From Alistipes sp. (GTDB lineage Bacteria > Bacteroidota > Bacteroidia > Bacteroidales > Rikenellaceae): DNA of 51,305 nucleotides. The stretch is from positions 1 to 51,305 of the forward strand of contig JAFTNV010000021.1 of assembly GCA_017451685.1 (NCBI GenBank), given 5' to 3'. The notes under the pieces were generated by a model. It worked only from the letters and a program-made list of their open reading frames with translations. It was not told where the DNA came from and did not search any database. The position numbers and the translations under genes were made by a program. Of this stretch, positions 1 to 51,305 are shown piece by piece. Position 1 is the stretch's first letter, and every line of letters begins with the position of its first letter.

Positions 1-1
1 C

Positions 2-112
2 GGAATCTCACTTACTGATAAAACTCATTTGAGAGACCTCTTCGACAAATCAAATATCAACAATGTCAATGAACGATTCGGTTCTAGTGAACCAAATTTA
101 TTTAATTTTTAA
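2..112 (+). CDS. C-terminal fragment of a probable IS transposase (cut by window edge)
   Basis: An open frame enters from the left edge and ends at TAA 110-112, giving 36 residues that finish with the tail EPNLFNF. The stretch DKTHLRDLFDK followed by an F-rich end resembles the extreme C-terminus of IS4-type transposases common in Bacteroidales, but this is recognised from memory on a short fragment and no catalytic residue is in view. It is followed at once by a perfect inverted repeat and an AT-rich tail, which fits the end of an insertion sequence. Base composition is clearly more AT-rich than the genes from 0.3 kb onward, consistent with mobile DNA. It could also be the end of an unrelated small gene. 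Confidence 0.5.
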   Translation, partial: GISLTDKTHLRDLFDKSNINNVNERFGSSEPNLFNF

Positions 113-114
113 TC

Positions 115-140
115 GTCCACTTTTTTAGTGGACACTAGTG
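115..140. repeat. Perfect hairpin and palindrome at the likely IS end
   Basis: GTCCACT (115-121) and AGTGGAC (127-133) are perfect inverted repeats around five T residues, followed directly by the palindrome CACTAGTG (133-140). The hairpin begins three bases after the stop of the transposase-like frame. It may be the terminator of that gene or part of the right terminal repeat of the element. The left end lies outside the window, so terminal repeats and target duplication cannot be compared. Confidence 0.5.
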
Positions 141-172
141 TAATTACTGCTTGCGTTATTCAAATCTGGGTG

Positions 173-203
173 CAAAGGTACGCGCTATCATGGCGTGGGT
201 CAA
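173..203 (-). promoter_or_regulatory. Leftward Bacteroidota promoter pointing into the IS
   Basis: On the minus strand there is TTG (plus coordinates 201-203), a 20-base spacer, then TACCTTTG (173-180). This matches the Bacteroidota -33 TTG / -7 TAnnTTTG arrangement with ideal spacing. Transcription would start near 166 and run towards the IS at 1-140, so the gene it originally served should lie to the left of the element or has been separated by it. Confidence 0.6.
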
Positions 204-290
204 TCGCCATTATGCGGTAAATTACGACGACGACCACCCCTAAAACAAGGGATGATGTCCGTGATGCTCTCTTTCTCTTGGATGTGAGTG

Positions 291-638
291 CTACGCCAAT
301 GCTGGGGGTGCGCGTAGCGAGTGATGTGTGACGGGCGCAACCGCCACCTCGTATGCAGAGCGTATAAATAACTCTGCTATGCGGACTGTTGGTGTGATAG
401 AGGTCGTTGTCGCTGCCGACAATGCCTCGTAGTATGTCGAGCGCTCGATGCTCTCGGCGCTGTCGGTCGTATGGCTGTGTTCGGTTACGGGGCCAGCGAA
501 GATGTGCGAGTGTACAACCTCGATGCCGTCGATAATGTGGCTGTGGACAAAGAGCGTAGAGCCACACAGATGGAAGAGTACTTGTACCAAAAGCACCCAT
601 CCAAGCAACATGCGCCTATGTTCTCTACGTAGCCTCAT
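291..638 (-). CDS. Small His-rich exported or membrane-anchored protein
   Basis: The 115-residue product has a basic start and a hydrophobic segment (about residues 10-30) that can serve as signal peptide or anchor. It is followed by three HSH-type clusters (FVHSH, VVHSH, TEHSH) and a Ser/Thr-rich tail ending in LRAPPALA. I recall small Bacteroidales proteins with this layout, often upstream of TonB-dependent receptors, but no function is established to my knowledge. The spaced histidines suggest a metal-binding extracytoplasmic peptide, which is inference only. The ATG is nine bases downstream of the release factor 3 stop, so the two genes are probably co-transcribed. An overlapping frame at 160-600 on the same strand has no recognisable features and is taken as a shadow. 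Confidence 0.7.
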   Translation of the reverse strand: MRLRREHRRMLLGWVLLVQVLFHLCGSTLFVHSHIIDGIEVVHSHIFAGPVTEHSHTTDSAESIERSTYYEALSAATTTSITPTVRIAELFIRSAYEVAVAPVTHHSLRAPPALA

Positions 639-647
639 AGCGTGATG

Positions 648-2231
648 TTATACCTCCGATGTGAACTTGAAACGTATATCCTTGAAGTTATCCTGCGCCA
701 AGGCTAAGGCGTAGCTTGTGTCGGCAAGGAATACATCGCGGCCATGCTTATCTACGGCCATGTTCGTGTGCTTGCGACGCTTGAAATCGGCAAGTTGAGC
801 CTCGTTGTCGGACTCTATCCAGCACGCCTTGTGTATCGATATGGGCTCCCAGCGACACTTCGCGCCATACTCGTGCTCCAAGCGATACTGTATGACCTCG
901 AACTGAAGAGCTCCCACCGTGCCGATAATCTTACGGCCGTTGAGCGACGAGGTGAAGAGCTGCGCCACGCCCTCGTCCATAAGCTGGTCGATACCCTTTG
1001 CCAACTGCTTGAACTTCAGCGGGTCGGCATTCTCGATGTAGCGGAAGTGCTCGGGTGAGAACGAGGGTATGCCCGTGAACTTGAGCTTCTCGCCCTCGGT
1101 GAACGTGTCGCCAATCATGAATGTGCCCGTGTCGTGCAGACCTACGATGTCACCGGGGAAGGCCTCGTCGATTATCGACTTCTTCTCGGCCATGAAGGCT
1201 GTGGGCGACGAGAACTTAAGCTGCTTGCCGCTGCGCACATGGAGGTAGTTCTTGTTACGCTCGAAGCGTCCCGAGCATATCTTCATGAAGGCTATGCGGT
1301 CGCGGTGGTTGGGGTCCATGTTGGCGTGTATCTTGAAGATGAAGCCTGTGAGCTTAGGCTCTGCGGGCTCCACCAGACGAGTCTCTGTCGTTGCGTTGCG
1401 CGGTGAGGGGGCTATGCGTATGAAGCAGTCGAGGAGCTCACGCACACCGAAGTTATTCACTGCCGAGCCGAAGAATACTGGGGCAACCTCACCTGCGAGA
1501 TACTCCTCACGATTGAACGTGTCGTATACACCCTCCACGAGGTCTATGTTCTCGCGTAGCTGCGTGGCGAACTTCTCGCCTATGTATCCATCAATGTCGC
1601 TCGACGTGAGGTCGTTGATGTCTACGGTCGAGGCGTCGGCCGTCTGTCGCTCGTCGGACGTGAAGAGCGATAGGTTCTTCTCGTAGATGTTGTACACGCC
1701 CTTGAACGTGTCGCCCGACGATATGGGGAATGCTAAGGGGCGCACCCTGATTTTAAGCTCACGCTCCACCTCGTCGAGGAGGTCGAAGGGATCCTTCGAG
1801 GGGCGGTCGAGCTTGTTAATGAATACGATTACGGGGGTCTTGCGCATGCGACATACCTCCATCAGTCGGCGTGTCTGTGTCTCGACACCCTTGGCGCCGT
1901 CGATGACGATGATTACGGAGTCTACGGCCGTGAGCGTACGATATGTATCCTCGGCAAAGTCCTCGTGACCCGGAGTGTCGAGGATGTTAATCTTCACATC
2001 CTTGTACTCGAAGCCCATCACCGATGTAGCCACCGAGATACCACGCTGACGCTCAATCTCCATGAAGTCGGATGTAGCACCCTTCTTAATCTTGTTGCTC
2101 TTCACCGCGCCGGCAACGTGTATGGCGCCACCGAAGAGTAGCAACTTCTCGGTGAGCGTGGTCTTACCGGCATCGGGGTGTGCAATCACTGCAAATGTGC
2201 GTCGTCGTGTAATTTCATCTATAAGGGCCAT
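648..2231 (-). CDS. prfC: Peptide chain release factor 3 (RF3)
   Basis: RF3 is a cytoplasmic translational GTPase that removes RF1/RF2 from the ribosome after termination. The 527-residue product shows the GTPase motifs in order: AHPDAGKTTLTEK (G1), the switch region with ERQRGISV, DTPGHEDF (G3) and NKLDRPSKDPFDLLDE (G4), followed by the RF3-type central and C-terminal domains. The length is normal for the family. A longer frame to 2270 exists, but its extra 13 residues would cover the -7 promoter box at 2260-2267. The start at 2231 (MALIDEI) matches the family N-terminus. The small His-rich gene follows nine bases downstream. Confidence 0.95.
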   Translation of the reverse strand: MALIDEITRRRTFAVIAHPDAGKTTLTEKLLLFGGAIHVAGAVKSNKIKKGATSDFMEIERQRGISVATSVMGFEYKDVKINILDTPGHEDFAEDTYRTLTAVDSVIIVIDGAKGVETQTRRLMEVCRMRKTPVIVFINKLDRPSKDPFDLLDEVERELKIRVRPLAFPISSGDTFKGVYNIYEKNLSLFTSDERQTADASTVDINDLTSSDIDGYIGEKFATQLRENIDLVEGVYDTFNREEYLAGEVAPVFFGSAVNNFGVRELLDCFIRIAPSPRNATTETRLVEPAEPKLTGFIFKIHANMDPNHRDRIAFMKICSGRFERNKNYLHVRSGKQLKFSSPTAFMAEKKSIIDEAFPGDIVGLHDTGTFMIGDTFTEGEKLKFTGIPSFSPEHFRYIENADPLKFKQLAKGIDQLMDEGVAQLFTSSLNGRKIIGTVGALQFEVIQYRLEHEYGAKCRWEPISIHKACWIESDNEAQLADFKRRKHTNMAVDKHGRDVFLADTSYALALAQDNFKDIRFKFTSEV

Positions 2232-2259
2232 ATCTCCATATATATATTGTTTCGGGCGG

Positions 2260-2267
2260 CAAAGATA
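2260..2267 (-). promoter_or_regulatory. -7 box for prfC
   Basis: The minus strand reads TATCTTTG here, a perfect TAnnTTTG box, 28 bases upstream of the prfC start codon. No convincing -33 TTG is seen at the usual spacing. Its position excludes the longer prfC reading frame. Confidence 0.6.
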
Positions 2268-2314
2268 CAAAAAATTATTAGTAATACCCTAATTAATATA
2301 TCGAAAAAAAGTGT

Positions 2315-2338
2315 TACCTTTGCGGATTGATATCCGCA
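2315..2338 (+). promoter_or_regulatory. -7 box for glyS with a palindrome over the start site
   Basis: TACCTTTG at 2315-2322 is a perfect -7 box. It runs into the perfect inverted repeat TGCGGAT (2321-2327) and ATCCGCA (2332-2338) with a four-base loop, so the expected transcription start falls inside the hairpin. The palindrome could be an operator or a 5' leader stem protecting the mRNA. It ends 29 bases before the glyS ATG. Confidence 0.55.
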
Positions 2339-2367
2339 ATGAAAGGAAAACAAAAAATATATAAACT

Positions 2368-3912
2368 ATGACACAGGAAGAATTGTTTAAGAAGTTGGTC
2401 GCTCACTGCAAGGAGTATGGCTTCATATTCCCCTCAAGCGAGATTTACGACGGCCTCGGTGCCGTGTACGACTACGGCCAGAATGGCGTGGAGCTCAAGA
2501 ACAACATCAAGAGCTATTGGTGGGACTCTATGGTTAAGCTCAACGAGAACATCGTGGGCCTTGATGCTGCCATCTTCATGCACCCCCGCACATGGGAGGC
2601 CTCGGGCCACGTGGGTGCTTTCAACGACCCCCTTATCGACAATAAGGACTCGAAGAAGCGCTACCGCGCCGATGTCCTTGTGGAGGATTGGCTCGCCAAG
2701 CAGGAGGAGAAGATCGAGAAGGAGGTAGAGAAGGCTCATAAGCGCTTCAAGGAGAACTTCAACCGTGAGCAATACCTCGCAACCTCGCCTCGCGTGTTGG
2801 AGATTAAGGCTAAGATGGATGCTGTGCATGCACGCTTTGCCGAGGCGCTGAACAACAACGACCTCGCGGAGCTCCGCCAGATAATCCTCGACTGCGAGAT
2901 TGTGTGCCCCATCTCGGGTACGCGCAATTGGACGGATGTGCGTCAGTTCAACCTTATGTTCTCTACGCAGATGGGCTCTACGGCCGATGGCGCCAGCACC
3001 ATATACCTACGCCCCGAGACGGCGCAGGGTATCTTCGTGAACTACCTCAATGTGCAGAAGACGGGCCGTATGAAGCTCCCCTTCGGTATCGCGCAGATAG
3101 GTAAGGCCTTCCGTAACGAGATTGTTGCGCGCCAGTTTATCTTCCGTATGAGGGAGTTCGAGCAGATGGAGATGCAGTTCTTCGTGCAGCCCGGCACGGA
3201 GATGGAGTGGTGGAATAAGTGGAAGAATACACGTATGGCATGGCACCGCGCCTTGGGCTTCGGCGACGACAACTACCGCTTCCACGACCACGACAAGCTC
3301 GCCCACTACGCCAATGCTGCAACAGATGTGGAGTACAACTTCCCCTTCGGCTTCAAGGAGGTTGAGGGCATCCACTCGCGTACGGACTTCGACCTCGGTC
3401 GTCATCAGGAGTTCTCGGGCAAGAAGATTCAGTACTTCGACCCTGAGCGTGGTGAGAGCTATGTTCCCTATGTCGTTGAGACATCTATCGGTGTAGACCG
3501 TATGTTCTTGCAGATTATGTCGGCAGCATATACCGAGGAGAAGTTGGAGAATGGCGAGGAGCGCGTAGTGTTGCGCATCCCTGCACCCCTTGCACCTACG
3601 AAGGTTGCCGTCATGCCCCTTGTTAAGAAGGATGGCCTTCCCGAGGTTGCCCGCGAGATTATCGACATGCTACGCTTCGACTATAACGTGGCCTACGACG
3701 AGAAGGACTCTATCGGTAAGCGCTACCGTCGTCAGGATGCTATCGGTACGCCCTTCTGCGTTACCGTCGACCACCAGACCCTCGAGGATCGCACCGTCAC
3801 CGTGCGCCACCGCGACACTATGGAGCAGGAGCGCGTGGCTATCGACGAGCTCTACGCCTTGGTCGATGGCAAGGTAGCATTGCGCCACCTCCTTGCAAAG
3901 GTTAAGGCCTAA
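2368..3912 (+). CDS. glyS: Glycine--tRNA ligase, dimeric type
   Basis: This cytoplasmic class II aminoacyl-tRNA synthetase charges tRNA-Gly. The 514-residue protein is the single-chain (alpha2) type, not the alpha/beta type. It opens with FPSSEIYDGLGAVYDYGQNG and carries a class II motif 2 region (AFRNEIVARQFIFRMREFEQ). The glycine-pocket segment GIHSRTDFDLGRHQEF follows, and a C-terminal anticodon-binding domain starts near PTKVAVMPLVKKDG. Length and domain order are complete. The stop TAA overlaps the ruvX ATG (TAATG), so these two genes are translationally coupled and lead a three-gene plus-strand run glyS-ruvX-def. Confidence 0.96.
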   Translation: MTQEELFKKLVAHCKEYGFIFPSSEIYDGLGAVYDYGQNGVELKNNIKSYWWDSMVKLNENIVGLDAAIFMHPRTWEASGHVGAFNDPLIDNKDSKKRYRADVLVEDWLAKQEEKIEKEVEKAHKRFKENFNREQYLATSPRVLEIKAKMDAVHARFAEALNNNDLAELRQIILDCEIVCPISGTRNWTDVRQFNLMFSTQMGSTADGASTIYLRPETAQGIFVNYLNVQKTGRMKLPFGIAQIGKAFRNEIVARQFIFRMREFEQMEMQFFVQPGTEMEWWNKWKNTRMAWHRALGFGDDNYRFHDHDKLAHYANAATDVEYNFPFGFKEVEGIHSRTDFDLGRHQEFSGKKIQYFDPERGESYVPYVVETSIGVDRMFLQIMSAAYTEEKLENGEERVVLRIPAPLAPTKVAVMPLVKKDGLPEVAREIIDMLRFDYNVAYDEKDSIGKRYRRQDAIGTPFCVTVDHQTLEDRTVTVRHRDTMEQERVAIDELYALVDGKVALRHLLAKVKA

Positions 3913-4328
3913 TGTCGCGCCTCATAGCCATAGACTACGGCACGAAGCGCACGGGGTTGGCCGTCACCGACCCCTTGGGCATCATCGCCTCGCCCCTCGA
4001 GACTGTCGATACGAAGCAGTTGGAACGCTTTTTGGCGGACTACTTCGCGCGCGAGGATGTCGATACCATCGTTGTGGGCTACCCGCGACAGATGAACGGC
4101 AAGCCGTCGGATACTATGCGCTATGTAGAACCACTTATCGGGCGCCTGCGCCACGCCTACCCCGAGAAGAGGGTCGTTGCCTACGACGAGAGGTTTACCT
4201 CCGTGTTGGCGCAGCGCACCATCCTCCAGAGCGGCATCGGCAAGATGGCACGTAGGGATAAGAGCCTTGTGGATAAGGTCTCGGCAGCCATAATCCTCCA
4301 AGATTATATGGCATCAGTAGAAATGTAA
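3912..4328 (+). CDS. ruvX: Putative pre-16S rRNA nuclease / Holliday junction resolvase YqgF
   Basis: The protein is a member of the YqgF/RuvX family with an RNase H-like fold, implicated in 16S rRNA 5'-end maturation and proposed earlier as a Holliday junction resolvase. The 138-residue product begins SRLIAIDYGTKRTGLAVTD, which contains the conserved Asp of the DxGxxRxG motif. It continues with IVVGYPRQMNGKPSD, the VVAYDERFTSVLAQ acidic motif, and DKVSAAIILQDYM, which supplies the last conserved Asp. It is full length. Its start codon overlaps the glyS stop by one base and def follows 23 bases downstream. Confidence 0.92.
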   Translation: MSRLIAIDYGTKRTGLAVTDPLGIIASPLETVDTKQLERFLADYFAREDVDTIVVGYPRQMNGKPSDTMRYVEPLIGRLRHAYPEKRVVAYDERFTSVLAQRTILQSGIGKMARRDKSLVDKVSAAIILQDYMASVEM

Positions 4329-4351
4329 ATTTTAGATAGAGTAGAAACTTT

Positions 4352-4900
4352 ATGATATATCCGATCGTAATATATGGTTCGCAGATTCTGCGTAACGAGT
4401 CGGTGGATATCACCCCCGACTACCCCGAGCTTAAGAAGCTCATCGACGATATGTGGACTACGCTTGCCGAGGCTGAGGGTGTGGGTCTTGCTGCCCCGCA
4501 GATAGGCAAGAACATACGCCTCTTCATCGTCGATTGCACACCCTGGGGCGAGGATGACCCCACGCTTGCCGACTACCGCAGGGTGTTCATCAACCCCGAG
4601 ATATACGAGGAGTCGGAGGAGACGTCGCTCTTTGAGGAGGGGTGCCTCTCGCTCCCGGGCCTCCATGAGAATGTGCGTCGCCCCGTGACGATACGTATGC
4701 GCTACTTAGACGAGAACTTCGTTGAGCACGACGAGGAGTTCACGGGCAAGCCTGCGCGTGTCATCCAGCATGAGTACGACCATATCGAGGGCATGGTCTT
4801 TACCGACCACCTTGCCCCCCTTCGTCGCAACCTTATAAAGAACAAGCTTCAGAAGATGGCGCGTGGGTCGTACCGCGCAGCATACAAAACCAAGAGGTAA
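4352..4900 (+). CDS. def: Peptide deformylase
   Basis: Peptide deformylase removes the N-formyl group from nascent proteins in the cytoplasm using a metal ion, usually iron. All three family motifs are visible in the 182-residue product: GVGLAAPQIG (motif 1), EEGCLSLPG with the metal-binding Cys (motif 2) and HEYDHIEG, the HExxH-type motif 3 with two His ligands and the catalytic Glu. Length is normal. It is the last gene of glyS-ruvX-def. Its TAA stop is also the first three bases of an intergenic palindromic repeat. Confidence 0.95.
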   Translation: MIYPIVIYGSQILRNESVDITPDYPELKKLIDDMWTTLAEAEGVGLAAPQIGKNIRLFIVDCTPWGEDDPTLADYRRVFINPEIYEESEETSLFEEGCLSLPGLHENVRRPVTIRMRYLDENFVEHDEEFTGKPARVIQHEYDHIEGMVFTDHLAPLRRNLIKNKLQKMARGSYRAAYKTKR

Positions 4901-4988
4901 TTTGTTGTGATTAGGGAGTTTATAGAGATTAGGGAGCTTAGTGAATCTAAGGAAAAAAATATCCCTAATCTCTCTAAACTCCCTAATC
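4898..4988. repeat. Stop-anchored palindromic repeat with 27-bp arms
   Basis: The sequence TAATTTGTTGTGAT begins exactly at the def stop codon. It leads into an inverted repeat with arms at 4909-4935 and 4962-4988 (27 bp, one mismatch) and a 26-base loop that holds its own small stem (CTTAG/CTAAG). The arms are built from repeated TTAGGGAG-like units. It lies between convergent genes (def and the PNGase-like gene) and may act as a two-way terminator. A related hairpin is at 14423-14513. Confidence 0.75.
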
Positions 4989-5007
4989 TCCTTATATCCA
5001 ACCTCTC

Positions 5008-6105
5008 TTATCTATACAAGAACAAGTCGGCCATGACGATATACTGCGCTACGCCCTCGGCATTCGGAGCGTCGAACGACGACACGAAGCGCGGGAGGTC
5101 GATATCTATCGTCAGCGCACCGTCGACGATGGCGGCCTTATCCACGCTCCACCACTGTACATTCGCGGGGTTGCCTGGTGCCCAGTTTGCGCGGTCGTAG
5201 TTATACGTGCCCTGTTGCAGGTAGTTGTCGGCATTGGAGTAGAAGATGCGACCCTCGGCCGTCTGCTCCGTGCCGTTAACCTTAAATGTATAGCTATTCT
5301 CGTCGAACTCCGCCATGTTGTATGGCGTATAGTCGGGTCGCTCGGGGAAGGTGCCCTGGTCGTGACCGTGACCCGTGATGCTCAGACGCAGCTCCATGCT
5401 CGTCACGCCCGCGGGTATCGTTACGCTACGTAAGCCCATGCGCTCCTCGGCCTCGATGTCGTGGCCCGTAACGCCATACGCCCAGCCGCGGTAGCCGCTA
5501 TTGCCATTGTGGAACGAGTCGTAAAGGGGAATGATATCCACAACCTCGCGCTCGGGACTACCATCATATAGCAGGAAGCGCACCGCGAAACTATGCGCCC
5601 TCGTCTCGTCATTGTCGAAGCCGCCGTAGAAGTACGCAAACTCCACATCGCCCTGAAGCAGTGCGCGATACTCCGTGACGTCGATATAGAAGCGCTTCTG
5701 CCACGTGTCGTCGAACATGCCACCAAAGGGTGTGAAGGCGCGCGCTATCTCGAGCATCGTGCCAGTAGCCTTGTTGCGCACGAAGAGCATCGTCGTGCAG
5801 TCGTACTTCGCGGGGCCCGAGCCAAACGACCCCATGGTGTACTCCATGATTACGCGGCTTGACCTCCCCTCGGGGAAGGTGAGCGTGAACGTGGGGAGTG
5901 CCTCGCCTGCGTCGATATATCTTAGGTGCATCTCCTCGGACGACACCTCGGCCGTGGGTGCCACACTCACGGGGTTAAACTTGTAGAAGGGCTTGCGCTC
6001 GGCATCGGCTACGAGGTCATTGCGCGTGGCTATCACCTCGCCATCATCCGTGCTGCACGCCGCAAGCACGAATGATAGGAGTATGTATGTCAGCCTTTTA
6101 AGCAT
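5008..6105 (-). CDS. PNGase F-like peptide-N-glycanase, surface lipoprotein
   Basis: The protein likely releases N-linked glycans from glycoproteins by cleaving the Asn-glycan amide. It has 365 residues. A lipoprotein signal peptide ends LAAC with Cys17, followed by STDDGE; acidic residues just after the Cys are typical of surface export in Bacteroidota. Two beta-sandwich domains are suggested. The first has ARAFTPFGG (about 122-129) and RFYIDVTEY. The second has ITGHGHDQG (243-251), NMAEF with Glu266 at the place I would align with catalytic Glu206 of PNGase F, and the signature YDRANWAPG (303-311). Asp102 is a candidate for the other catalytic acid; that alignment is from memory. It starts three bases after the DPP IV-like gene stops, so they form one transcription unit for glycoprotein breakdown. 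Confidence 0.8.
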   Translation of the reverse strand: MLKRLTYILLSFVLAACSTDDGEVIATRNDLVADAERKPFYKFNPVSVAPTAEVSSEEMHLRYIDAGEALPTFTLTFPEGRSSRVIMEYTMGSFGSGPAKYDCTTMLFVRNKATGTMLEIARAFTPFGGMFDDTWQKRFYIDVTEYRALLQGDVEFAYFYGGFDNDETRAHSFAVRFLLYDGSPEREVVDIIPLYDSFHNGNSGYRGWAYGVTGHDIEAEERMGLRSVTIPAGVTSMELRLSITGHGHDQGTFPERPDYTPYNMAEFDENSYTFKVNGTEQTAEGRIFYSNADNYLQQGTYNYDRANWAPGNPANVQWWSVDKAAIVDGALTIDIDLPRFVSSFDAPNAEGVAQYIVMADLFLYR

Positions 6106-6108
6106 ACG

Positions 6109-8544
6109 TTAGATGTCGTTGTTAAGTTGGTGTATGTCGGTCGAGGTCTCTGAGTCGCCCAGGAGATGCTCCGAGAAGTAGTCGGCCATGCGCCAGAAGA
6201 AGTACTCGTTCATGTCGCCAAAGCCGTGGTGCTGACCCGGCAGCAGAAGCATGTCGAAGCGCTTATTTGCACGAATCAGGGCATCCACCACGCGCAACGT
6301 ATTACCAGGGTGCACGTTCTCGTCGATGTCGCCATGTACCAACAGAAGGTTGCCCTTCAGACGCGATGCTATCTCGGGGTTGGCCGTGATGTGGTAGTCG
6401 AAGATTATCTCGCCATTCTCGCCCTCGCGCTCCATGATGCCGTGGTGCTTCTCGCTCCACCAGCGGTTGTAGATGTTGTTGTCGTGGTTGCCGGCACACG
6501 ATACCGCCACATCGAAGAAGTCGGGGTACATGAGTATCGCCGCTGTCGACATGAAGCCACCACCCGAGTGTCCGTGAATACCCACGCGCGTGATGTCGAT
6601 ATACGAGTGGCGCGCTGCGAGCTGCTGTGCTGCCACAACCTTATCCTTGAGGCCGTAGTCGCGCATGTTGCCGTAGCCGTAGTTGTGGTACCACTTCGAG
6701 CGGTCGGGGTGGCCACCGCGGTTACCCACGGTGATGACGATGAAGCCCATCTGTGCCAGACGGTCTGTGCGGTTGAGGTGTCCGTACCACGACTGCTCCA
6801 CAGCCTCGGTCTGCGGGCCCGGGTATACATACTCGATGATGGGGTACTTCTTGTTGGGGTCGAAGTCGTAGGGCTTGTACATCACACCATGGAGGTCGGT
6901 GATGCCGTCGGCAGCCTTAACAACGAAGGGCTCGGGGAACTTGTATCCGTGGGCCATAAGCGGGGCCATGTCCACAACCTCGAGCTCGGCAATGCGCTTA
7001 CCGTCGGTGGTGTAAAGCTCCGACTTGGGTGCCGTGTCCACGCGCGAGTATGTCGTGGTGAAGTAGCGACGGTCGTCCGAGAGCGAGAAGTCGCCATTGA
7101 AGCCCGTGGGGTCGAGCTGCTTGAGGCCCGTACCGTCGTAGTTCACGCGGAAGAGGTGCAGGTAGTAGGGGTTTTCATCCTTGTTGTATCCCGTGGCGGT
7201 GAAGTAGATGACGCGCTTATTGTCGTCAACACCAAGGACATCCGACACGTGCCACTCGCCCGTTGTTATGGCGTTCAGGAGCTCGCCCTCAGCGGTGTAG
7301 CGGTAGAGGTGTGCCCAGCCCGTGCGCTCCGACCATTGGATGACCTCCTTGTCGTTGTTTATGAGCGTGGGGTAGCGGTACTCGATAGATGTCTTCATCT
7401 CCTCGTGTACGACTTCCGTGACCTCACCCGTGGAGATGTTCACTTTACAGAGGTCTACGCGCTTGATGTCGCGGCTCTGGCGCAGGATGTAGAACGAGGT
7501 GTTGTCGCCCTGCCATACGTGACGGTAGGGGCGCGCGTAGGTATCCTTATACATCATCGGGCGGGGGCAGATGAAGAGCATCTGCTCCTTATACTTCGCG
7601 AGGTCTATCTCCTTACGCTCCAGCGTCTCGGTGTCGAACACCTCGAGCCAGAAGTCGGGGCTCTGCTCGCCGGGCATCTGATACTTGTAGCTGAAGAGCT
7701 CGGGGCGCTCCTTGAGGATGTCGATAACCCAGAAGTCCTTGAGCATCTCGGTGTTGCTACGCACTGTGGCGAAGTGCTTCGAGTCGGGCGACCACTGCAA
7801 GTATACGCGGTAGCGCTCATCCTCCTTTATCTGCTCGATGCAGTCCTCAAACCAGTGGTAGGCGTTGCTCTCCACGGCATCCGTGGTTATGGGGTGCTCG
7901 ACGATGGTCGAGTCCTTGGGGTCGAGGATAAGTTTCTCGACATCCTCGGTGGTCATATACCACAGGTTGTTGTTCTTCTGGTATACGGCGATGCGACCAT
8001 CGGGCGATACGTTTGCCCACGTGGGGTACTTACCCTCGCGCGAGTCCAATGCCGTAAGCTCGCGTGCTGCGATGTCCCACTTGAAGTGGTATACCTTGGG
8101 CTTGCCCTTGTCGTCCTTCTCGAGGTACTCGTTATTATCAACGACTACGGCCGAGGGTGTGACATCGAAGAGCACGTACCTATCCTCCTCGAGCTTCATG
8201 TTCGATATGGGCAGGTGCTCGGCATCGAAGGGGTGACCCGTGGCTATGGTTAGCTTCTCGGCCATCTCGGCCATAGACCATAGCTCGGTCTTACGCCCCG
8301 TTGCGGGGTCTACGCTGTAGTAGCGTATGGCATCCACCGTCTGCCACTTATACCAGAACTTCGACGAGCCCTCAAACCAGTTGGGGCGCACGACGCTCTG
8401 AGGCACGAGGCGACGCACCTTCGTGGGTGAGAAACGCTCGGCAAGCTCGTAGTTGGGTTTTACCTTCTCCGTCTTGTGAGCCTCGGCAACGCCCGTAGAG
8501 GCCAATAGTGCCATGGCTGCAATCAGTAGGGTGAGTCTTTTCAT
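6109..8544 (-). CDS. Prolyl oligopeptidase-family (S9, DPP IV-type) dipeptidyl peptidase
   Basis: This is an exported serine peptidase that likely trims dipeptides, usually Xaa-Pro, from peptide N-termini in the periplasm or at the surface. The 811-residue protein has a signal peptide ending near AEA (residue 22). A long beta-propeller DPP IV N-terminal domain follows, with WSPDSKHFA and YPTWANVSPDG blade motifs, then a C-terminal alpha/beta-hydrolase domain. The triad is visible: Ser660 in GHSGGGF, Asp741 in HGDIDENVH and His773 in GQHHGFG. The nucleophile motif is GHSGGG rather than GWSYGG of classical DPP IV, so exact specificity is uncertain. The gene lies between the antiporter (48-base gap upstream) and the PNGase F-like gene (3-base gap downstream). 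Confidence 0.9.
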   Translation of the reverse strand: MKRLTLLIAAMALLASTGVAEAHKTEKVKPNYELAERFSPTKVRRLVPQSVVRPNWFEGSSKFWYKWQTVDAIRYYSVDPATGRKTELWSMAEMAEKLTIATGHPFDAEHLPISNMKLEEDRYVLFDVTPSAVVVDNNEYLEKDDKGKPKVYHFKWDIAARELTALDSREGKYPTWANVSPDGRIAVYQKNNNLWYMTTEDVEKLILDPKDSTIVEHPITTDAVESNAYHWFEDCIEQIKEDERYRVYLQWSPDSKHFATVRSNTEMLKDFWVIDILKERPELFSYKYQMPGEQSPDFWLEVFDTETLERKEIDLAKYKEQMLFICPRPMMYKDTYARPYRHVWQGDNTSFYILRQSRDIKRVDLCKVNISTGEVTEVVHEEMKTSIEYRYPTLINNDKEVIQWSERTGWAHLYRYTAEGELLNAITTGEWHVSDVLGVDDNKRVIYFTATGYNKDENPYYLHLFRVNYDGTGLKQLDPTGFNGDFSLSDDRRYFTTTYSRVDTAPKSELYTTDGKRIAELEVVDMAPLMAHGYKFPEPFVVKAADGITDLHGVMYKPYDFDPNKKYPIIEYVYPGPQTEAVEQSWYGHLNRTDRLAQMGFIVITVGNRGGHPDRSKWYHNYGYGNMRDYGLKDKVVAAQQLAARHSYIDITRVGIHGHSGGGFMSTAAILMYPDFFDVAVSCAGNHDNNIYNRWWSEKHHGIMEREGENGEIIFDYHITANPEIASRLKGNLLLVHGDIDENVHPGNTLRVVDALIRANKRFDMLLLPGQHHGFGDMNEYFFWRMADYFSEHLLGDSETSTDIHQLNNDI

Positions 8545-8592
8545 AATATATGTTCGTTTTAGGTTTCTTAAGGTCTGTATATGTCTGCGATG

Positions 8593-10086
8593 TTACATCT
8601 TGATGATATTTTGTATGCCCATCTCCTTGACCTGCTTGAGGAGCTGGTCGTTGTTGTCCGACACAACGAGGAGCTTGTCGCCCGGGCTCAACTCCGTGTT
8701 ACCCTTCGGCACGAAGTAATCCTCGCCACGACACACCATCACCACGAGCGTATGTCCCGGGAGCTTTATATCCTTCAGCGTGTTACCGTTGCGTATCATG
8801 CCCTTGTTTACCTCTATCTCCGAGAACTCGCTGCGTATATGGTCGGGCACGGTGAGCTTGAAGGTGCGCTCCTTGACCTTGAACGACAGCCCGAGCCAGT
8901 TGGCCATCGAGCTCACGGTGTTACCCTGAACAAGAAGCGATATGATGGTTACGAGGAATACTACGTTGAAGAGATAGTCGGCATGCTCCACGCCATTTGT
9001 TAGGGGGTAGAGCGCGAAGATGATGGGCACAGCACCGCGCAGACCTACCCACGATACGTACAATCGTGCCTTTGTCGTGAAGCGACGGAACGGAGCCATG
9101 CACGCAAGGGTCGAGAGGGGGCGTGCCACGAATATCATAAACACGCCTATGGCTAAGCCCATGTATAGTACCTCGGGCTTGAGCAGGTCGTGAACATCGA
9201 CCAACAGACCGAGGGCCAAGAAGAGAACTATCTGCAACAACCACGTGAAGCTGTCGAAAAAGGTGCGTAGCATGTGGCGGTGCTCGATGCGCAAGTTACC
9301 CACAACCAAGCCGGCGATGTATACCGCAAGGTAGCCGTTGCCGTATACCATCGACGTGAACGAGAAGGTGAAGAATACGCACGCAAGGAGCAACACCGAG
9401 TATAGCGATGCGTTGCTGCGTATGTTAATGTTGTTTATGACCCACACCGTGACGCGACCAAATGTGTAGCCGAGGCATGCACCCACGCACATCTGTATGA
9501 GGAACGTGCCTATGGCCTCGCCCATGTTTAGCTCTGCGCCTCCCGATACTACGCCTACAAGTACGACGGTGAGGATGTAAGCCATGGGGTCGTTACTACC
9601 GCTCTCAAGCTCCAAAAGCGGGCGTAGGTTCTCCTGTAACCCCTGTTTCTTGGTACGGAGGATGGAGAATACCGATGCCGAGTCCGTTGATGACATCGTC
9701 GCAGCGAGTAGTAGCGCCAAAGGGAAGGACATCTCGAAGCTTAAACCCAACAGAGGCGCCATGAAATATATAAATATGGCGACAATGATGGCCGTGAGGA
9801 TGACCCCCAGCGTGGCCATAACCACGCCGGGAGCCATCACCGGTCGTATGTCCGAAAATGTCGTATCCATACCGCCCGAGAAGAGGATGATACATAGTGC
9901 CACCATGCCGATGAACTCTGCCATCTCTACCGAGTGGAACGATATGAAGTCGTTGTAGCCGAAAAGCATACCCACACCAAGGAACAGCAATAGGGCGGGG
10001 GCACCAAGACGATAGGCCGCCTTACCGGCAAGTACGGCGACGAAGAGCAACAGGGCTCCTACAAGGAGAAAGTTTTCGTTGAGCAT
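8593..10086 (-). CDS. Potassium/proton antiporter, CPA1 NhaP2/CvrA type
   Basis: An inner-membrane cation/proton antiporter of the NhaP2 branch that exports K+ (or Na+) in exchange for H+. The 497-residue protein has about 12 hydrophobic segments. It contains the exchanger core with STDSASVFSIL, which holds the conserved acidic region, and LLELESGSNDPMAYILT, the family's ExxxND-type motif. A cytoplasmic C-terminal RCK_C/TrkA-C domain spans roughly residues 405-490 (FSEIEVNKGMIRNGNTLKD, GEDYFVPKGNTELSPGDKLLV) and is a likely ligand-sensing regulator. Length is typical for this subgroup. It sits in a same-strand run from tonB down to the PNGase F-like gene, without a clear own promoter. Confidence 0.9.
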   Translation of the reverse strand: MLNENFLLVGALLLFVAVLAGKAAYRLGAPALLLFLGVGMLFGYNDFISFHSVEMAEFIGMVALCIILFSGGMDTTFSDIRPVMAPGVVMATLGVILTAIIVAIFIYFMAPLLGLSFEMSFPLALLLAATMSSTDSASVFSILRTKKQGLQENLRPLLELESGSNDPMAYILTVVLVGVVSGGAELNMGEAIGTFLIQMCVGACLGYTFGRVTVWVINNINIRSNASLYSVLLLACVFFTFSFTSMVYGNGYLAVYIAGLVVGNLRIEHRHMLRTFFDSFTWLLQIVLFLALGLLVDVHDLLKPEVLYMGLAIGVFMIFVARPLSTLACMAPFRRFTTKARLYVSWVGLRGAVPIIFALYPLTNGVEHADYLFNVVFLVTIISLLVQGNTVSSMANWLGLSFKVKERTFKLTVPDHIRSEFSEIEVNKGMIRNGNTLKDIKLPGHTLVVMVCRGEDYFVPKGNTELSPGDKLLVVSDNNDQLLKQVKEMGIQNIIKM

Positions 10087-10143
10087 ATTTATTACAAATT
10101 TATGTTTATAACATCTACGCCACGACCGTCCTCACGGTCATGA

Positions 10144-10650
10144 CTACTTATTGCCGCCTACGAGCTTAACCTCGCCAATGAGTTTATTGTCGAAGTTCGA
10201 GTACTCGTAGAGGGCGTAGGCTACGATGCTACGGTCGGGTGCATAACACTCCACGAGCGTTATGGCGGCCACATTACCCGTAGGCAGTGCCTCGATACCC
10301 GCTCTGTCGCCACGTGCTACGGCCTTCTGCAACTCGGCGAGCTGCTCGCGGTCGTAGTAGCGCTCCCTAAAGCGCATGTAACGCTTCGTCGTCGTATGGT
10401 AGGGCACACACTTGTCGCTTGCGAGGCGCACGATGGCGATGATAGCACCATAGAGGAGCATCGCCACGCCCGCAACCATAAGGGTCATGCCCACAGCGCC
10501 CGACTTATCGTCGACAAGCGCGAAGTTCAAAACTAAAAGAGCGGCGCCCACAAGGGCAATAATCGTTGGGCGGCATACAGGCTGACGACGAGCTGATACA
10601 ACACCCGAAGGCAAGGCGTACAGCGCCTTGCAAATATCTTCCATAATCAT
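10144..10650 (-). CDS. Hypothetical two-helix inner-membrane protein
   Basis: I do not recognise a named family. The 168-residue product has a short N-terminal cytoplasmic segment, two closely spaced hydrophobic helices (about residues 29-46 and 52-75), then a roughly 90-residue soluble C-terminal domain with RFRERYYDREQLAEL and ALYEYSNFDNKLIGEVKLVGG. The pattern suggests a membrane-anchored protein with its soluble part on the cytoplasmic side. Translation may start at the second Met (MEDICKAL). It lies between the small protein encoded at 10725-11126 and the antiporter, all on the minus strand. Confidence 0.75.
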   Translation of the reverse strand: MIMEDICKALYALPSGVVSARRQPVCRPTIIALVGAALLVLNFALVDDKSGAVGMTLMVAGVAMLLYGAIIAIVRLASDKCVPYHTTTKRYMRFRERYYDREQLAELQKAVARGDRAGIEALPTGNVAAITLVECYAPDRSIVAYALYEYSNFDNKLIGEVKLVGGNK

Positions 10651-10724
10651 AAAATAGTTTGTTTAGTTAGCTTATTATCATCGTGTTACGAAATCGAAAG
10701 GATGTGCTATCCTATACTTCTACG

Positions 10725-11126
10725 CTAAATAATAAGCCTCATCAGGCGATTTAGGTAGTAGCATCGCGAGAGAGTACAAAACAATATTTTATGGTTATAC
10801 AATCCGTATCGTGAGGCTGCCGTCGTGCTATCTATGGCACTCACAGCCTTTGAGTGCTGGAAGAGACGCTCCGAGGCAACCGTCGTGCGTGTGAGGGTGC
10901 GCACTAAAGGTGTCACACTCGGAGGTGTCACCGTCGTTGTCGTCGTCGATAGTAGGGGAGCATCGCTTGCTGTGAAGCAGCTCTCCTCGTTCTCGGTGGC
11001 GCTCTTCTCCTCATGCACCGTGTATGAAAGCTCTGCATCATGAGTCATGCCTGCGGCCTCCGTGGGAAGCAGCAGGGATACAAACATCGTGAACAACGCC
11101 ACGCCTATATGTCGCATTAAACTCAT
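10725..11126 (-). CDS. Small exported protein with YGLYNHKILF motif, coupled to tonB
   Basis: The 133-residue product has an N-terminal hydrophobic signal-like segment (RHIGVALFTMFVSLLLPTEA). A low-complexity Thr/Ser-rich middle follows, then a C-terminal block RYGLYNHKILF ending in YYLNRLMRLII. I recall this C-terminal block in small hypothetical proteins of Bacteroidales; function unknown. The ATG overlaps the tonB stop in an ATGA arrangement (11123-11126), which supports this start and indicates translational coupling. Its hydrophobic, basic C-terminus could insert in a membrane, perhaps as a partner of TonB; that is inference. Confidence 0.65.
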   Translation of the reverse strand: MSLMRHIGVALFTMFVSLLLPTEAAGMTHDAELSYTVHEEKSATENEESCFTASDAPLLSTTTTTVTPPSVTPLVRTLTRTTVASERLFQHSKAVSAIDSTTAASRYGLYNHKILFCTLSRCYYLNRLMRLII

Positions 11127-11962
11127 TGTGCTACAAAGGTATACGTTATTGTTCCGCGCTGTGGCATGGGTGCCGCGCTGTCAATATTAAAGCGCGTGCG
11201 CTTATGTCGTGCTGCGCTCAGTGCTTGGTCGTTAAGCTCGGGGGTTGTCGACGACTGTATGCGTGCCGATGTAACCTCGCCATTGCGGTTGAGCCATACA
11301 TCCACCACGACCACGCCCCCGCTCTTTGCGCGGTATGCCGGAGTGTAGAGGTCGCGATGGTGGCGCACAGGGTCGCGGAAGTCGTAGGCCACGGTGACAG
11401 CGCCCGAGAACTTACCCTTCTCGGCCTTACCATCTCCTGCACCCTTACCCGAGCCGTTGCCCTGGCCTATGCCCTCGGCCTCGCGCATGCCGCTCTCGTA
11501 GTTACCGCGGTTTGTCGCCATGTCGGAGGCTATTTTATCCATCATCTCCTGCATGTCGCTTGTTGCGGATGTCTGTCCGCGTGAGCCCGCCTCCTCGGAG
11601 GCATCGTTCGACTGTAGGTTCTTGACGTTCTGCACCGCTGCGAGGCGTTGGTTTATCTCCGCCTGTATCCTGTCGCGCTCGCGCTTCAGGCGCTCCACCT
11701 CCTCCACCGTGGGCTCCTCCTCGACAAACTCTATAATATACTCCGTGGGGAGAATATCGACGTTATAGCGTGCCGTGGCAAGCACTGCGCCACCCATGAG
11801 AAACATGACCAACACGACGATAAGACCCACGCGATGGCTGTACAACCACTCGCCGGCGCTCTCAGAGCGTGTGTCGCCAAGGTCTATATTCGCCCTCCGT
11901 GGCACGCGCCGTGGCTGCCCTTTTATCTCGCCTCGATGTATATATTTTCTGTTGTCGGACAT
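11123..11962 (-). CDS. TonB-family energy transducer
   Basis: TonB proteins couple the proton motive force to TonB-dependent outer-membrane transporters. The 279-residue product has a cytoplasmic basic N-terminus, one transmembrane helix (about residues 47-64) and the acidic segment EFVEEEPTVEEVERLKRERDRIQAE. A coiled or linker region with GQGNGSGKGAGDGKAEKGK follows. The C-terminal TonB-like fold contains GGVVVVDVWLNRNGEVTSARI and ends GTITYTFVAQ. The linker is acidic then Gly-rich instead of Pro-rich, as is common in this phylum. ExbB/ExbD are not in the window. The next gene overlaps its stop by four bases. Confidence 0.85.
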   Translation of the reverse strand: MSDNRKYIHRGEIKGQPRRVPRRANIDLGDTRSESAGEWLYSHRVGLIVVLVMFLMGGAVLATARYNVDILPTEYIIEFVEEEPTVEEVERLKRERDRIQAEINQRLAAVQNVKNLQSNDASEEAGSRGQTSATSDMQEMMDKIASDMATNRGNYESGMREAEGIGQGNGSGKGAGDGKAEKGKFSGAVTVAYDFRDPVRHHRDLYTPAYRAKSGGVVVVDVWLNRNGEVTSARIQSSTTPELNDQALSAARHKRTRFNIDSAAPMPQRGTITYTFVAQ

Positions 11963-11981
11963 GCTCTTTTAATATTCCGAG

Positions 11982-12020
11982 CAAAAATAGTAATTTTTTT
12001 TAATTTTTTTAGTATATTTG
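11982..12020. promoter_or_regulatory. Divergent -7 boxes for tonB and lpxC/fabZ
   Basis: The minus strand has TATTTTTG (plus 11982-11989), 20 bases before the tonB start. The plus strand has TATATTTG (12013-12020), 48 bases before the lpxC/fabZ start. The 105-base gap is strongly AT-rich. Neither has a clear -33 TTG at ideal spacing. Confidence 0.5.
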
Positions 12021-12067
12021 TGCCACTAAATATATTAATTAGGAAGAAAAATTAAAACTTTTCGGAT

Positions 12068-13453
12068 ATGGCAACGAAACAGAGAACACTTGCTCAGGCA
12101 ATATCTTTCGAGGGTAAGGGCCTGCACACGGGTCTTAAGGTGATGATGACGGTACACCCTGCTGATGATAATCACGGCATCACGTTCCGTCGTGTGGATT
12201 TGGAGGGCGCGCCCGAGGTTCCTGCGTTGTGCGAGTATGTGACCGATACGTCGCGTGGTACGACCATCGAGAAGGGTGCTGCGAAGGTGAGCACCATAGA
12301 GCATATAATGTCGGCGTTGTGGACTCTCGGTGTGGATAACGCCACCATCGACATCAACGCCCCCGAGACCCCCATTATGGATGGCTCGGCCAAGGAGTAC
12401 GCTGCACGCATTACCGAGGTGGGCACCGTGGAGCAGAGCGCCGAGCGTAAGTATTTCGAGGTTACGGAGAAGCAGGTATACACCCTGCCGGAGAAGGGCG
12501 TGGCCATCGTGCTCTACCCCGACGATGAGTTCTCGGTGTCGGTACACGTGGACTACAACTCGAAGGTCGTGGGCAACCAGTATGCCGTGTATAATGGCGA
12601 GATAGACTACACCTCGAATATCGCGATGTGTCGCACGTTTGTCTTCCTCCACGAGTTGGAGCCTCTGATGAAGATGAACCTCATCAAGGGTGGCGACCTC
12701 GACAATGCCATCGTCGTTGTCGAGAATCCCGTGTCGGACGAGCAACTCAACCACCTCAAGGAGATATTCCAGAAGGATGATATCCGCGTTACGGGTGGTT
12801 ACCTCAACAACCAGCAACTGCGTGCCAACAACGAGCTTGCGCGCCATAAGCTCCTCGACGTCCTTGGCGACTTCGCGCTCCTTGGCATGCGCATCAAGGG
12901 CCGCGTGTGGGCTACACGCCCCGGTCACTTCGCCAATACGGAGTTTATGAAGGAGCTCTCGCGCGTCATCCGTCGCAGTGGCGACCGCCCCATGTTTAAG
13001 TATAGCGCCAAGGTGCAGCCGCTGATGGACATCAATGCCATCAAGGCGCTCCTCCCGCACCGTCCTCCCTTCTTGCTTGTCGACCGCGTCTTCCACATCG
13101 AGGGTAACGACATCGCGGGCATCAAGCAGGTGACGATGAACGAGCCCTTCTTCGTGGGACACTTCCCCGAGGAGCCCGTCATGCCGGGTGTGCTTATCAT
13201 CGAGGCGCTGGCTCAGTGCTGTGGCATCCTTGTCCTGAGTCAGGTTGAGGATCCCACGCAGTATAGCACCTACTTCCTTAAGGCTGATGGCGTGAAGTGG
13301 AAGCGTAAGGTTGTGCCGGGCGACACGCTACAGCTCGAGTGCCACATTGCGGATATGCGTCGCGGCATCGTCACGGCCGAGTGTAAGGCCTTTGCCGGTG
13401 GTCAGCTTGCGTGCGAGGCTATCCTCACGGCACAGATTGTCAAGAACCGTTAG
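12068..13453 (+). CDS. lpxC/fabZ: Bifunctional LpxC deacetylase / FabZ 3-hydroxyacyl-ACP dehydratase
   Basis: The protein is a fusion of the committed lipid A enzyme and a fatty-acid dehydratase. The N-terminal part (about residues 1-300) is LpxC: it starts TLAQAISFEGKGLHTGLKV, has the zinc-site His region STIEHIMSALWTLG and later HKLLDVLGDFALLG. The C-terminal part (about 315-461) is FabZ: ALLPHRPPFLLVDRV supplies the catalytic His-containing segment and HFPEEPVMPGVLIIEALAQ the helix with the active-site acid. The fusion is typical of Bacteroidota and both halves look intact. lpxA follows after 31 bases, so this is a lipid A operon. FabZ sets the supply of the 3-hydroxyacyl chains that LpxA uses. 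Confidence 0.96.
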   Translation: MATKQRTLAQAISFEGKGLHTGLKVMMTVHPADDNHGITFRRVDLEGAPEVPALCEYVTDTSRGTTIEKGAAKVSTIEHIMSALWTLGVDNATIDINAPETPIMDGSAKEYAARITEVGTVEQSAERKYFEVTEKQVYTLPEKGVAIVLYPDDEFSVSVHVDYNSKVVGNQYAVYNGEIDYTSNIAMCRTFVFLHELEPLMKMNLIKGGDLDNAIVVVENPVSDEQLNHLKEIFQKDDIRVTGGYLNNQQLRANNELARHKLLDVLGDFALLGMRIKGRVWATRPGHFANTEFMKELSRVIRRSGDRPMFKYSAKVQPLMDINAIKALLPHRPPFLLVDRVFHIEGNDIAGIKQVTMNEPFFVGHFPEEPVMPGVLIIEALAQCCGILVLSQVEDPTQYSTYFLKADGVKWKRKVVPGDTLQLECHIADMRRGIVTAECKAFAGGQLACEAILTAQIVKNR

Positions 13454-13484
13454 TAGATGAAGAAACACAAACAATTGAGATATT

Positions 13485-14270
13485 ATGATTAGTAATTTAG
13501 CTTACGTTCACCCCGATGCAAAGATCGGCAAGAACGTCACTATCGAGCCCTTCGCCTATGTTGAGGGCGACGTAGTCATCGGCGATGACTGCTGGATTGG
13601 CCCCCACGCCATCATCTACGATGGAGCACGCCTGGGTAAGGGTAACAAGGTGCACCCCGGTGCATGTATCGCCTGCCTGCCCCAGGATTTGAAGTTTGCG
13701 GGCGAGAAGACTACGGCTGTTATTGGCGACTATAACGACATCCGCGAGTGCGTGACCATAGCACGTGGTACGGCATCGCGCGGCACGACCATCATTGGCG
13801 ACCATAACCTTCTCATGGCATACGTACATGTGGCACACGACGACGTTGTCGGCAGCCACTGCGTCTTTGCTAACCGCCTGTCGTTGGCCGGCGAGGTCGA
13901 GGTTGGCGACTGGGTAGTCATCGGTGGCCATACGGCTGTGCACCAGTGGGTACATATCGGTGACCATGCCATGATTCAGGGTGGTGCTCTCGTTGTTCAG
14001 GATGTTCCCCCCTTCATCATCGCTACAAATGGCGAGACACACTATGCCGGCATCAATAAGGTGGGCCTCTCGCGCCGTGGCTTTACGGAGGAGCAGATAA
14101 CATCTATCCACAACACCTGCCGCATCCTCTTCCAGAGCGAGCTTAACTATCAGTCGGGCTGCGATAAGGCCGAGGCTGAGGTTGCTGAGAGCGCTGAGCG
14201 TAACTATCTTATCGACTTCATCCGCAACTCGAAGCGAGGGGTTATTAAGCAATACATCTCTCGAAGGTAA
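13485..14270 (+). CDS. lpxA: Acyl-ACP--UDP-N-acetylglucosamine O-acyltransferase
   Basis: LpxA carries out the first step of lipid A synthesis, acylation of UDP-GlcNAc at the 3-OH, in the cytoplasm. The 261-residue protein is a left-handed beta-helix with clear hexapeptide repeats from residue 8 on (DAKIGKNVTIEPFAYVEGDVVIGDDCWIGP). The catalytic His region is LLMAYVHVAHDDVVG. The C-terminal helical domain begins near GLSRRGFTEEQI. Length matches the family. Its stop TAA coincides with the start of a palindromic repeat (14268-14400). Confidence 0.96.
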   Translation: MISNLAYVHPDAKIGKNVTIEPFAYVEGDVVIGDDCWIGPHAIIYDGARLGKGNKVHPGACIACLPQDLKFAGEKTTAVIGDYNDIRECVTIARGTASRGTTIIGDHNLLMAYVHVAHDDVVGSHCVFANRLSLAGEVEVGDWVVIGGHTAVHQWVHIGDHAMIQGGALVVQDVPPFIIATNGETHYAGINKVGLSRRGFTEEQITSIHNTCRILFQSELNYQSGCDKAEAEVAESAERNYLIDFIRNSKRGVIKQYISRR

Positions 14271-14400
14271 TTTCTTGTGAAAAGTGGTCATCTTCGACCT
14301 CTCCCTAAAAATAGTGTGCCATGGGCTGTACATTTAAGTACTATCCCATGGCACTCTTTTATGTGATAGGCCAAATCTAACCCCTTCTGATAAGAAATTA
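14268..14400. repeat. Stop-anchored repeat (family 2) with terminator-like hairpin
   Basis: The element begins at the lpxA stop with TAATTTCTTGTGA and ends with TTCTGATAAGAAAT, which is its imperfect inverted complement. The core is a perfect 10-bp inverted repeat GTGCCATGGG (14316-14325) / CCCATGGCAC (14345-14354) followed by TCTTTT. The loop contains GTAC...AAGTAC, also present in the copies at 29225-29251 and 51197-51224. It separates the convergent genes lpxA and the acyltransferase, and the hairpin can serve as lpxA terminator. Confidence 0.75.
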
Positions 14401-14420
14401 AGTCTTTCAACTCGTTAGGT

Positions 14421-14513
14421 TGTGATTAGGGAAATTAGTGAGTTTGATGAGCTTAAGGATATATTACAGTGCTTCCTTAAATTCTCTAAACTCCGTAATT
14501 TCACTTCTAATCA
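14421..14513. repeat. Long imperfect hairpin (family 3), relative of 4909-4988
   Basis: TTGTGATTAGGGA opens an imperfect inverted repeat with arms 14423-14459 and 14474-14513, joined by a 14-base loop. The arm content (TTAGGG, AGTTT, CTAAACTCC, CTAATCA) matches the hairpin after def but with several substitutions and indels. It follows family-2 DNA and ends 39 bases before the stop of the minus-strand acyltransferase, for which it may be the terminator. Confidence 0.65.
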
Positions 14514-14552
14514 TCTCTGTCTCCCGACAAATTTTCTAAATTACTCTACACA

Positions 14553-15914
14553 CTACTCCAAGATAGCATCCAAGCGGTTGTGTATGCTCTGGCGGAGCTC
14601 GCGCAGCTTGTCTATGGTCGTGCGGTTCTTGGGCTTAACGAAGTTGCACGAGCCCTTAAACTTCTGCCACAGGCGCATATAGTTCCACACGAGGATAAAC
14701 ATGAAGGGGAATGCTACGAAGTAGCCGAAGGCCCACCAGAAGCCCGCAAATATCCATAGCAGTGCCGTGGGTATAAGCTGACATATAGGCACCGACACGA
14801 AGGCGCTCACGGCCACGTTGAACGAGCTGATGAACATCTGATCCTTGATGAGTGCTTTGGTGAATATGCGCGGGATGACGAAGAGCAAGCCCGTAGGTAT
14901 TATCGAGATGATAAAGAGGGGCAGCAACACTAACAGACCCAAGCCACGGAGTATGGGGGCCTCGATACCCGGGTTATGGACAAAGAGCCAGTCGCGGATG
15001 CCGAGCTTCTTGCACTCCTCGGCGAGGTGAAGCGTATCCTTATATATCGTCTTAAGCTCGTCGTCATGCTCCTCGCGGGCGCGCTCCAAGTTGTCTACGA
15101 ACTTCTGGTCGGCACGTAGGCGTGAGGGCAGGAAGCGATGCTTGAAGCCGTGGCGCTTGGCGTACTTCGTGCCGTAGCCCGTCTCGCGGAGGTAGTCGAT
15201 AGCCTCGTAGTTCTCGAGGTCGTCGATATGTAGCATCATCTCCTGTATCTTCGTGCGCACGATGTTGTTTATCTCGACCATCGTCTCACGCGGCGACTCC
15301 TTATAACGCTCGTAGTATGGCTTGAGCGATATGGGCTCGCCAAACTTAATAAGCATCTCGGTGCGGGCGTGGAAGTAGTTCGAGTAGTGGTTGCACGAGG
15401 GTAGTATCATCACATCCTCCTTGAACTCCATCTTCTCGGCAGCACCAAAGGCTATGCGCAGGTAGCCAATCTTGAAGTTACCGAGCCAACGCTTATCTTG
15501 GTGGTCGGCCTCGGGGTATAGCATGACCGTCTCACCGTCGGTGAGTGCCTGACCTGCGGCGTCGAGTGTCGCCTGATTGTTGCCTATGGCACCGAAGCCC
15601 TCGTGGCTCATGCGGTATGCCGGAAGCAGACCCATGGCGCGTAGTGCCTTGTTGAATATGGGGTTCTTGAATACGTTGGCACGTGCGAGGAAGTTCATGC
15701 GACGATCCGTGAGCATAAGACATACGCACAGGGGGTCGTTAAGACAGTTCTGGTGGTTCGACACCACAACAACAGGAGTACCATTCTCGGGAACATTCTC
15801 CAAGCCTACGATATGCTCCTTGCGGAAGTATAATCCCGAGTTAACATATTGCAGATACAATCGAAAAGCCTTCAAAAATAGGGAGTGTTCTCTGGGTTTA
15901 AGGTCTCTCTTCAT
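14553..15914 (-). CDS. PlsC-domain 1-acyl-glycerol-3-phosphate-type acyltransferase
   Basis: This is a membrane-associated glycerophospholipid acyltransferase. The 453-residue product has the LPLAT motif SNHQNCLNDPL (NHx4D) near residue 55 and an EADHQDKRWLGNFKIGYLRIAFGAA segment for substrate binding. The C-terminal third holds several hydrophobic helices (about residues 330-430). It is longer than plain PlsC (about 250), so it belongs to a Bacteroidota-type extended family with a C-terminal membrane domain; exact acceptor unknown. The start at 15914 (MKRDLKPREH) is preferred over 16052 because a -7 box lies at 15940-15947, inside the longer frame. It is isolated between repeats and rpsU. 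Confidence 0.85.
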   Translation of the reverse strand: MKRDLKPREHSLFLKAFRLYLQYVNSGLYFRKEHIVGLENVPENGTPVVVVSNHQNCLNDPLCVCLMLTDRRMNFLARANVFKNPIFNKALRAMGLLPAYRMSHEGFGAIGNNQATLDAAGQALTDGETVMLYPEADHQDKRWLGNFKIGYLRIAFGAAEKMEFKEDVMILPSCNHYSNYFHARTEMLIKFGEPISLKPYYERYKESPRETMVEINNIVRTKIQEMMLHIDDLENYEAIDYLRETGYGTKYAKRHGFKHRFLPSRLRADQKFVDNLERAREEHDDELKTIYKDTLHLAEECKKLGIRDWLFVHNPGIEAPILRGLGLLVLLPLFIISIIPTGLLFVIPRIFTKALIKDQMFISSFNVAVSAFVSVPICQLIPTALLWIFAGFWWAFGYFVAFPFMFILVWNYMRLWQKFKGSCNFVKPKNRTTIDKLRELRQSIHNRLDAILE

Positions 15915-15939
15915 ACTCTTGTTATTAAGTTTGATAGCC

Positions 15940-15947
15940 CAAAGGTA
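15940..15947 (-). promoter_or_regulatory. -7 box for the PlsC-domain gene
   Basis: The minus strand reads TACCTTTG, 25 bases upstream of the chosen start codon. It rules out the longer frame beginning at 16052. Confidence 0.55.
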
Positions 15948-16038
15948 GGAAAAATTAACCAATTTACATAATATGAGTGGTCTGTTTTGGAAATAATAGG
16001 TATTTATGCTTATCAATTTAGGAATGATATAAAATATC

Positions 16039-16067
16039 GAGGGGCCGACCATTAAGGCCAGCCCCTC
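16039..16067 (-). terminator. Terminator hairpin after rpsU
   Basis: Seven perfect outer pairs (GAGGGGC at 16039-16045 with GCCCCTC at 16061-16067) extend inward with a GGCC/GGCC-like stem around ATTAA. Read on the minus strand it is followed by ATATTTTAT, a weak T-rich tail. It lies 22 bases after the rpsU stop and upstream of the acyltransferase promoter. Confidence 0.7.
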
Positions 16068-16089
16068 TACTTCTTAAGAGATTGTTGTA

Positions 16090-16281
16090 CTACTCCTCCT
16101 GACGGTAGGTGTGCTCAACGTAGATAGCGTGCTGCATAGCCTCACGCTTAGCGATTGAGGGCTTTGTGAAGTACTGACGACGACGAAGCTCCTTCAAAAC
16201 GCCTGTACGCTCATACTTTCTCTTAAACTTCTTGAGGGCGCGCTCGATGTTCTCTCCCTCCTTTACGGGCATGATAATCAT
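16090..16281 (-). CDS. rpsU: 30S ribosomal protein bS21
   Basis: bS21 is a small basic protein of the 30S platform near the anti-Shine-Dalgarno end of 16S rRNA. The 63-residue product is full length: IMPVKEGENIERALKKFKRKYERTGVLKELRRRQYFTKPS is the typical core. In Bacteroidota bS21 helps to hide the anti-Shine-Dalgarno, and in Flavobacterium the rpsU mRNA itself carries a strong Shine-Dalgarno used for autoregulation (known from the literature). Here the bases before the start (minus strand TTAAAAAAAGAATAAGATT) show no strong Shine-Dalgarno. The translation start could be the first or the fourth codon (both Met). Confidence 0.95.
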   Translation of the reverse strand: MIIMPVKEGENIERALKKFKRKYERTGVLKELRRRQYFTKPSIAKREAMQHAIYVEHTYRQEE

Positions 16282-16464
16282 AATCTTATTCTTTTTTTAA
16301 TATTAATATTCGTTGTTATTTTGCCACTTCAAGCAGCCTGCCTTATCAATGGCCTCCCTTTATGGCCTCCCTTTCTTCCTTCCTTTATTTACGACTGCTC
16401 TTCATTCACGGCTTCTTCTTCGTTGCCTCCGCCCACCTTGTGGCCTCGGGCTCTTAGTCTTCAT
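16282..16464. other. Intergenic region with pyrimidine-rich tract and short direct repeat
   Basis: The 183 bases upstream of rpsU hold a long pyrimidine-rich plus strand, which is purine-rich in any rpsU leader RNA. A 12-base direct repeat ATGGCCTCCCTT occurs at 16349-16360 and 16362-16373. No clear -7 box for rpsU was found. The region may form an rpsU leader or the downstream tail of the HhH gene. Confidence 0.4.
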
Positions 16465-17535
16465 CTACTCGGGGTGTGTACCGAAATCGAGATAGGGAGC
16501 GATGCGTGCTGCCTCCTCCTCGGAAAATATGTCATCCTCAATCATCTCTTCTACGGTACTCCAACCTCCTTTCAATTCCCTATGGTTAATAATGCGCCTG
16601 AGCATGCGGTTCGATAAATATGGGTGAACCTCCAACTCTTTTGGGCTTGCAAAGTTAATACATATTTTTTTAATTTCAGCACTGTCACAGTAAATTTGTG
16701 ATGAAAATAGCTGAAAATTATCCTCCGTGACGGTTGCAAGCTCTAAAAGTTGCTCCGCGGAGTGGTAGCCACCAAGGAGCTCTCGATAACGTAGGATGTG
16801 TACCACGCTCTTGGAACCTATGCCACGTAGCGATACGAGCGTTGCGGAGTCGGCGCTGTTGATATCCACGGGGAGCGTTATCTTCGGTCGGGCGTATGTA
16901 GGCTCCGCAGGGCGCTCGGGGAAGATGATATAGGGCTCGAGGCGTGCTGCCATTGCGGAGTCTACGGCATAGCATTCGGCAAACTCCTCCATCGTGCGGT
17001 AGCCACCAATCATGTCGCGGTAGCGGATGACGAGGTCGGCCTGGCGCGATGTGAAGCCTATGGCGCGAAGATATGCCGTACCTACGCTGTCGAGGCTGAA
17101 GGGGAGCAGTATGGTGGTGTCGATGTGCGATGTAGGCTCGGTATTGGCGGGGGTTTTTATGCGATACTTGTCACCTATATTTATATAAGGCTCTAAGGCG
17201 AAGTACATCGAGTCGGTCATGCCGTAGCATAGCGCCACATCCTCCTTCACGCGAAATACCTTGCCCGCCTCGCGCCAGCGTATGATGCCCACGGCGATGC
17301 GCCGCTCTACGCCCGCCTCAATCATCGTGCGATAATCTGCAATGTTGGGGTCGAAGGGGTGTAATTTTCTTTCGAGCGTGTCGCTCGTGGTGTCGTGGGT
17401 GTATTGTTGTTGCGGGGTGCCGTCGTAGTCGTAGCTGTCGTGCGGGCGCGCTACGATGAATAGTAGCACGACGATGAGCAATAGCGGTATGAGCCACACT
17501 ACGCCACGAAGTTTCTCTCTGTTCTCCGGCATCAT
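16465..17535 (-). CDS. ComEA-like protein with four helix-hairpin-helix repeats
   Basis: The 356-residue product has a short N-terminal cytoplasmic end and one transmembrane helix (about residues 11-29, WLIPLLLIVVLLFIVA). A linker and four ComEA-type helix-hairpin-helix units follow: the first around FDPNIADYRTMIEAGVE, then FSLDSVGTAYLRAIGF, INSADSATLVSLRGIG and INFASPKELEVHPYLS. These bind DNA backbone without sequence specificity; in ComEA they capture DNA in the periplasm for natural transformation. Bacterial ComEA usually has one such domain, so the four-unit form is an expanded Bacteroidota variant. The start is three bases after the ubiD-type stop, so it is the last gene of the lon-kds run. 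Confidence 0.8.
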   Translation of the reverse strand: MMPENREKLRGVVWLIPLLLIVVLLFIVARPHDSYDYDGTPQQQYTHDTTSDTLERKLHPFDPNIADYRTMIEAGVERRIAVGIIRWREAGKVFRVKEDVALCYGMTDSMYFALEPYINIGDKYRIKTPANTEPTSHIDTTILLPFSLDSVGTAYLRAIGFTSRQADLVIRYRDMIGGYRTMEEFAECYAVDSAMAARLEPYIIFPERPAEPTYARPKITLPVDINSADSATLVSLRGIGSKSVVHILRYRELLGGYHSAEQLLELATVTEDNFQLFSSQIYCDSAEIKKICINFASPKELEVHPYLSNRMLRRIINHRELKGGWSTVEEMIEDDIFSEEEAARIAPYLDFGTHPE

Positions 17536-17538
17536 ACG

Positions 17539-19311
17539 TTACCACTCGGCACCATCCGAGAGTTGTAGTTTGTGGTAGCGACGCGAGGGCGACTCTATAA
17601 ACTCACCGAGGGCATACTCCTGCCAGCGCCTGTCGACAAGCTCTATCGTTTCGACGGACGATGTCACTACGTTTGGAAAGCGCGATGGGTTTGTGCCACG
17701 CCCCGGGCGCTTTGAGCGGGCATCGATAATCATTTTACCATCGAGAATCGTGATGTCGCGTATGGGGTCGGTGTTTGCTGCCGCTATCCATAGCATCTCG
17801 GCACCACTTAAGCCCTCCGCGCCACGGTCGAAGAGAACGATATATTTTGCTCCTTGAGCGCTGCTTATTAATGATTGAATGTCAGTATCTTTGTCCTCCC
17901 CGTGCTCGGTAAATATTGTTGCTATGAGGTTGGCTGTGTCTGCCACCTCGCCCTGTGTGTCAACGTTTGTGAGGTCTATGGCGAGCTTCGCGCCGTAGCC
18001 CTTTTCGGGGGCAGAGTGGTCGAGGACATCGAGGATGCCTTCGGAGAATATAAGGTCGCGATGAAGGTCTACACCGCGTAATAGACCGAGCATGGCATCC
18101 GTCGAGCGTATATCCACCTCTGCGGGGGCGATAAGCATATACTTGTTAAACATCATCTGCCCTGCACCCCATAGTCCCTGCGCCACCTTCGCTGCCTGGC
18201 CGTCGTAGCGCTTCTCGATAGATACCATGGCTATGTTGTGTGCCGTGCCCTCCATGGGCATGTAGAGGTCGCGCACCTCGGGCTGTATGGCAAGGCGTAT
18301 AGGCGCGAGGAATATGCGCTCCGTGGCCTTGGCGATGTAGGCATCCTCCATGGGGGGTATGCCGACGATGGTGGCAGGGTAGATGGCATCGCGACGTGAG
18401 GTTATGGCCTCGACGTGGAAGCGCGGGTATAGGTCGGTGAGCGAGTAGAACCCCGTATGGTCGCCAAAGGCACCCTCCACCGCAAGCTCCTCCTCGGGGT
18501 CAACGTAACCCTCGATGACAAAGTCGGCATCCGCGGGCACCCAGATGTCGTTTGTTAGCGACTTGACCATCTCCACCGGTCGCTGGCGCAGCATGCCCGC
18601 CAGCAGCATCTCGTCCATATTGTCGGGCATGGGTGCCGTCGCGGAGTATATATATGCGGGGTCGCCACCAAGCACTACGCTTATAGGCATACGACGCCCG
18701 AGGCGCTTGTAGCCGTCGTAGTGGCGCGCACCGGTCTTATGCTTGTGCCAGTGCATGCCCGTGGTGTGGCTGTCGAATATCTGCATGCGATACATGCCGA
18801 GGTTGGGGATGCCCGTCTCGGGGTCGAGGGTCGCAACCATAGGCAGCGTGACGAAGGGGCCACCGTCGTGTGGCCATGAGGTGAGTATCGGCAGTCGTCG
18901 CAGGTCGGCATCCTCGCCACGCCATACGACCTCCTGACATCTACCTCTCCCCGAGCGCTTCTTCGGAAACCACTTGGCTACATCGCTAAGCAGGGGCAAC
19001 ATCTTGAGCTTATCCCATAGCGATGCCTTGGGCGACATGACGCCCTTCACGAGCGTGTCTATGCGGCGCGTGATGTCGTCGAGTTCCTCGACGCCAAAGG
19101 CCATGGCCATGCGCTTGTCCGAGCCCATCATATTCATAAGCACGGGGTAGTCCGTGCCCGTATTCTCAAATAGGAGCGCCTTGCCACCACCCTCGCTCTT
19201 AGACTCACGGTCGGTAATCTCGCATATCTCGTAGCGCGTGTCTACACGTGCGGTGATGCGCTTCAATTCGCCCGCAGCCTCTAACCTATGGATGAACTCA
19301 CGAAGGGTCAT
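17539..19311 (-). CDS. UbiD-family decarboxylase (menaquinone-type)
   Basis: The family removes carboxyl groups from aromatic or unsaturated acids with prenylated FMN made by UbiX. The 590-residue protein starts TLREFIHRLEAAGELKRI. It has the UbiD N-terminal domain (ENTGTDYPVLMNMMGSDKRMAMAFGV) and the active-site half with EGAFGDHTGFYS and YPATIVGIPPMEDAYI. Members of this length in Bacteroidota are usually annotated as menaquinone biosynthesis decarboxylases; the substrate is not shown by sequence alone. UbiX is not in the window. It follows kdsD after only two bases, so it shares the operon though its pathway differs. Confidence 0.85.
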   Translation of the reverse strand: MTLREFIHRLEAAGELKRITARVDTRYEICEITDRESKSEGGGKALLFENTGTDYPVLMNMMGSDKRMAMAFGVEELDDITRRIDTLVKGVMSPKASLWDKLKMLPLLSDVAKWFPKKRSGRGRCQEVVWRGEDADLRRLPILTSWPHDGGPFVTLPMVATLDPETGIPNLGMYRMQIFDSHTTGMHWHKHKTGARHYDGYKRLGRRMPISVVLGGDPAYIYSATAPMPDNMDEMLLAGMLRQRPVEMVKSLTNDIWVPADADFVIEGYVDPEEELAVEGAFGDHTGFYSLTDLYPRFHVEAITSRRDAIYPATIVGIPPMEDAYIAKATERIFLAPIRLAIQPEVRDLYMPMEGTAHNIAMVSIEKRYDGQAAKVAQGLWGAGQMMFNKYMLIAPAEVDIRSTDAMLGLLRGVDLHRDLIFSEGILDVLDHSAPEKGYGAKLAIDLTNVDTQGEVADTANLIATIFTEHGEDKDTDIQSLISSAQGAKYIVLFDRGAEGLSGAEMLWIAAANTDPIRDITILDGKMIIDARSKRPGRGTNPSRFPNVVTSSVETIELVDRRWQEYALGEFIESPSRRYHKLQLSDGAEW

Positions 19312-19313
19312 GA

Positions 19314-19934
19314 TTATCTGTTGTTTTCCTCGTTCATCTTTATGCGTCGCTCGATGTAGCCTCCCGGGTGTAGCTGCGCGAAGTCAGCACACTGGAAGCC
19401 TCGCATGTGCATGAGCACCGTGGCTATGGCATCGCCCATGGCGAGCTGTGCCGTTGTCGACGAGGTGGGCACGATGTCGAGCACGCAGTCCTCAGTCTGC
19501 ACCATGATGTTTAGGAGTACATTGGCATGGCGTGCTAACGACGATGAGGCATTGCCCGTCATGGCTATCAGCGTGTTGTTGTTACGCTCGGCATACTCCA
19601 CCACGGCACGTAGCTCGTCCGTCTCGCCCGAATATGATAGGGCGATGACAACATCTCCCGCGGCAATGATGCCGAGGTCGCCGTGCGATGCCTCTGCGGG
19701 GTGGAGAAATATCGTCGGCGTGCCCGTGCTTGTCAGCGTGGCTGCTATCTTGCGTGCTATGATGCCCGACTTACCCATGCCTGTGATGACAACCTTGCCC
19801 GTGCAGTTGTATATGGCCTCCACGGCTGCGATGAAGCTGTCGTCGAGCGACTCGGCAAGGAGCGTGAGGGTGTCAACCTCGGTATGTATCATCTTGCGAC
19901 CTACGGCAAGTAATTCGTCGTGTTGGAATGTCAT
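19314..19934 (-). CDS. kdsD: Arabinose-5-phosphate isomerase, SIS domain only
   Basis: KdsD converts ribulose-5-phosphate to arabinose-5-phosphate, the first Kdo-specific step. The 206-residue product is the catalytic SIS domain with VVITGMGKSGIIARKIAATL and LHPAEASHGDLG. The family signature AMGDAIATVLMHMRGFQCADFAQLHPGG lies near the end. The two CBS domains of enterobacterial KdsD (about 328 residues) are absent, as in the Bacteroides fragilis enzyme that I recall as a minimal SIS-only form. Regulation by CBS ligands is therefore not possible here. It lies 12 bases after kdsA in kdsB-kdsA-kdsD. Confidence 0.92.
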   Translation of the reverse strand: MTFQHDELLAVGRKMIHTEVDTLTLLAESLDDSFIAAVEAIYNCTGKVVITGMGKSGIIARKIAATLTSTGTPTIFLHPAEASHGDLGIIAAGDVVIALSYSGETDELRAVVEYAERNNNTLIAMTGNASSSLARHANVLLNIMVQTEDCVLDIVPTSSTTAQLAMGDAIATVLMHMRGFQCADFAQLHPGGYIERRIKMNEENNR

Positions 19935-19946
19935 CTCTATATCGGT

Positions 19947-20702
19947 TTATAGTAGTTTGCTTATCGTCGTTTTTAGTTCTGCGAGGGGGAGCATGTTGCT
20001 GCCGTCACATAGGGCGCGCTGTGGCTCGGGGTGCACCTCGAAGAAGTATCCGTTGGCACCAAAGGCCTTGGCGGCAAGCGCCATCGCGGGGATATACTCG
20101 CTGTTGCCACTCGTCACACCCTCGCCACCTCCCGGGCGCTGCACCGAGTGTGTGCAGTCCATGACTACGGTCGGGGCTATACGTCGCATGTCGGCAATGT
20201 TGCGGAAGTCGACAACGAGATTGTTGTAGCCATACATGTTACCGCGCTCTGTGAGCCATACATCCGTAGCACCGCTCTCTAACGCCTTGGTGTAGGGGTG
20301 GCGCATATCCTCGCCCGAGAGGAACTGCGCCTTCTTGATGTTTAGTGTCTTTCCTGTGCGTGCTGCCGCCACGATAAGGTCTGTCTGGCGACATAGGAAT
20401 GCCGGTATCTGAAGGATGTCGACAACCTCGGCTACGGGTGCTGCCTGCCACGCCTCGTGTATGTCGGTGAGGGTGCGCAGACCATACTTCGACGATATGT
20501 CGCCAAGCATCCTCAGCCCTCGCTCCATGCCCACACCGCGGAACGACGTTAGCGACGTGCGGTTAGCCTTGTCGAACGAGGCCTTGAATACGATGTCGAT
20601 GCCGAGGTCGCGGTTTATCTCCACGATGGCACGCGCCACCTCATCGAGGAGCTCGTAGCTCTCGATGACACATGGCCCTGCTATAAACTTTGTATTGCTC
20701 AC
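19947..20702 (-). CDS. kdsA: 3-deoxy-8-phosphooctulonate synthase, metal-dependent class
   Basis: KdsA condenses phosphoenolpyruvate with arabinose-5-phosphate to give Kdo-8-phosphate. The 251-residue protein has IAGPCVIES at the start and VFKASFDKANRTS. The four residues corresponding to the metal ligands of the Aquifex enzyme are present at the same numbers, Cys11, His185, Glu222 and Asp233 (numbers of the Aquifex enzyme from memory). It is thus the metal-dependent class, unlike the Asn-containing metal-independent E. coli enzyme. Length is slightly short of the usual 265-285. Neighbours kdsB (8-base gap) and kdsD (12-base gap) complete the CMP-Kdo pathway. Confidence 0.96.
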   Translation of the reverse strand: MSNTKFIAGPCVIESYELLDEVARAIVEINRDLGIDIVFKASFDKANRTSLTSFRGVGMERGLRMLGDISSKYGLRTLTDIHEAWQAAPVAEVVDILQIPAFLCRQTDLIVAAARTGKTLNIKKAQFLSGEDMRHPYTKALESGATDVWLTERGNMYGYNNLVVDFRNIADMRRIAPTVVMDCTHSVQRPGGGEGVTSGNSEYIPAMALAAKAFGANGYFFEVHPEPQRALCDGSNMLPLAELKTTISKLL

Positions 20703-20710
20703 AATCCTAA

Positions 20711-21481
20711 CTATAGTCTATTCTCGCTGTTACTCTCCAAGAGGGCCTCGGCACGTGCCAAGTCCTCGGGCGTATCTATGCCTATGCTCTCGTCGTCGGT
20801 CACGGCCACGGCTATGCGATAGCCATGCTCGAGCCATCTGAGCTGCTCCAACATCTCCGCGCCCTCTAACTTGCCAGCCTCAAGTCGCGTGACACGCCTC
20901 AGTACATCACCCCTGAAGGCGTAGATGCCCACATGCTTCAAGTAGTTGTGATGCTCAAGCCACGCCCCACGCTCATGGTCACGGATGAAGGGTATCACCG
21001 CGCGTGAGAAGTATAGCGCCCTGCCCAAGGCGTCGCGCACAACCTTCACATTGTTGGGACTCTCAACCGCCGCCATGCCCTCATCCCTGCGAAAGGGACG
21101 GGCAAGCGTGGCAATCTCGACATCCTCCGCTGCGAAGCATCCCACAAGAGCCTCAATCTGCTCCCTGCGGATGAAGGGCTCGTCGCCCTGCACGTTGACC
21201 ACAATGTCGTAGTCGCCACCCACCGTGTCGAGGGCCTCGGCACAGCGATCCGTGCCACAGCGGTGTGTCGTGGATGTCATCACCACACGTCCACCAAAGG
21301 CCTCGACAGCAGCACGTATGCGCTCGTTGTCGGTGGCAACGACAACATCTGTCACCGCCCCCGCCACACGGCGATATACGCGCTCGATGATGCTCACACC
21401 CCCGAGCTTCGCTAAGGGCTTGCCCTCGAAGCGCGTTGAGGCGTAACGTGCCGGGATGATGGCTAACGTGCGTGGTGTCAT
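20711..21481 (-). CDS. kdsB: 3-deoxy-manno-octulosonate cytidylyltransferase
   Basis: KdsB activates Kdo with CTP to CMP-Kdo for transfer to lipid A. The 256-residue protein shows the nucleotidyltransferase signature IIPARYASTRFEGKPLAKLGG at the N-terminus. It also has HRCGTDRCAEA, the metal-binding VNVQGDEPFI and GIYAFRGDVLRRV. It is full length. It is placed directly after lon (10-base gap) and before kdsA. The downstream product feeds the lipid A steps encoded by lpxC/fabZ and lpxA 7 kb away. Confidence 0.96.
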   Translation of the reverse strand: MTPRTLAIIPARYASTRFEGKPLAKLGGVSIIERVYRRVAGAVTDVVVATDNERIRAAVEAFGGRVVMTSTTHRCGTDRCAEALDTVGGDYDIVVNVQGDEPFIRREQIEALVGCFAAEDVEIATLARPFRRDEGMAAVESPNNVKVVRDALGRALYFSRAVIPFIRDHERGAWLEHHNYLKHVGIYAFRGDVLRRVTRLEAGKLEGAEMLEQLRWLEHGYRIAVAVTDDESIGIDTPEDLARAEALLESNSENRL

Positions 21482-21490
21482 CGTGTTATA

Positions 21491-23920
21491 CTATTTGAGG
21501 GCTATGGCAAGCACCTCGTCGTTGCTCTTCACGTAGTGGAACGTAAGACCCTCGACATACTCGGCCTTAATCTCCTCAATATCCTTCCTGTTCTCCTCCG
21601 AGAGGATGAGCTCGGTGATGCCCGCGCGCTTGGCCGCAAGAATCTTCTCGCGTATGCCACCCACGGCCGTAACACGGCCACGCAGCGTTGTCTCGCCCGT
21701 CATCGCCAGACGCTCCTTAACCTCGCGCCCCGTATATGTCGATACGATAGACGTTACCATCGTGATACCTGCCGAGGGGCCATCCTTGGGTATTGCACCC
21801 TCGGGCACGTGGATGTTGAGGTCGCGCTCCTCGAAGAGCTTGCGGTCGATGCCGAGCTCTTCGTGGTGTGCCATGACCCACTCGTGGGCGATGGTTGCCG
21901 ACTCCTTCATCACATCGCCCAGGTTACCCGTGAGCGAGAGCTTACCCTTGCCCGGCGTGAGTACCGACTCGATGTAGAGGATGTCGCCACCCACCTGTGT
22001 CCATGCCAGACCTGTAACCACACCGCGCATGCCGGCAATGTCGTAGCGGTCGTTCTTGAACTTGGGCTTGCCGAGGATGGGCTCCAATGCCTCCATCTCG
22101 ACCATGGGCGTAACTGCCTCCTCCATGGCGAGGGCCTTAGCGCGGTTGCGCGCTATCTTCGCTATGTTCTTATCCAAGCCACGCACACCCGACTCGCGTG
22201 TGTAGTCCTCGATGATGCGGACGATGGCCCCGCGTGTAAGCGTGAGCTTATCCTCGGGTATGCCGTGTGCCTCGCGCTGCTTCTTCACGAGGTGGTTCTC
22301 GGCAATGTGTACCTTATCCTCGAGGATATATCCCGGGATGTTTATCATCTCCATGCGGTCGCGCAGCGCCGCCGAGATGTTTTCGATATTGTTTGCCGTG
22401 GCTATGAAGAGTACCTTCGAGAGGTCGTACTCCGTGTCTAAGTAGTTGTCGTGGAACGTGGTGTTCTGCTCGGGGTCGAGAACCTCCAAGAGGGCACTCG
22501 ACGGGTCGCCATGGTTCGAGCGCGACACCTTGTCTATCTCGTCGAGGATAATCACGGGGTTCGAGGCGCCACAGCGCTTGATGGTCTCGATGATACGGCC
22601 GGGCATCGCTCCGATGTATGTCCTGCGATGACCACGTATCTCCGACTCGTCGTGCAGGCCACCGAGCGATATGCGACCAAACTTACGGCCCATAGCCTCG
22701 GCTACCGACTTGCCGAGCGATGTCTTACCCACTCCCGGAGGGCCATAGAGGCAGAGGATGGGTGACTTAAGGTCGCCCTTGAGCTTGATGACGGCGAGGT
22801 GCTCCAGCAATCGCTCCTTGACCTCGTCGAGGCCGAAGTGATCCTTGTCCAACTGCTCGCGCACAGCCTTGAGGTCGAGGCGATCCGATGTCATCTCCTC
22901 CCACGGCAGGTCGAGCATCAGTTGCAGGTAGTTTATCTGCACCGAGTACTCCGCCACGGCAGGGTTGAGGCGCTCGAGGCGTGCTACCTCCTTCTCGAAG
23001 AGGTCGGCCGTCGCCTGCGACCACTTTTTACCCTTTGCTGCCTCGCGTAGGCGCTCGACGTCGGCATCCATGCCGTCGCCAATCTCGTCCTGGATGACAC
23101 GCATCTGCTGCTGGAGGTAGTAGTCCTTCTGCTGCTTGTCTATCTCCTGCTTGACCTTGTTCTGTATGTCGTTCTTAAGCTCGGCAAGCTGCTGCTCGCG
23201 AACAAGAATCTCCAACAGTCGGCGTGCTCGTGCCAAGAGGCCGGGCGCCTCCAGCAGATGCTGGCGGTCGTCGTCCGTGAGCTCCATGTTCGAGCAGATG
23301 AAGTTGATTATCGCACGGCTCGAGTCGAGGTTCTTGATGGCAAAGGCCGCCTCCTTGGGCATCGTGGGCGATATGTTGATGATGCCGAGGGCCACCTCCT
23401 TTATCGACTCGACAAGCGCCACGAACTCTACGTTCTTCGTGTCGGGCGTGCTATCCTGTATGGGTGTCACCGTGGCCTTGAAGTAGGGCTGCGTGGTGAT
23501 GTACTCCTGCACCTCGATCTTCTCCAATCCCGAGAGTATCACCGTGAGGTTGCCATTGGGCATCTCGAGAATCTTGAGTATGCGCGCCGTGGTGCCTATC
23601 TTGTGCATGTCGTCGGGCGTGGGGTCCTCTATCGCGCTGTCCACCTGCAATACGGCACCGAGGAGTCCGTCACCCGCCTCCACGGCACGTACCAGAGCGA
23701 TAGACTTGGCACGACCTACGGTTATGGGTGTCACCGCACCCGGGAATATCACCGAGCTGCGCAACGTAAGTATGGGCAACACCTCGGGGATGTTGACCTT
23801 CTCGATGGTGTCGTCACCACCCGATATGATGGGTATCACCTGGTGCTTGCCGTCGAAGAGCTCGGGCACCAAACCCAAATCATCAAACTCTGTATCCTTC
23901 TTATTTCTGCTCATAATCAA
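21491..23920 (-). CDS. lon: ATP-dependent Lon protease
   Basis: Lon is a cytoplasmic AAA+ protease for damaged and regulatory proteins. The 809-residue protein has the LON N-terminal domain (EVLPILTLRSSVIFPGAVTPI) and a coiled region (about 260-300). The AAA+ module has Walker A GPPGVGKT (393-400) and Walker B VIILDEID. The C-terminal protease domain carries the Ser-Lys dyad Ser716 (PKDGPSAGI) and Lys759 (GGIREKIL). Length is normal. The start may be the first or third codon (MIMSRNKK). It heads a tight minus-strand run lon-kdsB-kdsA-kdsD-ubiD-type-comEA-like with gaps of 2-12 bases, so stress control of lon may extend to Kdo synthesis. Confidence 0.97.
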   Translation of the reverse strand: MIMSRNKKDTEFDDLGLVPELFDGKHQVIPIISGGDDTIEKVNIPEVLPILTLRSSVIFPGAVTPITVGRAKSIALVRAVEAGDGLLGAVLQVDSAIEDPTPDDMHKIGTTARILKILEMPNGNLTVILSGLEKIEVQEYITTQPYFKATVTPIQDSTPDTKNVEFVALVESIKEVALGIINISPTMPKEAAFAIKNLDSSRAIINFICSNMELTDDDRQHLLEAPGLLARARRLLEILVREQQLAELKNDIQNKVKQEIDKQQKDYYLQQQMRVIQDEIGDGMDADVERLREAAKGKKWSQATADLFEKEVARLERLNPAVAEYSVQINYLQLMLDLPWEEMTSDRLDLKAVREQLDKDHFGLDEVKERLLEHLAVIKLKGDLKSPILCLYGPPGVGKTSLGKSVAEAMGRKFGRISLGGLHDESEIRGHRRTYIGAMPGRIIETIKRCGASNPVIILDEIDKVSRSNHGDPSSALLEVLDPEQNTTFHDNYLDTEYDLSKVLFIATANNIENISAALRDRMEMINIPGYILEDKVHIAENHLVKKQREAHGIPEDKLTLTRGAIVRIIEDYTRESGVRGLDKNIAKIARNRAKALAMEEAVTPMVEMEALEPILGKPKFKNDRYDIAGMRGVVTGLAWTQVGGDILYIESVLTPGKGKLSLTGNLGDVMKESATIAHEWVMAHHEELGIDRKLFEERDLNIHVPEGAIPKDGPSAGITMVTSIVSTYTGREVKERLAMTGETTLRGRVTAVGGIREKILAAKRAGITELILSEENRKDIEEIKAEYVEGLTFHYVKSNDEVLAIALK

Positions 23921-24008
23921 TTGTTTCCGTTAGTGTGCTTGTGGTGTATCTCAATCTCCTTGCCGAAGTCGCACAATGCCACGCACCACATTTATAGCAA
24001 TAACGCGG

Positions 24009-24037
24009 CAAATGTAGTGATTATTTCGTAGAAATAA
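24009..24037 (-). promoter_or_regulatory. -7 box of the lon operon with adjacent palindrome
   Basis: The minus strand has TACATTTG (plus 24009-24016). Immediately upstream of it, where the -33 region should be, is the perfect palindrome TTATTTC-GTA-GAAATAA (24021-24037). It may be an operator for a stress regulator. It does not resemble the HrcA CIRCE element. The leader before the lon start is 89 bases long. Confidence 0.5.
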
Positions 24038-24101
24038 CCGTTAGAACGGAAAATGTTTATAACAAGTTATTGACAATGACGAAGGTGCTGATAGCATACC
24101 G

Positions 24102-24134
24102 TGGCGCCCCAACCTTTGTCTGATTGGGGCGCCA
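24102..24134. terminator. Strong GC-rich hairpin between manC-type gene and lon
   Basis: TGGCGCCCCAA (24102-24112) and TTGGGGCGCCA (24124-24134) form a perfect 11-bp stem with an 11-base loop. It lies 46 bases downstream of the mannose-1-phosphate guanylyltransferase stop on the minus strand. Neither side has a long T run, so it may stop transcription with a factor or stabilise the 3' end. Confidence 0.6.
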
Positions 24135-24179
24135 AAATTAAAAATTGCTAATTAACAATTGCTCTTTACTGATTGAAAA

Positions 24180-25253
24180 TCAGATAAATTTATCTCCCGT
24201 TGCGTACTTCACATCCTCGATAAATCCCTTGATATTGCGCTCCTCGCTCTTGGGACATATCATAAGCACATCGGGCGTGTCGACGACGATGTAGTCCTTC
24301 AGCCCGCTGACGATGGCGGTCTTGCCCTCGGGCGTGTGTATCAGTGAGTTGCGTGTGTCGTAGGTATATATGTCGTCGCTGCTGGTGACATTGGCAAACT
24401 TATCCTTGCGCGACTGCATGTATACCGAGTGCCATGTGCCGAGGTCGCTCCAGCCGAAGTCGCCGGCATGAACATATACGTTCTCTGCACGCTCCATGAT
24501 ACCAAAGTCTACGGATATGGGCTTGCACTCGGCAAATACGCGCTCTATGGCTGTGGCCTCTCGCTCGGTGCCAAGGTCGTCGACGATGGAGCCAAAAAGG
24601 GAGGCGTGCTCGGGGAGGTGTTGCTCAAAGGCGGTGATGATGTCCTTGACCTTCCAGATGAATATTCCCGAGTTCCATAAAAATTCGCCACACTCCAAAA
24701 ATGCCTCGGCCATCTCGCGGCTCGGTTTCTCGGTGAAACACTTCACCTTGCTTATCTCCTTCGAGCCCTTGCGTTGGATGTATCCGTAGCCCGTCTCGGG
24801 GCGCGTAGGCTCGATGCCTATGGTCATCAGCGAGCTCTTATTCTCGATGAAGGCGAGGCAGTTGTTTACTATCGATAAAAACTCCTTTTCGTTGAGTATC
24901 AGGTGGTCGGAGGGTGTTACAATCATCTCTGCCTCGGGGTCGCGACGGCGTAGATGGTAGGCGGCGTATGCGATACATGGCGCCGTGTTACGGCCGATGG
25001 GCTCGCACAATATCTGCTCCTCGGCAAGCTCCGGAATATGCTCCATGACGAGACTTTTGTAGCGCCTGTTTGTTACTACAATAAAATTCTCTTTTGGAAC
25101 AATATTGGTAAATCTCTCGTACGTATGGCGTATGAATGAGCGCCCCGTGCCCATGATGTCTAAGAACTGCTTCGGATTGCTCTGTCGGCTCATGGGCCAG
25201 AAGCGTGACCCTACGCCACCTGCCATAATCACACAATATCTGTTGCCTGCCAT
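24180..25253 (-). CDS. Mannose-1-phosphate guanylyltransferase
   Basis: The enzyme makes GDP-mannose from mannose-1-phosphate and GTP for glycan synthesis. The 357-residue protein begins MAGNRYCVIMAGGVGSRFWP, the nucleotidyltransferase signature, continues with SNPKQFLDIMG, VTPSDHLI and FTEKPSREMAEAFL, and has GDFGWSDLGTWHS, typical of ManC/ManB-type pyrophosphorylases. It lacks the C-terminal isomerase domain of bifunctional ManC. An open frame continues to 25478, but a -7 box at 25291-25298 and the family N-terminus favour the start at 25253. It is single-gene, divergent from pssA. Confidence 0.92.
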   Translation of the reverse strand: MAGNRYCVIMAGGVGSRFWPMSRQSNPKQFLDIMGTGRSFIRHTYERFTNIVPKENFIVVTNRRYKSLVMEHIPELAEEQILCEPIGRNTAPCIAYAAYHLRRRDPEAEMIVTPSDHLILNEKEFLSIVNNCLAFIENKSSLMTIGIEPTRPETGYGYIQRKGSKEISKVKCFTEKPSREMAEAFLECGEFLWNSGIFIWKVKDIITAFEQHLPEHASLFGSIVDDLGTEREATAIERVFAECKPISVDFGIMERAENVYVHAGDFGWSDLGTWHSVYMQSRKDKFANVTSSDDIYTYDTRNSLIHTPEGKTAIVSGLKDYIVVDTPDVLMICPKSEERNIKGFIEDVKYATGDKFI

Positions 25254-25290
25254 ACGCTCTGAATTTTTGTATAAATTTAATAAATTTACA

Positions 25291-25317
25291 CAAAGATAAA
25301 ATTTTTTTGTATCTTTG
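25291..25317. promoter_or_regulatory. Overlapping divergent -7 boxes (guanylyltransferase and pssA)
   Basis: On the minus strand TATCTTTG occupies plus 25291-25298. On the plus strand TATCTTTG occupies 25310-25317. The two perfect boxes are 11 bases apart in an AT-rich stretch, so the two promoters must share or compete for polymerase. Confidence 0.6.
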
Positions 25318-25338
25318 CAAAATATTTGGAGTTTTTTT

Positions 25339-25360
25339 AGTGCCCTCGGGCTCTTTTTTA
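25339..25360 (+). terminator. Possible leader terminator ahead of pssA
   Basis: AGTGCC-CTCG-GGCTCT is a short stem (one T-T mismatch) with a tetraloop, followed by a run of six T residues ending before ATG at 25360. It lies about 20 bases downstream of the pssA promoter and 26 bases before the gene start. This looks like an attenuator-type leader; the stem is short, so support is modest. Confidence 0.35.
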
Positions 25361-25385
25361 TGCTCCGCTTAAAAGTTGTAACCAC

Positions 25386-26102
25386 ATGAAGATTAGGTTG
25401 TTCACACTCCCCAATATGCTCACGCTGGCAAACCTCATGGCCGGAGTGTTGGCTATCATCGCTACGCTCAACTACCACAACTACGAGATGGCGCTGTGGC
25501 TTATCGTCGCAGCTGCCGTGTTCGACTTCTTTGACGGCTTCGTGGCGCGCCTCCTAAATCAGCAGTCGCCCCTCGGTGTGCAGCTCGACTCGTTGGCCGA
25601 CGACGTAACCTTTGGTGTCGCCCCGGCACTCGTTATGTTCGACCTCTATCGCGGTGCACAGGCCGTGTGGGTTGATGACGCGGTCGTCATGCAGTGGCTC
25701 GGCATCGTCGTGTTGCTCATCGCTGCCTTCTCGGTGTTGCGCCTTGCGAAGTTTAACATCGACACCACGCAGAGTGCCGAGTTCGAGGGGTTGCCGACAC
25801 CGGCAAATGCACTATTACTCATATCGTTAGCGCTCCTTGCAGAGCAGGGATACATCATCCTTGCCAAGGAACATATACTCCTCATCGCGCTACTGTCGTG
25901 CTACCTCCTTGTTAGCCCAATACGCATGTTTGCCCTCAAGTTCAAGGGCTTCGGCATCAAAGATAATGCCTTGCGTTACGGCTTTATTGTGGTGGCCGCA
26001 GCGATTATTATTTGTTGCCCGACATACTCTGTCGTGGCAATAATCGTTCTCTATATCGTAACATCGCTTGTTCGTTGGTTGCTAACCCGCAGCAAGGCTT
26101 AA
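25386..26102 (+). CDS. pssA: CDP-diacylglycerol--serine O-phosphatidyltransferase
   Basis: The enzyme makes phosphatidylserine from CDP-diacylglycerol and serine, the route to phosphatidylethanolamine, in the inner membrane. The 238-residue protein has about seven hydrophobic helices. The CDP-alcohol phosphotransferase motif DGx2ARx8Gx3Dx3D is complete in DGFVARLLNQQSPLGVQLDSLAD (start near residue 50). Length and motif are normal. The porin gene follows after 10 bases. Confidence 0.94.
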   Translation: MKIRLFTLPNMLTLANLMAGVLAIIATLNYHNYEMALWLIVAAAVFDFFDGFVARLLNQQSPLGVQLDSLADDVTFGVAPALVMFDLYRGAQAVWVDDAVVMQWLGIVVLLIAAFSVLRLAKFNIDTTQSAEFEGLPTPANALLLISLALLAEQGYIILAKEHILLIALLSCYLLVSPIRMFALKFKGFGIKDNALRYGFIVVAAAIIICCPTYSVVAIIVLYIVTSLVRWLLTRSKA

Positions 26103-26112
26103 TCTTCGTTGG

Positions 26113-28290
26113 ATGAATAGGTTGCAGCACATACTCTCTGTCGTGGCTCTCGCGGTGGCACTCCTGCTACCCGCGGTGTCGTACGCGCAGATAGATGCTG
26201 CGGCACTCCAGCGCGCACAGCGCAATGGACAGACAGGCAACGGCCTTGGTAACATGGGTGGCGCAGGCTTCTCCGGCATGGATCAAGGCATGGGTATGGG
26301 TATGGAGGGCGAAGAGGGCATGGAGGGTGAGGTTGACACCACGGATGTGAAGAAGAAGCGCGAGAAGAAACCTCTGGAGTCGTACTACTTCAACGACACG
26401 GTGCGTGCCCTGAGAAACTGGAAGTGGACAATCGACCGCGACTATAACCGCGTAAACATCGCCCCTCTCGACACTACGCTTGCCGACTGGCGCATAGACT
26501 ATGTCTTCTACCGCAATGGCGTGGGCGACATGTCGCTCGGAGGCTTGGGACAGTCTACGCAGCCGGTGAATTGGTTTGAGCGCCGCCAGAGCCCCGACTT
26601 CACCTTTGCCCGCAGCTACGATGCCTACACGGCACGTATCGACAATGTCCCCTTCTACAATGGCAAGACGCCGCTTACGAACATGATGTACCTCGAGTCG
26701 GGACAGAAGCGCTACCGCGAGGAGCACTTCGAGATAGTTCACTCGCAGAATATCAACCCCTCGACCTCGGCAAACGTGAGCTATAAGGCACGAAGCACGC
26801 GCGGTCAGTACGACTGGCAGGCGACGAAGAACCACGCCCTCTCGGTTGGCTTTGCGCATACGGGAAAGCGCTACTCGATACATGCTGCCTATATGCACAA
26901 CATGATTGACACCCGCGAGAATGGTGGTGTTGTGGGCAAGTGGGCCATTGCCGACACCACGTTCGAGATGCCGTCGGGTGTGCCTATGCGCCTGGCATCG
27001 TCCGAGGCACATAACCACTATCGCAACCACTCCTTCTTCGTGAAGCAGGCATACGCCATACCTCTGGAGCATGTCACGGAGTACGACTTCTCGTTGGCCG
27101 ACCTCTCGGCGGTATACTTTGGCCATCAGTTCGAGTATAACACCTGGTCGAAGGTGTATACCGATAAGCATGGCACCTACACCAACGAGCGTGGCCACTA
27201 CAACGAGGAGACACATAAGTGGGAGCCTCTGCGCGACATAGAATATTACGAACATTGGTATATCGACCCCTCGGCTACGCGCGACTCTATCTCGGAGCGC
27301 ATAATCTCGAATAAGATCTTTGTTCAGGTGCAGCCGTGGGATCGTAATGGTGCCGTGTCGACGATTGATGGTGGCGTGGGCCTCGACCTGCACACCTACT
27401 CCTACCTGCGCCTCGACGACTATGTGCGAGGAAGCATGACACGCGACAAACGCACATCGTGGTACGTATATGGTGCCACGGGTGGTAAGATTAAACGATA
27501 TGCCGACTGGGGTGCCGATGTTAAGTACTACCCCTCGGGCTATCGTGGCGGTGATCTCTACATTAATGCAGACATTACGCTTAGAGCCTTCATCCGCGAA
27601 CATCCGCTGATTCTCACCGGACGCTTCCGTCAGGAGCTCCGCTCGCCAGGCTACTGGCAGGAGAATCTATTCTCAAACCACTATGCGTGGTTTAACTCCT
27701 TTGGTAAGGAGTCTGAAACTCGTTTTGAGGTTAACTTCTCGGTGCCCGACATAGCACTCGAGGTTGGCGCATGGCAGGGTGTCATGAACGACATGATATA
27801 CTACGATGCCAACAGCCGTGTTACGCAACATGACGGTGTTGTGAGCCTCACGAGTTTGTACGCTCGCAAGGATTTCCGCTTCGCGGGAGTCCATCTCGAT
27901 CACAGGGCATTGGTACAGATCACGTCCGATGAGCATGTGCTTCCTGTTCCCACGTTCAGCGCCTTCCTATCGTACTACTACGAATTCTGGGTCAAGCGCG
28001 ACGTGTTACGTGTGCAGATAGGCTTGGACGGCCGCTTTAATACGGCCTATCGAGCTCCGAGCTACAACCCTGCACTCTCGGCCTTCTTCAATCAGCGCGA
28101 GGTTAAGGTGGGAGGTTATCCCTACATCGACGCCTTCGTGTCGGCCAAGTGGAAGCGCATGAGAATCTTGCTTAAGGTCCAGCACCTAAACCAGGGACTC
28201 TTTGGTAATGGCGAATACTTCCAGGTTGCTCGCTACCCGATGAACCCCCGTATGTTTAAGCTGGGTATCTCGTGGTCGTTCTACGACTAA
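26113..28290 (+). CDS. Putative outer-membrane porin (Bacteroidota porin_10 type)
   Basis: This is a large beta-barrel protein. The 725-residue product has a signal peptide ending near SYAQ (residue 26) and a Gly/Met-rich stretch (GMDQGMGMGMEGEEGMEGE). Then come the family blocks KKREKKPLESYYFNDTVRALRNWKW and LADWRIDYVFYRNGVGDMSLGGLGQ, and many alternating aromatic strands follow. The C-terminus MFKLGISWSFYD ends in an aromatic residue pattern seen in barrels. I recognise it as the family labelled putative porin in Bacteroidota; its cargo is unknown. The lytic transglycosylase gene follows 45 bases later. Confidence 0.85.
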   Translation: MNRLQHILSVVALAVALLLPAVSYAQIDAAALQRAQRNGQTGNGLGNMGGAGFSGMDQGMGMGMEGEEGMEGEVDTTDVKKKREKKPLESYYFNDTVRALRNWKWTIDRDYNRVNIAPLDTTLADWRIDYVFYRNGVGDMSLGGLGQSTQPVNWFERRQSPDFTFARSYDAYTARIDNVPFYNGKTPLTNMMYLESGQKRYREEHFEIVHSQNINPSTSANVSYKARSTRGQYDWQATKNHALSVGFAHTGKRYSIHAAYMHNMIDTRENGGVVGKWAIADTTFEMPSGVPMRLASSEAHNHYRNHSFFVKQAYAIPLEHVTEYDFSLADLSAVYFGHQFEYNTWSKVYTDKHGTYTNERGHYNEETHKWEPLRDIEYYEHWYIDPSATRDSISERIISNKIFVQVQPWDRNGAVSTIDGGVGLDLHTYSYLRLDDYVRGSMTRDKRTSWYVYGATGGKIKRYADWGADVKYYPSGYRGGDLYINADITLRAFIREHPLILTGRFRQELRSPGYWQENLFSNHYAWFNSFGKESETRFEVNFSVPDIALEVGAWQGVMNDMIYYDANSRVTQHDGVVSLTSLYARKDFRFAGVHLDHRALVQITSDEHVLPVPTFSAFLSYYYEFWVKRDVLRVQIGLDGRFNTAYRAPSYNPALSAFFNQREVKVGGYPYIDAFVSAKWKRMRILLKVQHLNQGLFGNGEYFQVARYPMNPRMFKLGISWSFYD

Positions 28291-28335
28291 CGGCGAGTTC
28301 TGTGCCCGTATAAGCAGCCCACAAACTGCTAAACG

Positions 28336-29031
28336 ATGTTAAAAAAAGTATCTATCTTGATTCTTATCACGGCTCTCGTTGCCGTATACGAATCAACCGA
28401 GGGTAAGGCGCCTGCTGCAACCATTGATTATAGCGCAGTCCCTGCCCCCGCCAGCAACGAGCAGATGGCCGTGATGGCCGAGCTGCCGTGTATCATCTCA
28501 CGCTTCGACCCCATAATGCGTAAGGTCGGCAGCGAGGAGGGACAAGATTGGCGACTCATGAGCGCTATAGCATATAGCGAGTCGCGGTTTATTGAGAATT
28601 TGGAGTCTAAGCGCGGGGCCAAGGGTATCATGCAGATACGCCCCGTTGTTGCTCGTCACTTTAATGTGCCCGTGGAGGATATCGCCGACACGGAGACTAA
28701 TATCCGTCTTGCCGGCATGCTTCTTTCGGAGCTTGACACCATGCTTCGCATGCCACAGGGTACGCCTACGGAGGATCGCCTGAGCATCATCCTTGCCAGC
28801 TATAATGCCGGCATAGGTCACGTTCTTGATGCACGTCGTCTTGCGCGTTACGAGGGTGCCAACCCCAATTCGTGGGCAGATGTTAGCCGCTACCTTAAGC
28901 TCAAGTCCGAGCCACAGTATTACGAGCTTGATGTCGTAAAGAATGGTAAGTTTACCGGTAGCGGACAAACGTTACACTACGTTAGCGAGGTGATGCGTAA
29001 GTATCAGCAGTATTGTACCCTCGCCTCATAA
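28336..29031 (+). CDS. Lytic transglycosylase, SLT/MltF-type domain
   Basis: The enzyme cleaves the MurNAc-GlcNAc bond of peptidoglycan in the periplasm. The 231-residue product has an N-terminal signal or anchor helix and then a single SLT domain: IAYSESRF with catalytic Glu82, KGIMQIRPVVARHF, the NIRLAGMLL helix and LASYNAGIGHV. The substrate-binding N-terminal half of full MltF is absent, so it is a minimal form. Its stop TAA is the beginning of a nested repeat region. The MET start (MLKKVSI) is supported by the signal-like N-terminus. Confidence 0.9.
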   Translation: MLKKVSILILITALVAVYESTEGKAPAATIDYSAVPAPASNEQMAVMAELPCIISRFDPIMRKVGSEEGQDWRLMSAIAYSESRFIENLESKRGAKGIMQIRPVVARHFNVPVEDIADTETNIRLAGMLLSELDTMLRMPQGTPTEDRLSIILASYNAGIGHVLDARRLARYEGANPNSWADVSRYLKLKSEPQYYELDVVKNGKFTGSGQTLHYVSEVMRKYQQYCTLAS

Positions 29032-29300
29032 TTTGTTGTGATAGAGGCTGAATAAAAAGTGTATTTTGTCGTTATGCTTGCCCTCAAAATGCTCATTTAC
29101 GCCAAGTAAACTGCGCTTTTTCGGGCTTCGCATGCCTAAAACTACATCTTTTTATTCAACCTCATAACAGAAGGGGATGACAAATTTACTTTTTAGTCAT
29201 CCCCACTAACAAAAAGTGCCACCAATGGGACGTACTTCAAGTACTACCCATCGTCGGTATTTTTGCCGAGTGTTGCACTCGGCGCCTTCTGACAAGAAAT
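29029..29300. repeat. Family-2 repeat copy split by a nested 120-bp element
   Basis: The copy starts at the transglycosylase stop with TAATTTGTTGTGAT and ends with TTCTGACAAGAAAT. Inside are three hairpins: GGGGATGAC (29173-29181) with GTCATCCCC (29196-29204); ATGGG...GTAC...AAGTAC...CCCAT (29225-29251); and the perfect GCCGAGTG-TTG-CACTCGGC (29265-29283). A second element (29044-29163) sits near its left end. Removing that leaves 152 bp, close to the 125-133 bp of other copies. Confidence 0.75.
29044..29163. repeat. 120-bp palindromic element (family 1), copy A
   Basis: Terminal inverted repeats are GAGGCTGAATAAAAAG (29044-29059) and, on the opposite strand from 29163, GAGGTTGAATAAAAAG. The interior reads GTATTTTGTCGTTATGC, then CCCTCAAAATGCTCATTTACG, and ends GCTTCGCATGCCTAAAACTA. 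Copy B at 43402-43521 has the same length and most of the same sequence. No open frame of note is inside. It behaves like a MITE or REP-like element. Confidence 0.8.
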
Positions 29301-29401
29301 AAAGCTGTGTTACCTTTATAGTAACTTTTAGTAATCCATAGTAACTCACCGGAACCTATAGTAACTATCGGCCCCATTGCCCCCCCCCTCATCGAAAGGA
29401 G
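29301..29401. other. Intergenic remainder with short repeats and C9 run
   Basis: The unit TAGTAACT or a close variant recurs three to four times between 29325 and 29368, followed by a run of nine C residues (29380-29388) just before the end of the HAD gene. No gene is visible in the full 370-base gap (29032-29401) apart from the repeats listed. Confidence 0.5.
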
Positions 29402-29800
29402 TTACAGCACCTTGTCGTACTCGAGTTGCGTGCGCACCTTGCTCCAGTTGACTACGGGGTAGCGGGCACCGTCGATAAACATCACGGGGCAGCCGAGGGC
29501 GGCATCGTCGATATACAGGTCGGCATATATCTTGCGCGACTCTGTCCATGACTTCTGCTCCGGATTATCGTTCACGGCCCATAGCTCTATCTTGCGGTCG
29601 CGGAACCAGCGCAACGCGGCATCCAACTTCGCCCCCGAACGCATGGTATGCAGGATAAGCTTGTGCCCCTTCTTGTTAAGTGCGCGCAGGACATCCACAG
29701 CGCCGTCAACATCCATACCCACACTCGGGAACTCGTGCTCAACGCATGTGCCGTCGAAGTCGACAGCGATGACCATGCCGCTATCTTTGACACGTACCAT
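29402..29800 (-). CDS. Small HAD-like phosphohydrolase
   Basis: The 132-residue product has the HAD motif I DFDGTCVEHEFP (AVDFDGT, nucleophile Asp), KLILHTMRSGAKLDAAL for motif II and DLYIDDAALGCPVMF for the acidic motif near the end. It is a minimal HAD without cap, similar to small Bacteroides HAD proteins. Substrate unknown. The start may be the first Met or the ninth (MVIAVDF). It begins five bases after the Wzc-like gene stops, so it is co-transcribed with the export genes and could act on a sugar phosphate or a phospho-regulator. Confidence 0.75.
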   Translation of the reverse strand: MVRVKDSGMVIAVDFDGTCVEHEFPSVGMDVDGAVDVLRALNKKGHKLILHTMRSGAKLDAALRWFRDRKIELWAVNDNPEQKSWTESRKIYADLYIDDAALGCPVMFIDGARYPVVNWSKVRTQLEYDKVL

Positions 29801-29805
29801 AGCCT

Positions 29806-32220
29806 TTACTTCTTGAAGAGTCTTAGAATCTTCTTAAGGTAGCCCTTCAGACCATTATTACCCTCCAAATTCTTGTAGTAGTCGTAGCCATAGCCGAAAC
29901 CTCCTGTACGCCTGCTGTATGTCACATCGTTGAGAATAATGCTCATGTTGTGGAACTTCTTCTCGAGGTAGAGGTTCTCGATGTCGGGAAGATGACGACG
30001 GTCGAGGTTACCCTGGCGTATAACGTATACGGTGAGGTCTACGAGGCGGTCGATGATGATGGCATCGGCAACAGCGAGGGCAGGCACGCTATCTATGATG
30101 ATATAGTCGTAGCGCTCGCGCAACTCCTTCATGAAGTCCTCCATGCGCTGCGACATAAGCATCTCGGTGGGGTTAGGTGGCTGGGGACCCGAGAAAATAA
30201 AGTCGAGGTTCGAGATATTCTCGCTCTTATTTATAATATCGTTGATAGAGGTGATATTATTCGATAGGTAGCCCGTCAGGCCACGACGATCGTTGCGGTG
30301 ACCCATGCTCTTGGTGAGCGTGCGACGACGCAGGTCGATGTCGATAACTACGGTACGCTTACCCGAGGCTGCGAGTGTGGCAGCGAGGTTTAGCGACACG
30401 AAGGTCTTACCGCTATGGGGTATCGACGAGGTGAACATGAGCACCTTAACCTCGTTATCCACAGCCATGAAGTTGAGGTTCGTGCGTATCATGCGGAATG
30501 CCTCAGAGAGCGAGTCGCGACCCTCCTCCTTGACGATGATGGGCTCGTGGCTCTTGCCGTTAAACTTGGGCACATCACCGAGGAAGGGTATCGTCAACGC
30601 CTCCTCAATGTCGCGGCGTGAGCGTACCGTGGTGTTGAGCATCTCGCGAACATAGATGACACCCACGGGGATGGCAAGACCCAAGATGATGGCGATAAGG
30701 TATATCATCGAGCTGTTGGGGCTCACGGGCTTATTGCTTCCGTAGGCGAGGTCGACAACGCGAGCGCTGCTCTCGGCCGTAGCACCCATGAGGGCGGTCT
30801 CCTCGAGCTTCGTGAGGAGGTATATGTAAAGCTCCTCCTTAACCTTCTGCTGGCGCGCCTTTGTGAGAAGCTCCTTCTCCATCGTCGGCGAGCTGTGCAT
30901 CTTCGAGTCGGCAATGTTCTGCTGGCGGTTTACCTGCTCAATCTGGAGGTTAAGACCCTCGATGTGTGACTCGAGTGACGACTCGATAGCCTTGCGTACG
31001 TCGGCAAGCTGAGCCTCAAGGTCGGTGATGATGGGGTTGCTCTGCGACGACGATGAACGTAGACGGTCGTACTGCAATACGTTCTCGTTGTACTGCGCAA
31101 TCTGTGTTGCGAGGGCCGACGATGCGCCACTCATCGACACCGTGGTTGCAGGGATGAGGGCGTTGGGGTTCTCCACATCGCGGATGTAGGCGAGGATATA
31201 CTCCGCCATCTCGCGGTTGGCCTCTAACGAGAGGGCATCCTTGCGCAACTGCTTCATCTCCTCGGCGCCGAGAAGCACCTCGTCCTTGGGACTATAGAGG
31301 CGGTTCTGCTGCTTGAAGTCAGCAATGTCGCTGTCGGCAAGGTTCAGCTCCTCGCTCAGCGACACAAGGCGCTCCTTGATAAACTCACCCGTGAGGTTCG
31401 ATATCGTGCGCTTATCCTCGATAGCATCGATGTTGTAGGCGTCGATGATGCCGTTGATGACATGCTCGGCACGCAGGGGCACCTGGTCGGTCATCGTAAT
31501 AGAGATGATAGATGCCAACTTGTCGGCAATCTGGCAGTTGAGCTGCTTGCGATACATCTCCACAGCCTCATTCAGCGGGAGCTTCGTCACCTTAATCTCC
31601 TCGTCCTCGTAGCGCTCGAGGTAGGGTGTCGCAACCATGGTGATGTTGCCCAGCGGTGTGCTCACCGTGTCGCCCACATGAAGTTTTACGCGACTATTGG
31701 CACCCTCAATCATGCCCTCCTTGTCGTAGAAGTCGTAGAGCGTGATGGTGCCATTCTTGTCTATCTTGTACTGGAACGAACCAAACTCCGAGTCATCCGC
31801 CGTGAGGAACTTGGCCAACAGCGGTGTGCGACCGTAGATGTCCGATGTGCGCAGACGACCCTCGGTGGTGTAGCGCGTGGCGAGGTCGTACTTCTCGACA
31901 ACCTGCTCCATGAGCTTGCGCGACTGGAGGATGTGCACCTCGTTCTCTGCCGAGCGACGGCCCAAGCCTCCGAGGATGTCGTTGAAGGCTGTCATCTCGG
32001 CGCCCGAGCCCTTACGCGAGTCCTTGACAAGGACGGTGGCGGTGCGCTGATATGTAGGCGCCGTGCGCTGTATATATAGGAAGGCGACGCCTCCACAGAT
32101 GACTACCGATAGGATAAACCAATACCAATACGATAGCGATATTTGCAGAAGGTCGCTAAACGAAAGACCGTTGCCCTTGGGCTCGGTGGCTGTCTGCTGT
32201 ATATTTGTATTCTCCGACAT
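29806..32220 (-). CDS. Wzc-like polysaccharide co-polymerase / BY-type tyrosine autokinase
   Basis: An inner-membrane protein that controls chain length and export of capsule or exopolysaccharide. The 804-residue protein has TM1 (about residues 30-50), a Wzz/GNVR periplasmic region with long coiled coil (about 240-470) and TM2 (about 505-525). The cytoplasmic kinase domain has Walker A FTSSIPHSGKTF (Lys605) and Walker A' VVIDIDLRR. The C-terminus carries a Tyr cluster (GYGYDYYKN), the usual autophosphorylation tail. It follows the Wza-like gene by 23 bases. No polymerase or glycosyltransferase genes are adjacent. Confidence 0.92.
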   Translation of the reverse strand: MSENTNIQQTATEPKGNGLSFSDLLQISLSYWYWFILSVVICGGVAFLYIQRTAPTYQRTATVLVKDSRKGSGAEMTAFNDILGGLGRRSAENEVHILQSRKLMEQVVEKYDLATRYTTEGRLRTSDIYGRTPLLAKFLTADDSEFGSFQYKIDKNGTITLYDFYDKEGMIEGANSRVKLHVGDTVSTPLGNITMVATPYLERYEDEEIKVTKLPLNEAVEMYRKQLNCQIADKLASIISITMTDQVPLRAEHVINGIIDAYNIDAIEDKRTISNLTGEFIKERLVSLSEELNLADSDIADFKQQNRLYSPKDEVLLGAEEMKQLRKDALSLEANREMAEYILAYIRDVENPNALIPATTVSMSGASSALATQIAQYNENVLQYDRLRSSSSQSNPIITDLEAQLADVRKAIESSLESHIEGLNLQIEQVNRQQNIADSKMHSSPTMEKELLTKARQQKVKEELYIYLLTKLEETALMGATAESSARVVDLAYGSNKPVSPNSSMIYLIAIILGLAIPVGVIYVREMLNTTVRSRRDIEEALTIPFLGDVPKFNGKSHEPIIVKEEGRDSLSEAFRMIRTNLNFMAVDNEVKVLMFTSSIPHSGKTFVSLNLAATLAASGKRTVVIDIDLRRRTLTKSMGHRNDRRGLTGYLSNNITSINDIINKSENISNLDFIFSGPQPPNPTEMLMSQRMEDFMKELRERYDYIIIDSVPALAVADAIIIDRLVDLTVYVIRQGNLDRRHLPDIENLYLEKKFHNMSIILNDVTYSRRTGGFGYGYDYYKNLEGNNGLKGYLKKILRLFKK

Positions 32221-32243
32221 AGTTTATATCTTTCAGGGTGAGA

Positions 32244-33044
32244 CTATTTGCTTATCGTGAAGATGGTGAGTAGAAGCGTTGCCAACGATATGCCCGTAGA
32301 GGCGAGAGATATCCAGAACGACCTGTTCTGGTTAATCTCTGCCGTGGCAGCCTTATACTTGTTGGGGCTCACGATGATGACGTCGTTCTGCTCGATGTAG
32401 AAGCATGGCGACGAGAAGATGTCCTGCGAGCGTAGGTCGAGCTTCGTAACCACGCTCTTGCCATCCTTTTCGCGGATGACGGCCACATTCTCACGATCGC
32501 CATAGATGGTCAAGTCACCGGCCAATGCCAGCGCCTCGAATATCGTCAGCTGATCCTTGTTGATGTCGTAGCGTCCGGGCCTTGTAACATCGCCAATGAT
32601 GGATACCGTGAGCTTCGCAAAGCGTACGTTGACCTTCGGGTCGGCGATATACTCGCCATCGACAATCATCTTCTCGATCTTATCCTCGGCCTCCTCGCGC
32701 GTAAGACCGCTAACCTTCACCTCGCCAATGATGGGAAGGGTGATGTAACCCTTGCTGTCTACCGTGAGCACCTGAAGGCTGTTCTCGTTAGCCGTGCTAT
32801 TCATCACCATGCCCGACAAGGCGTTGTAGCTTGTCGAGGTGTTAAACGGTGCTGCCAGCTCGGGATTCTTGCTGTTGACAACAACAGTAATCTGATCCAA
32901 GGGCTTGATGTGAATGACGTAGTTGTCGGGGAGGACGACCTCCGAGCCGCTCTCTACATCCTGAAGGTAGAGCACTCGGCGCTGTGCATTACATGCGCTA
33001 AGCAACACTACTAATCCGATAATTAGTAACTTGTAGTATCTCAT
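32244..33044 (-). CDS. Wza-like polysaccharide export lipoprotein
   Basis: This outer-membrane channel component for polysaccharide export has 266 residues. A lipoprotein signal ends LLSAC (Cys18). The poly_export domain has YVIHIKPLDQITVVVNSKNPEL and GYITLPIIGEVKVSGLTREEAE. An SLBB-type domain follows (SIIGDVTRPGRYDINKDQLTIFEALALAGDLT). A C-terminal helix (WISLASTGISLATLLLTIFTI) can span a membrane. It is shorter than E. coli Wza (379), as usual in this phylum. The pair with the Wzc-like kinase is preceded by a promoter. Confidence 0.92.
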   Translation of the reverse strand: MRYYKLLIIGLVVLLSACNAQRRVLYLQDVESGSEVVLPDNYVIHIKPLDQITVVVNSKNPELAAPFNTSTSYNALSGMVMNSTANENSLQVLTVDSKGYITLPIIGEVKVSGLTREEAEDKIEKMIVDGEYIADPKVNVRFAKLTVSIIGDVTRPGRYDINKDQLTIFEALALAGDLTIYGDRENVAVIREKDGKSVVTKLDLRSQDIFSSPCFYIEQNDVIIVSPNKYKAATAEINQNRSFWISLASTGISLATLLLTIFTISK

Positions 33045-33129
33045 ATTGTTTTGTGTATTTGTCCTAATTATTTACACCATTTTCCGAAAACATATCGGCG
33101 AGGTATGGACACACCGACATAATTTCTTG

Positions 33130-33137
33130 CAAATATA
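33130..33137 (-). promoter_or_regulatory. -7 box of the export genes
   Basis: The minus strand reads TATATTTG, 85 bases upstream of the Wza-like start. A TTG is found 22 bases further upstream (plus 33160-33162), slightly longer than the usual spacing. It separates the export genes from the regulator genes above. Confidence 0.5.
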
Positions 33138-33225
33138 AGTAAAATATCTTACTTCACTGCAAAAAATCAGAAAAATGATGCACAAACACAATTTTTTATG
33201 TCGATTGTGTGCTGCGAGAGGGGTG

Positions 33226-34002
33226 TTAGTTGCTGTCGAGCCAATCCAAGAAGTCCGATGTGCGGCTGCGGCTCACGACCACATCATCCTCGGCACGTGG
33301 CGATAATTGCAACTTCAGGCGTGTGCCCAAGTGCTTCGATATGTTCTCTATCGAGTTTATCGCGACGATGTAGCTGCGCGATATGCGGAAGAATATCTTC
33401 GGGTCGAGCATCTCCTGCACCGTGTCGAGCGAGTAGTCCAGCAGGCGGCGTGTGCCGTTACGACAGATGGCATACGTGCTCTTATCCTCTGAGTAGCAGT
33501 AGGCTATGTCGTCCGTAGGGATGATGATTATCTTCTCTCCTGTCTTCACAATGAAGCGCTTCTTGTACTCCTTATCCTTCGGCATGCCGGCCCTTGTGAC
33601 GATGTCGATAAGGCGCTCGATGTTGGGCGAGGTGCGCTGCTCGAGGCGCTCCTTGCAGCGCTCCCAGGCACGTGTCAGCTCGCTCTCCTCGATGGGCTTG
33701 AGGAGGTAGTCTACGCTGTTTATTTTGAAGGCATTGACGGCATAGTTGTCGTATGCCGTGGTGATGATTACCTCCGCCGTGACATTTACCTCGTCGAAGA
33801 TGTCGAAGCATACCCCGTCCGAGAGCTCCACATCCATGAATATAACATCGGCACCCTCGGGGTTCTCCTCCAACCACTTTACGGTCGAGCGTACCGAGCT
33901 GAGTGTCATCACTATGCGGCTATCGGGACAACACTTGTCAATGAGTTTCTTGAGGTTTAACTGCGCAGGGATCTCGTCCTCTACGATAAGCACTTTTATC
34001 AT
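33226..34002 (-). CDS. LytTR-family response regulator
   Basis: This is a DNA-binding response regulator. The 258-residue protein has a receiver domain (1-120) with acidic pocket VEDE and phosphoacceptor Asp57 in VIFMDVELSDG, and Lys in LLKPIE. A C-terminal LytTR DNA-binding domain (about 150-250) has FIVKTGEKIIIIPTDDIAYC and FFRISRSYIVAINSI. It overlaps the kinase gene by four bases (ATGA), so they are translationally coupled partners. The target is unknown; the Wza/Wzc-like genes directly downstream are the obvious candidate. Confidence 0.93.
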   Translation of the reverse strand: MIKVLIVEDEIPAQLNLKKLIDKCCPDSRIVMTLSSVRSTVKWLEENPEGADVIFMDVELSDGVCFDIFDEVNVTAEVIITTAYDNYAVNAFKINSVDYLLKPIEESELTRAWERCKERLEQRTSPNIERLIDIVTRAGMPKDKEYKKRFIVKTGEKIIIIPTDDIAYCYSEDKSTYAICRNGTRRLLDYSLDTVQEMLDPKIFFRISRSYIVAINSIENISKHLGTRLKLQLSPRAEDDVVVSRSRTSDFLDWLDSN

Positions 34003-35387
34003 ACTATCGGGAGTTTTACTATAAATTCTCTATCGCTCTTTACGACGCTTATCTCGTGACCCGTGATGTCGAGGTACTGACGTCGTATGTTTGCCAAGCC
34101 GAGGTGTGTCGACGGCTGTCCGTGGGTGCGTAGTTGGAGGTTGTTTCTCACCACCAACCTATCGTCCTCGGTGGCTATATTTATACGTAGCGGTGTGTCG
34201 CCGCTTACGATGTTGTGCTTTGTGGCATTTTCGACCAATAGTTGGAGTGCGCAGGGCACGACCATCTTGTTTAGAAGGCTCTTGTCGATATCCCATTCAA
34301 CAACCATTCCCTCGATGAAGCGCTCCTTCAAAAGGTCGATATATTTTGTCGTAAACTCTATCTCCTCGCTCAGCTTCACGAGGGGCTTGTTATCGTTGCT
34401 GAGCATATAACGATACGTGCCCGCAAGCTTACGTATGAAGGCACTTGCGCGCTCCGTTTCGTGCTCCTGCACAAGGTAGTCGAGGATGCCCAACGAGTTA
34501 AACAAGAAGTGGGGGTTTATCTGCTGCTTCAGACGCTCGTACTGATACTCCGTGCGGTGCTTCATCTCGCGCTCCTCGCGCAGTGCTCGGTGCGACTCCA
34601 TGGCTGCCTGTATCATGTAACATACAGTTATGATTATCAGGTCTATAAGGAGTGCTGCCGAGAGCGTGCGAACAAACTCCTCGAGGCTATCCCCGGGGTT
34701 CGAGAAGTAGGGTGCATCGAAGTATATCAGCGCGGCGGATAGGGCAGGTATCGCAAGTGTCGATATGGCTAACGCGAGGGTCGTAATCTTAGCCTTTTTG
34801 TTATCCTTTGTCGAGTGGCGCGAGATTGTCAACGTGAGGATTATGTTTCCTGCTAAAAGTAGTAGTAGTGCCCAGCTGTTTCCCATCACGTCCATCATGT
34901 TTGTCAGCAGCATTCCCTCGGTGAAAATCTCAGCTCTATCCATTGCTACGTAGACCATTCGTAGGATAAGAATCGAGATTGCGACAATTATGATGTTGCG
35001 CGGTGTTATGCTTTGCCTCTTGTTGTTGCTCTGTATGCGCTTCACGCGCATCGTTATGTGGTCTGTCGCGAGACCTAAAATCGTGGTAATGATGAATGTA
35101 GATATGGCCGGTGCGAGGTGGCTATCATTCACTACGTGCATCATGGGCTCCCATAGCCACGAGCCGAAGATAAAGCCCAATAATGTCACCACAAGGGTCA
35201 ATACCGCCATTATCTCCACACGTGTGTTGTTGCGCATCGACACCACAATAACCATCGTTATAGTTAGTATCGTCAGAGGAATGTCGTCATAATAATCCAG
35301 CACCCTCGACAGCATCGACACCCCAAAGTGAAGCACCGCAAAGATTAGTACAATCGCCTTATTATTTATCGCCCTAAATCCATTCAT
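33999..35387 (-). CDS. LytS-type sensor histidine kinase
   Basis: The 462-residue membrane kinase has about six to eight hydrophobic helices in the first 260 residues with very short loops and no large sensor domain. A coiled linker and a His_kinase domain follow, with QINPHFLFNSLGILD, phosphorylated His293. The ATPase part is unusual for the family (ENATKHN as N box) and ends HLGLANIRRQYLD. The signal is probably in the membrane or a lipid-soluble ligand. The MFS gene of the starch locus is divergent, 420 bases away. Confidence 0.92.
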   Translation of the reverse strand: MNGFRAINNKAIVLIFAVLHFGVSMLSRVLDYYDDIPLTILTITMVIVVSMRNNTRVEIMAVLTLVVTLLGFIFGSWLWEPMMHVVNDSHLAPAISTFIITTILGLATDHITMRVKRIQSNNKRQSITPRNIIIVAISILILRMVYVAMDRAEIFTEGMLLTNMMDVMGNSWALLLLLAGNIILTLTISRHSTKDNKKAKITTLALAISTLAIPALSAALIYFDAPYFSNPGDSLEEFVRTLSAALLIDLIIITVCYMIQAAMESHRALREEREMKHRTEYQYERLKQQINPHFLFNSLGILDYLVQEHETERASAFIRKLAGTYRYMLSNDNKPLVKLSEEIEFTTKYIDLLKERFIEGMVVEWDIDKSLLNKMVVPCALQLLVENATKHNIVSGDTPLRINIATEDDRLVVRNNLQLRTHGQPSTHLGLANIRRQYLDITGHEISVVKSDREFIVKLPIV

Positions 35388-35807
35388 AGTGACAAATGTA
35401 CAATAAATTAATCAAATATCCAAAAATGGTTTTGCGTTCCTCTTGTGATGTCCCTTTTGTCATATTGAGCGAAACGAAGTGAAGTCGAAATATCTTACTC
35501 CCAATCTTAGTCAAAAGCGCTCATGCAAATCTCGACATACCGTTGCTCAAAGCTTTGGGCCATAGCTTTAGCTACTATTCCAATATCGTGCCACACATTG
35601 CGCCCTTCGTTCCATTCGGTCGTGAAATAGCGCAATTCGTCGCTCGTATTTACCCTTTGGGTAGAAATCATTTGTTTGTTTGACTTTTTTTAGTAAAATT
35701 TGTAGTGTTAGAGCTGTATAGTTATTAAAATTTTTTAATAATACCCATGCGGTCAGCTCGAAAATTTTTAGGACAAGATACAAACGATTATTAAAATTTT
35801 TGAAAAT
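35388..35807. other. 420-base intergenic region between kinase and starch locus
   Basis: Contains a repeat-like stretch GTCATATTGAGCGAAACGAA and its continuation to about 35495 (starting 35459), of a type scattered in many Bacteroidota genomes. A possible promoter follows: TTTG at 35671-35674, a 19-base spacer and TAAAATTTG at 35694-35702 (one base longer than TAnnTTTG). A leader of about 100 bases with AT-rich stems then leads to the transporter gene. A weak minus-strand frame (35568-35813) is not supported as a gene. Confidence 0.45.
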
Positions 35808-37331
35808 ATGCAAAAGCCTACACTTTCATTCTGGCAGATGTGGAATCTGAGCTTCGGTTTCTTCGGTGTGCAGATGGCATTCGCACTCCAAACATCGCAG
35901 AATAGCCGTATTTTTGAGACGCTCGGAGCGGATCCTCATAACCTCGGCTATTTTTGGATTCTTCCTCCATTGATGGGTATGATTGTTCAGCCTATCGTTG
36001 GTTCAATGAGCGATAAGACGTGGTGTAGATGGGGCCGTCGTAAACCCTATCTCTACGTAGGAACGCTCATTGCTGCAATCGTTATGTTCTTATTCCCTAA
36101 TTCGGGTAGCTTCAGTTTCCAGAGCGTTGGTGCTGTTATGGCCTTCGGTGCTGCGATGCTTATGCTTCTCGATACCTCGCTCAATATGGCGATGCAGCCC
36201 TTCAAGATGATGGTGGGCGATATGGTGAACAATGAGCAGAAGGCTAAGGCCTATTCGATTCAGAGTATGCTATGTAACGCTGGACAGGTGGTTGGTAGCT
36301 TGCTGCCTAAGTTGTTAGCGATATTGTTTGCTGGTGGTGTTGTTGCCACTGCGGCTGTGGCTATTAGCGATGATGAGCCGGTTGCTGATGCCCCCGCGCC
36401 AGAGACAACCATTGTTGTAGATGCGACTGAGGGTGAGGCTTCGATAGCCGCTGTTGTTGTGGCCGTGGATGATACCGAGGATGTAGCTGCGATAGATTCT
36501 CCCGCAGTTCCATCTGCTGAGAATATCGTTGAGACGGCAGTTGTGGCCGAGGATAGCGTCAAGAAGGAGGTGCCCGAGTCGCTTAAATGGTCATTCTACA
36601 TCGGTGCTATCGTGATGATTATATGCGTTATTGTCACCAGCGTTAAGGTCAAGGAGTTCACCCCCGAGCAGTATGCTAAGCTTAATGGCGTTAATGCAGA
36701 TGATAAGAGCCAGAATACGAATTTTATCTATCTCTTGCGTAATGCTCCCGCTGCTTTCTGGCAAATTGCCGTTGTGCAATTCTTCTGTTGGTTTGCCTTT
36801 ATGCTTATGTGGACATACACCAACGGAGCTATTGCTGAGAATGTATGGGGAACATCCGATAGCTCGAGCTTGGCGTTCCAGGATGCAGGTGACTGGGTTG
36901 GCGTGTTGTTCGCCGTTCAGTCGGTGGCATCGGTAGTGTGGGCTCTTGTATTGCCATACTTCCGCACTACGAAGATGGCCTATTCGACGAGCTTGCTCAT
37001 TGGCGGTATCGGCTTTATCTCTACATTGTTCATTAAGGATCAGTATGCGTTGTGCGTATCATATGCCTTGATTGGCTGCGGATGGGCTGCTATGCTTTCA
37101 ATGCCATTTGCGCTACTTACCAACTCGTTGTCTGGAAAGTCTATGGGTGCATACTTGGGCTTGTTCAATTGCACGATATGCTTGCCACAGATCGTAGCAT
37201 CGTTGGTAAGCGGTATGATCCTTACGGCTTGTGGCGGCGAGCGCATATATATGCTTGTCATTGCGGGTGTGTCGTTGCTCTTGGGTGCTGTGGCAGTCTT
37301 TGGTATCAGCACAAAGCGCAAGGAGGAGTAG
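35808..37331 (+). CDS. SLC45-like MFS sugar transporter with large periplasmic insert
   Basis: An inner-membrane carrier, likely for maltose or short maltodextrins. The 507-residue protein has 12 hydrophobic segments. It starts LSFWQMWNLSFGFFGVQMAFALQ, carries the cytoplasmic motif GSMSDKTWCRWGRRKPY between TM2 and TM3 and a similar FALLTNSLSGKSMGAYLGLFN later, which fits the SLC45/GPH-like sugar group. Between TM5 and TM6 (residues about 187-253, bases 36366-36566) is an insert rich in Ala, Val, Thr, Asp and Glu without Arg; from the topology it is periplasmic. Similar carriers normally have a short loop here. Its place before SusC/SusD supports a maltose role. Codons are more AT-ending than in neighbouring operons. 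Confidence 0.88.
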   Translation: MQKPTLSFWQMWNLSFGFFGVQMAFALQTSQNSRIFETLGADPHNLGYFWILPPLMGMIVQPIVGSMSDKTWCRWGRRKPYLYVGTLIAAIVMFLFPNSGSFSFQSVGAVMAFGAAMLMLLDTSLNMAMQPFKMMVGDMVNNEQKAKAYSIQSMLCNAGQVVGSLLPKLLAILFAGGVVATAAVAISDDEPVADAPAPETTIVVDATEGEASIAAVVVAVDDTEDVAAIDSPAVPSAENIVETAVVAEDSVKKEVPESLKWSFYIGAIVMIICVIVTSVKVKEFTPEQYAKLNGVNADDKSQNTNFIYLLRNAPAAFWQIAVVQFFCWFAFMLMWTYTNGAIAENVWGTSDSSSLAFQDAGDWVGVLFAVQSVASVVWALVLPYFRTTKMAYSTSLLIGGIGFISTLFIKDQYALCVSYALIGCGWAAMLSMPFALLTNSLSGKSMGAYLGLFNCTICLPQIVASLVSGMILTACGGERIYMLVIAGVSLLLGAVAVFGISTKRKEE

Positions 37332-37488
37332 GGTAATCCTACCCCCCCCCGCTGTAAAACGGAGACGCAAAACGAGTGCGGCAGACTATAATGCGGCGCG
37401 ATGTGAGTGGCATAACGTGAAATGCGGCAAAACGGAAAATACAATATATATATAACTATTAACTATTATTAACTAACACTAAAACACT
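37332..37488. other. Leader between transporter and SusC with C9 run and repeated motif
   Basis: The region holds nine C residues (37342-37350), three copies of AAAACG and three of TGCGGC within about 80 bases, then an AT-rich stretch with TATATATATA before the SusC start. No clear -7 box was found. It may be an untranslated leader processed from a longer transcript or a target for a regulatory RNA. Confidence 0.4.
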
Positions 37489-40400
37489 ATGAGAAAATTC
37501 TTAACTATGTGTTTGGGTCTTGCTATCTTAGCGATGGCTATCCCCGCCCAGGTGTTTGCCCAGTCGGGTAGATACGATGTTAAGGGTGTGGTAGTTGATG
37601 CTACAGGTACGCCTGTTATCGGCGCCTCTGTTGTAGAGCAGGGCACGACAAACGGTATCACTACCGACGTTAATGGTCAGTTCCAGCTCAGCGTTAGCAG
37701 CGCCGAGTCTATTGTGACCATTAGCTTCATTGGCTACGAGACCAAGGCTCTTGCAGCTAACTCAACGGAGCTTCAGCGCGTTGTTTTGGCTGAGGATTCG
37801 GCTATGATCGACGACATCGTGGTCATCGGTTATGGTACTGTGAAGAAGGAGGACATGACGGGTTCGGTTGTTGCCGTTAAGGCTGACGAGTTGAACCGCG
37901 GTGCTGTCGTATCTACACAGGACATGATGCAGGGTAAGGTTCCCGGCTTGCAGGTTATCCCCGGTGATGGTGGCCCTAACTCGGGCTCTACTATCCGTAT
38001 CCGTGGTGCTGCATCATTGCACGCCTCGAATGACCCTCTTATCGTTATCGACGGTGTGCCCATTGCAAATAATGCAGGTTCGGGTATGTCTAACCCCTTG
38101 TCGTTGGTTAACCCCAACGATATCGACTCGTTCACCGTATTGAAGGATGCTTCAGCAACGGCTATCTACGGTTCGCGTGCATCTAACGGTGTAATCATCA
38201 TCACCACGAAGAAGGGTAAGGGTAACAAGATTAACTTCTCTTATAATGGTTCGTTCAGTGTTTCGACTAACTCTGATACGATGCAGGTTATGAGCCCTGA
38301 GCAGTTTGTTGACTTCGTTGACACAAACTTCCCCGTAGGCACTGCTAATGGCGATGCTATTGCAGAGTTCCGTGGAAAGTCATTGACTGACTGGCAGAGC
38401 CTTATCTTCCGCACGGCACTCTCGCATGACCATAACGTAGGACTCTATGGCAGTTATAAAGATGGTAAGGGCAACATTGAGCTTCCCTACCGCGTATCAA
38501 TCGGTTATACAGGCCAGCAGGGTACTCTGGAGACTTCAAAGTTCGATCGCGCTACACTTGATGTTAGCCTTGCACCTAAGTTCTTAAATGATCACCTTAC
38601 AGTATCTCTTAATGCTAAGGGCGTTTATACTCACCAGAATTATGCTGATGGTGGTGTTGTTGGCACAGCAGCCTTCTATAACCCTACGGTAGACCCATAT
38701 TGGCGTACTGACGATGGTGAGATAGACTACTCAACAACTAATGGTTATTATAATATTGGCGATGGCGAGGGTGAGCAGTTTAATCCTAACGAGCTTGCGG
38801 CAAACAACCCATTGTCAATGTTGTATGATGTCGAGAAGTATTCTAATACATATCGTACCTTGGGTAATATTGCTGTCGACTATAAGGTTCATGGTTTGGA
38901 GGCTTTGCGCTTCAATCTTAATCTTGGTATGGACTGGTCGAAGACAAACGAGTATGATGGTGTAAATCCTGGTTCTGTTCAGGCATATAAGGATTCGGAT
39001 GCTATGGGTGTCGGTAAGTACACCAAGAAGATGTGGCTCCGCCGTAACCACCTACTTGACTTCTATGGAAACTACAACGAGACATGGGGTAAGCACACCC
39101 TCGATGCTACGTTGGGTTACTCATGGCAGCACTTCTATGGTGGTGACCGCGATATTACGTACTATAACGATACACACAAGCAGTATGAGAAGAGTACAGG
39201 TGCATTGAGCCAGGAGGAGAGCTATCTTGTATCGTTCTTCGGTCGTATCAACTATTCGTTCGACTCACGCTACTTGTTCACCTTCTCACTCCGTGCAGAT
39301 GGTTCTTCGAAGTTTGCTCAGGGCAACCGTTGGGGTTACTTCCCCTCAGCAGCCTTTGCATGGAATGCTAAGAGCGAGTCGTTCTTGGAGGATGTAGATG
39401 CCGTATCGGCATTGAAGCTTCGTTTGAGCTACGGTCAGACCGGTCAGCAGGAGATTGGTAACTACATGTACCTTGCTCGTTATTCACTCTCTGAGAATGA
39501 CCTCTCACACATGGCAAACATGGGTAGCGATGGTCTTTCTCACATGCTTTCGCCTACCGCCTATGACCCCAATATCAAGTGGGAGACGACTACAACCTAC
39601 AATGTTGGTGTAGACTTCGGTTTCTTGGATGGTCTTATCAATGGTAGCATCGATGTATACCGTCGTGATACACATGACCTTCTTAACTGGGTGACTATAC
39701 CTATGGGTGCAAACTTCGGTACGAACCTCCTTACAAACGTAGGTTCTATCCGTAACCAGGGTGTTGAGTTCTCATTGGACTTCAACCCCGTACGTACGGC
39801 TGATTGGAGCTTGCGCTTTGGCATCAATGGTACGTTCCAGGATACTAAGTTTACGAAACTTAACAATACTACCAATGAGGAGTGGTTGAATACATTGGCT
39901 ATCGGTACCGGTGGTCTTGCGCTTCAGGTTCACAAGACGGGCTACTCTCCGTATACATTTGTTACCTTCAAGCAGGGCTATGATGCTAATGGTAAGCCTA
40001 TCCAGAATGGTTTGTGGGATCTTAACAATAACGGTAAGACAGATGAGGGCGACCGTTATATTACTGAGAAGAGCCCCTCTCCTGACTTCTTCTTTGGTGT
40101 AAACCTTAAGCTTAGCTACAAGAATTGGGACTTCGGCTTCAACGGTCACGGCTCTGTTGGCAACTACGCATTCAATGCATTCTATGCTCAGAACTCTGTT
40201 GCTCGTGTTGATACTCGTGGTGGCTTGTCTAACTTTGCATCAACAGTTCTTCGTACAGGCTGGTTGAACACTTCTAATACTAAGCAGCAGAGCTGTTCTG
40301 ACCTCTTCTTGGAGGATGCATCATTCTTCCGTTTGGATGACATCAACCTTGGTTATACGTTCGAGGATCTTGGTACTACCGACCTTGACTTGCGTATTGC

Positions 40401-40536
40401 TGCGGGTGTTCAGAACGTGTTTGTTATCACGAAGTATAGCGGTGTAGACCCTGAGATTTCAGGTGTTGAGGGTATCGATGGCACAATTTGGCCTCGTCCT
40501 CGCATCTACTCATTGCGTCTTAACCTTAATTTCTAA
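37489..40536 (+). CDS. SusC-like TonB-dependent outer-membrane transporter
   Basis: This is the outer-membrane import channel for starch oligosaccharides. The 1015-residue protein has a signal peptide (VFAQSGR, cut near residue 25). A carboxypeptidase-like beta domain follows (VKGVVVDATGTPVIGASVVEQGTTNGITTDVNGQF). It has the TonB-box-like region DDIVVIGYGTVKKEDMTGSV, a plug domain (GKVPGLQV, IRIRGAASLHASNDPLIVIDGVPI) and a 22-strand barrel ending RIYSLRLNLNF with terminal Phe. Length is normal for SusC (about 1000). It is paired with SusD 20 bases downstream. TonB is supplied from elsewhere, possibly the gene at 11.1 kb. Confidence 0.95.
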   Translation: MRKFLTMCLGLAILAMAIPAQVFAQSGRYDVKGVVVDATGTPVIGASVVEQGTTNGITTDVNGQFQLSVSSAESIVTISFIGYETKALAANSTELQRVVLAEDSAMIDDIVVIGYGTVKKEDMTGSVVAVKADELNRGAVVSTQDMMQGKVPGLQVIPGDGGPNSGSTIRIRGAASLHASNDPLIVIDGVPIANNAGSGMSNPLSLVNPNDIDSFTVLKDASATAIYGSRASNGVIIITTKKGKGNKINFSYNGSFSVSTNSDTMQVMSPEQFVDFVDTNFPVGTANGDAIAEFRGKSLTDWQSLIFRTALSHDHNVGLYGSYKDGKGNIELPYRVSIGYTGQQGTLETSKFDRATLDVSLAPKFLNDHLTVSLNAKGVYTHQNYADGGVVGTAAFYNPTVDPYWRTDDGEIDYSTTNGYYNIGDGEGEQFNPNELAANNPLSMLYDVEKYSNTYRTLGNIAVDYKVHGLEALRFNLNLGMDWSKTNEYDGVNPGSVQAYKDSDAMGVGKYTKKMWLRRNHLLDFYGNYNETWGKHTLDATLGYSWQHFYGGDRDITYYNDTHKQYEKSTGALSQEESYLVSFFGRINYSFDSRYLFTFSLRADGSSKFAQGNRWGYFPSAAFAWNAKSESFLEDVDAVSALKLRLSYGQTGQQEIGNYMYLARYSLSENDLSHMANMGSDGLSHMLSPTAYDPNIKWETTTTYNVGVDFGFLDGLINGSIDVYRRDTHDLLNWVTIPMGANFGTNLLTNVGSIRNQGVEFSLDFNPVRTADWSLRFGINGTFQDTKFTKLNNTTNEEWLNTLAIGTGGLALQVHKTGYSPYTFVTFKQGYDANGKPIQNGLWDLNNNGKTDEGDRYITEKSPSPDFFFGVNLKLSYKNWDFGFNGHGSVGNYAFNAFYAQNSVARVDTRGGLSNFASTVLRTGWLNTSNTKQQSCSDLFLEDASFFRLDDINLGYTFEDLGTTDLDLRIAAGVQNVFVITKYSGVDPEISGVEGIDGTIWPRPRIYSLRLNLNF

Positions 40537-40556
40537 TCAATTAAATCGCAATAACA

Positions 40557-42371
40557 ATGAAAACAACAAAATATATTCTTGTTGCAGTTGTAGGAGCGCT
40601 TTTGACCACGATGTCGTGTGTTCAGGATCTCGAGACCATGCCGATGAACCCATGGGATTCGACTTCTGAGACGGCATACGGTAAAAGTCGTGACTCTTAT
40701 GTTCAGGGTCTTGCGCGACTCTACTTTAACTTTACCACCAACGATACTAAGGACTTGTTGCTGAGTGATGCGGGAGCATCGGAGCTTATCCGTTCGTTCT
40801 GGAGCTGCCAGGAGGTATCTACGGATGAGGTTAAGTGTGCTTGGGGTGATGCTTGGGCAGAGGCTATCAACCAGAATACTTATGATGACTCGGAGAATGA
40901 TATGGTCTATGCAGTGTTTGTTCGTACACTCCAGGGCGTATCATACGTAAATGAGTATCTTCGTCAGACTGCCCCCGAGCGTCTTGAGGCTCGTGGTGTA
41001 GATGCAGAACTTAAGGCTGAGATTCAAGGCTTCCGTGCTGAGGCTCGATTCTTGCGTGCTTACTTCTATTGGATGGCGATGGATATATTCGGTAATGTGC
41101 CCTTCACAACGGAGGATTCTCCCGTTGGTGATGTTCTTCCGAATCAGAAACCACGAAAAGAGGTATACGAATTTATCGTATCTGAGCTTGAGGAGTTGGC
41201 TGGAGAGGATTCAGCAATGCCGAGTGCTGCCTCTAACCGTCCTCGTGCCGATAAGGGCTCTGTATTAGGTCTTTTGGCTCGTGTATATCTCAATGCGGAG
41301 GTTTACACCGGGACTCCCGCATGGACAGAGTGTAAGCAGACTTGTGAGAAGATCTACGCTTTGAACACATACCAGCTCAGCTCTAACTATGAGCATCTTT
41401 TCCGTGGCGATAACGGTGAGAACCCCAATGCTTACAACGAGTTCCTTTTTGCTGCATATTATGATGGCGATAAGGCACAGTCGTGGGGTGGTGGTACCTT
41501 CCTCACTTGTGGTGCGGCCGACTCAAAAGAGCTTCTGGGCACTACAAATGATATTCATGAAATAAAGATTGATACGGTTGCTTATACTAGACCTAAGCAC
41601 TTCAAACCCGAGGAGGGTGATAGAGTTATCTATGATTGGAGAGAGCGAGGTGACAGTGCTGTTATTAAGACAGACACTATCTATAAGCAGGTATCACGTT
41701 TGGGTATAGGTAATGGATGGTTGGGCTTGCATATCCATGAGAAGTTTGTCAAGGATCATTTCAATCCCGAGAATGTAACATGGGGAGAGAATGGTAGCTT
41801 CACAATTAAGGATCAGCGTGCTGCGAATGTACTCCTTACAGCACGTCGTACTGCTGGTAGCTTCTCAACTCTTGCAAACTCATTTGCTCAGGGTTGGGGC
41901 TGTTGGAAGTATAACAACATCCCGCATAATGAGACCGGCTTGGAGTTCTGGGAGCGTACTGGTTCACCTGATAAGTCAACGAACATTGACTATCCGTTGA
42001 TTCGTTTGGGCGAGATTCACCTTATCTACGCTGAGGCATGCTGCCGTTTGGGCCAGGGTGCTACGGCACAGCCTAAGATGAATGAGTTGGCCGTACGTAC
42101 TGGTGTTGAGGCTATCACCGTTCCTGGAGCATGGGATGACGAGGCTATGAAGTTGTTCCGCGCGGAGCGTGCCCGTGAGCTTCTCTGGGAGGGTCACCGT
42201 CGTACCGACCTTATCCGTTATGATTCATACTGGCAGGGTAGCTACTTGTGGCCTTTCAAGGGTGGCAATGCCTCTACAGGCGCAGAGTTCCCCGAGTACA
42301 AGAAGCTATATGCTATTCCGCCTTCACAGATTAAGGCTAACACGAATTTGCAGAATCCTATTGGATATTAG
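40557..42371 (+). CDS. SusD-like starch-binding outer-membrane lipoprotein
   Basis: A surface lipoprotein that forms the lid on the SusC barrel and binds starch helices. The 604-residue product has a lipoprotein signal with Cys21 (LLTTMSC) followed by VQDLETMP, and TPR-like helical segments (EIQGFRAEARFLRAYFYWMAMDIFGNVPF). The C-terminal half ends EGHRRTDLIRYDSYW and YPLIRLGEIHLIYAEA, standard RagB/SusD motifs. It is somewhat longer than B. thetaiotaomicron SusD (551). The DNA style matches SusC: lower GC and more T-ending codons than the GH13 genes that follow. Confidence 0.95.
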   Translation: MKTTKYILVAVVGALLTTMSCVQDLETMPMNPWDSTSETAYGKSRDSYVQGLARLYFNFTTNDTKDLLLSDAGASELIRSFWSCQEVSTDEVKCAWGDAWAEAINQNTYDDSENDMVYAVFVRTLQGVSYVNEYLRQTAPERLEARGVDAELKAEIQGFRAEARFLRAYFYWMAMDIFGNVPFTTEDSPVGDVLPNQKPRKEVYEFIVSELEELAGEDSAMPSAASNRPRADKGSVLGLLARVYLNAEVYTGTPAWTECKQTCEKIYALNTYQLSSNYEHLFRGDNGENPNAYNEFLFAAYYDGDKAQSWGGGTFLTCGAADSKELLGTTNDIHEIKIDTVAYTRPKHFKPEEGDRVIYDWRERGDSAVIKTDTIYKQVSRLGIGNGWLGLHIHEKFVKDHFNPENVTWGENGSFTIKDQRAANVLLTARRTAGSFSTLANSFAQGWGCWKYNNIPHNETGLEFWERTGSPDKSTNIDYPLIRLGEIHLIYAEACCRLGQGATAQPKMNELAVRTGVEAITVPGAWDDEAMKLFRAERARELLWEGHRRTDLIRYDSYWQGSYLWPFKGGNASTGAEFPEYKKLYAIPPSQIKANTNLQNPIGY

Positions 42372-42429
42372 TATTTATCAACAATCCATTTATTAACCAT
42401 TTTATTAACTTTCTAAAAACTAAATTATT

Positions 42430-43395
42430 ATGAAACTTGTTAAGTTTTTGGCAGCTTCTTTAGCTGCAGTTGCTATGTTGGCAGCTTGTGAGTCTGCAGA
42501 GGAGAACAAGGGCAATGGCAACAACAATGATGGTCAGGGCGGTATTATCGTTCAGGAGTTCGTAACGGTTTACTGTGATGTTACAGCTGCTGGTTGGGAA
42601 ACTTGCAGTGTTTGGGCATGGAACCTTGATGACAACTCTATTAACTACACTGGTGGCACTTGGCCCGGTGAGGCTCTTACTGAGACTGAGGAGATTGACG
42701 GTGTAAAGTACTACATCTGGAACTGTCCTAAGGAGACTGTTGGTACTACTATTGGCTTTATCCTTAACGAGGGTGTTGACGGTGGTGCTCAGACTATCGA
42801 CATTCACCTTCCTGTTGCAGACGGCGTTAAGGTTGCTGTTATTGAGCATCCCGAGGAAGACGGTAAGTGGAGCGCTACTATTGACGGTGTAGAGTTTGAC
42901 GAGCCTGAGAAGCCCGTTGTTGAGGAGCCTAAGAGCTTGGAGGGTCACTCTTGGGGCGTTATCGGTGCATTCAACAGTTGGAGTGCTGATGTCGCTATGA
43001 CCGTTGAGGGTAACACTGCCACCGCTACATTTGAGGTTACTGCTATCGATGGTGAGAATGGCCATTTCAAGGTACGTGCCGATGCAGGTTGGGATATTAG
43101 CTACGGTGTAAAGATGGCTGCTGCTGAGGCTGCAACATTTGCTGAGGGTGACGACGCTCCTACTGAGGGTGACACTACTGAGGGTGACACTACTGAGGGT
43201 GACACTACTGAGGGTGACACTACTGAGGGTGAGGAGACTCCCGAGGACGAGGGCCTCACAGTTATTCCTACAGACGGTACCCCCTTCCCCGCTACATTCA
43301 ATGGTAGCAATATCGTTGTAGAGGAGGCTGGTACCTACACTATCACGTTGACTATTACCGAGGAGGCTAGCACCTTCACTCTTACGAAGAACTAA
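42430..43395 (+). CDS. SusE-like starch-binding lipoprotein with CBM26-like domain
   Basis: The 321-residue surface lipoprotein has a signal ending LAAC (Cys20) with ESAEEN after it. Domain 1 (about 42-150) looks like a CBM26-type starch-binding module with WAWNLDDNSINYTGGTWPGEAL and FILNEGVDGGAQTIDIHL. Domain 2 (from about 172) is a SusE/SusF-type module: HSWGVIGAFNSWSADVAMTVEGNTATATFEV, FKVRADAGWDISYG and VVEEAGTYTITLTI. A loop of this second module carries an acidic tandem repeat (residues about 245-269, unit TEGDT). So it combines parts of SusE and unrelated starch modules. It is the third gene of the transporter-SusC-SusD-SusE run and probably helps hold starch at the surface. Confidence 0.85.
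   Translation: MKLVKFLAASLAAVAMLAACESAEENKGNGNNNDGQGGIIVQEFVTVYCDVTAAGWETCSVWAWNLDDNSINYTGGTWPGEALTETEEIDGVKYYIWNCPKETVGTTIGFILNEGVDGGAQTIDIHLPVADGVKVAVIEHPEEDGKWSATIDGVEFDEPEKPVVEEPKSLEGHSWGVIGAFNSWSADVAMTVEGNTATATFEVTAIDGENGHFKVRADAGWDISYGVKMAAAEAATFAEGDDAPTEGDTTEGDTTEGDTTEGDTTEGEETPEDEGLTVIPTDGTPFPATFNGSNIVVEEAGTYTITLTITEEASTFTLTKN
43161..43235 (+). repeat. 15-bp tandem repeat (5 copies) inside the SusE-like gene
   Basis: The unit TACTGAGGGTGACAC starts at 43161, 43176, 43191, 43206 and 43221; the first four are identical and the last differs in its final bases. Because the unit is a multiple of three, copy-number change keeps the frame and only lengthens or shortens the acidic linker. 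Confidence 0.9.
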
Positions 43396-43401
43396 TTAGT
43401 A

Positions 43402-43521
43402 GTAGCTTAATAAAAAGTGTATTTTGTCGTTATGCTTGCGCTCAAAATCCTCATTTACGACAAGTAAACTGCGGTTTCTCGCGCTTCGCATGCCTAAAAC
43501 TACATCTTTTTATTCACCTAC
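43402..43521. repeat. 120-bp palindromic element (family 1), copy B
   Basis: Terminal repeats are GTAGCTTAATAAAAAG (43402-43417) and, from 43521 on the other strand, GTAGGTGAATAAAAAG. The interior matches copy A (29044-29163) through TTTTGTCGTTATGCTTG, ATTTACGACAAGTAAACTGC and GCTTCGCATGCCTAAAACTA. It starts seven bases after the SusE-like stop and lies between the binding/import genes and the GH13 genes. Its stem could end or reduce transcription into the amylases. Confidence 0.8.
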
Positions 43522-43642
43522 TTGCTATTAGCGGTAAATTTTGGTCGTGGGGCTTTGAACGGCCCCTCGACCCCTAAGCCAAGCCGTCGTGGACACCGAG
43601 GAGCGCTTGGCACCAACGCGAAAGAACTAAAACACTACTAAT

Positions 43643-45778
43643 ATGAGAATCAAATCTATCCTTTTTGTGGCTTGCGCCGTTGTGGTGTCGCTCCTTGCCG
43701 TACACTGCATCATGGATAAGTCTGCGGCAGATGGCGAGTTTGCCCTCGGCAACAACGCCCCCGTAGTGCCCATGACAATCAAGACGGGAACTACATCGCA
43801 CTACCTTACGGACTACTATCCCCAGTGGGTGGGTGCTGACGAGCTTACAACCTCGGACGAGCGTCTTAAGCTCACAGCAACAGCCGACGACTGGTCTACA
43901 TTCGACATCGCAACAGATGCCGAGGTGTTGGTATCTACCATCGACGTATGGCACGAGGGCGAGCCCTTGGCCGTCGTTGTGCTTGGTGGCAAGCGCGACA
44001 CCGCAGGCAGCTATATGTCTACCACGAAGGTCGACGATGGCCGCATCGTGGTGGAGGCAACAGCGCCCATCGTGGAGGCTGTGGCCCTCTGGCAGAATAA
44101 CCCCATCGACAATGTCGTGGTGGAGGGTAACACGTTGAGCGTTGCCATCCCCGAGTGCGCCGAGAGCTTCGACCGCTCGGCCGTGCGCATCTTCGCAGCA
44201 TCGGAGGCGGGACGATTCAACGATGTGCTCCTCCCGTTGGAGCGTGGCGTGGTTGTCACCGACGCCAAGGACATACGCCGTGGCGACCACCAGTCGCAGG
44301 TGCTCTATTCGTTGATGGTAGACCGCTTCAACAATGGTACAACGGCGAACGACTGGAAGATTAACTCTCCCGAGGTGTTGGATAAGGTCGATTATCAGGG
44401 TGGCGACATCGTGGGCATCACCCAGAAGATTGAGGATGGCTTCTTCACCGACCTTGGCATCACGACGATATGGATATCGCCCATCACGCAGAACCCCGAG
44501 GATGCGTGGGGTCAGAACGTGAATCCCGACACCAAGTTCTCGGGCTATCACGGCTACTGGCCTATATATAATACAAAGGTAGACTTCCGCTTCGGCACCG
44601 ACGAGGAGCTTCGCACGATGCTCGCGACGGCACACGGCGAGAATATGAATGTCATCCTCGACTATGTGGCTAACCACCTACATATCAACTCTCCCGTGCT
44701 TCAGGAGCACCCCGACTGGACAACAGACCTCTACCTCCCCGACGGCCGCAAGAACATAGGCCAGTGGGATGGTGAGACACGCCTTACGACATGGTTTGAC
44801 GAGCATATCCCCACGCTCGACACACGCCGCGAGGAGGTGTGCGACCCCATGACCGACACGGCGCTATACTGGGTGCGTAACTTCGACTTCGACGGCTACC
44901 GCCACGATGCGTGCAAGCATATTCCGTTGAACTACTGGCGTATGCTCACACACAAGATGAAGTCGTCGATGCCCGAGCGTAACCTCTGGCAGATAGGTGA
45001 GACTTATGGCGATGTTGAGCTTATAGGCTCGTATGTTAAGTCGGGCATGATAGACTCGCAGTTCGACTTCAACCTCTACCACAACTCGCGCGACGTCATC
45101 GTCGACGAGGGTCGCTCGATGCGCACCATAGCCTCGACTGTCGAGGAGTCGGAGGCGGCCTACGGCTCGCACCACACGATGGGTAACATCACGGGTAACC
45201 ACGACAAGCCACGCTTCATCTCGTTGGCCGGTGGCGACATGTCGCTCTGGTGTCCCGACGATAAGGCCGAGGGCTGGCACCGCGAGGTGGGTGTGGGCGA
45301 CATGGACAAGGGACATGCCGGCTTGCAGCTCTTGAAGGCCATCATCACCACCGTGCCGGGCGTGCCCTGCATATATCAGGGTGACGAGTTCGGTGTGCCG
45401 GGAGCGAATGACCCCGACAACCGCGACATGATGCGCTTCGATGGCTATAACGACTACCAGACGAAGGAGTATGCTCAGACGAAGGCCCTCATTGCCGAGC
45501 GTCGCGCTTCGATGCCGTTGATGTATGGCGACTACCGCACGTTGTACGTCGACGATGAGGCATGGGTGTTCTTGCGCCACTACATGGGCGAGTGGGCGCT
45601 GGTAGGCATCAACGTGCGTGGCGAGGCTAAGAACATCGAGGTTGAGCTTCCTACGTTTGCGAAGTGTGGCGACCTCGAGGTGGCTGTTGCTACCGAGGGT
45701 GCCAAGGCCGAGTGTCTGGGCGAGGGCCGCATAAGCGTGACCGTGCCTGCATACGGCTATGTGATTGTAAACAAATAA
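43643..45778 (+). CDS. GH13 alpha-amylase-family enzyme, SusG-like position
   Basis: This is an extracytoplasmic starch-degrading enzyme. The 711-residue protein has an N-terminal hydrophobic segment with Cys22 (AVVVSLLAVHC), an imperfect lipobox because of His at -1; it may be a lipoprotein or simply exported. Residues about 30-215 form a beta-rich N-terminal region, then the GH13 barrel starts at VLYSLMVDRFNNG. Catalytic residues are nucleophile Asp422 (GYRHDAC), acid/base Glu453 (WQIGETYG) and Asp521 (GNHDKPRF). A C-terminal beta domain ends TVPAYGYVIVNK. GC is higher than in SusC/SusD. Substrate may be starch or branched maltodextrin. The next GH13 gene is 16 bases downstream. Confidence 0.9.
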   Translation: MRIKSILFVACAVVVSLLAVHCIMDKSAADGEFALGNNAPVVPMTIKTGTTSHYLTDYYPQWVGADELTTSDERLKLTATADDWSTFDIATDAEVLVSTIDVWHEGEPLAVVVLGGKRDTAGSYMSTTKVDDGRIVVEATAPIVEAVALWQNNPIDNVVVEGNTLSVAIPECAESFDRSAVRIFAASEAGRFNDVLLPLERGVVVTDAKDIRRGDHQSQVLYSLMVDRFNNGTTANDWKINSPEVLDKVDYQGGDIVGITQKIEDGFFTDLGITTIWISPITQNPEDAWGQNVNPDTKFSGYHGYWPIYNTKVDFRFGTDEELRTMLATAHGENMNVILDYVANHLHINSPVLQEHPDWTTDLYLPDGRKNIGQWDGETRLTTWFDEHIPTLDTRREEVCDPMTDTALYWVRNFDFDGYRHDACKHIPLNYWRMLTHKMKSSMPERNLWQIGETYGDVELIGSYVKSGMIDSQFDFNLYHNSRDVIVDEGRSMRTIASTVEESEAAYGSHHTMGNITGNHDKPRFISLAGGDMSLWCPDDKAEGWHREVGVGDMDKGHAGLQLLKAIITTVPGVPCIYQGDEFGVPGANDPDNRDMMRFDGYNDYQTKEYAQTKALIAERRASMPLMYGDYRTLYVDDEAWVFLRHYMGEWALVGINVRGEAKNIEVELPTFAKCGDLEVAVATEGAKAECLGEGRISVTVPAYGYVIVNK

Positions 45779-45794
45779 TATAACCTATACAATT

Positions 45795-47192
45795 ATGAAG
45801 AGATTTTTGGCACTTGTCGTAGCTGTCGCTACGCTTGTAGGTTGCTGCAACTGCAACGAGAAAGTAGAGAACCGCGAGTTCGATAAGTTCAACTCGGTGG
45901 TATACGAGATGAACATCCGTCAGGCTACGGAGGAGGGTACCTTCGCTGCTGCGGAGAAGTATCTCCCGGAGTTGAAGGAGATGGGCGTAGACATCGTATG
46001 GCTCATGCCCGTAAGCCCCATCGGTGTTGATGGCCGCAAGGGCTCGCTCGGCTCGTACTACTCGATTATCGACTATAAGGAGATTAACCCCGAGTTCGGT
46101 ACGATGGAGGACTTCGACAGCTTCCTCGCTACGGCTCACGACCTTGGCTTGAAGGTCATCCTCGACTGGGTTGCTAACCACACCTCGCGCGATGCCGACT
46201 GGTGGAAGGAGGGTAAGACCGACTGGTATGTCATGGACGAGGCTACGGGTCTTCCTATCGTTGAGTACGACTGGACAGATATTGCGAAGCTAAATTATAA
46301 GAATGAGGATATGCGCGCTGCGATGCTCGACGCCCTCAAGTTCTGGGTTGAGAAGGGTGTTGACGGCTACCGCTGCGATGTGGCGATGAATGTTCCGGGT
46401 GACTTCTGGGCACAGGCCTGGGAGGAGGTGCGCGCCATCAATCCCGATGTATATCTCTTGGCCGAGGGCGAAGAGACATGGTTGCACGAGAGTGGCTTCG
46501 AGGCTACGTATGCCTGGGAGCTCCACCACATCTTCAACGCCATGGCTAAGGGTGGCAGCGAGACTAAGAACGTAGCGGGCGATGGCACCATCAAGACCGA
46601 TGCCAAGACCGTTGCCGACCTTAAGGAGTACCTCGCACGCGACGACGAGAAGTATCCTGCACCCGCTATGCGCCTTATGTTTACCTCGAACCACGACGAG
46701 AACTCGTGGGCGGGTACGGAGTTTGAGCGCATGGGCGATGCTCACAAGACCTTCGCAGCCCTCACCTTCGTATTGCCCAAGAGCCAGCCACTCATCTACA
46801 CAGGTCAGGAGATAGGTCTTAACCGTCGCCTCGCCTTCTTCGAGAAGGACTCTGTTGTAGAGCTCGTAGACACGGAGTATGGCAAGGAGTACCGCGACTT
46901 CTACAAGGGTCTCTGCGCCTTCCGTCACAATAACTCGGCATTGGCTGCGGGCGCAAACGTAGCACCTATGCAGTATGTCGAGGGTGCTCCCGAGAGCGTT
47001 CTTGCCTTCACACGTGCTAACGAGGAGAACACCGTATTGTGCCTCTTCAACTTCTCGGCAGAGCCCGCGAGCGTGACGCTCACGGAGGCTGAGGCCGGCG
47101 AGTACAACTGCCTCTGCGGTCAGACTAAGACCTTCGCTGCGGGTGATGTTGTTGAGCTTGGCGCGTGGGGTTATATGCTTCTCTCTAAATAG
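45795..47192 (+). CDS. GH13 alpha-amylase-like lipoprotein
   Basis: An exported GH13 enzyme of 465 residues. The signal peptide ends LVGC (Cys17) in an unusual CCNCNEK context, suggesting a lipoprotein. The barrel contains YEMNIRQATEEGTF, DWVANHTSRDADWW, nucleophile Asp195 (YRCDVAM), acid/base Glu224 (LLAEGEE) and Asp301 (TSNHDENSW). A small C-terminal beta domain follows. It is closely related to the next gene (47264-48550), with which it shares IWLMPxxPIG, GRKGxLGSYYSI and the catalytic motifs. Exact specificity (alpha-amylase or maltodextrin hydrolase) is not shown. A terminator lies just downstream. Confidence 0.9.
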   Translation: MKRFLALVVAVATLVGCCNCNEKVENREFDKFNSVVYEMNIRQATEEGTFAAAEKYLPELKEMGVDIVWLMPVSPIGVDGRKGSLGSYYSIIDYKEINPEFGTMEDFDSFLATAHDLGLKVILDWVANHTSRDADWWKEGKTDWYVMDEATGLPIVEYDWTDIAKLNYKNEDMRAAMLDALKFWVEKGVDGYRCDVAMNVPGDFWAQAWEEVRAINPDVYLLAEGEETWLHESGFEATYAWELHHIFNAMAKGGSETKNVAGDGTIKTDAKTVADLKEYLARDDEKYPAPAMRLMFTSNHDENSWAGTEFERMGDAHKTFAALTFVLPKSQPLIYTGQEIGLNRRLAFFEKDSVVELVDTEYGKEYRDFYKGLCAFRHNNSALAAGANVAPMQYVEGAPESVLAFTRANEENTVLCLFNFSAEPASVTLTEAEAGEYNCLCGQTKTFAAGDVVELGAWGYMLLSK

Positions 47193-47202
47193 TGGAAAAA
47201 TT

Positions 47203-47239
47203 GGGTACGCCTATATTTACGGGTGTACCCTCTCTTTTT
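47203..47239 (+). terminator. Terminator between the two paralogous GH13 genes
   Basis: GGGTACGCC (47203-47211) pairs with GGTGTACCC (47222-47230) with one mismatch, followed by TCTCTTTTTC. It falls 11 bases after the stop of the upstream GH13 gene and 25 bases before the next ATG. No own promoter for the next gene is obvious, so it may only partly stop transcription. Confidence 0.6.
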
Positions 47240-47263
47240 CCTCTCGTTTTTTACTCTTGACCT

Positions 47264-48550
47264 ATGACGTACAAAAATCCCGAGTGGAGCTACTCGGCAG
47301 TGCTCTATGAGCTTAACATAAGGCAGTTTACGCCCGCGGGCACGTTCAATGCAGCCACGGAGCGCCTGCCTTTCTTACGCTCCATAGGCGTAGATGCCAT
47401 CTGGCTGATGCCCATATATCCCATCGGCATCGAGGGGCGCAAGGGTACGCTCGGATCGTACTACTCCATACGTGACTATAAGGCTGTGAACGAGGAGTTC
47501 GGCACCGAGGAGGACTTGAAGGCCTTTATCTCTGTGGCGCACTCGCTCGGCATGAAGGTGCTCTTGGACTGGGTAGCCAACCATACGGCACGCGATGCAC
47601 GATGGATTACGGAGCGTCCCGCAGAGTGGTATGAGCGCGACGAGCAGGGTGTAGCTAAGGTGCCCTGGGATTGGACCGACACCGCGAAGCTGAACTACGC
47701 CAACCACGACGTGTGGCGTGGCGAGATTGAGGCTATGCGCTACTGGGTCGAGGAGTTCGAGGTCGACGGCTTCCGTGCCGACATGGCGATGCTTGTCCCC
47801 ATAGAGTTCTGGCAGGAGGCGGCAGCCACGTTGCACGCCATCAAGCCCGACATCTTCATGCTTGCCGAGGCCGAGGAGGATAACCTCTTCGACGGGGCCT
47901 TCAATATGAGCTATCAGTGGAATATCCACCACATCATGTGCGACATAGCCAAGGGCGCACGTCGCGTGTGGGATATGCGCAATGCCATACATGCCGAGAG
48001 GGCGAAATACCCGCGCGAGGCTATGCGCATGAGCTTCACGTCGAACCACGACGAGAACTCGTGGAGTGGCTCGGAGCAGTCGCGCTTTGGAGCGGCGCTG
48101 GAGGTGATGACGGCGATGACCTTCCTAATGCCCTCAACGATGCCGCTCATATATACGGGTCAGGAGGTGGGCTACGACCACTCGTTTGAGTTTTTCGAGC
48201 GCGACGCCATCCCCGCGGAGGCGTACCGCGAGAACCGCACGACGGAGCTCTACCGTCGCCTCACGGCACTTAAGCACTCCGAGCGTGCGCTATGCTCGGG
48301 TGAGCGCGGTGGCGAGATGATAGATATAGAGAATAACGCGAAGGATTGTATGATGACCTTCGTGCGCGAGGTTGAGGGCAGCCGTGTTGTTGCCATCATG
48401 AACCTCTCGCCATACACCATACATGCCGACTTTCGCACAGGAATATATGCCGGAGCGTACCGCGATGCTATGACGGGTGAGCGTTTCATCCTCGACGAGC
48501 ATGTGGAGTGTGACATGACACCGTGGCGCTACCGTATTTTAGTAAAATAA
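47264..48550 (+). CDS. GH13 alpha-amylase-like enzyme, no signal peptide
   Basis: This is a predicted cytoplasmic GH13 enzyme of 428 residues. It begins MTYKNPEWSYSAVLYELNIRQF with no hydrophobic leader. The motifs match its neighbour: DWVANHTARDARW, Asp173 (FRADMAM), Glu202 (MLAEAEED) and Asp263 (TSNHDENSW). It seems to be a tandem duplicate of the upstream gene that lost or never had an export signal, thus placing the same activity inside the cell, where maltodextrins brought in by the MFS carrier would be cut. The neopullulanase-like gene follows after 13 bases. Confidence 0.88.
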   Translation: MTYKNPEWSYSAVLYELNIRQFTPAGTFNAATERLPFLRSIGVDAIWLMPIYPIGIEGRKGTLGSYYSIRDYKAVNEEFGTEEDLKAFISVAHSLGMKVLLDWVANHTARDARWITERPAEWYERDEQGVAKVPWDWTDTAKLNYANHDVWRGEIEAMRYWVEEFEVDGFRADMAMLVPIEFWQEAAATLHAIKPDIFMLAEAEEDNLFDGAFNMSYQWNIHHIMCDIAKGARRVWDMRNAIHAERAKYPREAMRMSFTSNHDENSWSGSEQSRFGAALEVMTAMTFLMPSTMPLIYTGQEVGYDHSFEFFERDAIPAEAYRENRTTELYRRLTALKHSERALCSGERGGEMIDIENNAKDCMMTFVREVEGSRVVAIMNLSPYTIHADFRTGIYAGAYRDAMTGERFILDEHVECDMTPWRYRILVK

Positions 48551-48563
48551 TAATATTGCCTCT

Positions 48564-50429
48564 ATGAAAAGAGTATTAACCCTCGTAATGCTTCTTGCAG
48601 CTGTGGCCTCGGCCTCGGCAGCGAAACCTAAGTTTGAAGTAAAACATGTCGAGCCGCTGTCGTGGTGGGTAGGCATGAACACACCCTTGCAGCTGATGAT
48701 TAACGCCCAGGGTGTCGCTGACTACGATGTCGAGATTCTGCCTGCGGGTCAGGGTGTCGAGGTTAAGAGCGTGAATAAGGCCGAGAGCCCCAACTACCTC
48801 TTTGTCGATGTGGCCATCAGCGACGATGCCAAGGCGGGCGACTATACGCTGCGCTTCACCCTCGGCAAGCGTAAGTACGACTATACGTATACCATCGCTG
48901 AGCGTCGCGCAGGCTCTCGCGAGCGCGCAAGCTTCACTACGGCCGACTTCGTATACCTCATCATGCCAGACCGCTTTGCTAATGGCGACCCCTCGAACGA
49001 CTCTACCGACGACACCGCGGAGAAGGCCGAGCGTAGCAACCCGGGCCGTCGCCATGGTGGTGACCTGCAGGGTATGATCGACCACCTCGACTATATCGCT
49101 GACCTCGGTGTTACGGCCATCTGGTCTACACCGCTACTGTTGGACGACGAGAATGGTGCCTCGTACCACGGCTACTCGTGCAGCAACTACTATCTCATCG
49201 ACCCGCGCTACGGTACTAACGAGCTCTTCAAAACGTATGTTGACGAGTGTCATAAGCGCGACCTCAAGGTCATCATGGACATCGTCCCCAATCATAGCTC
49301 TACATCGCATTGGTGGTATGCCGACCTGCCCTTTGCCGACTGGGTGCACCAGTGGGATAGCTACACGCAGTCGAACTGGACATTCTCGACAAACATGGAC
49401 TTCAACGCCTCGAAGTCGGACTTGTACCAGATGGAGAGTGGCTGGTTTGACCGCTCGATGGCCGACATGAACCTCGATAACGAGTTCCTGCTCAACTACT
49501 TCAAGCAGTGGGCTGTATGGTGGATTGAGTATGCCGACCTCGATGGCTTCCGCGTCGATACATACCCCTATAACGAGAAGATGCCCATGAGCAAGTGGTG
49601 CAAGGCTGTCATGGATGAGTACCCCAACTTCAATATTGTTGGTGAGGTGTGGACGTCGTCTATTCCGCAGTTGGCATACTGGCAGGGTGGCAACGCCAAT
49701 AAGGATGGCTTCGACTCTAACCTTAAGTCTATCATGGACTTCCCGTTGCATGATGCCATACGTGCTGCGATGACGGAGTACGACACGCGCGGTGGCTGGG
49801 GCATGGGCATGACACGTGTATACGATGTGTTGTCGCACGACTTCGTATATCACGACCTCAGCAATATGATGATTATGGCCGGCAACCACGACACCGACCG
49901 TGTGGGCGATGTGTGCGATGGCGACCACCGTCGCATGAAGATTGTCACGGCACTCCTTGCCACGCTCCGCGGCATGCCACAGATGTTGTATGGCGACGAG
50001 CTCATGTTCCGCTCTACGGATCGCTCGAAGGGTCATCCTACGCTCCGCGTGGACTTCCCCGGCGGCTGGGAGGGCGACAAGAAGAACCTCTTCGACCGTA
50101 GCCAGCACGAGGGTGTGGAGAAGGATGTCTTCGACTATACCCACAAGCTCTTTAACTGGCGTAAGACTAAGGAGGTGATACATACGGGCAAGACCCTCCA
50201 CTTCATCGACCGCGATAACACCTACGCCTACTTCCGCTATAACGATACGGATGTTGTCTTTGTATATGTCAACAATACCGAGCAGGAGCGCACCATCCCT
50301 TGGGAGCGTTATTCTGAGCTCTCTGCCGGCCTCGGCACGGGTCGCGATGTAATCACCGGTGAGGAGGTTGAGATGCACGGAAAGCGCGTAGCACCGATGA
50401 CAGCACTAATCGTTGAATTCCCCCGATAA
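48564..50429 (+). CDS. SusA-like neopullulanase / cyclomaltodextrinase (GH13)
   Basis: A periplasmic GH13 enzyme that splits maltodextrins, pullulan or cyclodextrins. The 621-residue product has a signal peptide (VASASAAKPK, cut near residue 20) and an N-terminal cyclomaltodextrinase-type Ig domain (VEPLSWWVGMNTPLQLMI). The barrel has VYLIMPDRFANGDPSND, nucleophile Asp332 (GFRVDTYPY), acid/base Glu361 (NIVGEVWTS) and Asp443 (GNHDTDRV). Length and domain order match SusA of B. thetaiotaomicron (about 617 residues). It is the last gene of the starch run, and its TAA is the first base triplet of another stop-anchored repeat. Confidence 0.93.
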   Translation: MKRVLTLVMLLAAVASASAAKPKFEVKHVEPLSWWVGMNTPLQLMINAQGVADYDVEILPAGQGVEVKSVNKAESPNYLFVDVAISDDAKAGDYTLRFTLGKRKYDYTYTIAERRAGSRERASFTTADFVYLIMPDRFANGDPSNDSTDDTAEKAERSNPGRRHGGDLQGMIDHLDYIADLGVTAIWSTPLLLDDENGASYHGYSCSNYYLIDPRYGTNELFKTYVDECHKRDLKVIMDIVPNHSSTSHWWYADLPFADWVHQWDSYTQSNWTFSTNMDFNASKSDLYQMESGWFDRSMADMNLDNEFLLNYFKQWAVWWIEYADLDGFRVDTYPYNEKMPMSKWCKAVMDEYPNFNIVGEVWTSSIPQLAYWQGGNANKDGFDSNLKSIMDFPLHDAIRAAMTEYDTRGGWGMGMTRVYDVLSHDFVYHDLSNMMIMAGNHDTDRVGDVCDGDHRRMKIVTALLATLRGMPQMLYGDELMFRSTDRSKGHPTLRVDFPGGWEGDKKNLFDRSQHEGVEKDVFDYTHKLFNWRKTKEVIHTGKTLHFIDRDNTYAYFRYNDTDVVFVYVNNTEQERTIPWERYSELSAGLGTGRDVITGEEVEMHGKRVAPMTALIVEFPR

Positions 50430-50552
50430 TTTGTTGTGATAGCGGCGCATTAGCAACGCTTCAGTCAAAATCCCGAATAGGAAATGCGTCAAGTATGTCC
50501 TATCCGGGATTTTTCGTATCAGCACCACATTAGCATCTCTCCGACAACGATT
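50427..50552. repeat. Stop-anchored repeat (family 2) carrying a terminator
   Basis: Begins at the SusA-like stop with TAATTTGTTGTGAT and ends near TCTCCGACAACGA, an eroded inverse of the start. The core ATCCCGAATAGGA (50470-50482) pairs with TCCTATCCGGGAT (50498-50510) with one mismatch and is followed by TTTT, a good intrinsic terminator for the starch locus. The loop GCGTCAAGTATG parallels GTACTTCAAGTACT of the copy at 29.2 kb. Confidence 0.7.
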
Positions 50553-50575
50553 GTAATCTATTTATTGTGCCCCTT

Positions 50576-50607
50576 TTTGGATATTTCGATTATAATGCCT
50601 ATATTTG
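50576..50607 (+). promoter_or_regulatory. Promoter of the coiled-coil gene
   Basis: TTTG at 50576-50579, a 20-base spacer and TATATTTG at 50600-50607 match the Bacteroidota consensus very well. The start codon of the downstream gene is 44 bases after the -7 box. Confidence 0.7.
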
Positions 50608-50650
50608 TAAAAGCATAGCGCAGAAACGTATAACAAAAACAGTATAGGTT

Positions 50651-51100
50651 ATGAAGAGACTATTATTTGTTGTGGCCTTTATGGCTGCGGTATCTACACT
50701 CTCAGCGCAGCACCCCGAAAAGACATTGGCCGAGGCGCATATCGAGTATGACAGGGCTGTTGCCGACCGAAAGTTGGCGCTCGACGAGGCGCGCAACGAG
50801 GAGCGTCGCATCACGGATGCTGCGAAGGATCGCTTGGAGCGTGCACGCGAGGAGCTAAACAAAGAGAAGCAGGAGTATCAGCTTATTGCCGAGGAGTGCA
50901 AGCGCCGCATAAAGGAGGCACAGGCCGAGGTGGACAACGCTACCCTTTACTACAAGCAGGAGGCTACGCGCACAAAGCAGGAGATATCGGCTGCAAAGTC
51001 TAAGGTCAAGGCCGTAGATGCTGAGAAACAGGCGGCCGTGGCGAGCGCCAAGGCTGAGGTTGCGCGTATAAAAGCACTGGAGCACGGTAAGGCTAAGTAA
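50651..51100 (+). CDS. Small secreted coiled-coil protein of unknown function
   Basis: The 149-residue product has a clear signal peptide (MKRLLFVVAFMAAVSTLSAQ). After it the protein is almost entirely charged and helical, rich in Glu, Lys, Arg and Ala with heptad-like spacing (RLERAREELNKEKQEYQLIAEECKR), one Cys (in EECKR) and no aromatic core. It should form a long coiled coil in the periplasm, comparable in style to OmpH/Skp-like or Lpp-type proteins, though no family signature is recognised. It has its own promoter and is separated from the starch locus by a terminator. Confidence 0.85.
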   Translation: MKRLLFVVAFMAAVSTLSAQHPEKTLAEAHIEYDRAVADRKLALDEARNEERRITDAAKDRLERAREELNKEKQEYQLIAEECKRRIKEAQAEVDNATLYYKQEATRTKQEISAAKSKVKAVDAEKQAAVASAKAEVARIKALEHGKAK

Positions 51101-51117
51101 TAGTAACTACAAAATAT

Positions 51118-51305
51118 GAGAGTGAATAAAAGTGTATTTTGTCGTTCTTTGTTGTGATAATGGTGCATCTACTTCCGCTAACGAATTATCTCGTCAATGG
51201 GCAGTACGCCTAAGTACAGCCCATCGCCTCGAAATTCGCCGAGCGTTGTATCTGCACCATTCTGACAACAAATGTGCTCGCCCTCAAAATGCTCATTTAC
51301 GTCGA
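51118..51305. repeat. Family-1 element split by an inserted family-2 element (runs off the edge)
   Basis: The left part of family 1 (GTGAATAAAAGTGTATTTTG, ending GTCGTT at 51146) is interrupted by 51148-51272. The family-1 sequence resumes with GCTCGCCCTCAAAATGCTCA to the window end. The inserted element has terminal repeats TTTGTTGTGATAATGGTGCA (51148-51167) and TGCACCATTCTGACAACAAA (51253-51272), inverse to each other apart from a few bases. Its core hairpin ATGGG...GTAC...AAGTAC...CCCAT lies at 51197-51224. Confidence 0.75.

Follow-up and report, generated by a model that had tools for sequence, protein, structure and literature searches.

BIMEs bring extragenic palindromes together in mosaic combinations, and the two families of long hairpins considered here, F1 and F2, recall them in this respect. 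The wider group of REP/REPIN/BIME elements with their RAYT enzymes, as presented in PMC3733652, also resembles F1 and F2 in its extragenic palindromes and genome-specific stems; unlike these elements, F1 and F2 are units of 120-160 nt rather than 20-40 nt, and no Y1 transposase was found in 61 genomes of the host genus. MITEs such as BrickBuilt of Porphyromonas gingivalis (PMC4596501 and PMC10969869) offer a second comparison, being likewise non-coding, multi-copy and intergenic, with inverted ends. In other Bacteroidales, F1 is like MITEs in having inverted ends and 5-bp target duplications; it is unlike them in that a covarying hairpin core is kept across families while the outer stems are rewritten, that no matching IS was found, and that no duplication is detectable in Alistipes. 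A third comparison, one of description rather than of sequence and involving another host, is with the pneumococcal BOX, RUP and SPRITE elements (PMC3049150), of which SPRITE is named for a rho-independent terminator-like element (PMC10969869). In contrast to these, one of the families described here directly adjoins stop codons, on one strand, and the composite formed by nesting of the two is dispersed in several genomes. Neither F1 nor F2 is described in the literature searched, which included the accessible text of PMC10969869, PMC4596501, PMC3733652, PMC7366714 and PMC9769881 but did not extend to sequences shown as figures or to the majority of subscription papers.

The window analyzed is the whole of one contig (C11; 51,305 nt) from a draft Alistipes genome of 1.59 Mb in 43 contigs, 80.6% complete, whose closest named relatives among the search hits are ruminant-gut MAGs labelled Alistipes sp. 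On balance, the evidence favors an account in which F1 spreads to gene ends in the manner of a MITE, F2 is resident there, F1 entered F2 once in the window, and an older composite of F2 within F1 is itself mobile. If this is true, mobile hairpins reshape the ends of genes in a major order of gut bacteria, and composites born of nesting turn into mobile units in their own right.

Nested hairpins at 29.0 and 51.1 kb

A sequence-only reading of the window had proposed that the two families lie within each other in both orders, and both arrangements are present (Table 1). They are not chance likenesses, because blastn finds many copies genome-wide: 30 rows for F2 (E ≤ 3.6e-13) and 20 for F1 (E < 1e-16) in the host genome, and each family occurs as many solo copies.

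Table 1. Positions of F1, F2 and neighboring features in the window
Feature	Positions	Strand	Remarks
Solo F2	14271..14397	+	directly after stop of gene 13485-14270
Host gene, 231 aa	28336..29031	+	F2 directly after its stop
5' remnant of interrupted F2, 5' side of P1 stem	29032..29043	+	
F1 hairpin 1, GAGG ... CCTC	29044..29163	+	R2 model match 29044-29165, 142.1 bits
Second hairpin of F1 unit, 32 nt	29173..29204	+	right arm resembles inverted F1 left end, 13/16
3' remainder of interrupted F2 (P3, P4, 3' side of P1)	29205..29300	+	R1 match 29190-29299, 64.2 bits
Solo F1	43402..43523	+	after gene 42430-43395
Solo F2	50430..50551	+	directly after stop of gene 48564-50429
F1 left arm of F2-in-F1 composite	51118..51147	+	junction GTCGTTC / TTTGTTGTGAT
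F2 inside F1	51148..51272	+	R1 match, 130.5 bits
F1 core to contig end	51273..51305	+	assembly breaks inside composite

At 29.0 kb, the 120-bp F1 hairpin lies within an F2 copy as claimed, bounded on the left by TTTGTTGTGATA and on the right by the F2 remainder ending in TTCTGACAAGAAAT. The 152 bp first given for the F2 left after subtraction needs correction: the inserted piece is a 161-nt unit (29044-29204), composed of the 120-bp hairpin and a 32-nt hairpin like those found beside other F1 copies, and the odd leftover arose because the insert also takes in this second hairpin. Without the unit, the F2 copy measures 109 nt (29032-29043 plus 29205-29301 as cut); it aligns to an uninterrupted 125-nt F2 of the relative RGIG6186, that copy's P2 excepted; in the alignment with the copy at locus L088, the exception is a 17- to 19-nt hairpin (P2). 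The upstream gene, whose product looks like a lytic transglycosylase (a label given from reading its sequence rather than from a family search), has orthologs in relatives that carry an uninterrupted F2 directly 3' of them (L087, L088 and L089). The F1 unit may thus be pictured as having landed in the F2 at 29.0 kb, where it would have replaced the P2 hairpin. Among the loci examined, the left-junction pattern reveals an intact F1-in-F2 arrangement at the window locus only; other matches (L140 and L177) were judged chance. A degraded F1-like stretch lies inside another F2-like copy at L088:4000-4041, downstream of the same gene as the window F2, and may record a second entry of F1 into F2, here in a relative.

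Is the reverse order at 51.1 kb the mirror image of this event? A 125-bp F2 does lie there with F1 on either side up to the contig end, but the equivalent reciprocal jumps that had been supposed do not account for it: the structure is a copy of a composite that has one left junction and has spread as a unit in six genomes. A search that required the exact left half-site, and that altered junctions therefore escape, found the composite in 6 of the 180 genus genomes, where it occupies 22 loci (23 rows, since two contig ends stand for a single locus), with the same left junction in all 23 rows even though a spacer of 0-8 nt was permitted. The genes upstream of the 22 loci show no cross-locus match when one upstream frame per locus is compared by tblastn. 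Where the F2 part can be read (17 composites), its identity is 98.1% within genomes and 86.0% between them; the right spacer varies by genome (TGT, ACA, TTT, CAT or TT). The simplest reading is a single old nesting of F2 in F1, after which the composite was dispersed and then amplified species by species; we infer one origin for it, an uncertain one because the right spacer differs among genomes. F2 would have entered an F1 at its left internal loop before the event at 29.0 kb, and the composite, having stayed mobile, would have multiplied separately in at least six species, the 51.1-kb structure being one such copy.

The opposite (right) internal loop of F1 can hold a 71-nt insert, found in elements with and without F2 (L354, L355, L358, L366 and L367; also L043 and L044); between genomes it is 96.7% identical in five composites, more than the adjoining F2 part. 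Contigs C15, C18, C20, C21, C23, C28, C30, C31 and C38, as well as the window at 51273-51305, end within the composite or its parts, so that assembly breaks mark further near-identical copies.

F2 at the ends of genes

Of 60 distinct full-length F2 reads, 46 were aligned; the others were antisense (4, from palindromic copies) or tandem or near-identical (10). A hairpin of nearly full length fits 92.8% of the cells of this alignment, in which 193 cells show double changes against 56.9 ± 5.4 after shuffling and at most 34 with a slid partner. The terminal stems vary freely among copies (TTTGTTGT/ACAACAAA, TTTGGCGT/ACGCCAAA, TTTTGCGA/TCGCAAAA), and the internal loops remain mismatched yet conserved; this combination of variable stems and conserved loops suggests selection on the fold rather than simple palindrome-arm correction.

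The placement of F2 is equally regular. It lies on the strand of the upstream gene in 25 of 25 untruncated rows (23 distinct), a count that is approximate, as is that for F1, because the home-made ORF/codon scorer mis-chose some neighbors (e.g., at L041). With stops taken from frames of at least 60 codons, F2 starts no more than 6 nt from the upstream stop codon in 34 of 46 aligned copies and exactly at the stop in 19, and the stop of an opposing gene falls within this range of the other F2 end in none of the 46. Tandem copies are frequent. At 4901-4999 of the window, an F2 start (TTTGTTGTGAT) directly follows the stop of gene 4352-4900 and is itself followed by an unrelated AT-rich long hairpin, whose weak Rfam miRNA match is surely chance.

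The F2 model has matches in 35 of 61 genus genomes, 17 of which hold at least 42-57 matches each among the 57 candidates scored; across the order it matches 2 of 198 genomes, namely the host genome and one with three weak matches, a distribution that is nearly genus-restricted. A 436-kb sample that includes the window contains 27 places. Because contig C37 (70,650 bp) is redundant, repeating C23:142-70763 at 99.96% identity (L250-L253 versus L240-L243), these reduce to 25 distinct places in about 366 kb, of which contig ends truncate two; extrapolated, this would amount to about a hundred copies per genome. F2 is mostly a resident 3'-end element, shared by relatives at an orthologous gene, and not the jumper of equal standing that it had been taken for. 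It can be viewed as a genus-level feature: a long hairpin, its internal loops conserved, that extends from the stop codon and would mostly be inherited in place, with local tandem duplication.

Could both families then be ordinary 3'-end RNAs that are inherited vertically, their nesting a matter of decay or local rearrangement with no mobility at all? The sense placement of F2 at stop codons, its presence at the orthologous gene in relatives and the conserved structure of both families would all fit, and most single F2 copies may indeed be inherited in this way. As an account of both families, the idea is improbable: the composite occupies 22 loci in six genomes without matching upstream genes, and for F1 the evidence runs against it, since relatives have F1-free sites and F1 is flanked by target duplications elsewhere.

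F1 and its probable spread

The F1 alignment (42 of 61 reads) is paired in 94.6% of the cells concerned, with 133 double changes against 37.8 ± 4.1 after shuffling and at most 29 with a slid partner. F1 reaches much further than its host genus: blastn detects it in 43 of the 61 genomes of the genus, and across Bacteroidales the F1 model has matches in 51 of 198 genomes, which represent 45 of 151 genera. Read by eye, copies from different families keep the core, and the outer stem is rewritten mostly by paired changes. Of the 17 distinct copies among L031-L048 in the host genome, 15 share the strand of the gene called upstream of them; in other families, 11 of the 20 copies having a called neighbor share its strand, so the preference for one strand characterizes this genus. 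Both counts are approximate.

F1 is short and non-coding, with many closely similar copies and terminal inverted repeats, all of which are hallmarks of a MITE. In other families its left ends are of the AGTGYYTGCAAGAAAAC or GTGTTTGTCCATAA type, and the right end resembles the left at 12 or more of 19 positions in 43 of 45 unique-flank copies; in Alistipes, where F1 is mostly a two-hairpin unit and the right arm of the second hairpin resembles the inverted left end, 32 of 45 copies reach at least 11 of 16. These right-end scores are generous, the picks being maxima over a range, and in several rows (e.g., L276, L277 and L294-L300) the script picked the arm of an inner hairpin. At L171 (G011:C13), the second hairpin of the unit, to the right of F1, is interrupted by a sequence whose appearance suggests the end of an IS3-type insertion sequence.

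Target duplications set Alistipes apart from other families. Direct repeats of 5 bp (such as AAATA, AATTA, ATTTA, ATATA, AAGTA, ATCTA, ACTTA) flank F1 in other Bacteroidales families: a first script, which counted some copies twice, placed them outside the F1 ends in 28 of 56 rows, and with unique flanks and automatic right ends they occur at 20 of 43 copies, against a shuffled mean of 4.1 and a maximum of 11 in 10,000 shuffles, none of which reached 20. Among 32 Alistipes copies, no duplication is clearly enriched at left offsets of -6 to +4 and right offsets of -4 to +6; for this reason, transposition within Alistipes is something we only infer. From the duplications in other families, a transposase acting in trans on F1 appears plausible.

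Sites without F1 are present in close relatives. Nine sites were queried (the query for L037 was badly cut, its right flank containing F1, and that for L034 had one flank only), and F1-free orthologous sites were found for four: L033 and L039 in both G258 and G259, L035 in G258 and L041 in G259. The flanks are separated by spacers of 376 nt at L036, 162 and 182 nt at L038 and 287 nt at L042. By eye, the relatives have another short hairpin between the corresponding flanks at L033, L035 and L041, and the F1 unit therefore tends to occupy the place of a resident hairpin; the replaced hairpins share just short G-run/C-run edges with it. These changes look like gains rather than losses, a judgment drawn from the near-identity of the copies: because F1 copies are closely similar, gain in the host lineage is the simpler reading. 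F1 would accordingly be a widespread hairpin of MITE-like, non-autonomous character. It would copy itself to the ends of further genes, and its two hairpins could there take over from a resident one. Of the mobility that the sequence-only reading had ascribed to both families, part survives, given the solo copies, the sharp edges of F1, the F1-free sites and the duplications, which flank F1-type copies in other Bacteroidales and not those in Alistipes; the reciprocal use of each family by the other as a landing site does not.

If F1 leaves no duplication in Alistipes, does it transpose there at all? Template switching or gene conversion at replication between structured 3' ends would need no enzyme in trans: short common edges (GGGG/CCCC) would recombine, and hairpins would be swapped, nested and homogenized within a species. 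Such a process would explain why a hairpin replaces a hairpin at three of the four F1-free sites and at 29.0 kb, why the replaced hairpins and the F1 unit share G-run/C-run edges, why at L052, L053 and L058 the outer stems of F2 enclose the apical core of F1, why various combinations of the 71-nt insert and F2 exist, and why the composite is homogeneous within genomes. Against it stand the target duplications around the same type of element in other Bacteroidales, the 22 composite loci without matching upstream genes, which demand copying without long homology, and the conserved mismatched internal loops, which simple arm correction would erase. We consider it a rather unlikely explanation, though one to be taken seriously, and prefer MITE-like transposition of F1.

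Which enzyme might carry out this transposition? A REP-associated (TnpA-REP/Y1) transposase had been suggested, but none of the 61 genus genomes, 43 of them F1-bearing, yielded the Y1_Tnp domain (PF01797), compared with 5 of 14 genomes of a control set. Movement of F1 and F2 as REP/REPIN-type elements by a RAYT is thus very improbable, even though both are short, palindromic, multi-copy and extragenic and their outer stems differ between genomes. An IS with matching ends, the other candidate put forward, did not come to light either. The F1 end pattern gives 248 hits against 38 for the reversed control in G150, but little excess in the other two genomes (54 against 32 in G207 and 42 against 39 in G227); among the matches listed in these three genomes, no pair of ends lies at the distance of an autonomous IS, and similarity searches of plasmids revealed none. 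The phage collection yielded one chance-like match only. Copying by reverse transcriptase was also considered and rejected: RVT_1 occurs in 20 of 61 genomes but was not found in the F1-rich genomes G011, G044, G051 and G074 or in the host genome, itself incomplete as noted above, so a reverse transcriptase is probably not required for the spread of F1.

Candidate functions and the F1 core outside Bacteroidales

What might such structures do at the end of a gene? An Rfam scan taken to E = 1 matches nothing where F1 and F2 lie, and its two matches elsewhere are both far below curated cut-offs. A scan for terminator-like sites (GC stem plus T-run), with a rule that excludes stems with internal loops, finds none in 28950-29450, 50350-51305 or 14200-14550. 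Inspection by eye shows that in many F2 copies TTTTT follows a GC stem that is interrupted; others, including the 51.1-kb variant, have no T-run. Termination or another 3'-end role may be proposed for F1 and F2. A more ambitious proposal, which we offer tentatively, has two halves that are to be judged jointly: (i) F2 would be a new class of structured RNA, beginning at the stop codon, that acts as the ribosome leaves, through coupled termination or 3'-end protection, at about a hundred places per genome; and (ii) the F1 core would be a cross-phylum mobile module by which genomes acquire and swap gene-end structures via transposition and nesting. If the favored account holds, F1 and F2, each a covarying family of about 125 nt, would also offer ample natural variation for testing what a structure next to the stop codon does.

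The F1 core, AAAATGCTCATTTAC-loop-GTAAACTSCGCTTTT, appears to cross phyla. In a plasmid collection, blastn of the window element finds it in Pseudomonas veronii (E 8e-7), Fukatsuia (1e-5) and Halomonas (1e-4); a Staphylococcus aureus plasmid record (0.8) is not significant by blastn. The F1 model gives E-values of 1.5e-10 for P. veronii, 3e-5 for Fukatsuia, 1.9e-9 for Halomonas and 0.0018 for S. aureus, and of 9.8e-8 and 0.0049 for related stretches from Pseudomonas tremae and P. aeruginosa; all of these values refer to the few kilobases of preselected sequence searched and are roughly calibrated, and the outer stems are unrelated. A search of E. coli genomes did not find the core. In the Pseudomonas and Halomonas plasmid records, the F1-like core lies inside palindromes whose outer stems are unrelated to those of F1. 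F1-like cores are located at L371:2481-2565, L373:2463-2584 and L376:1182-1300, and the copy in L371 has TTAA at both flanks.
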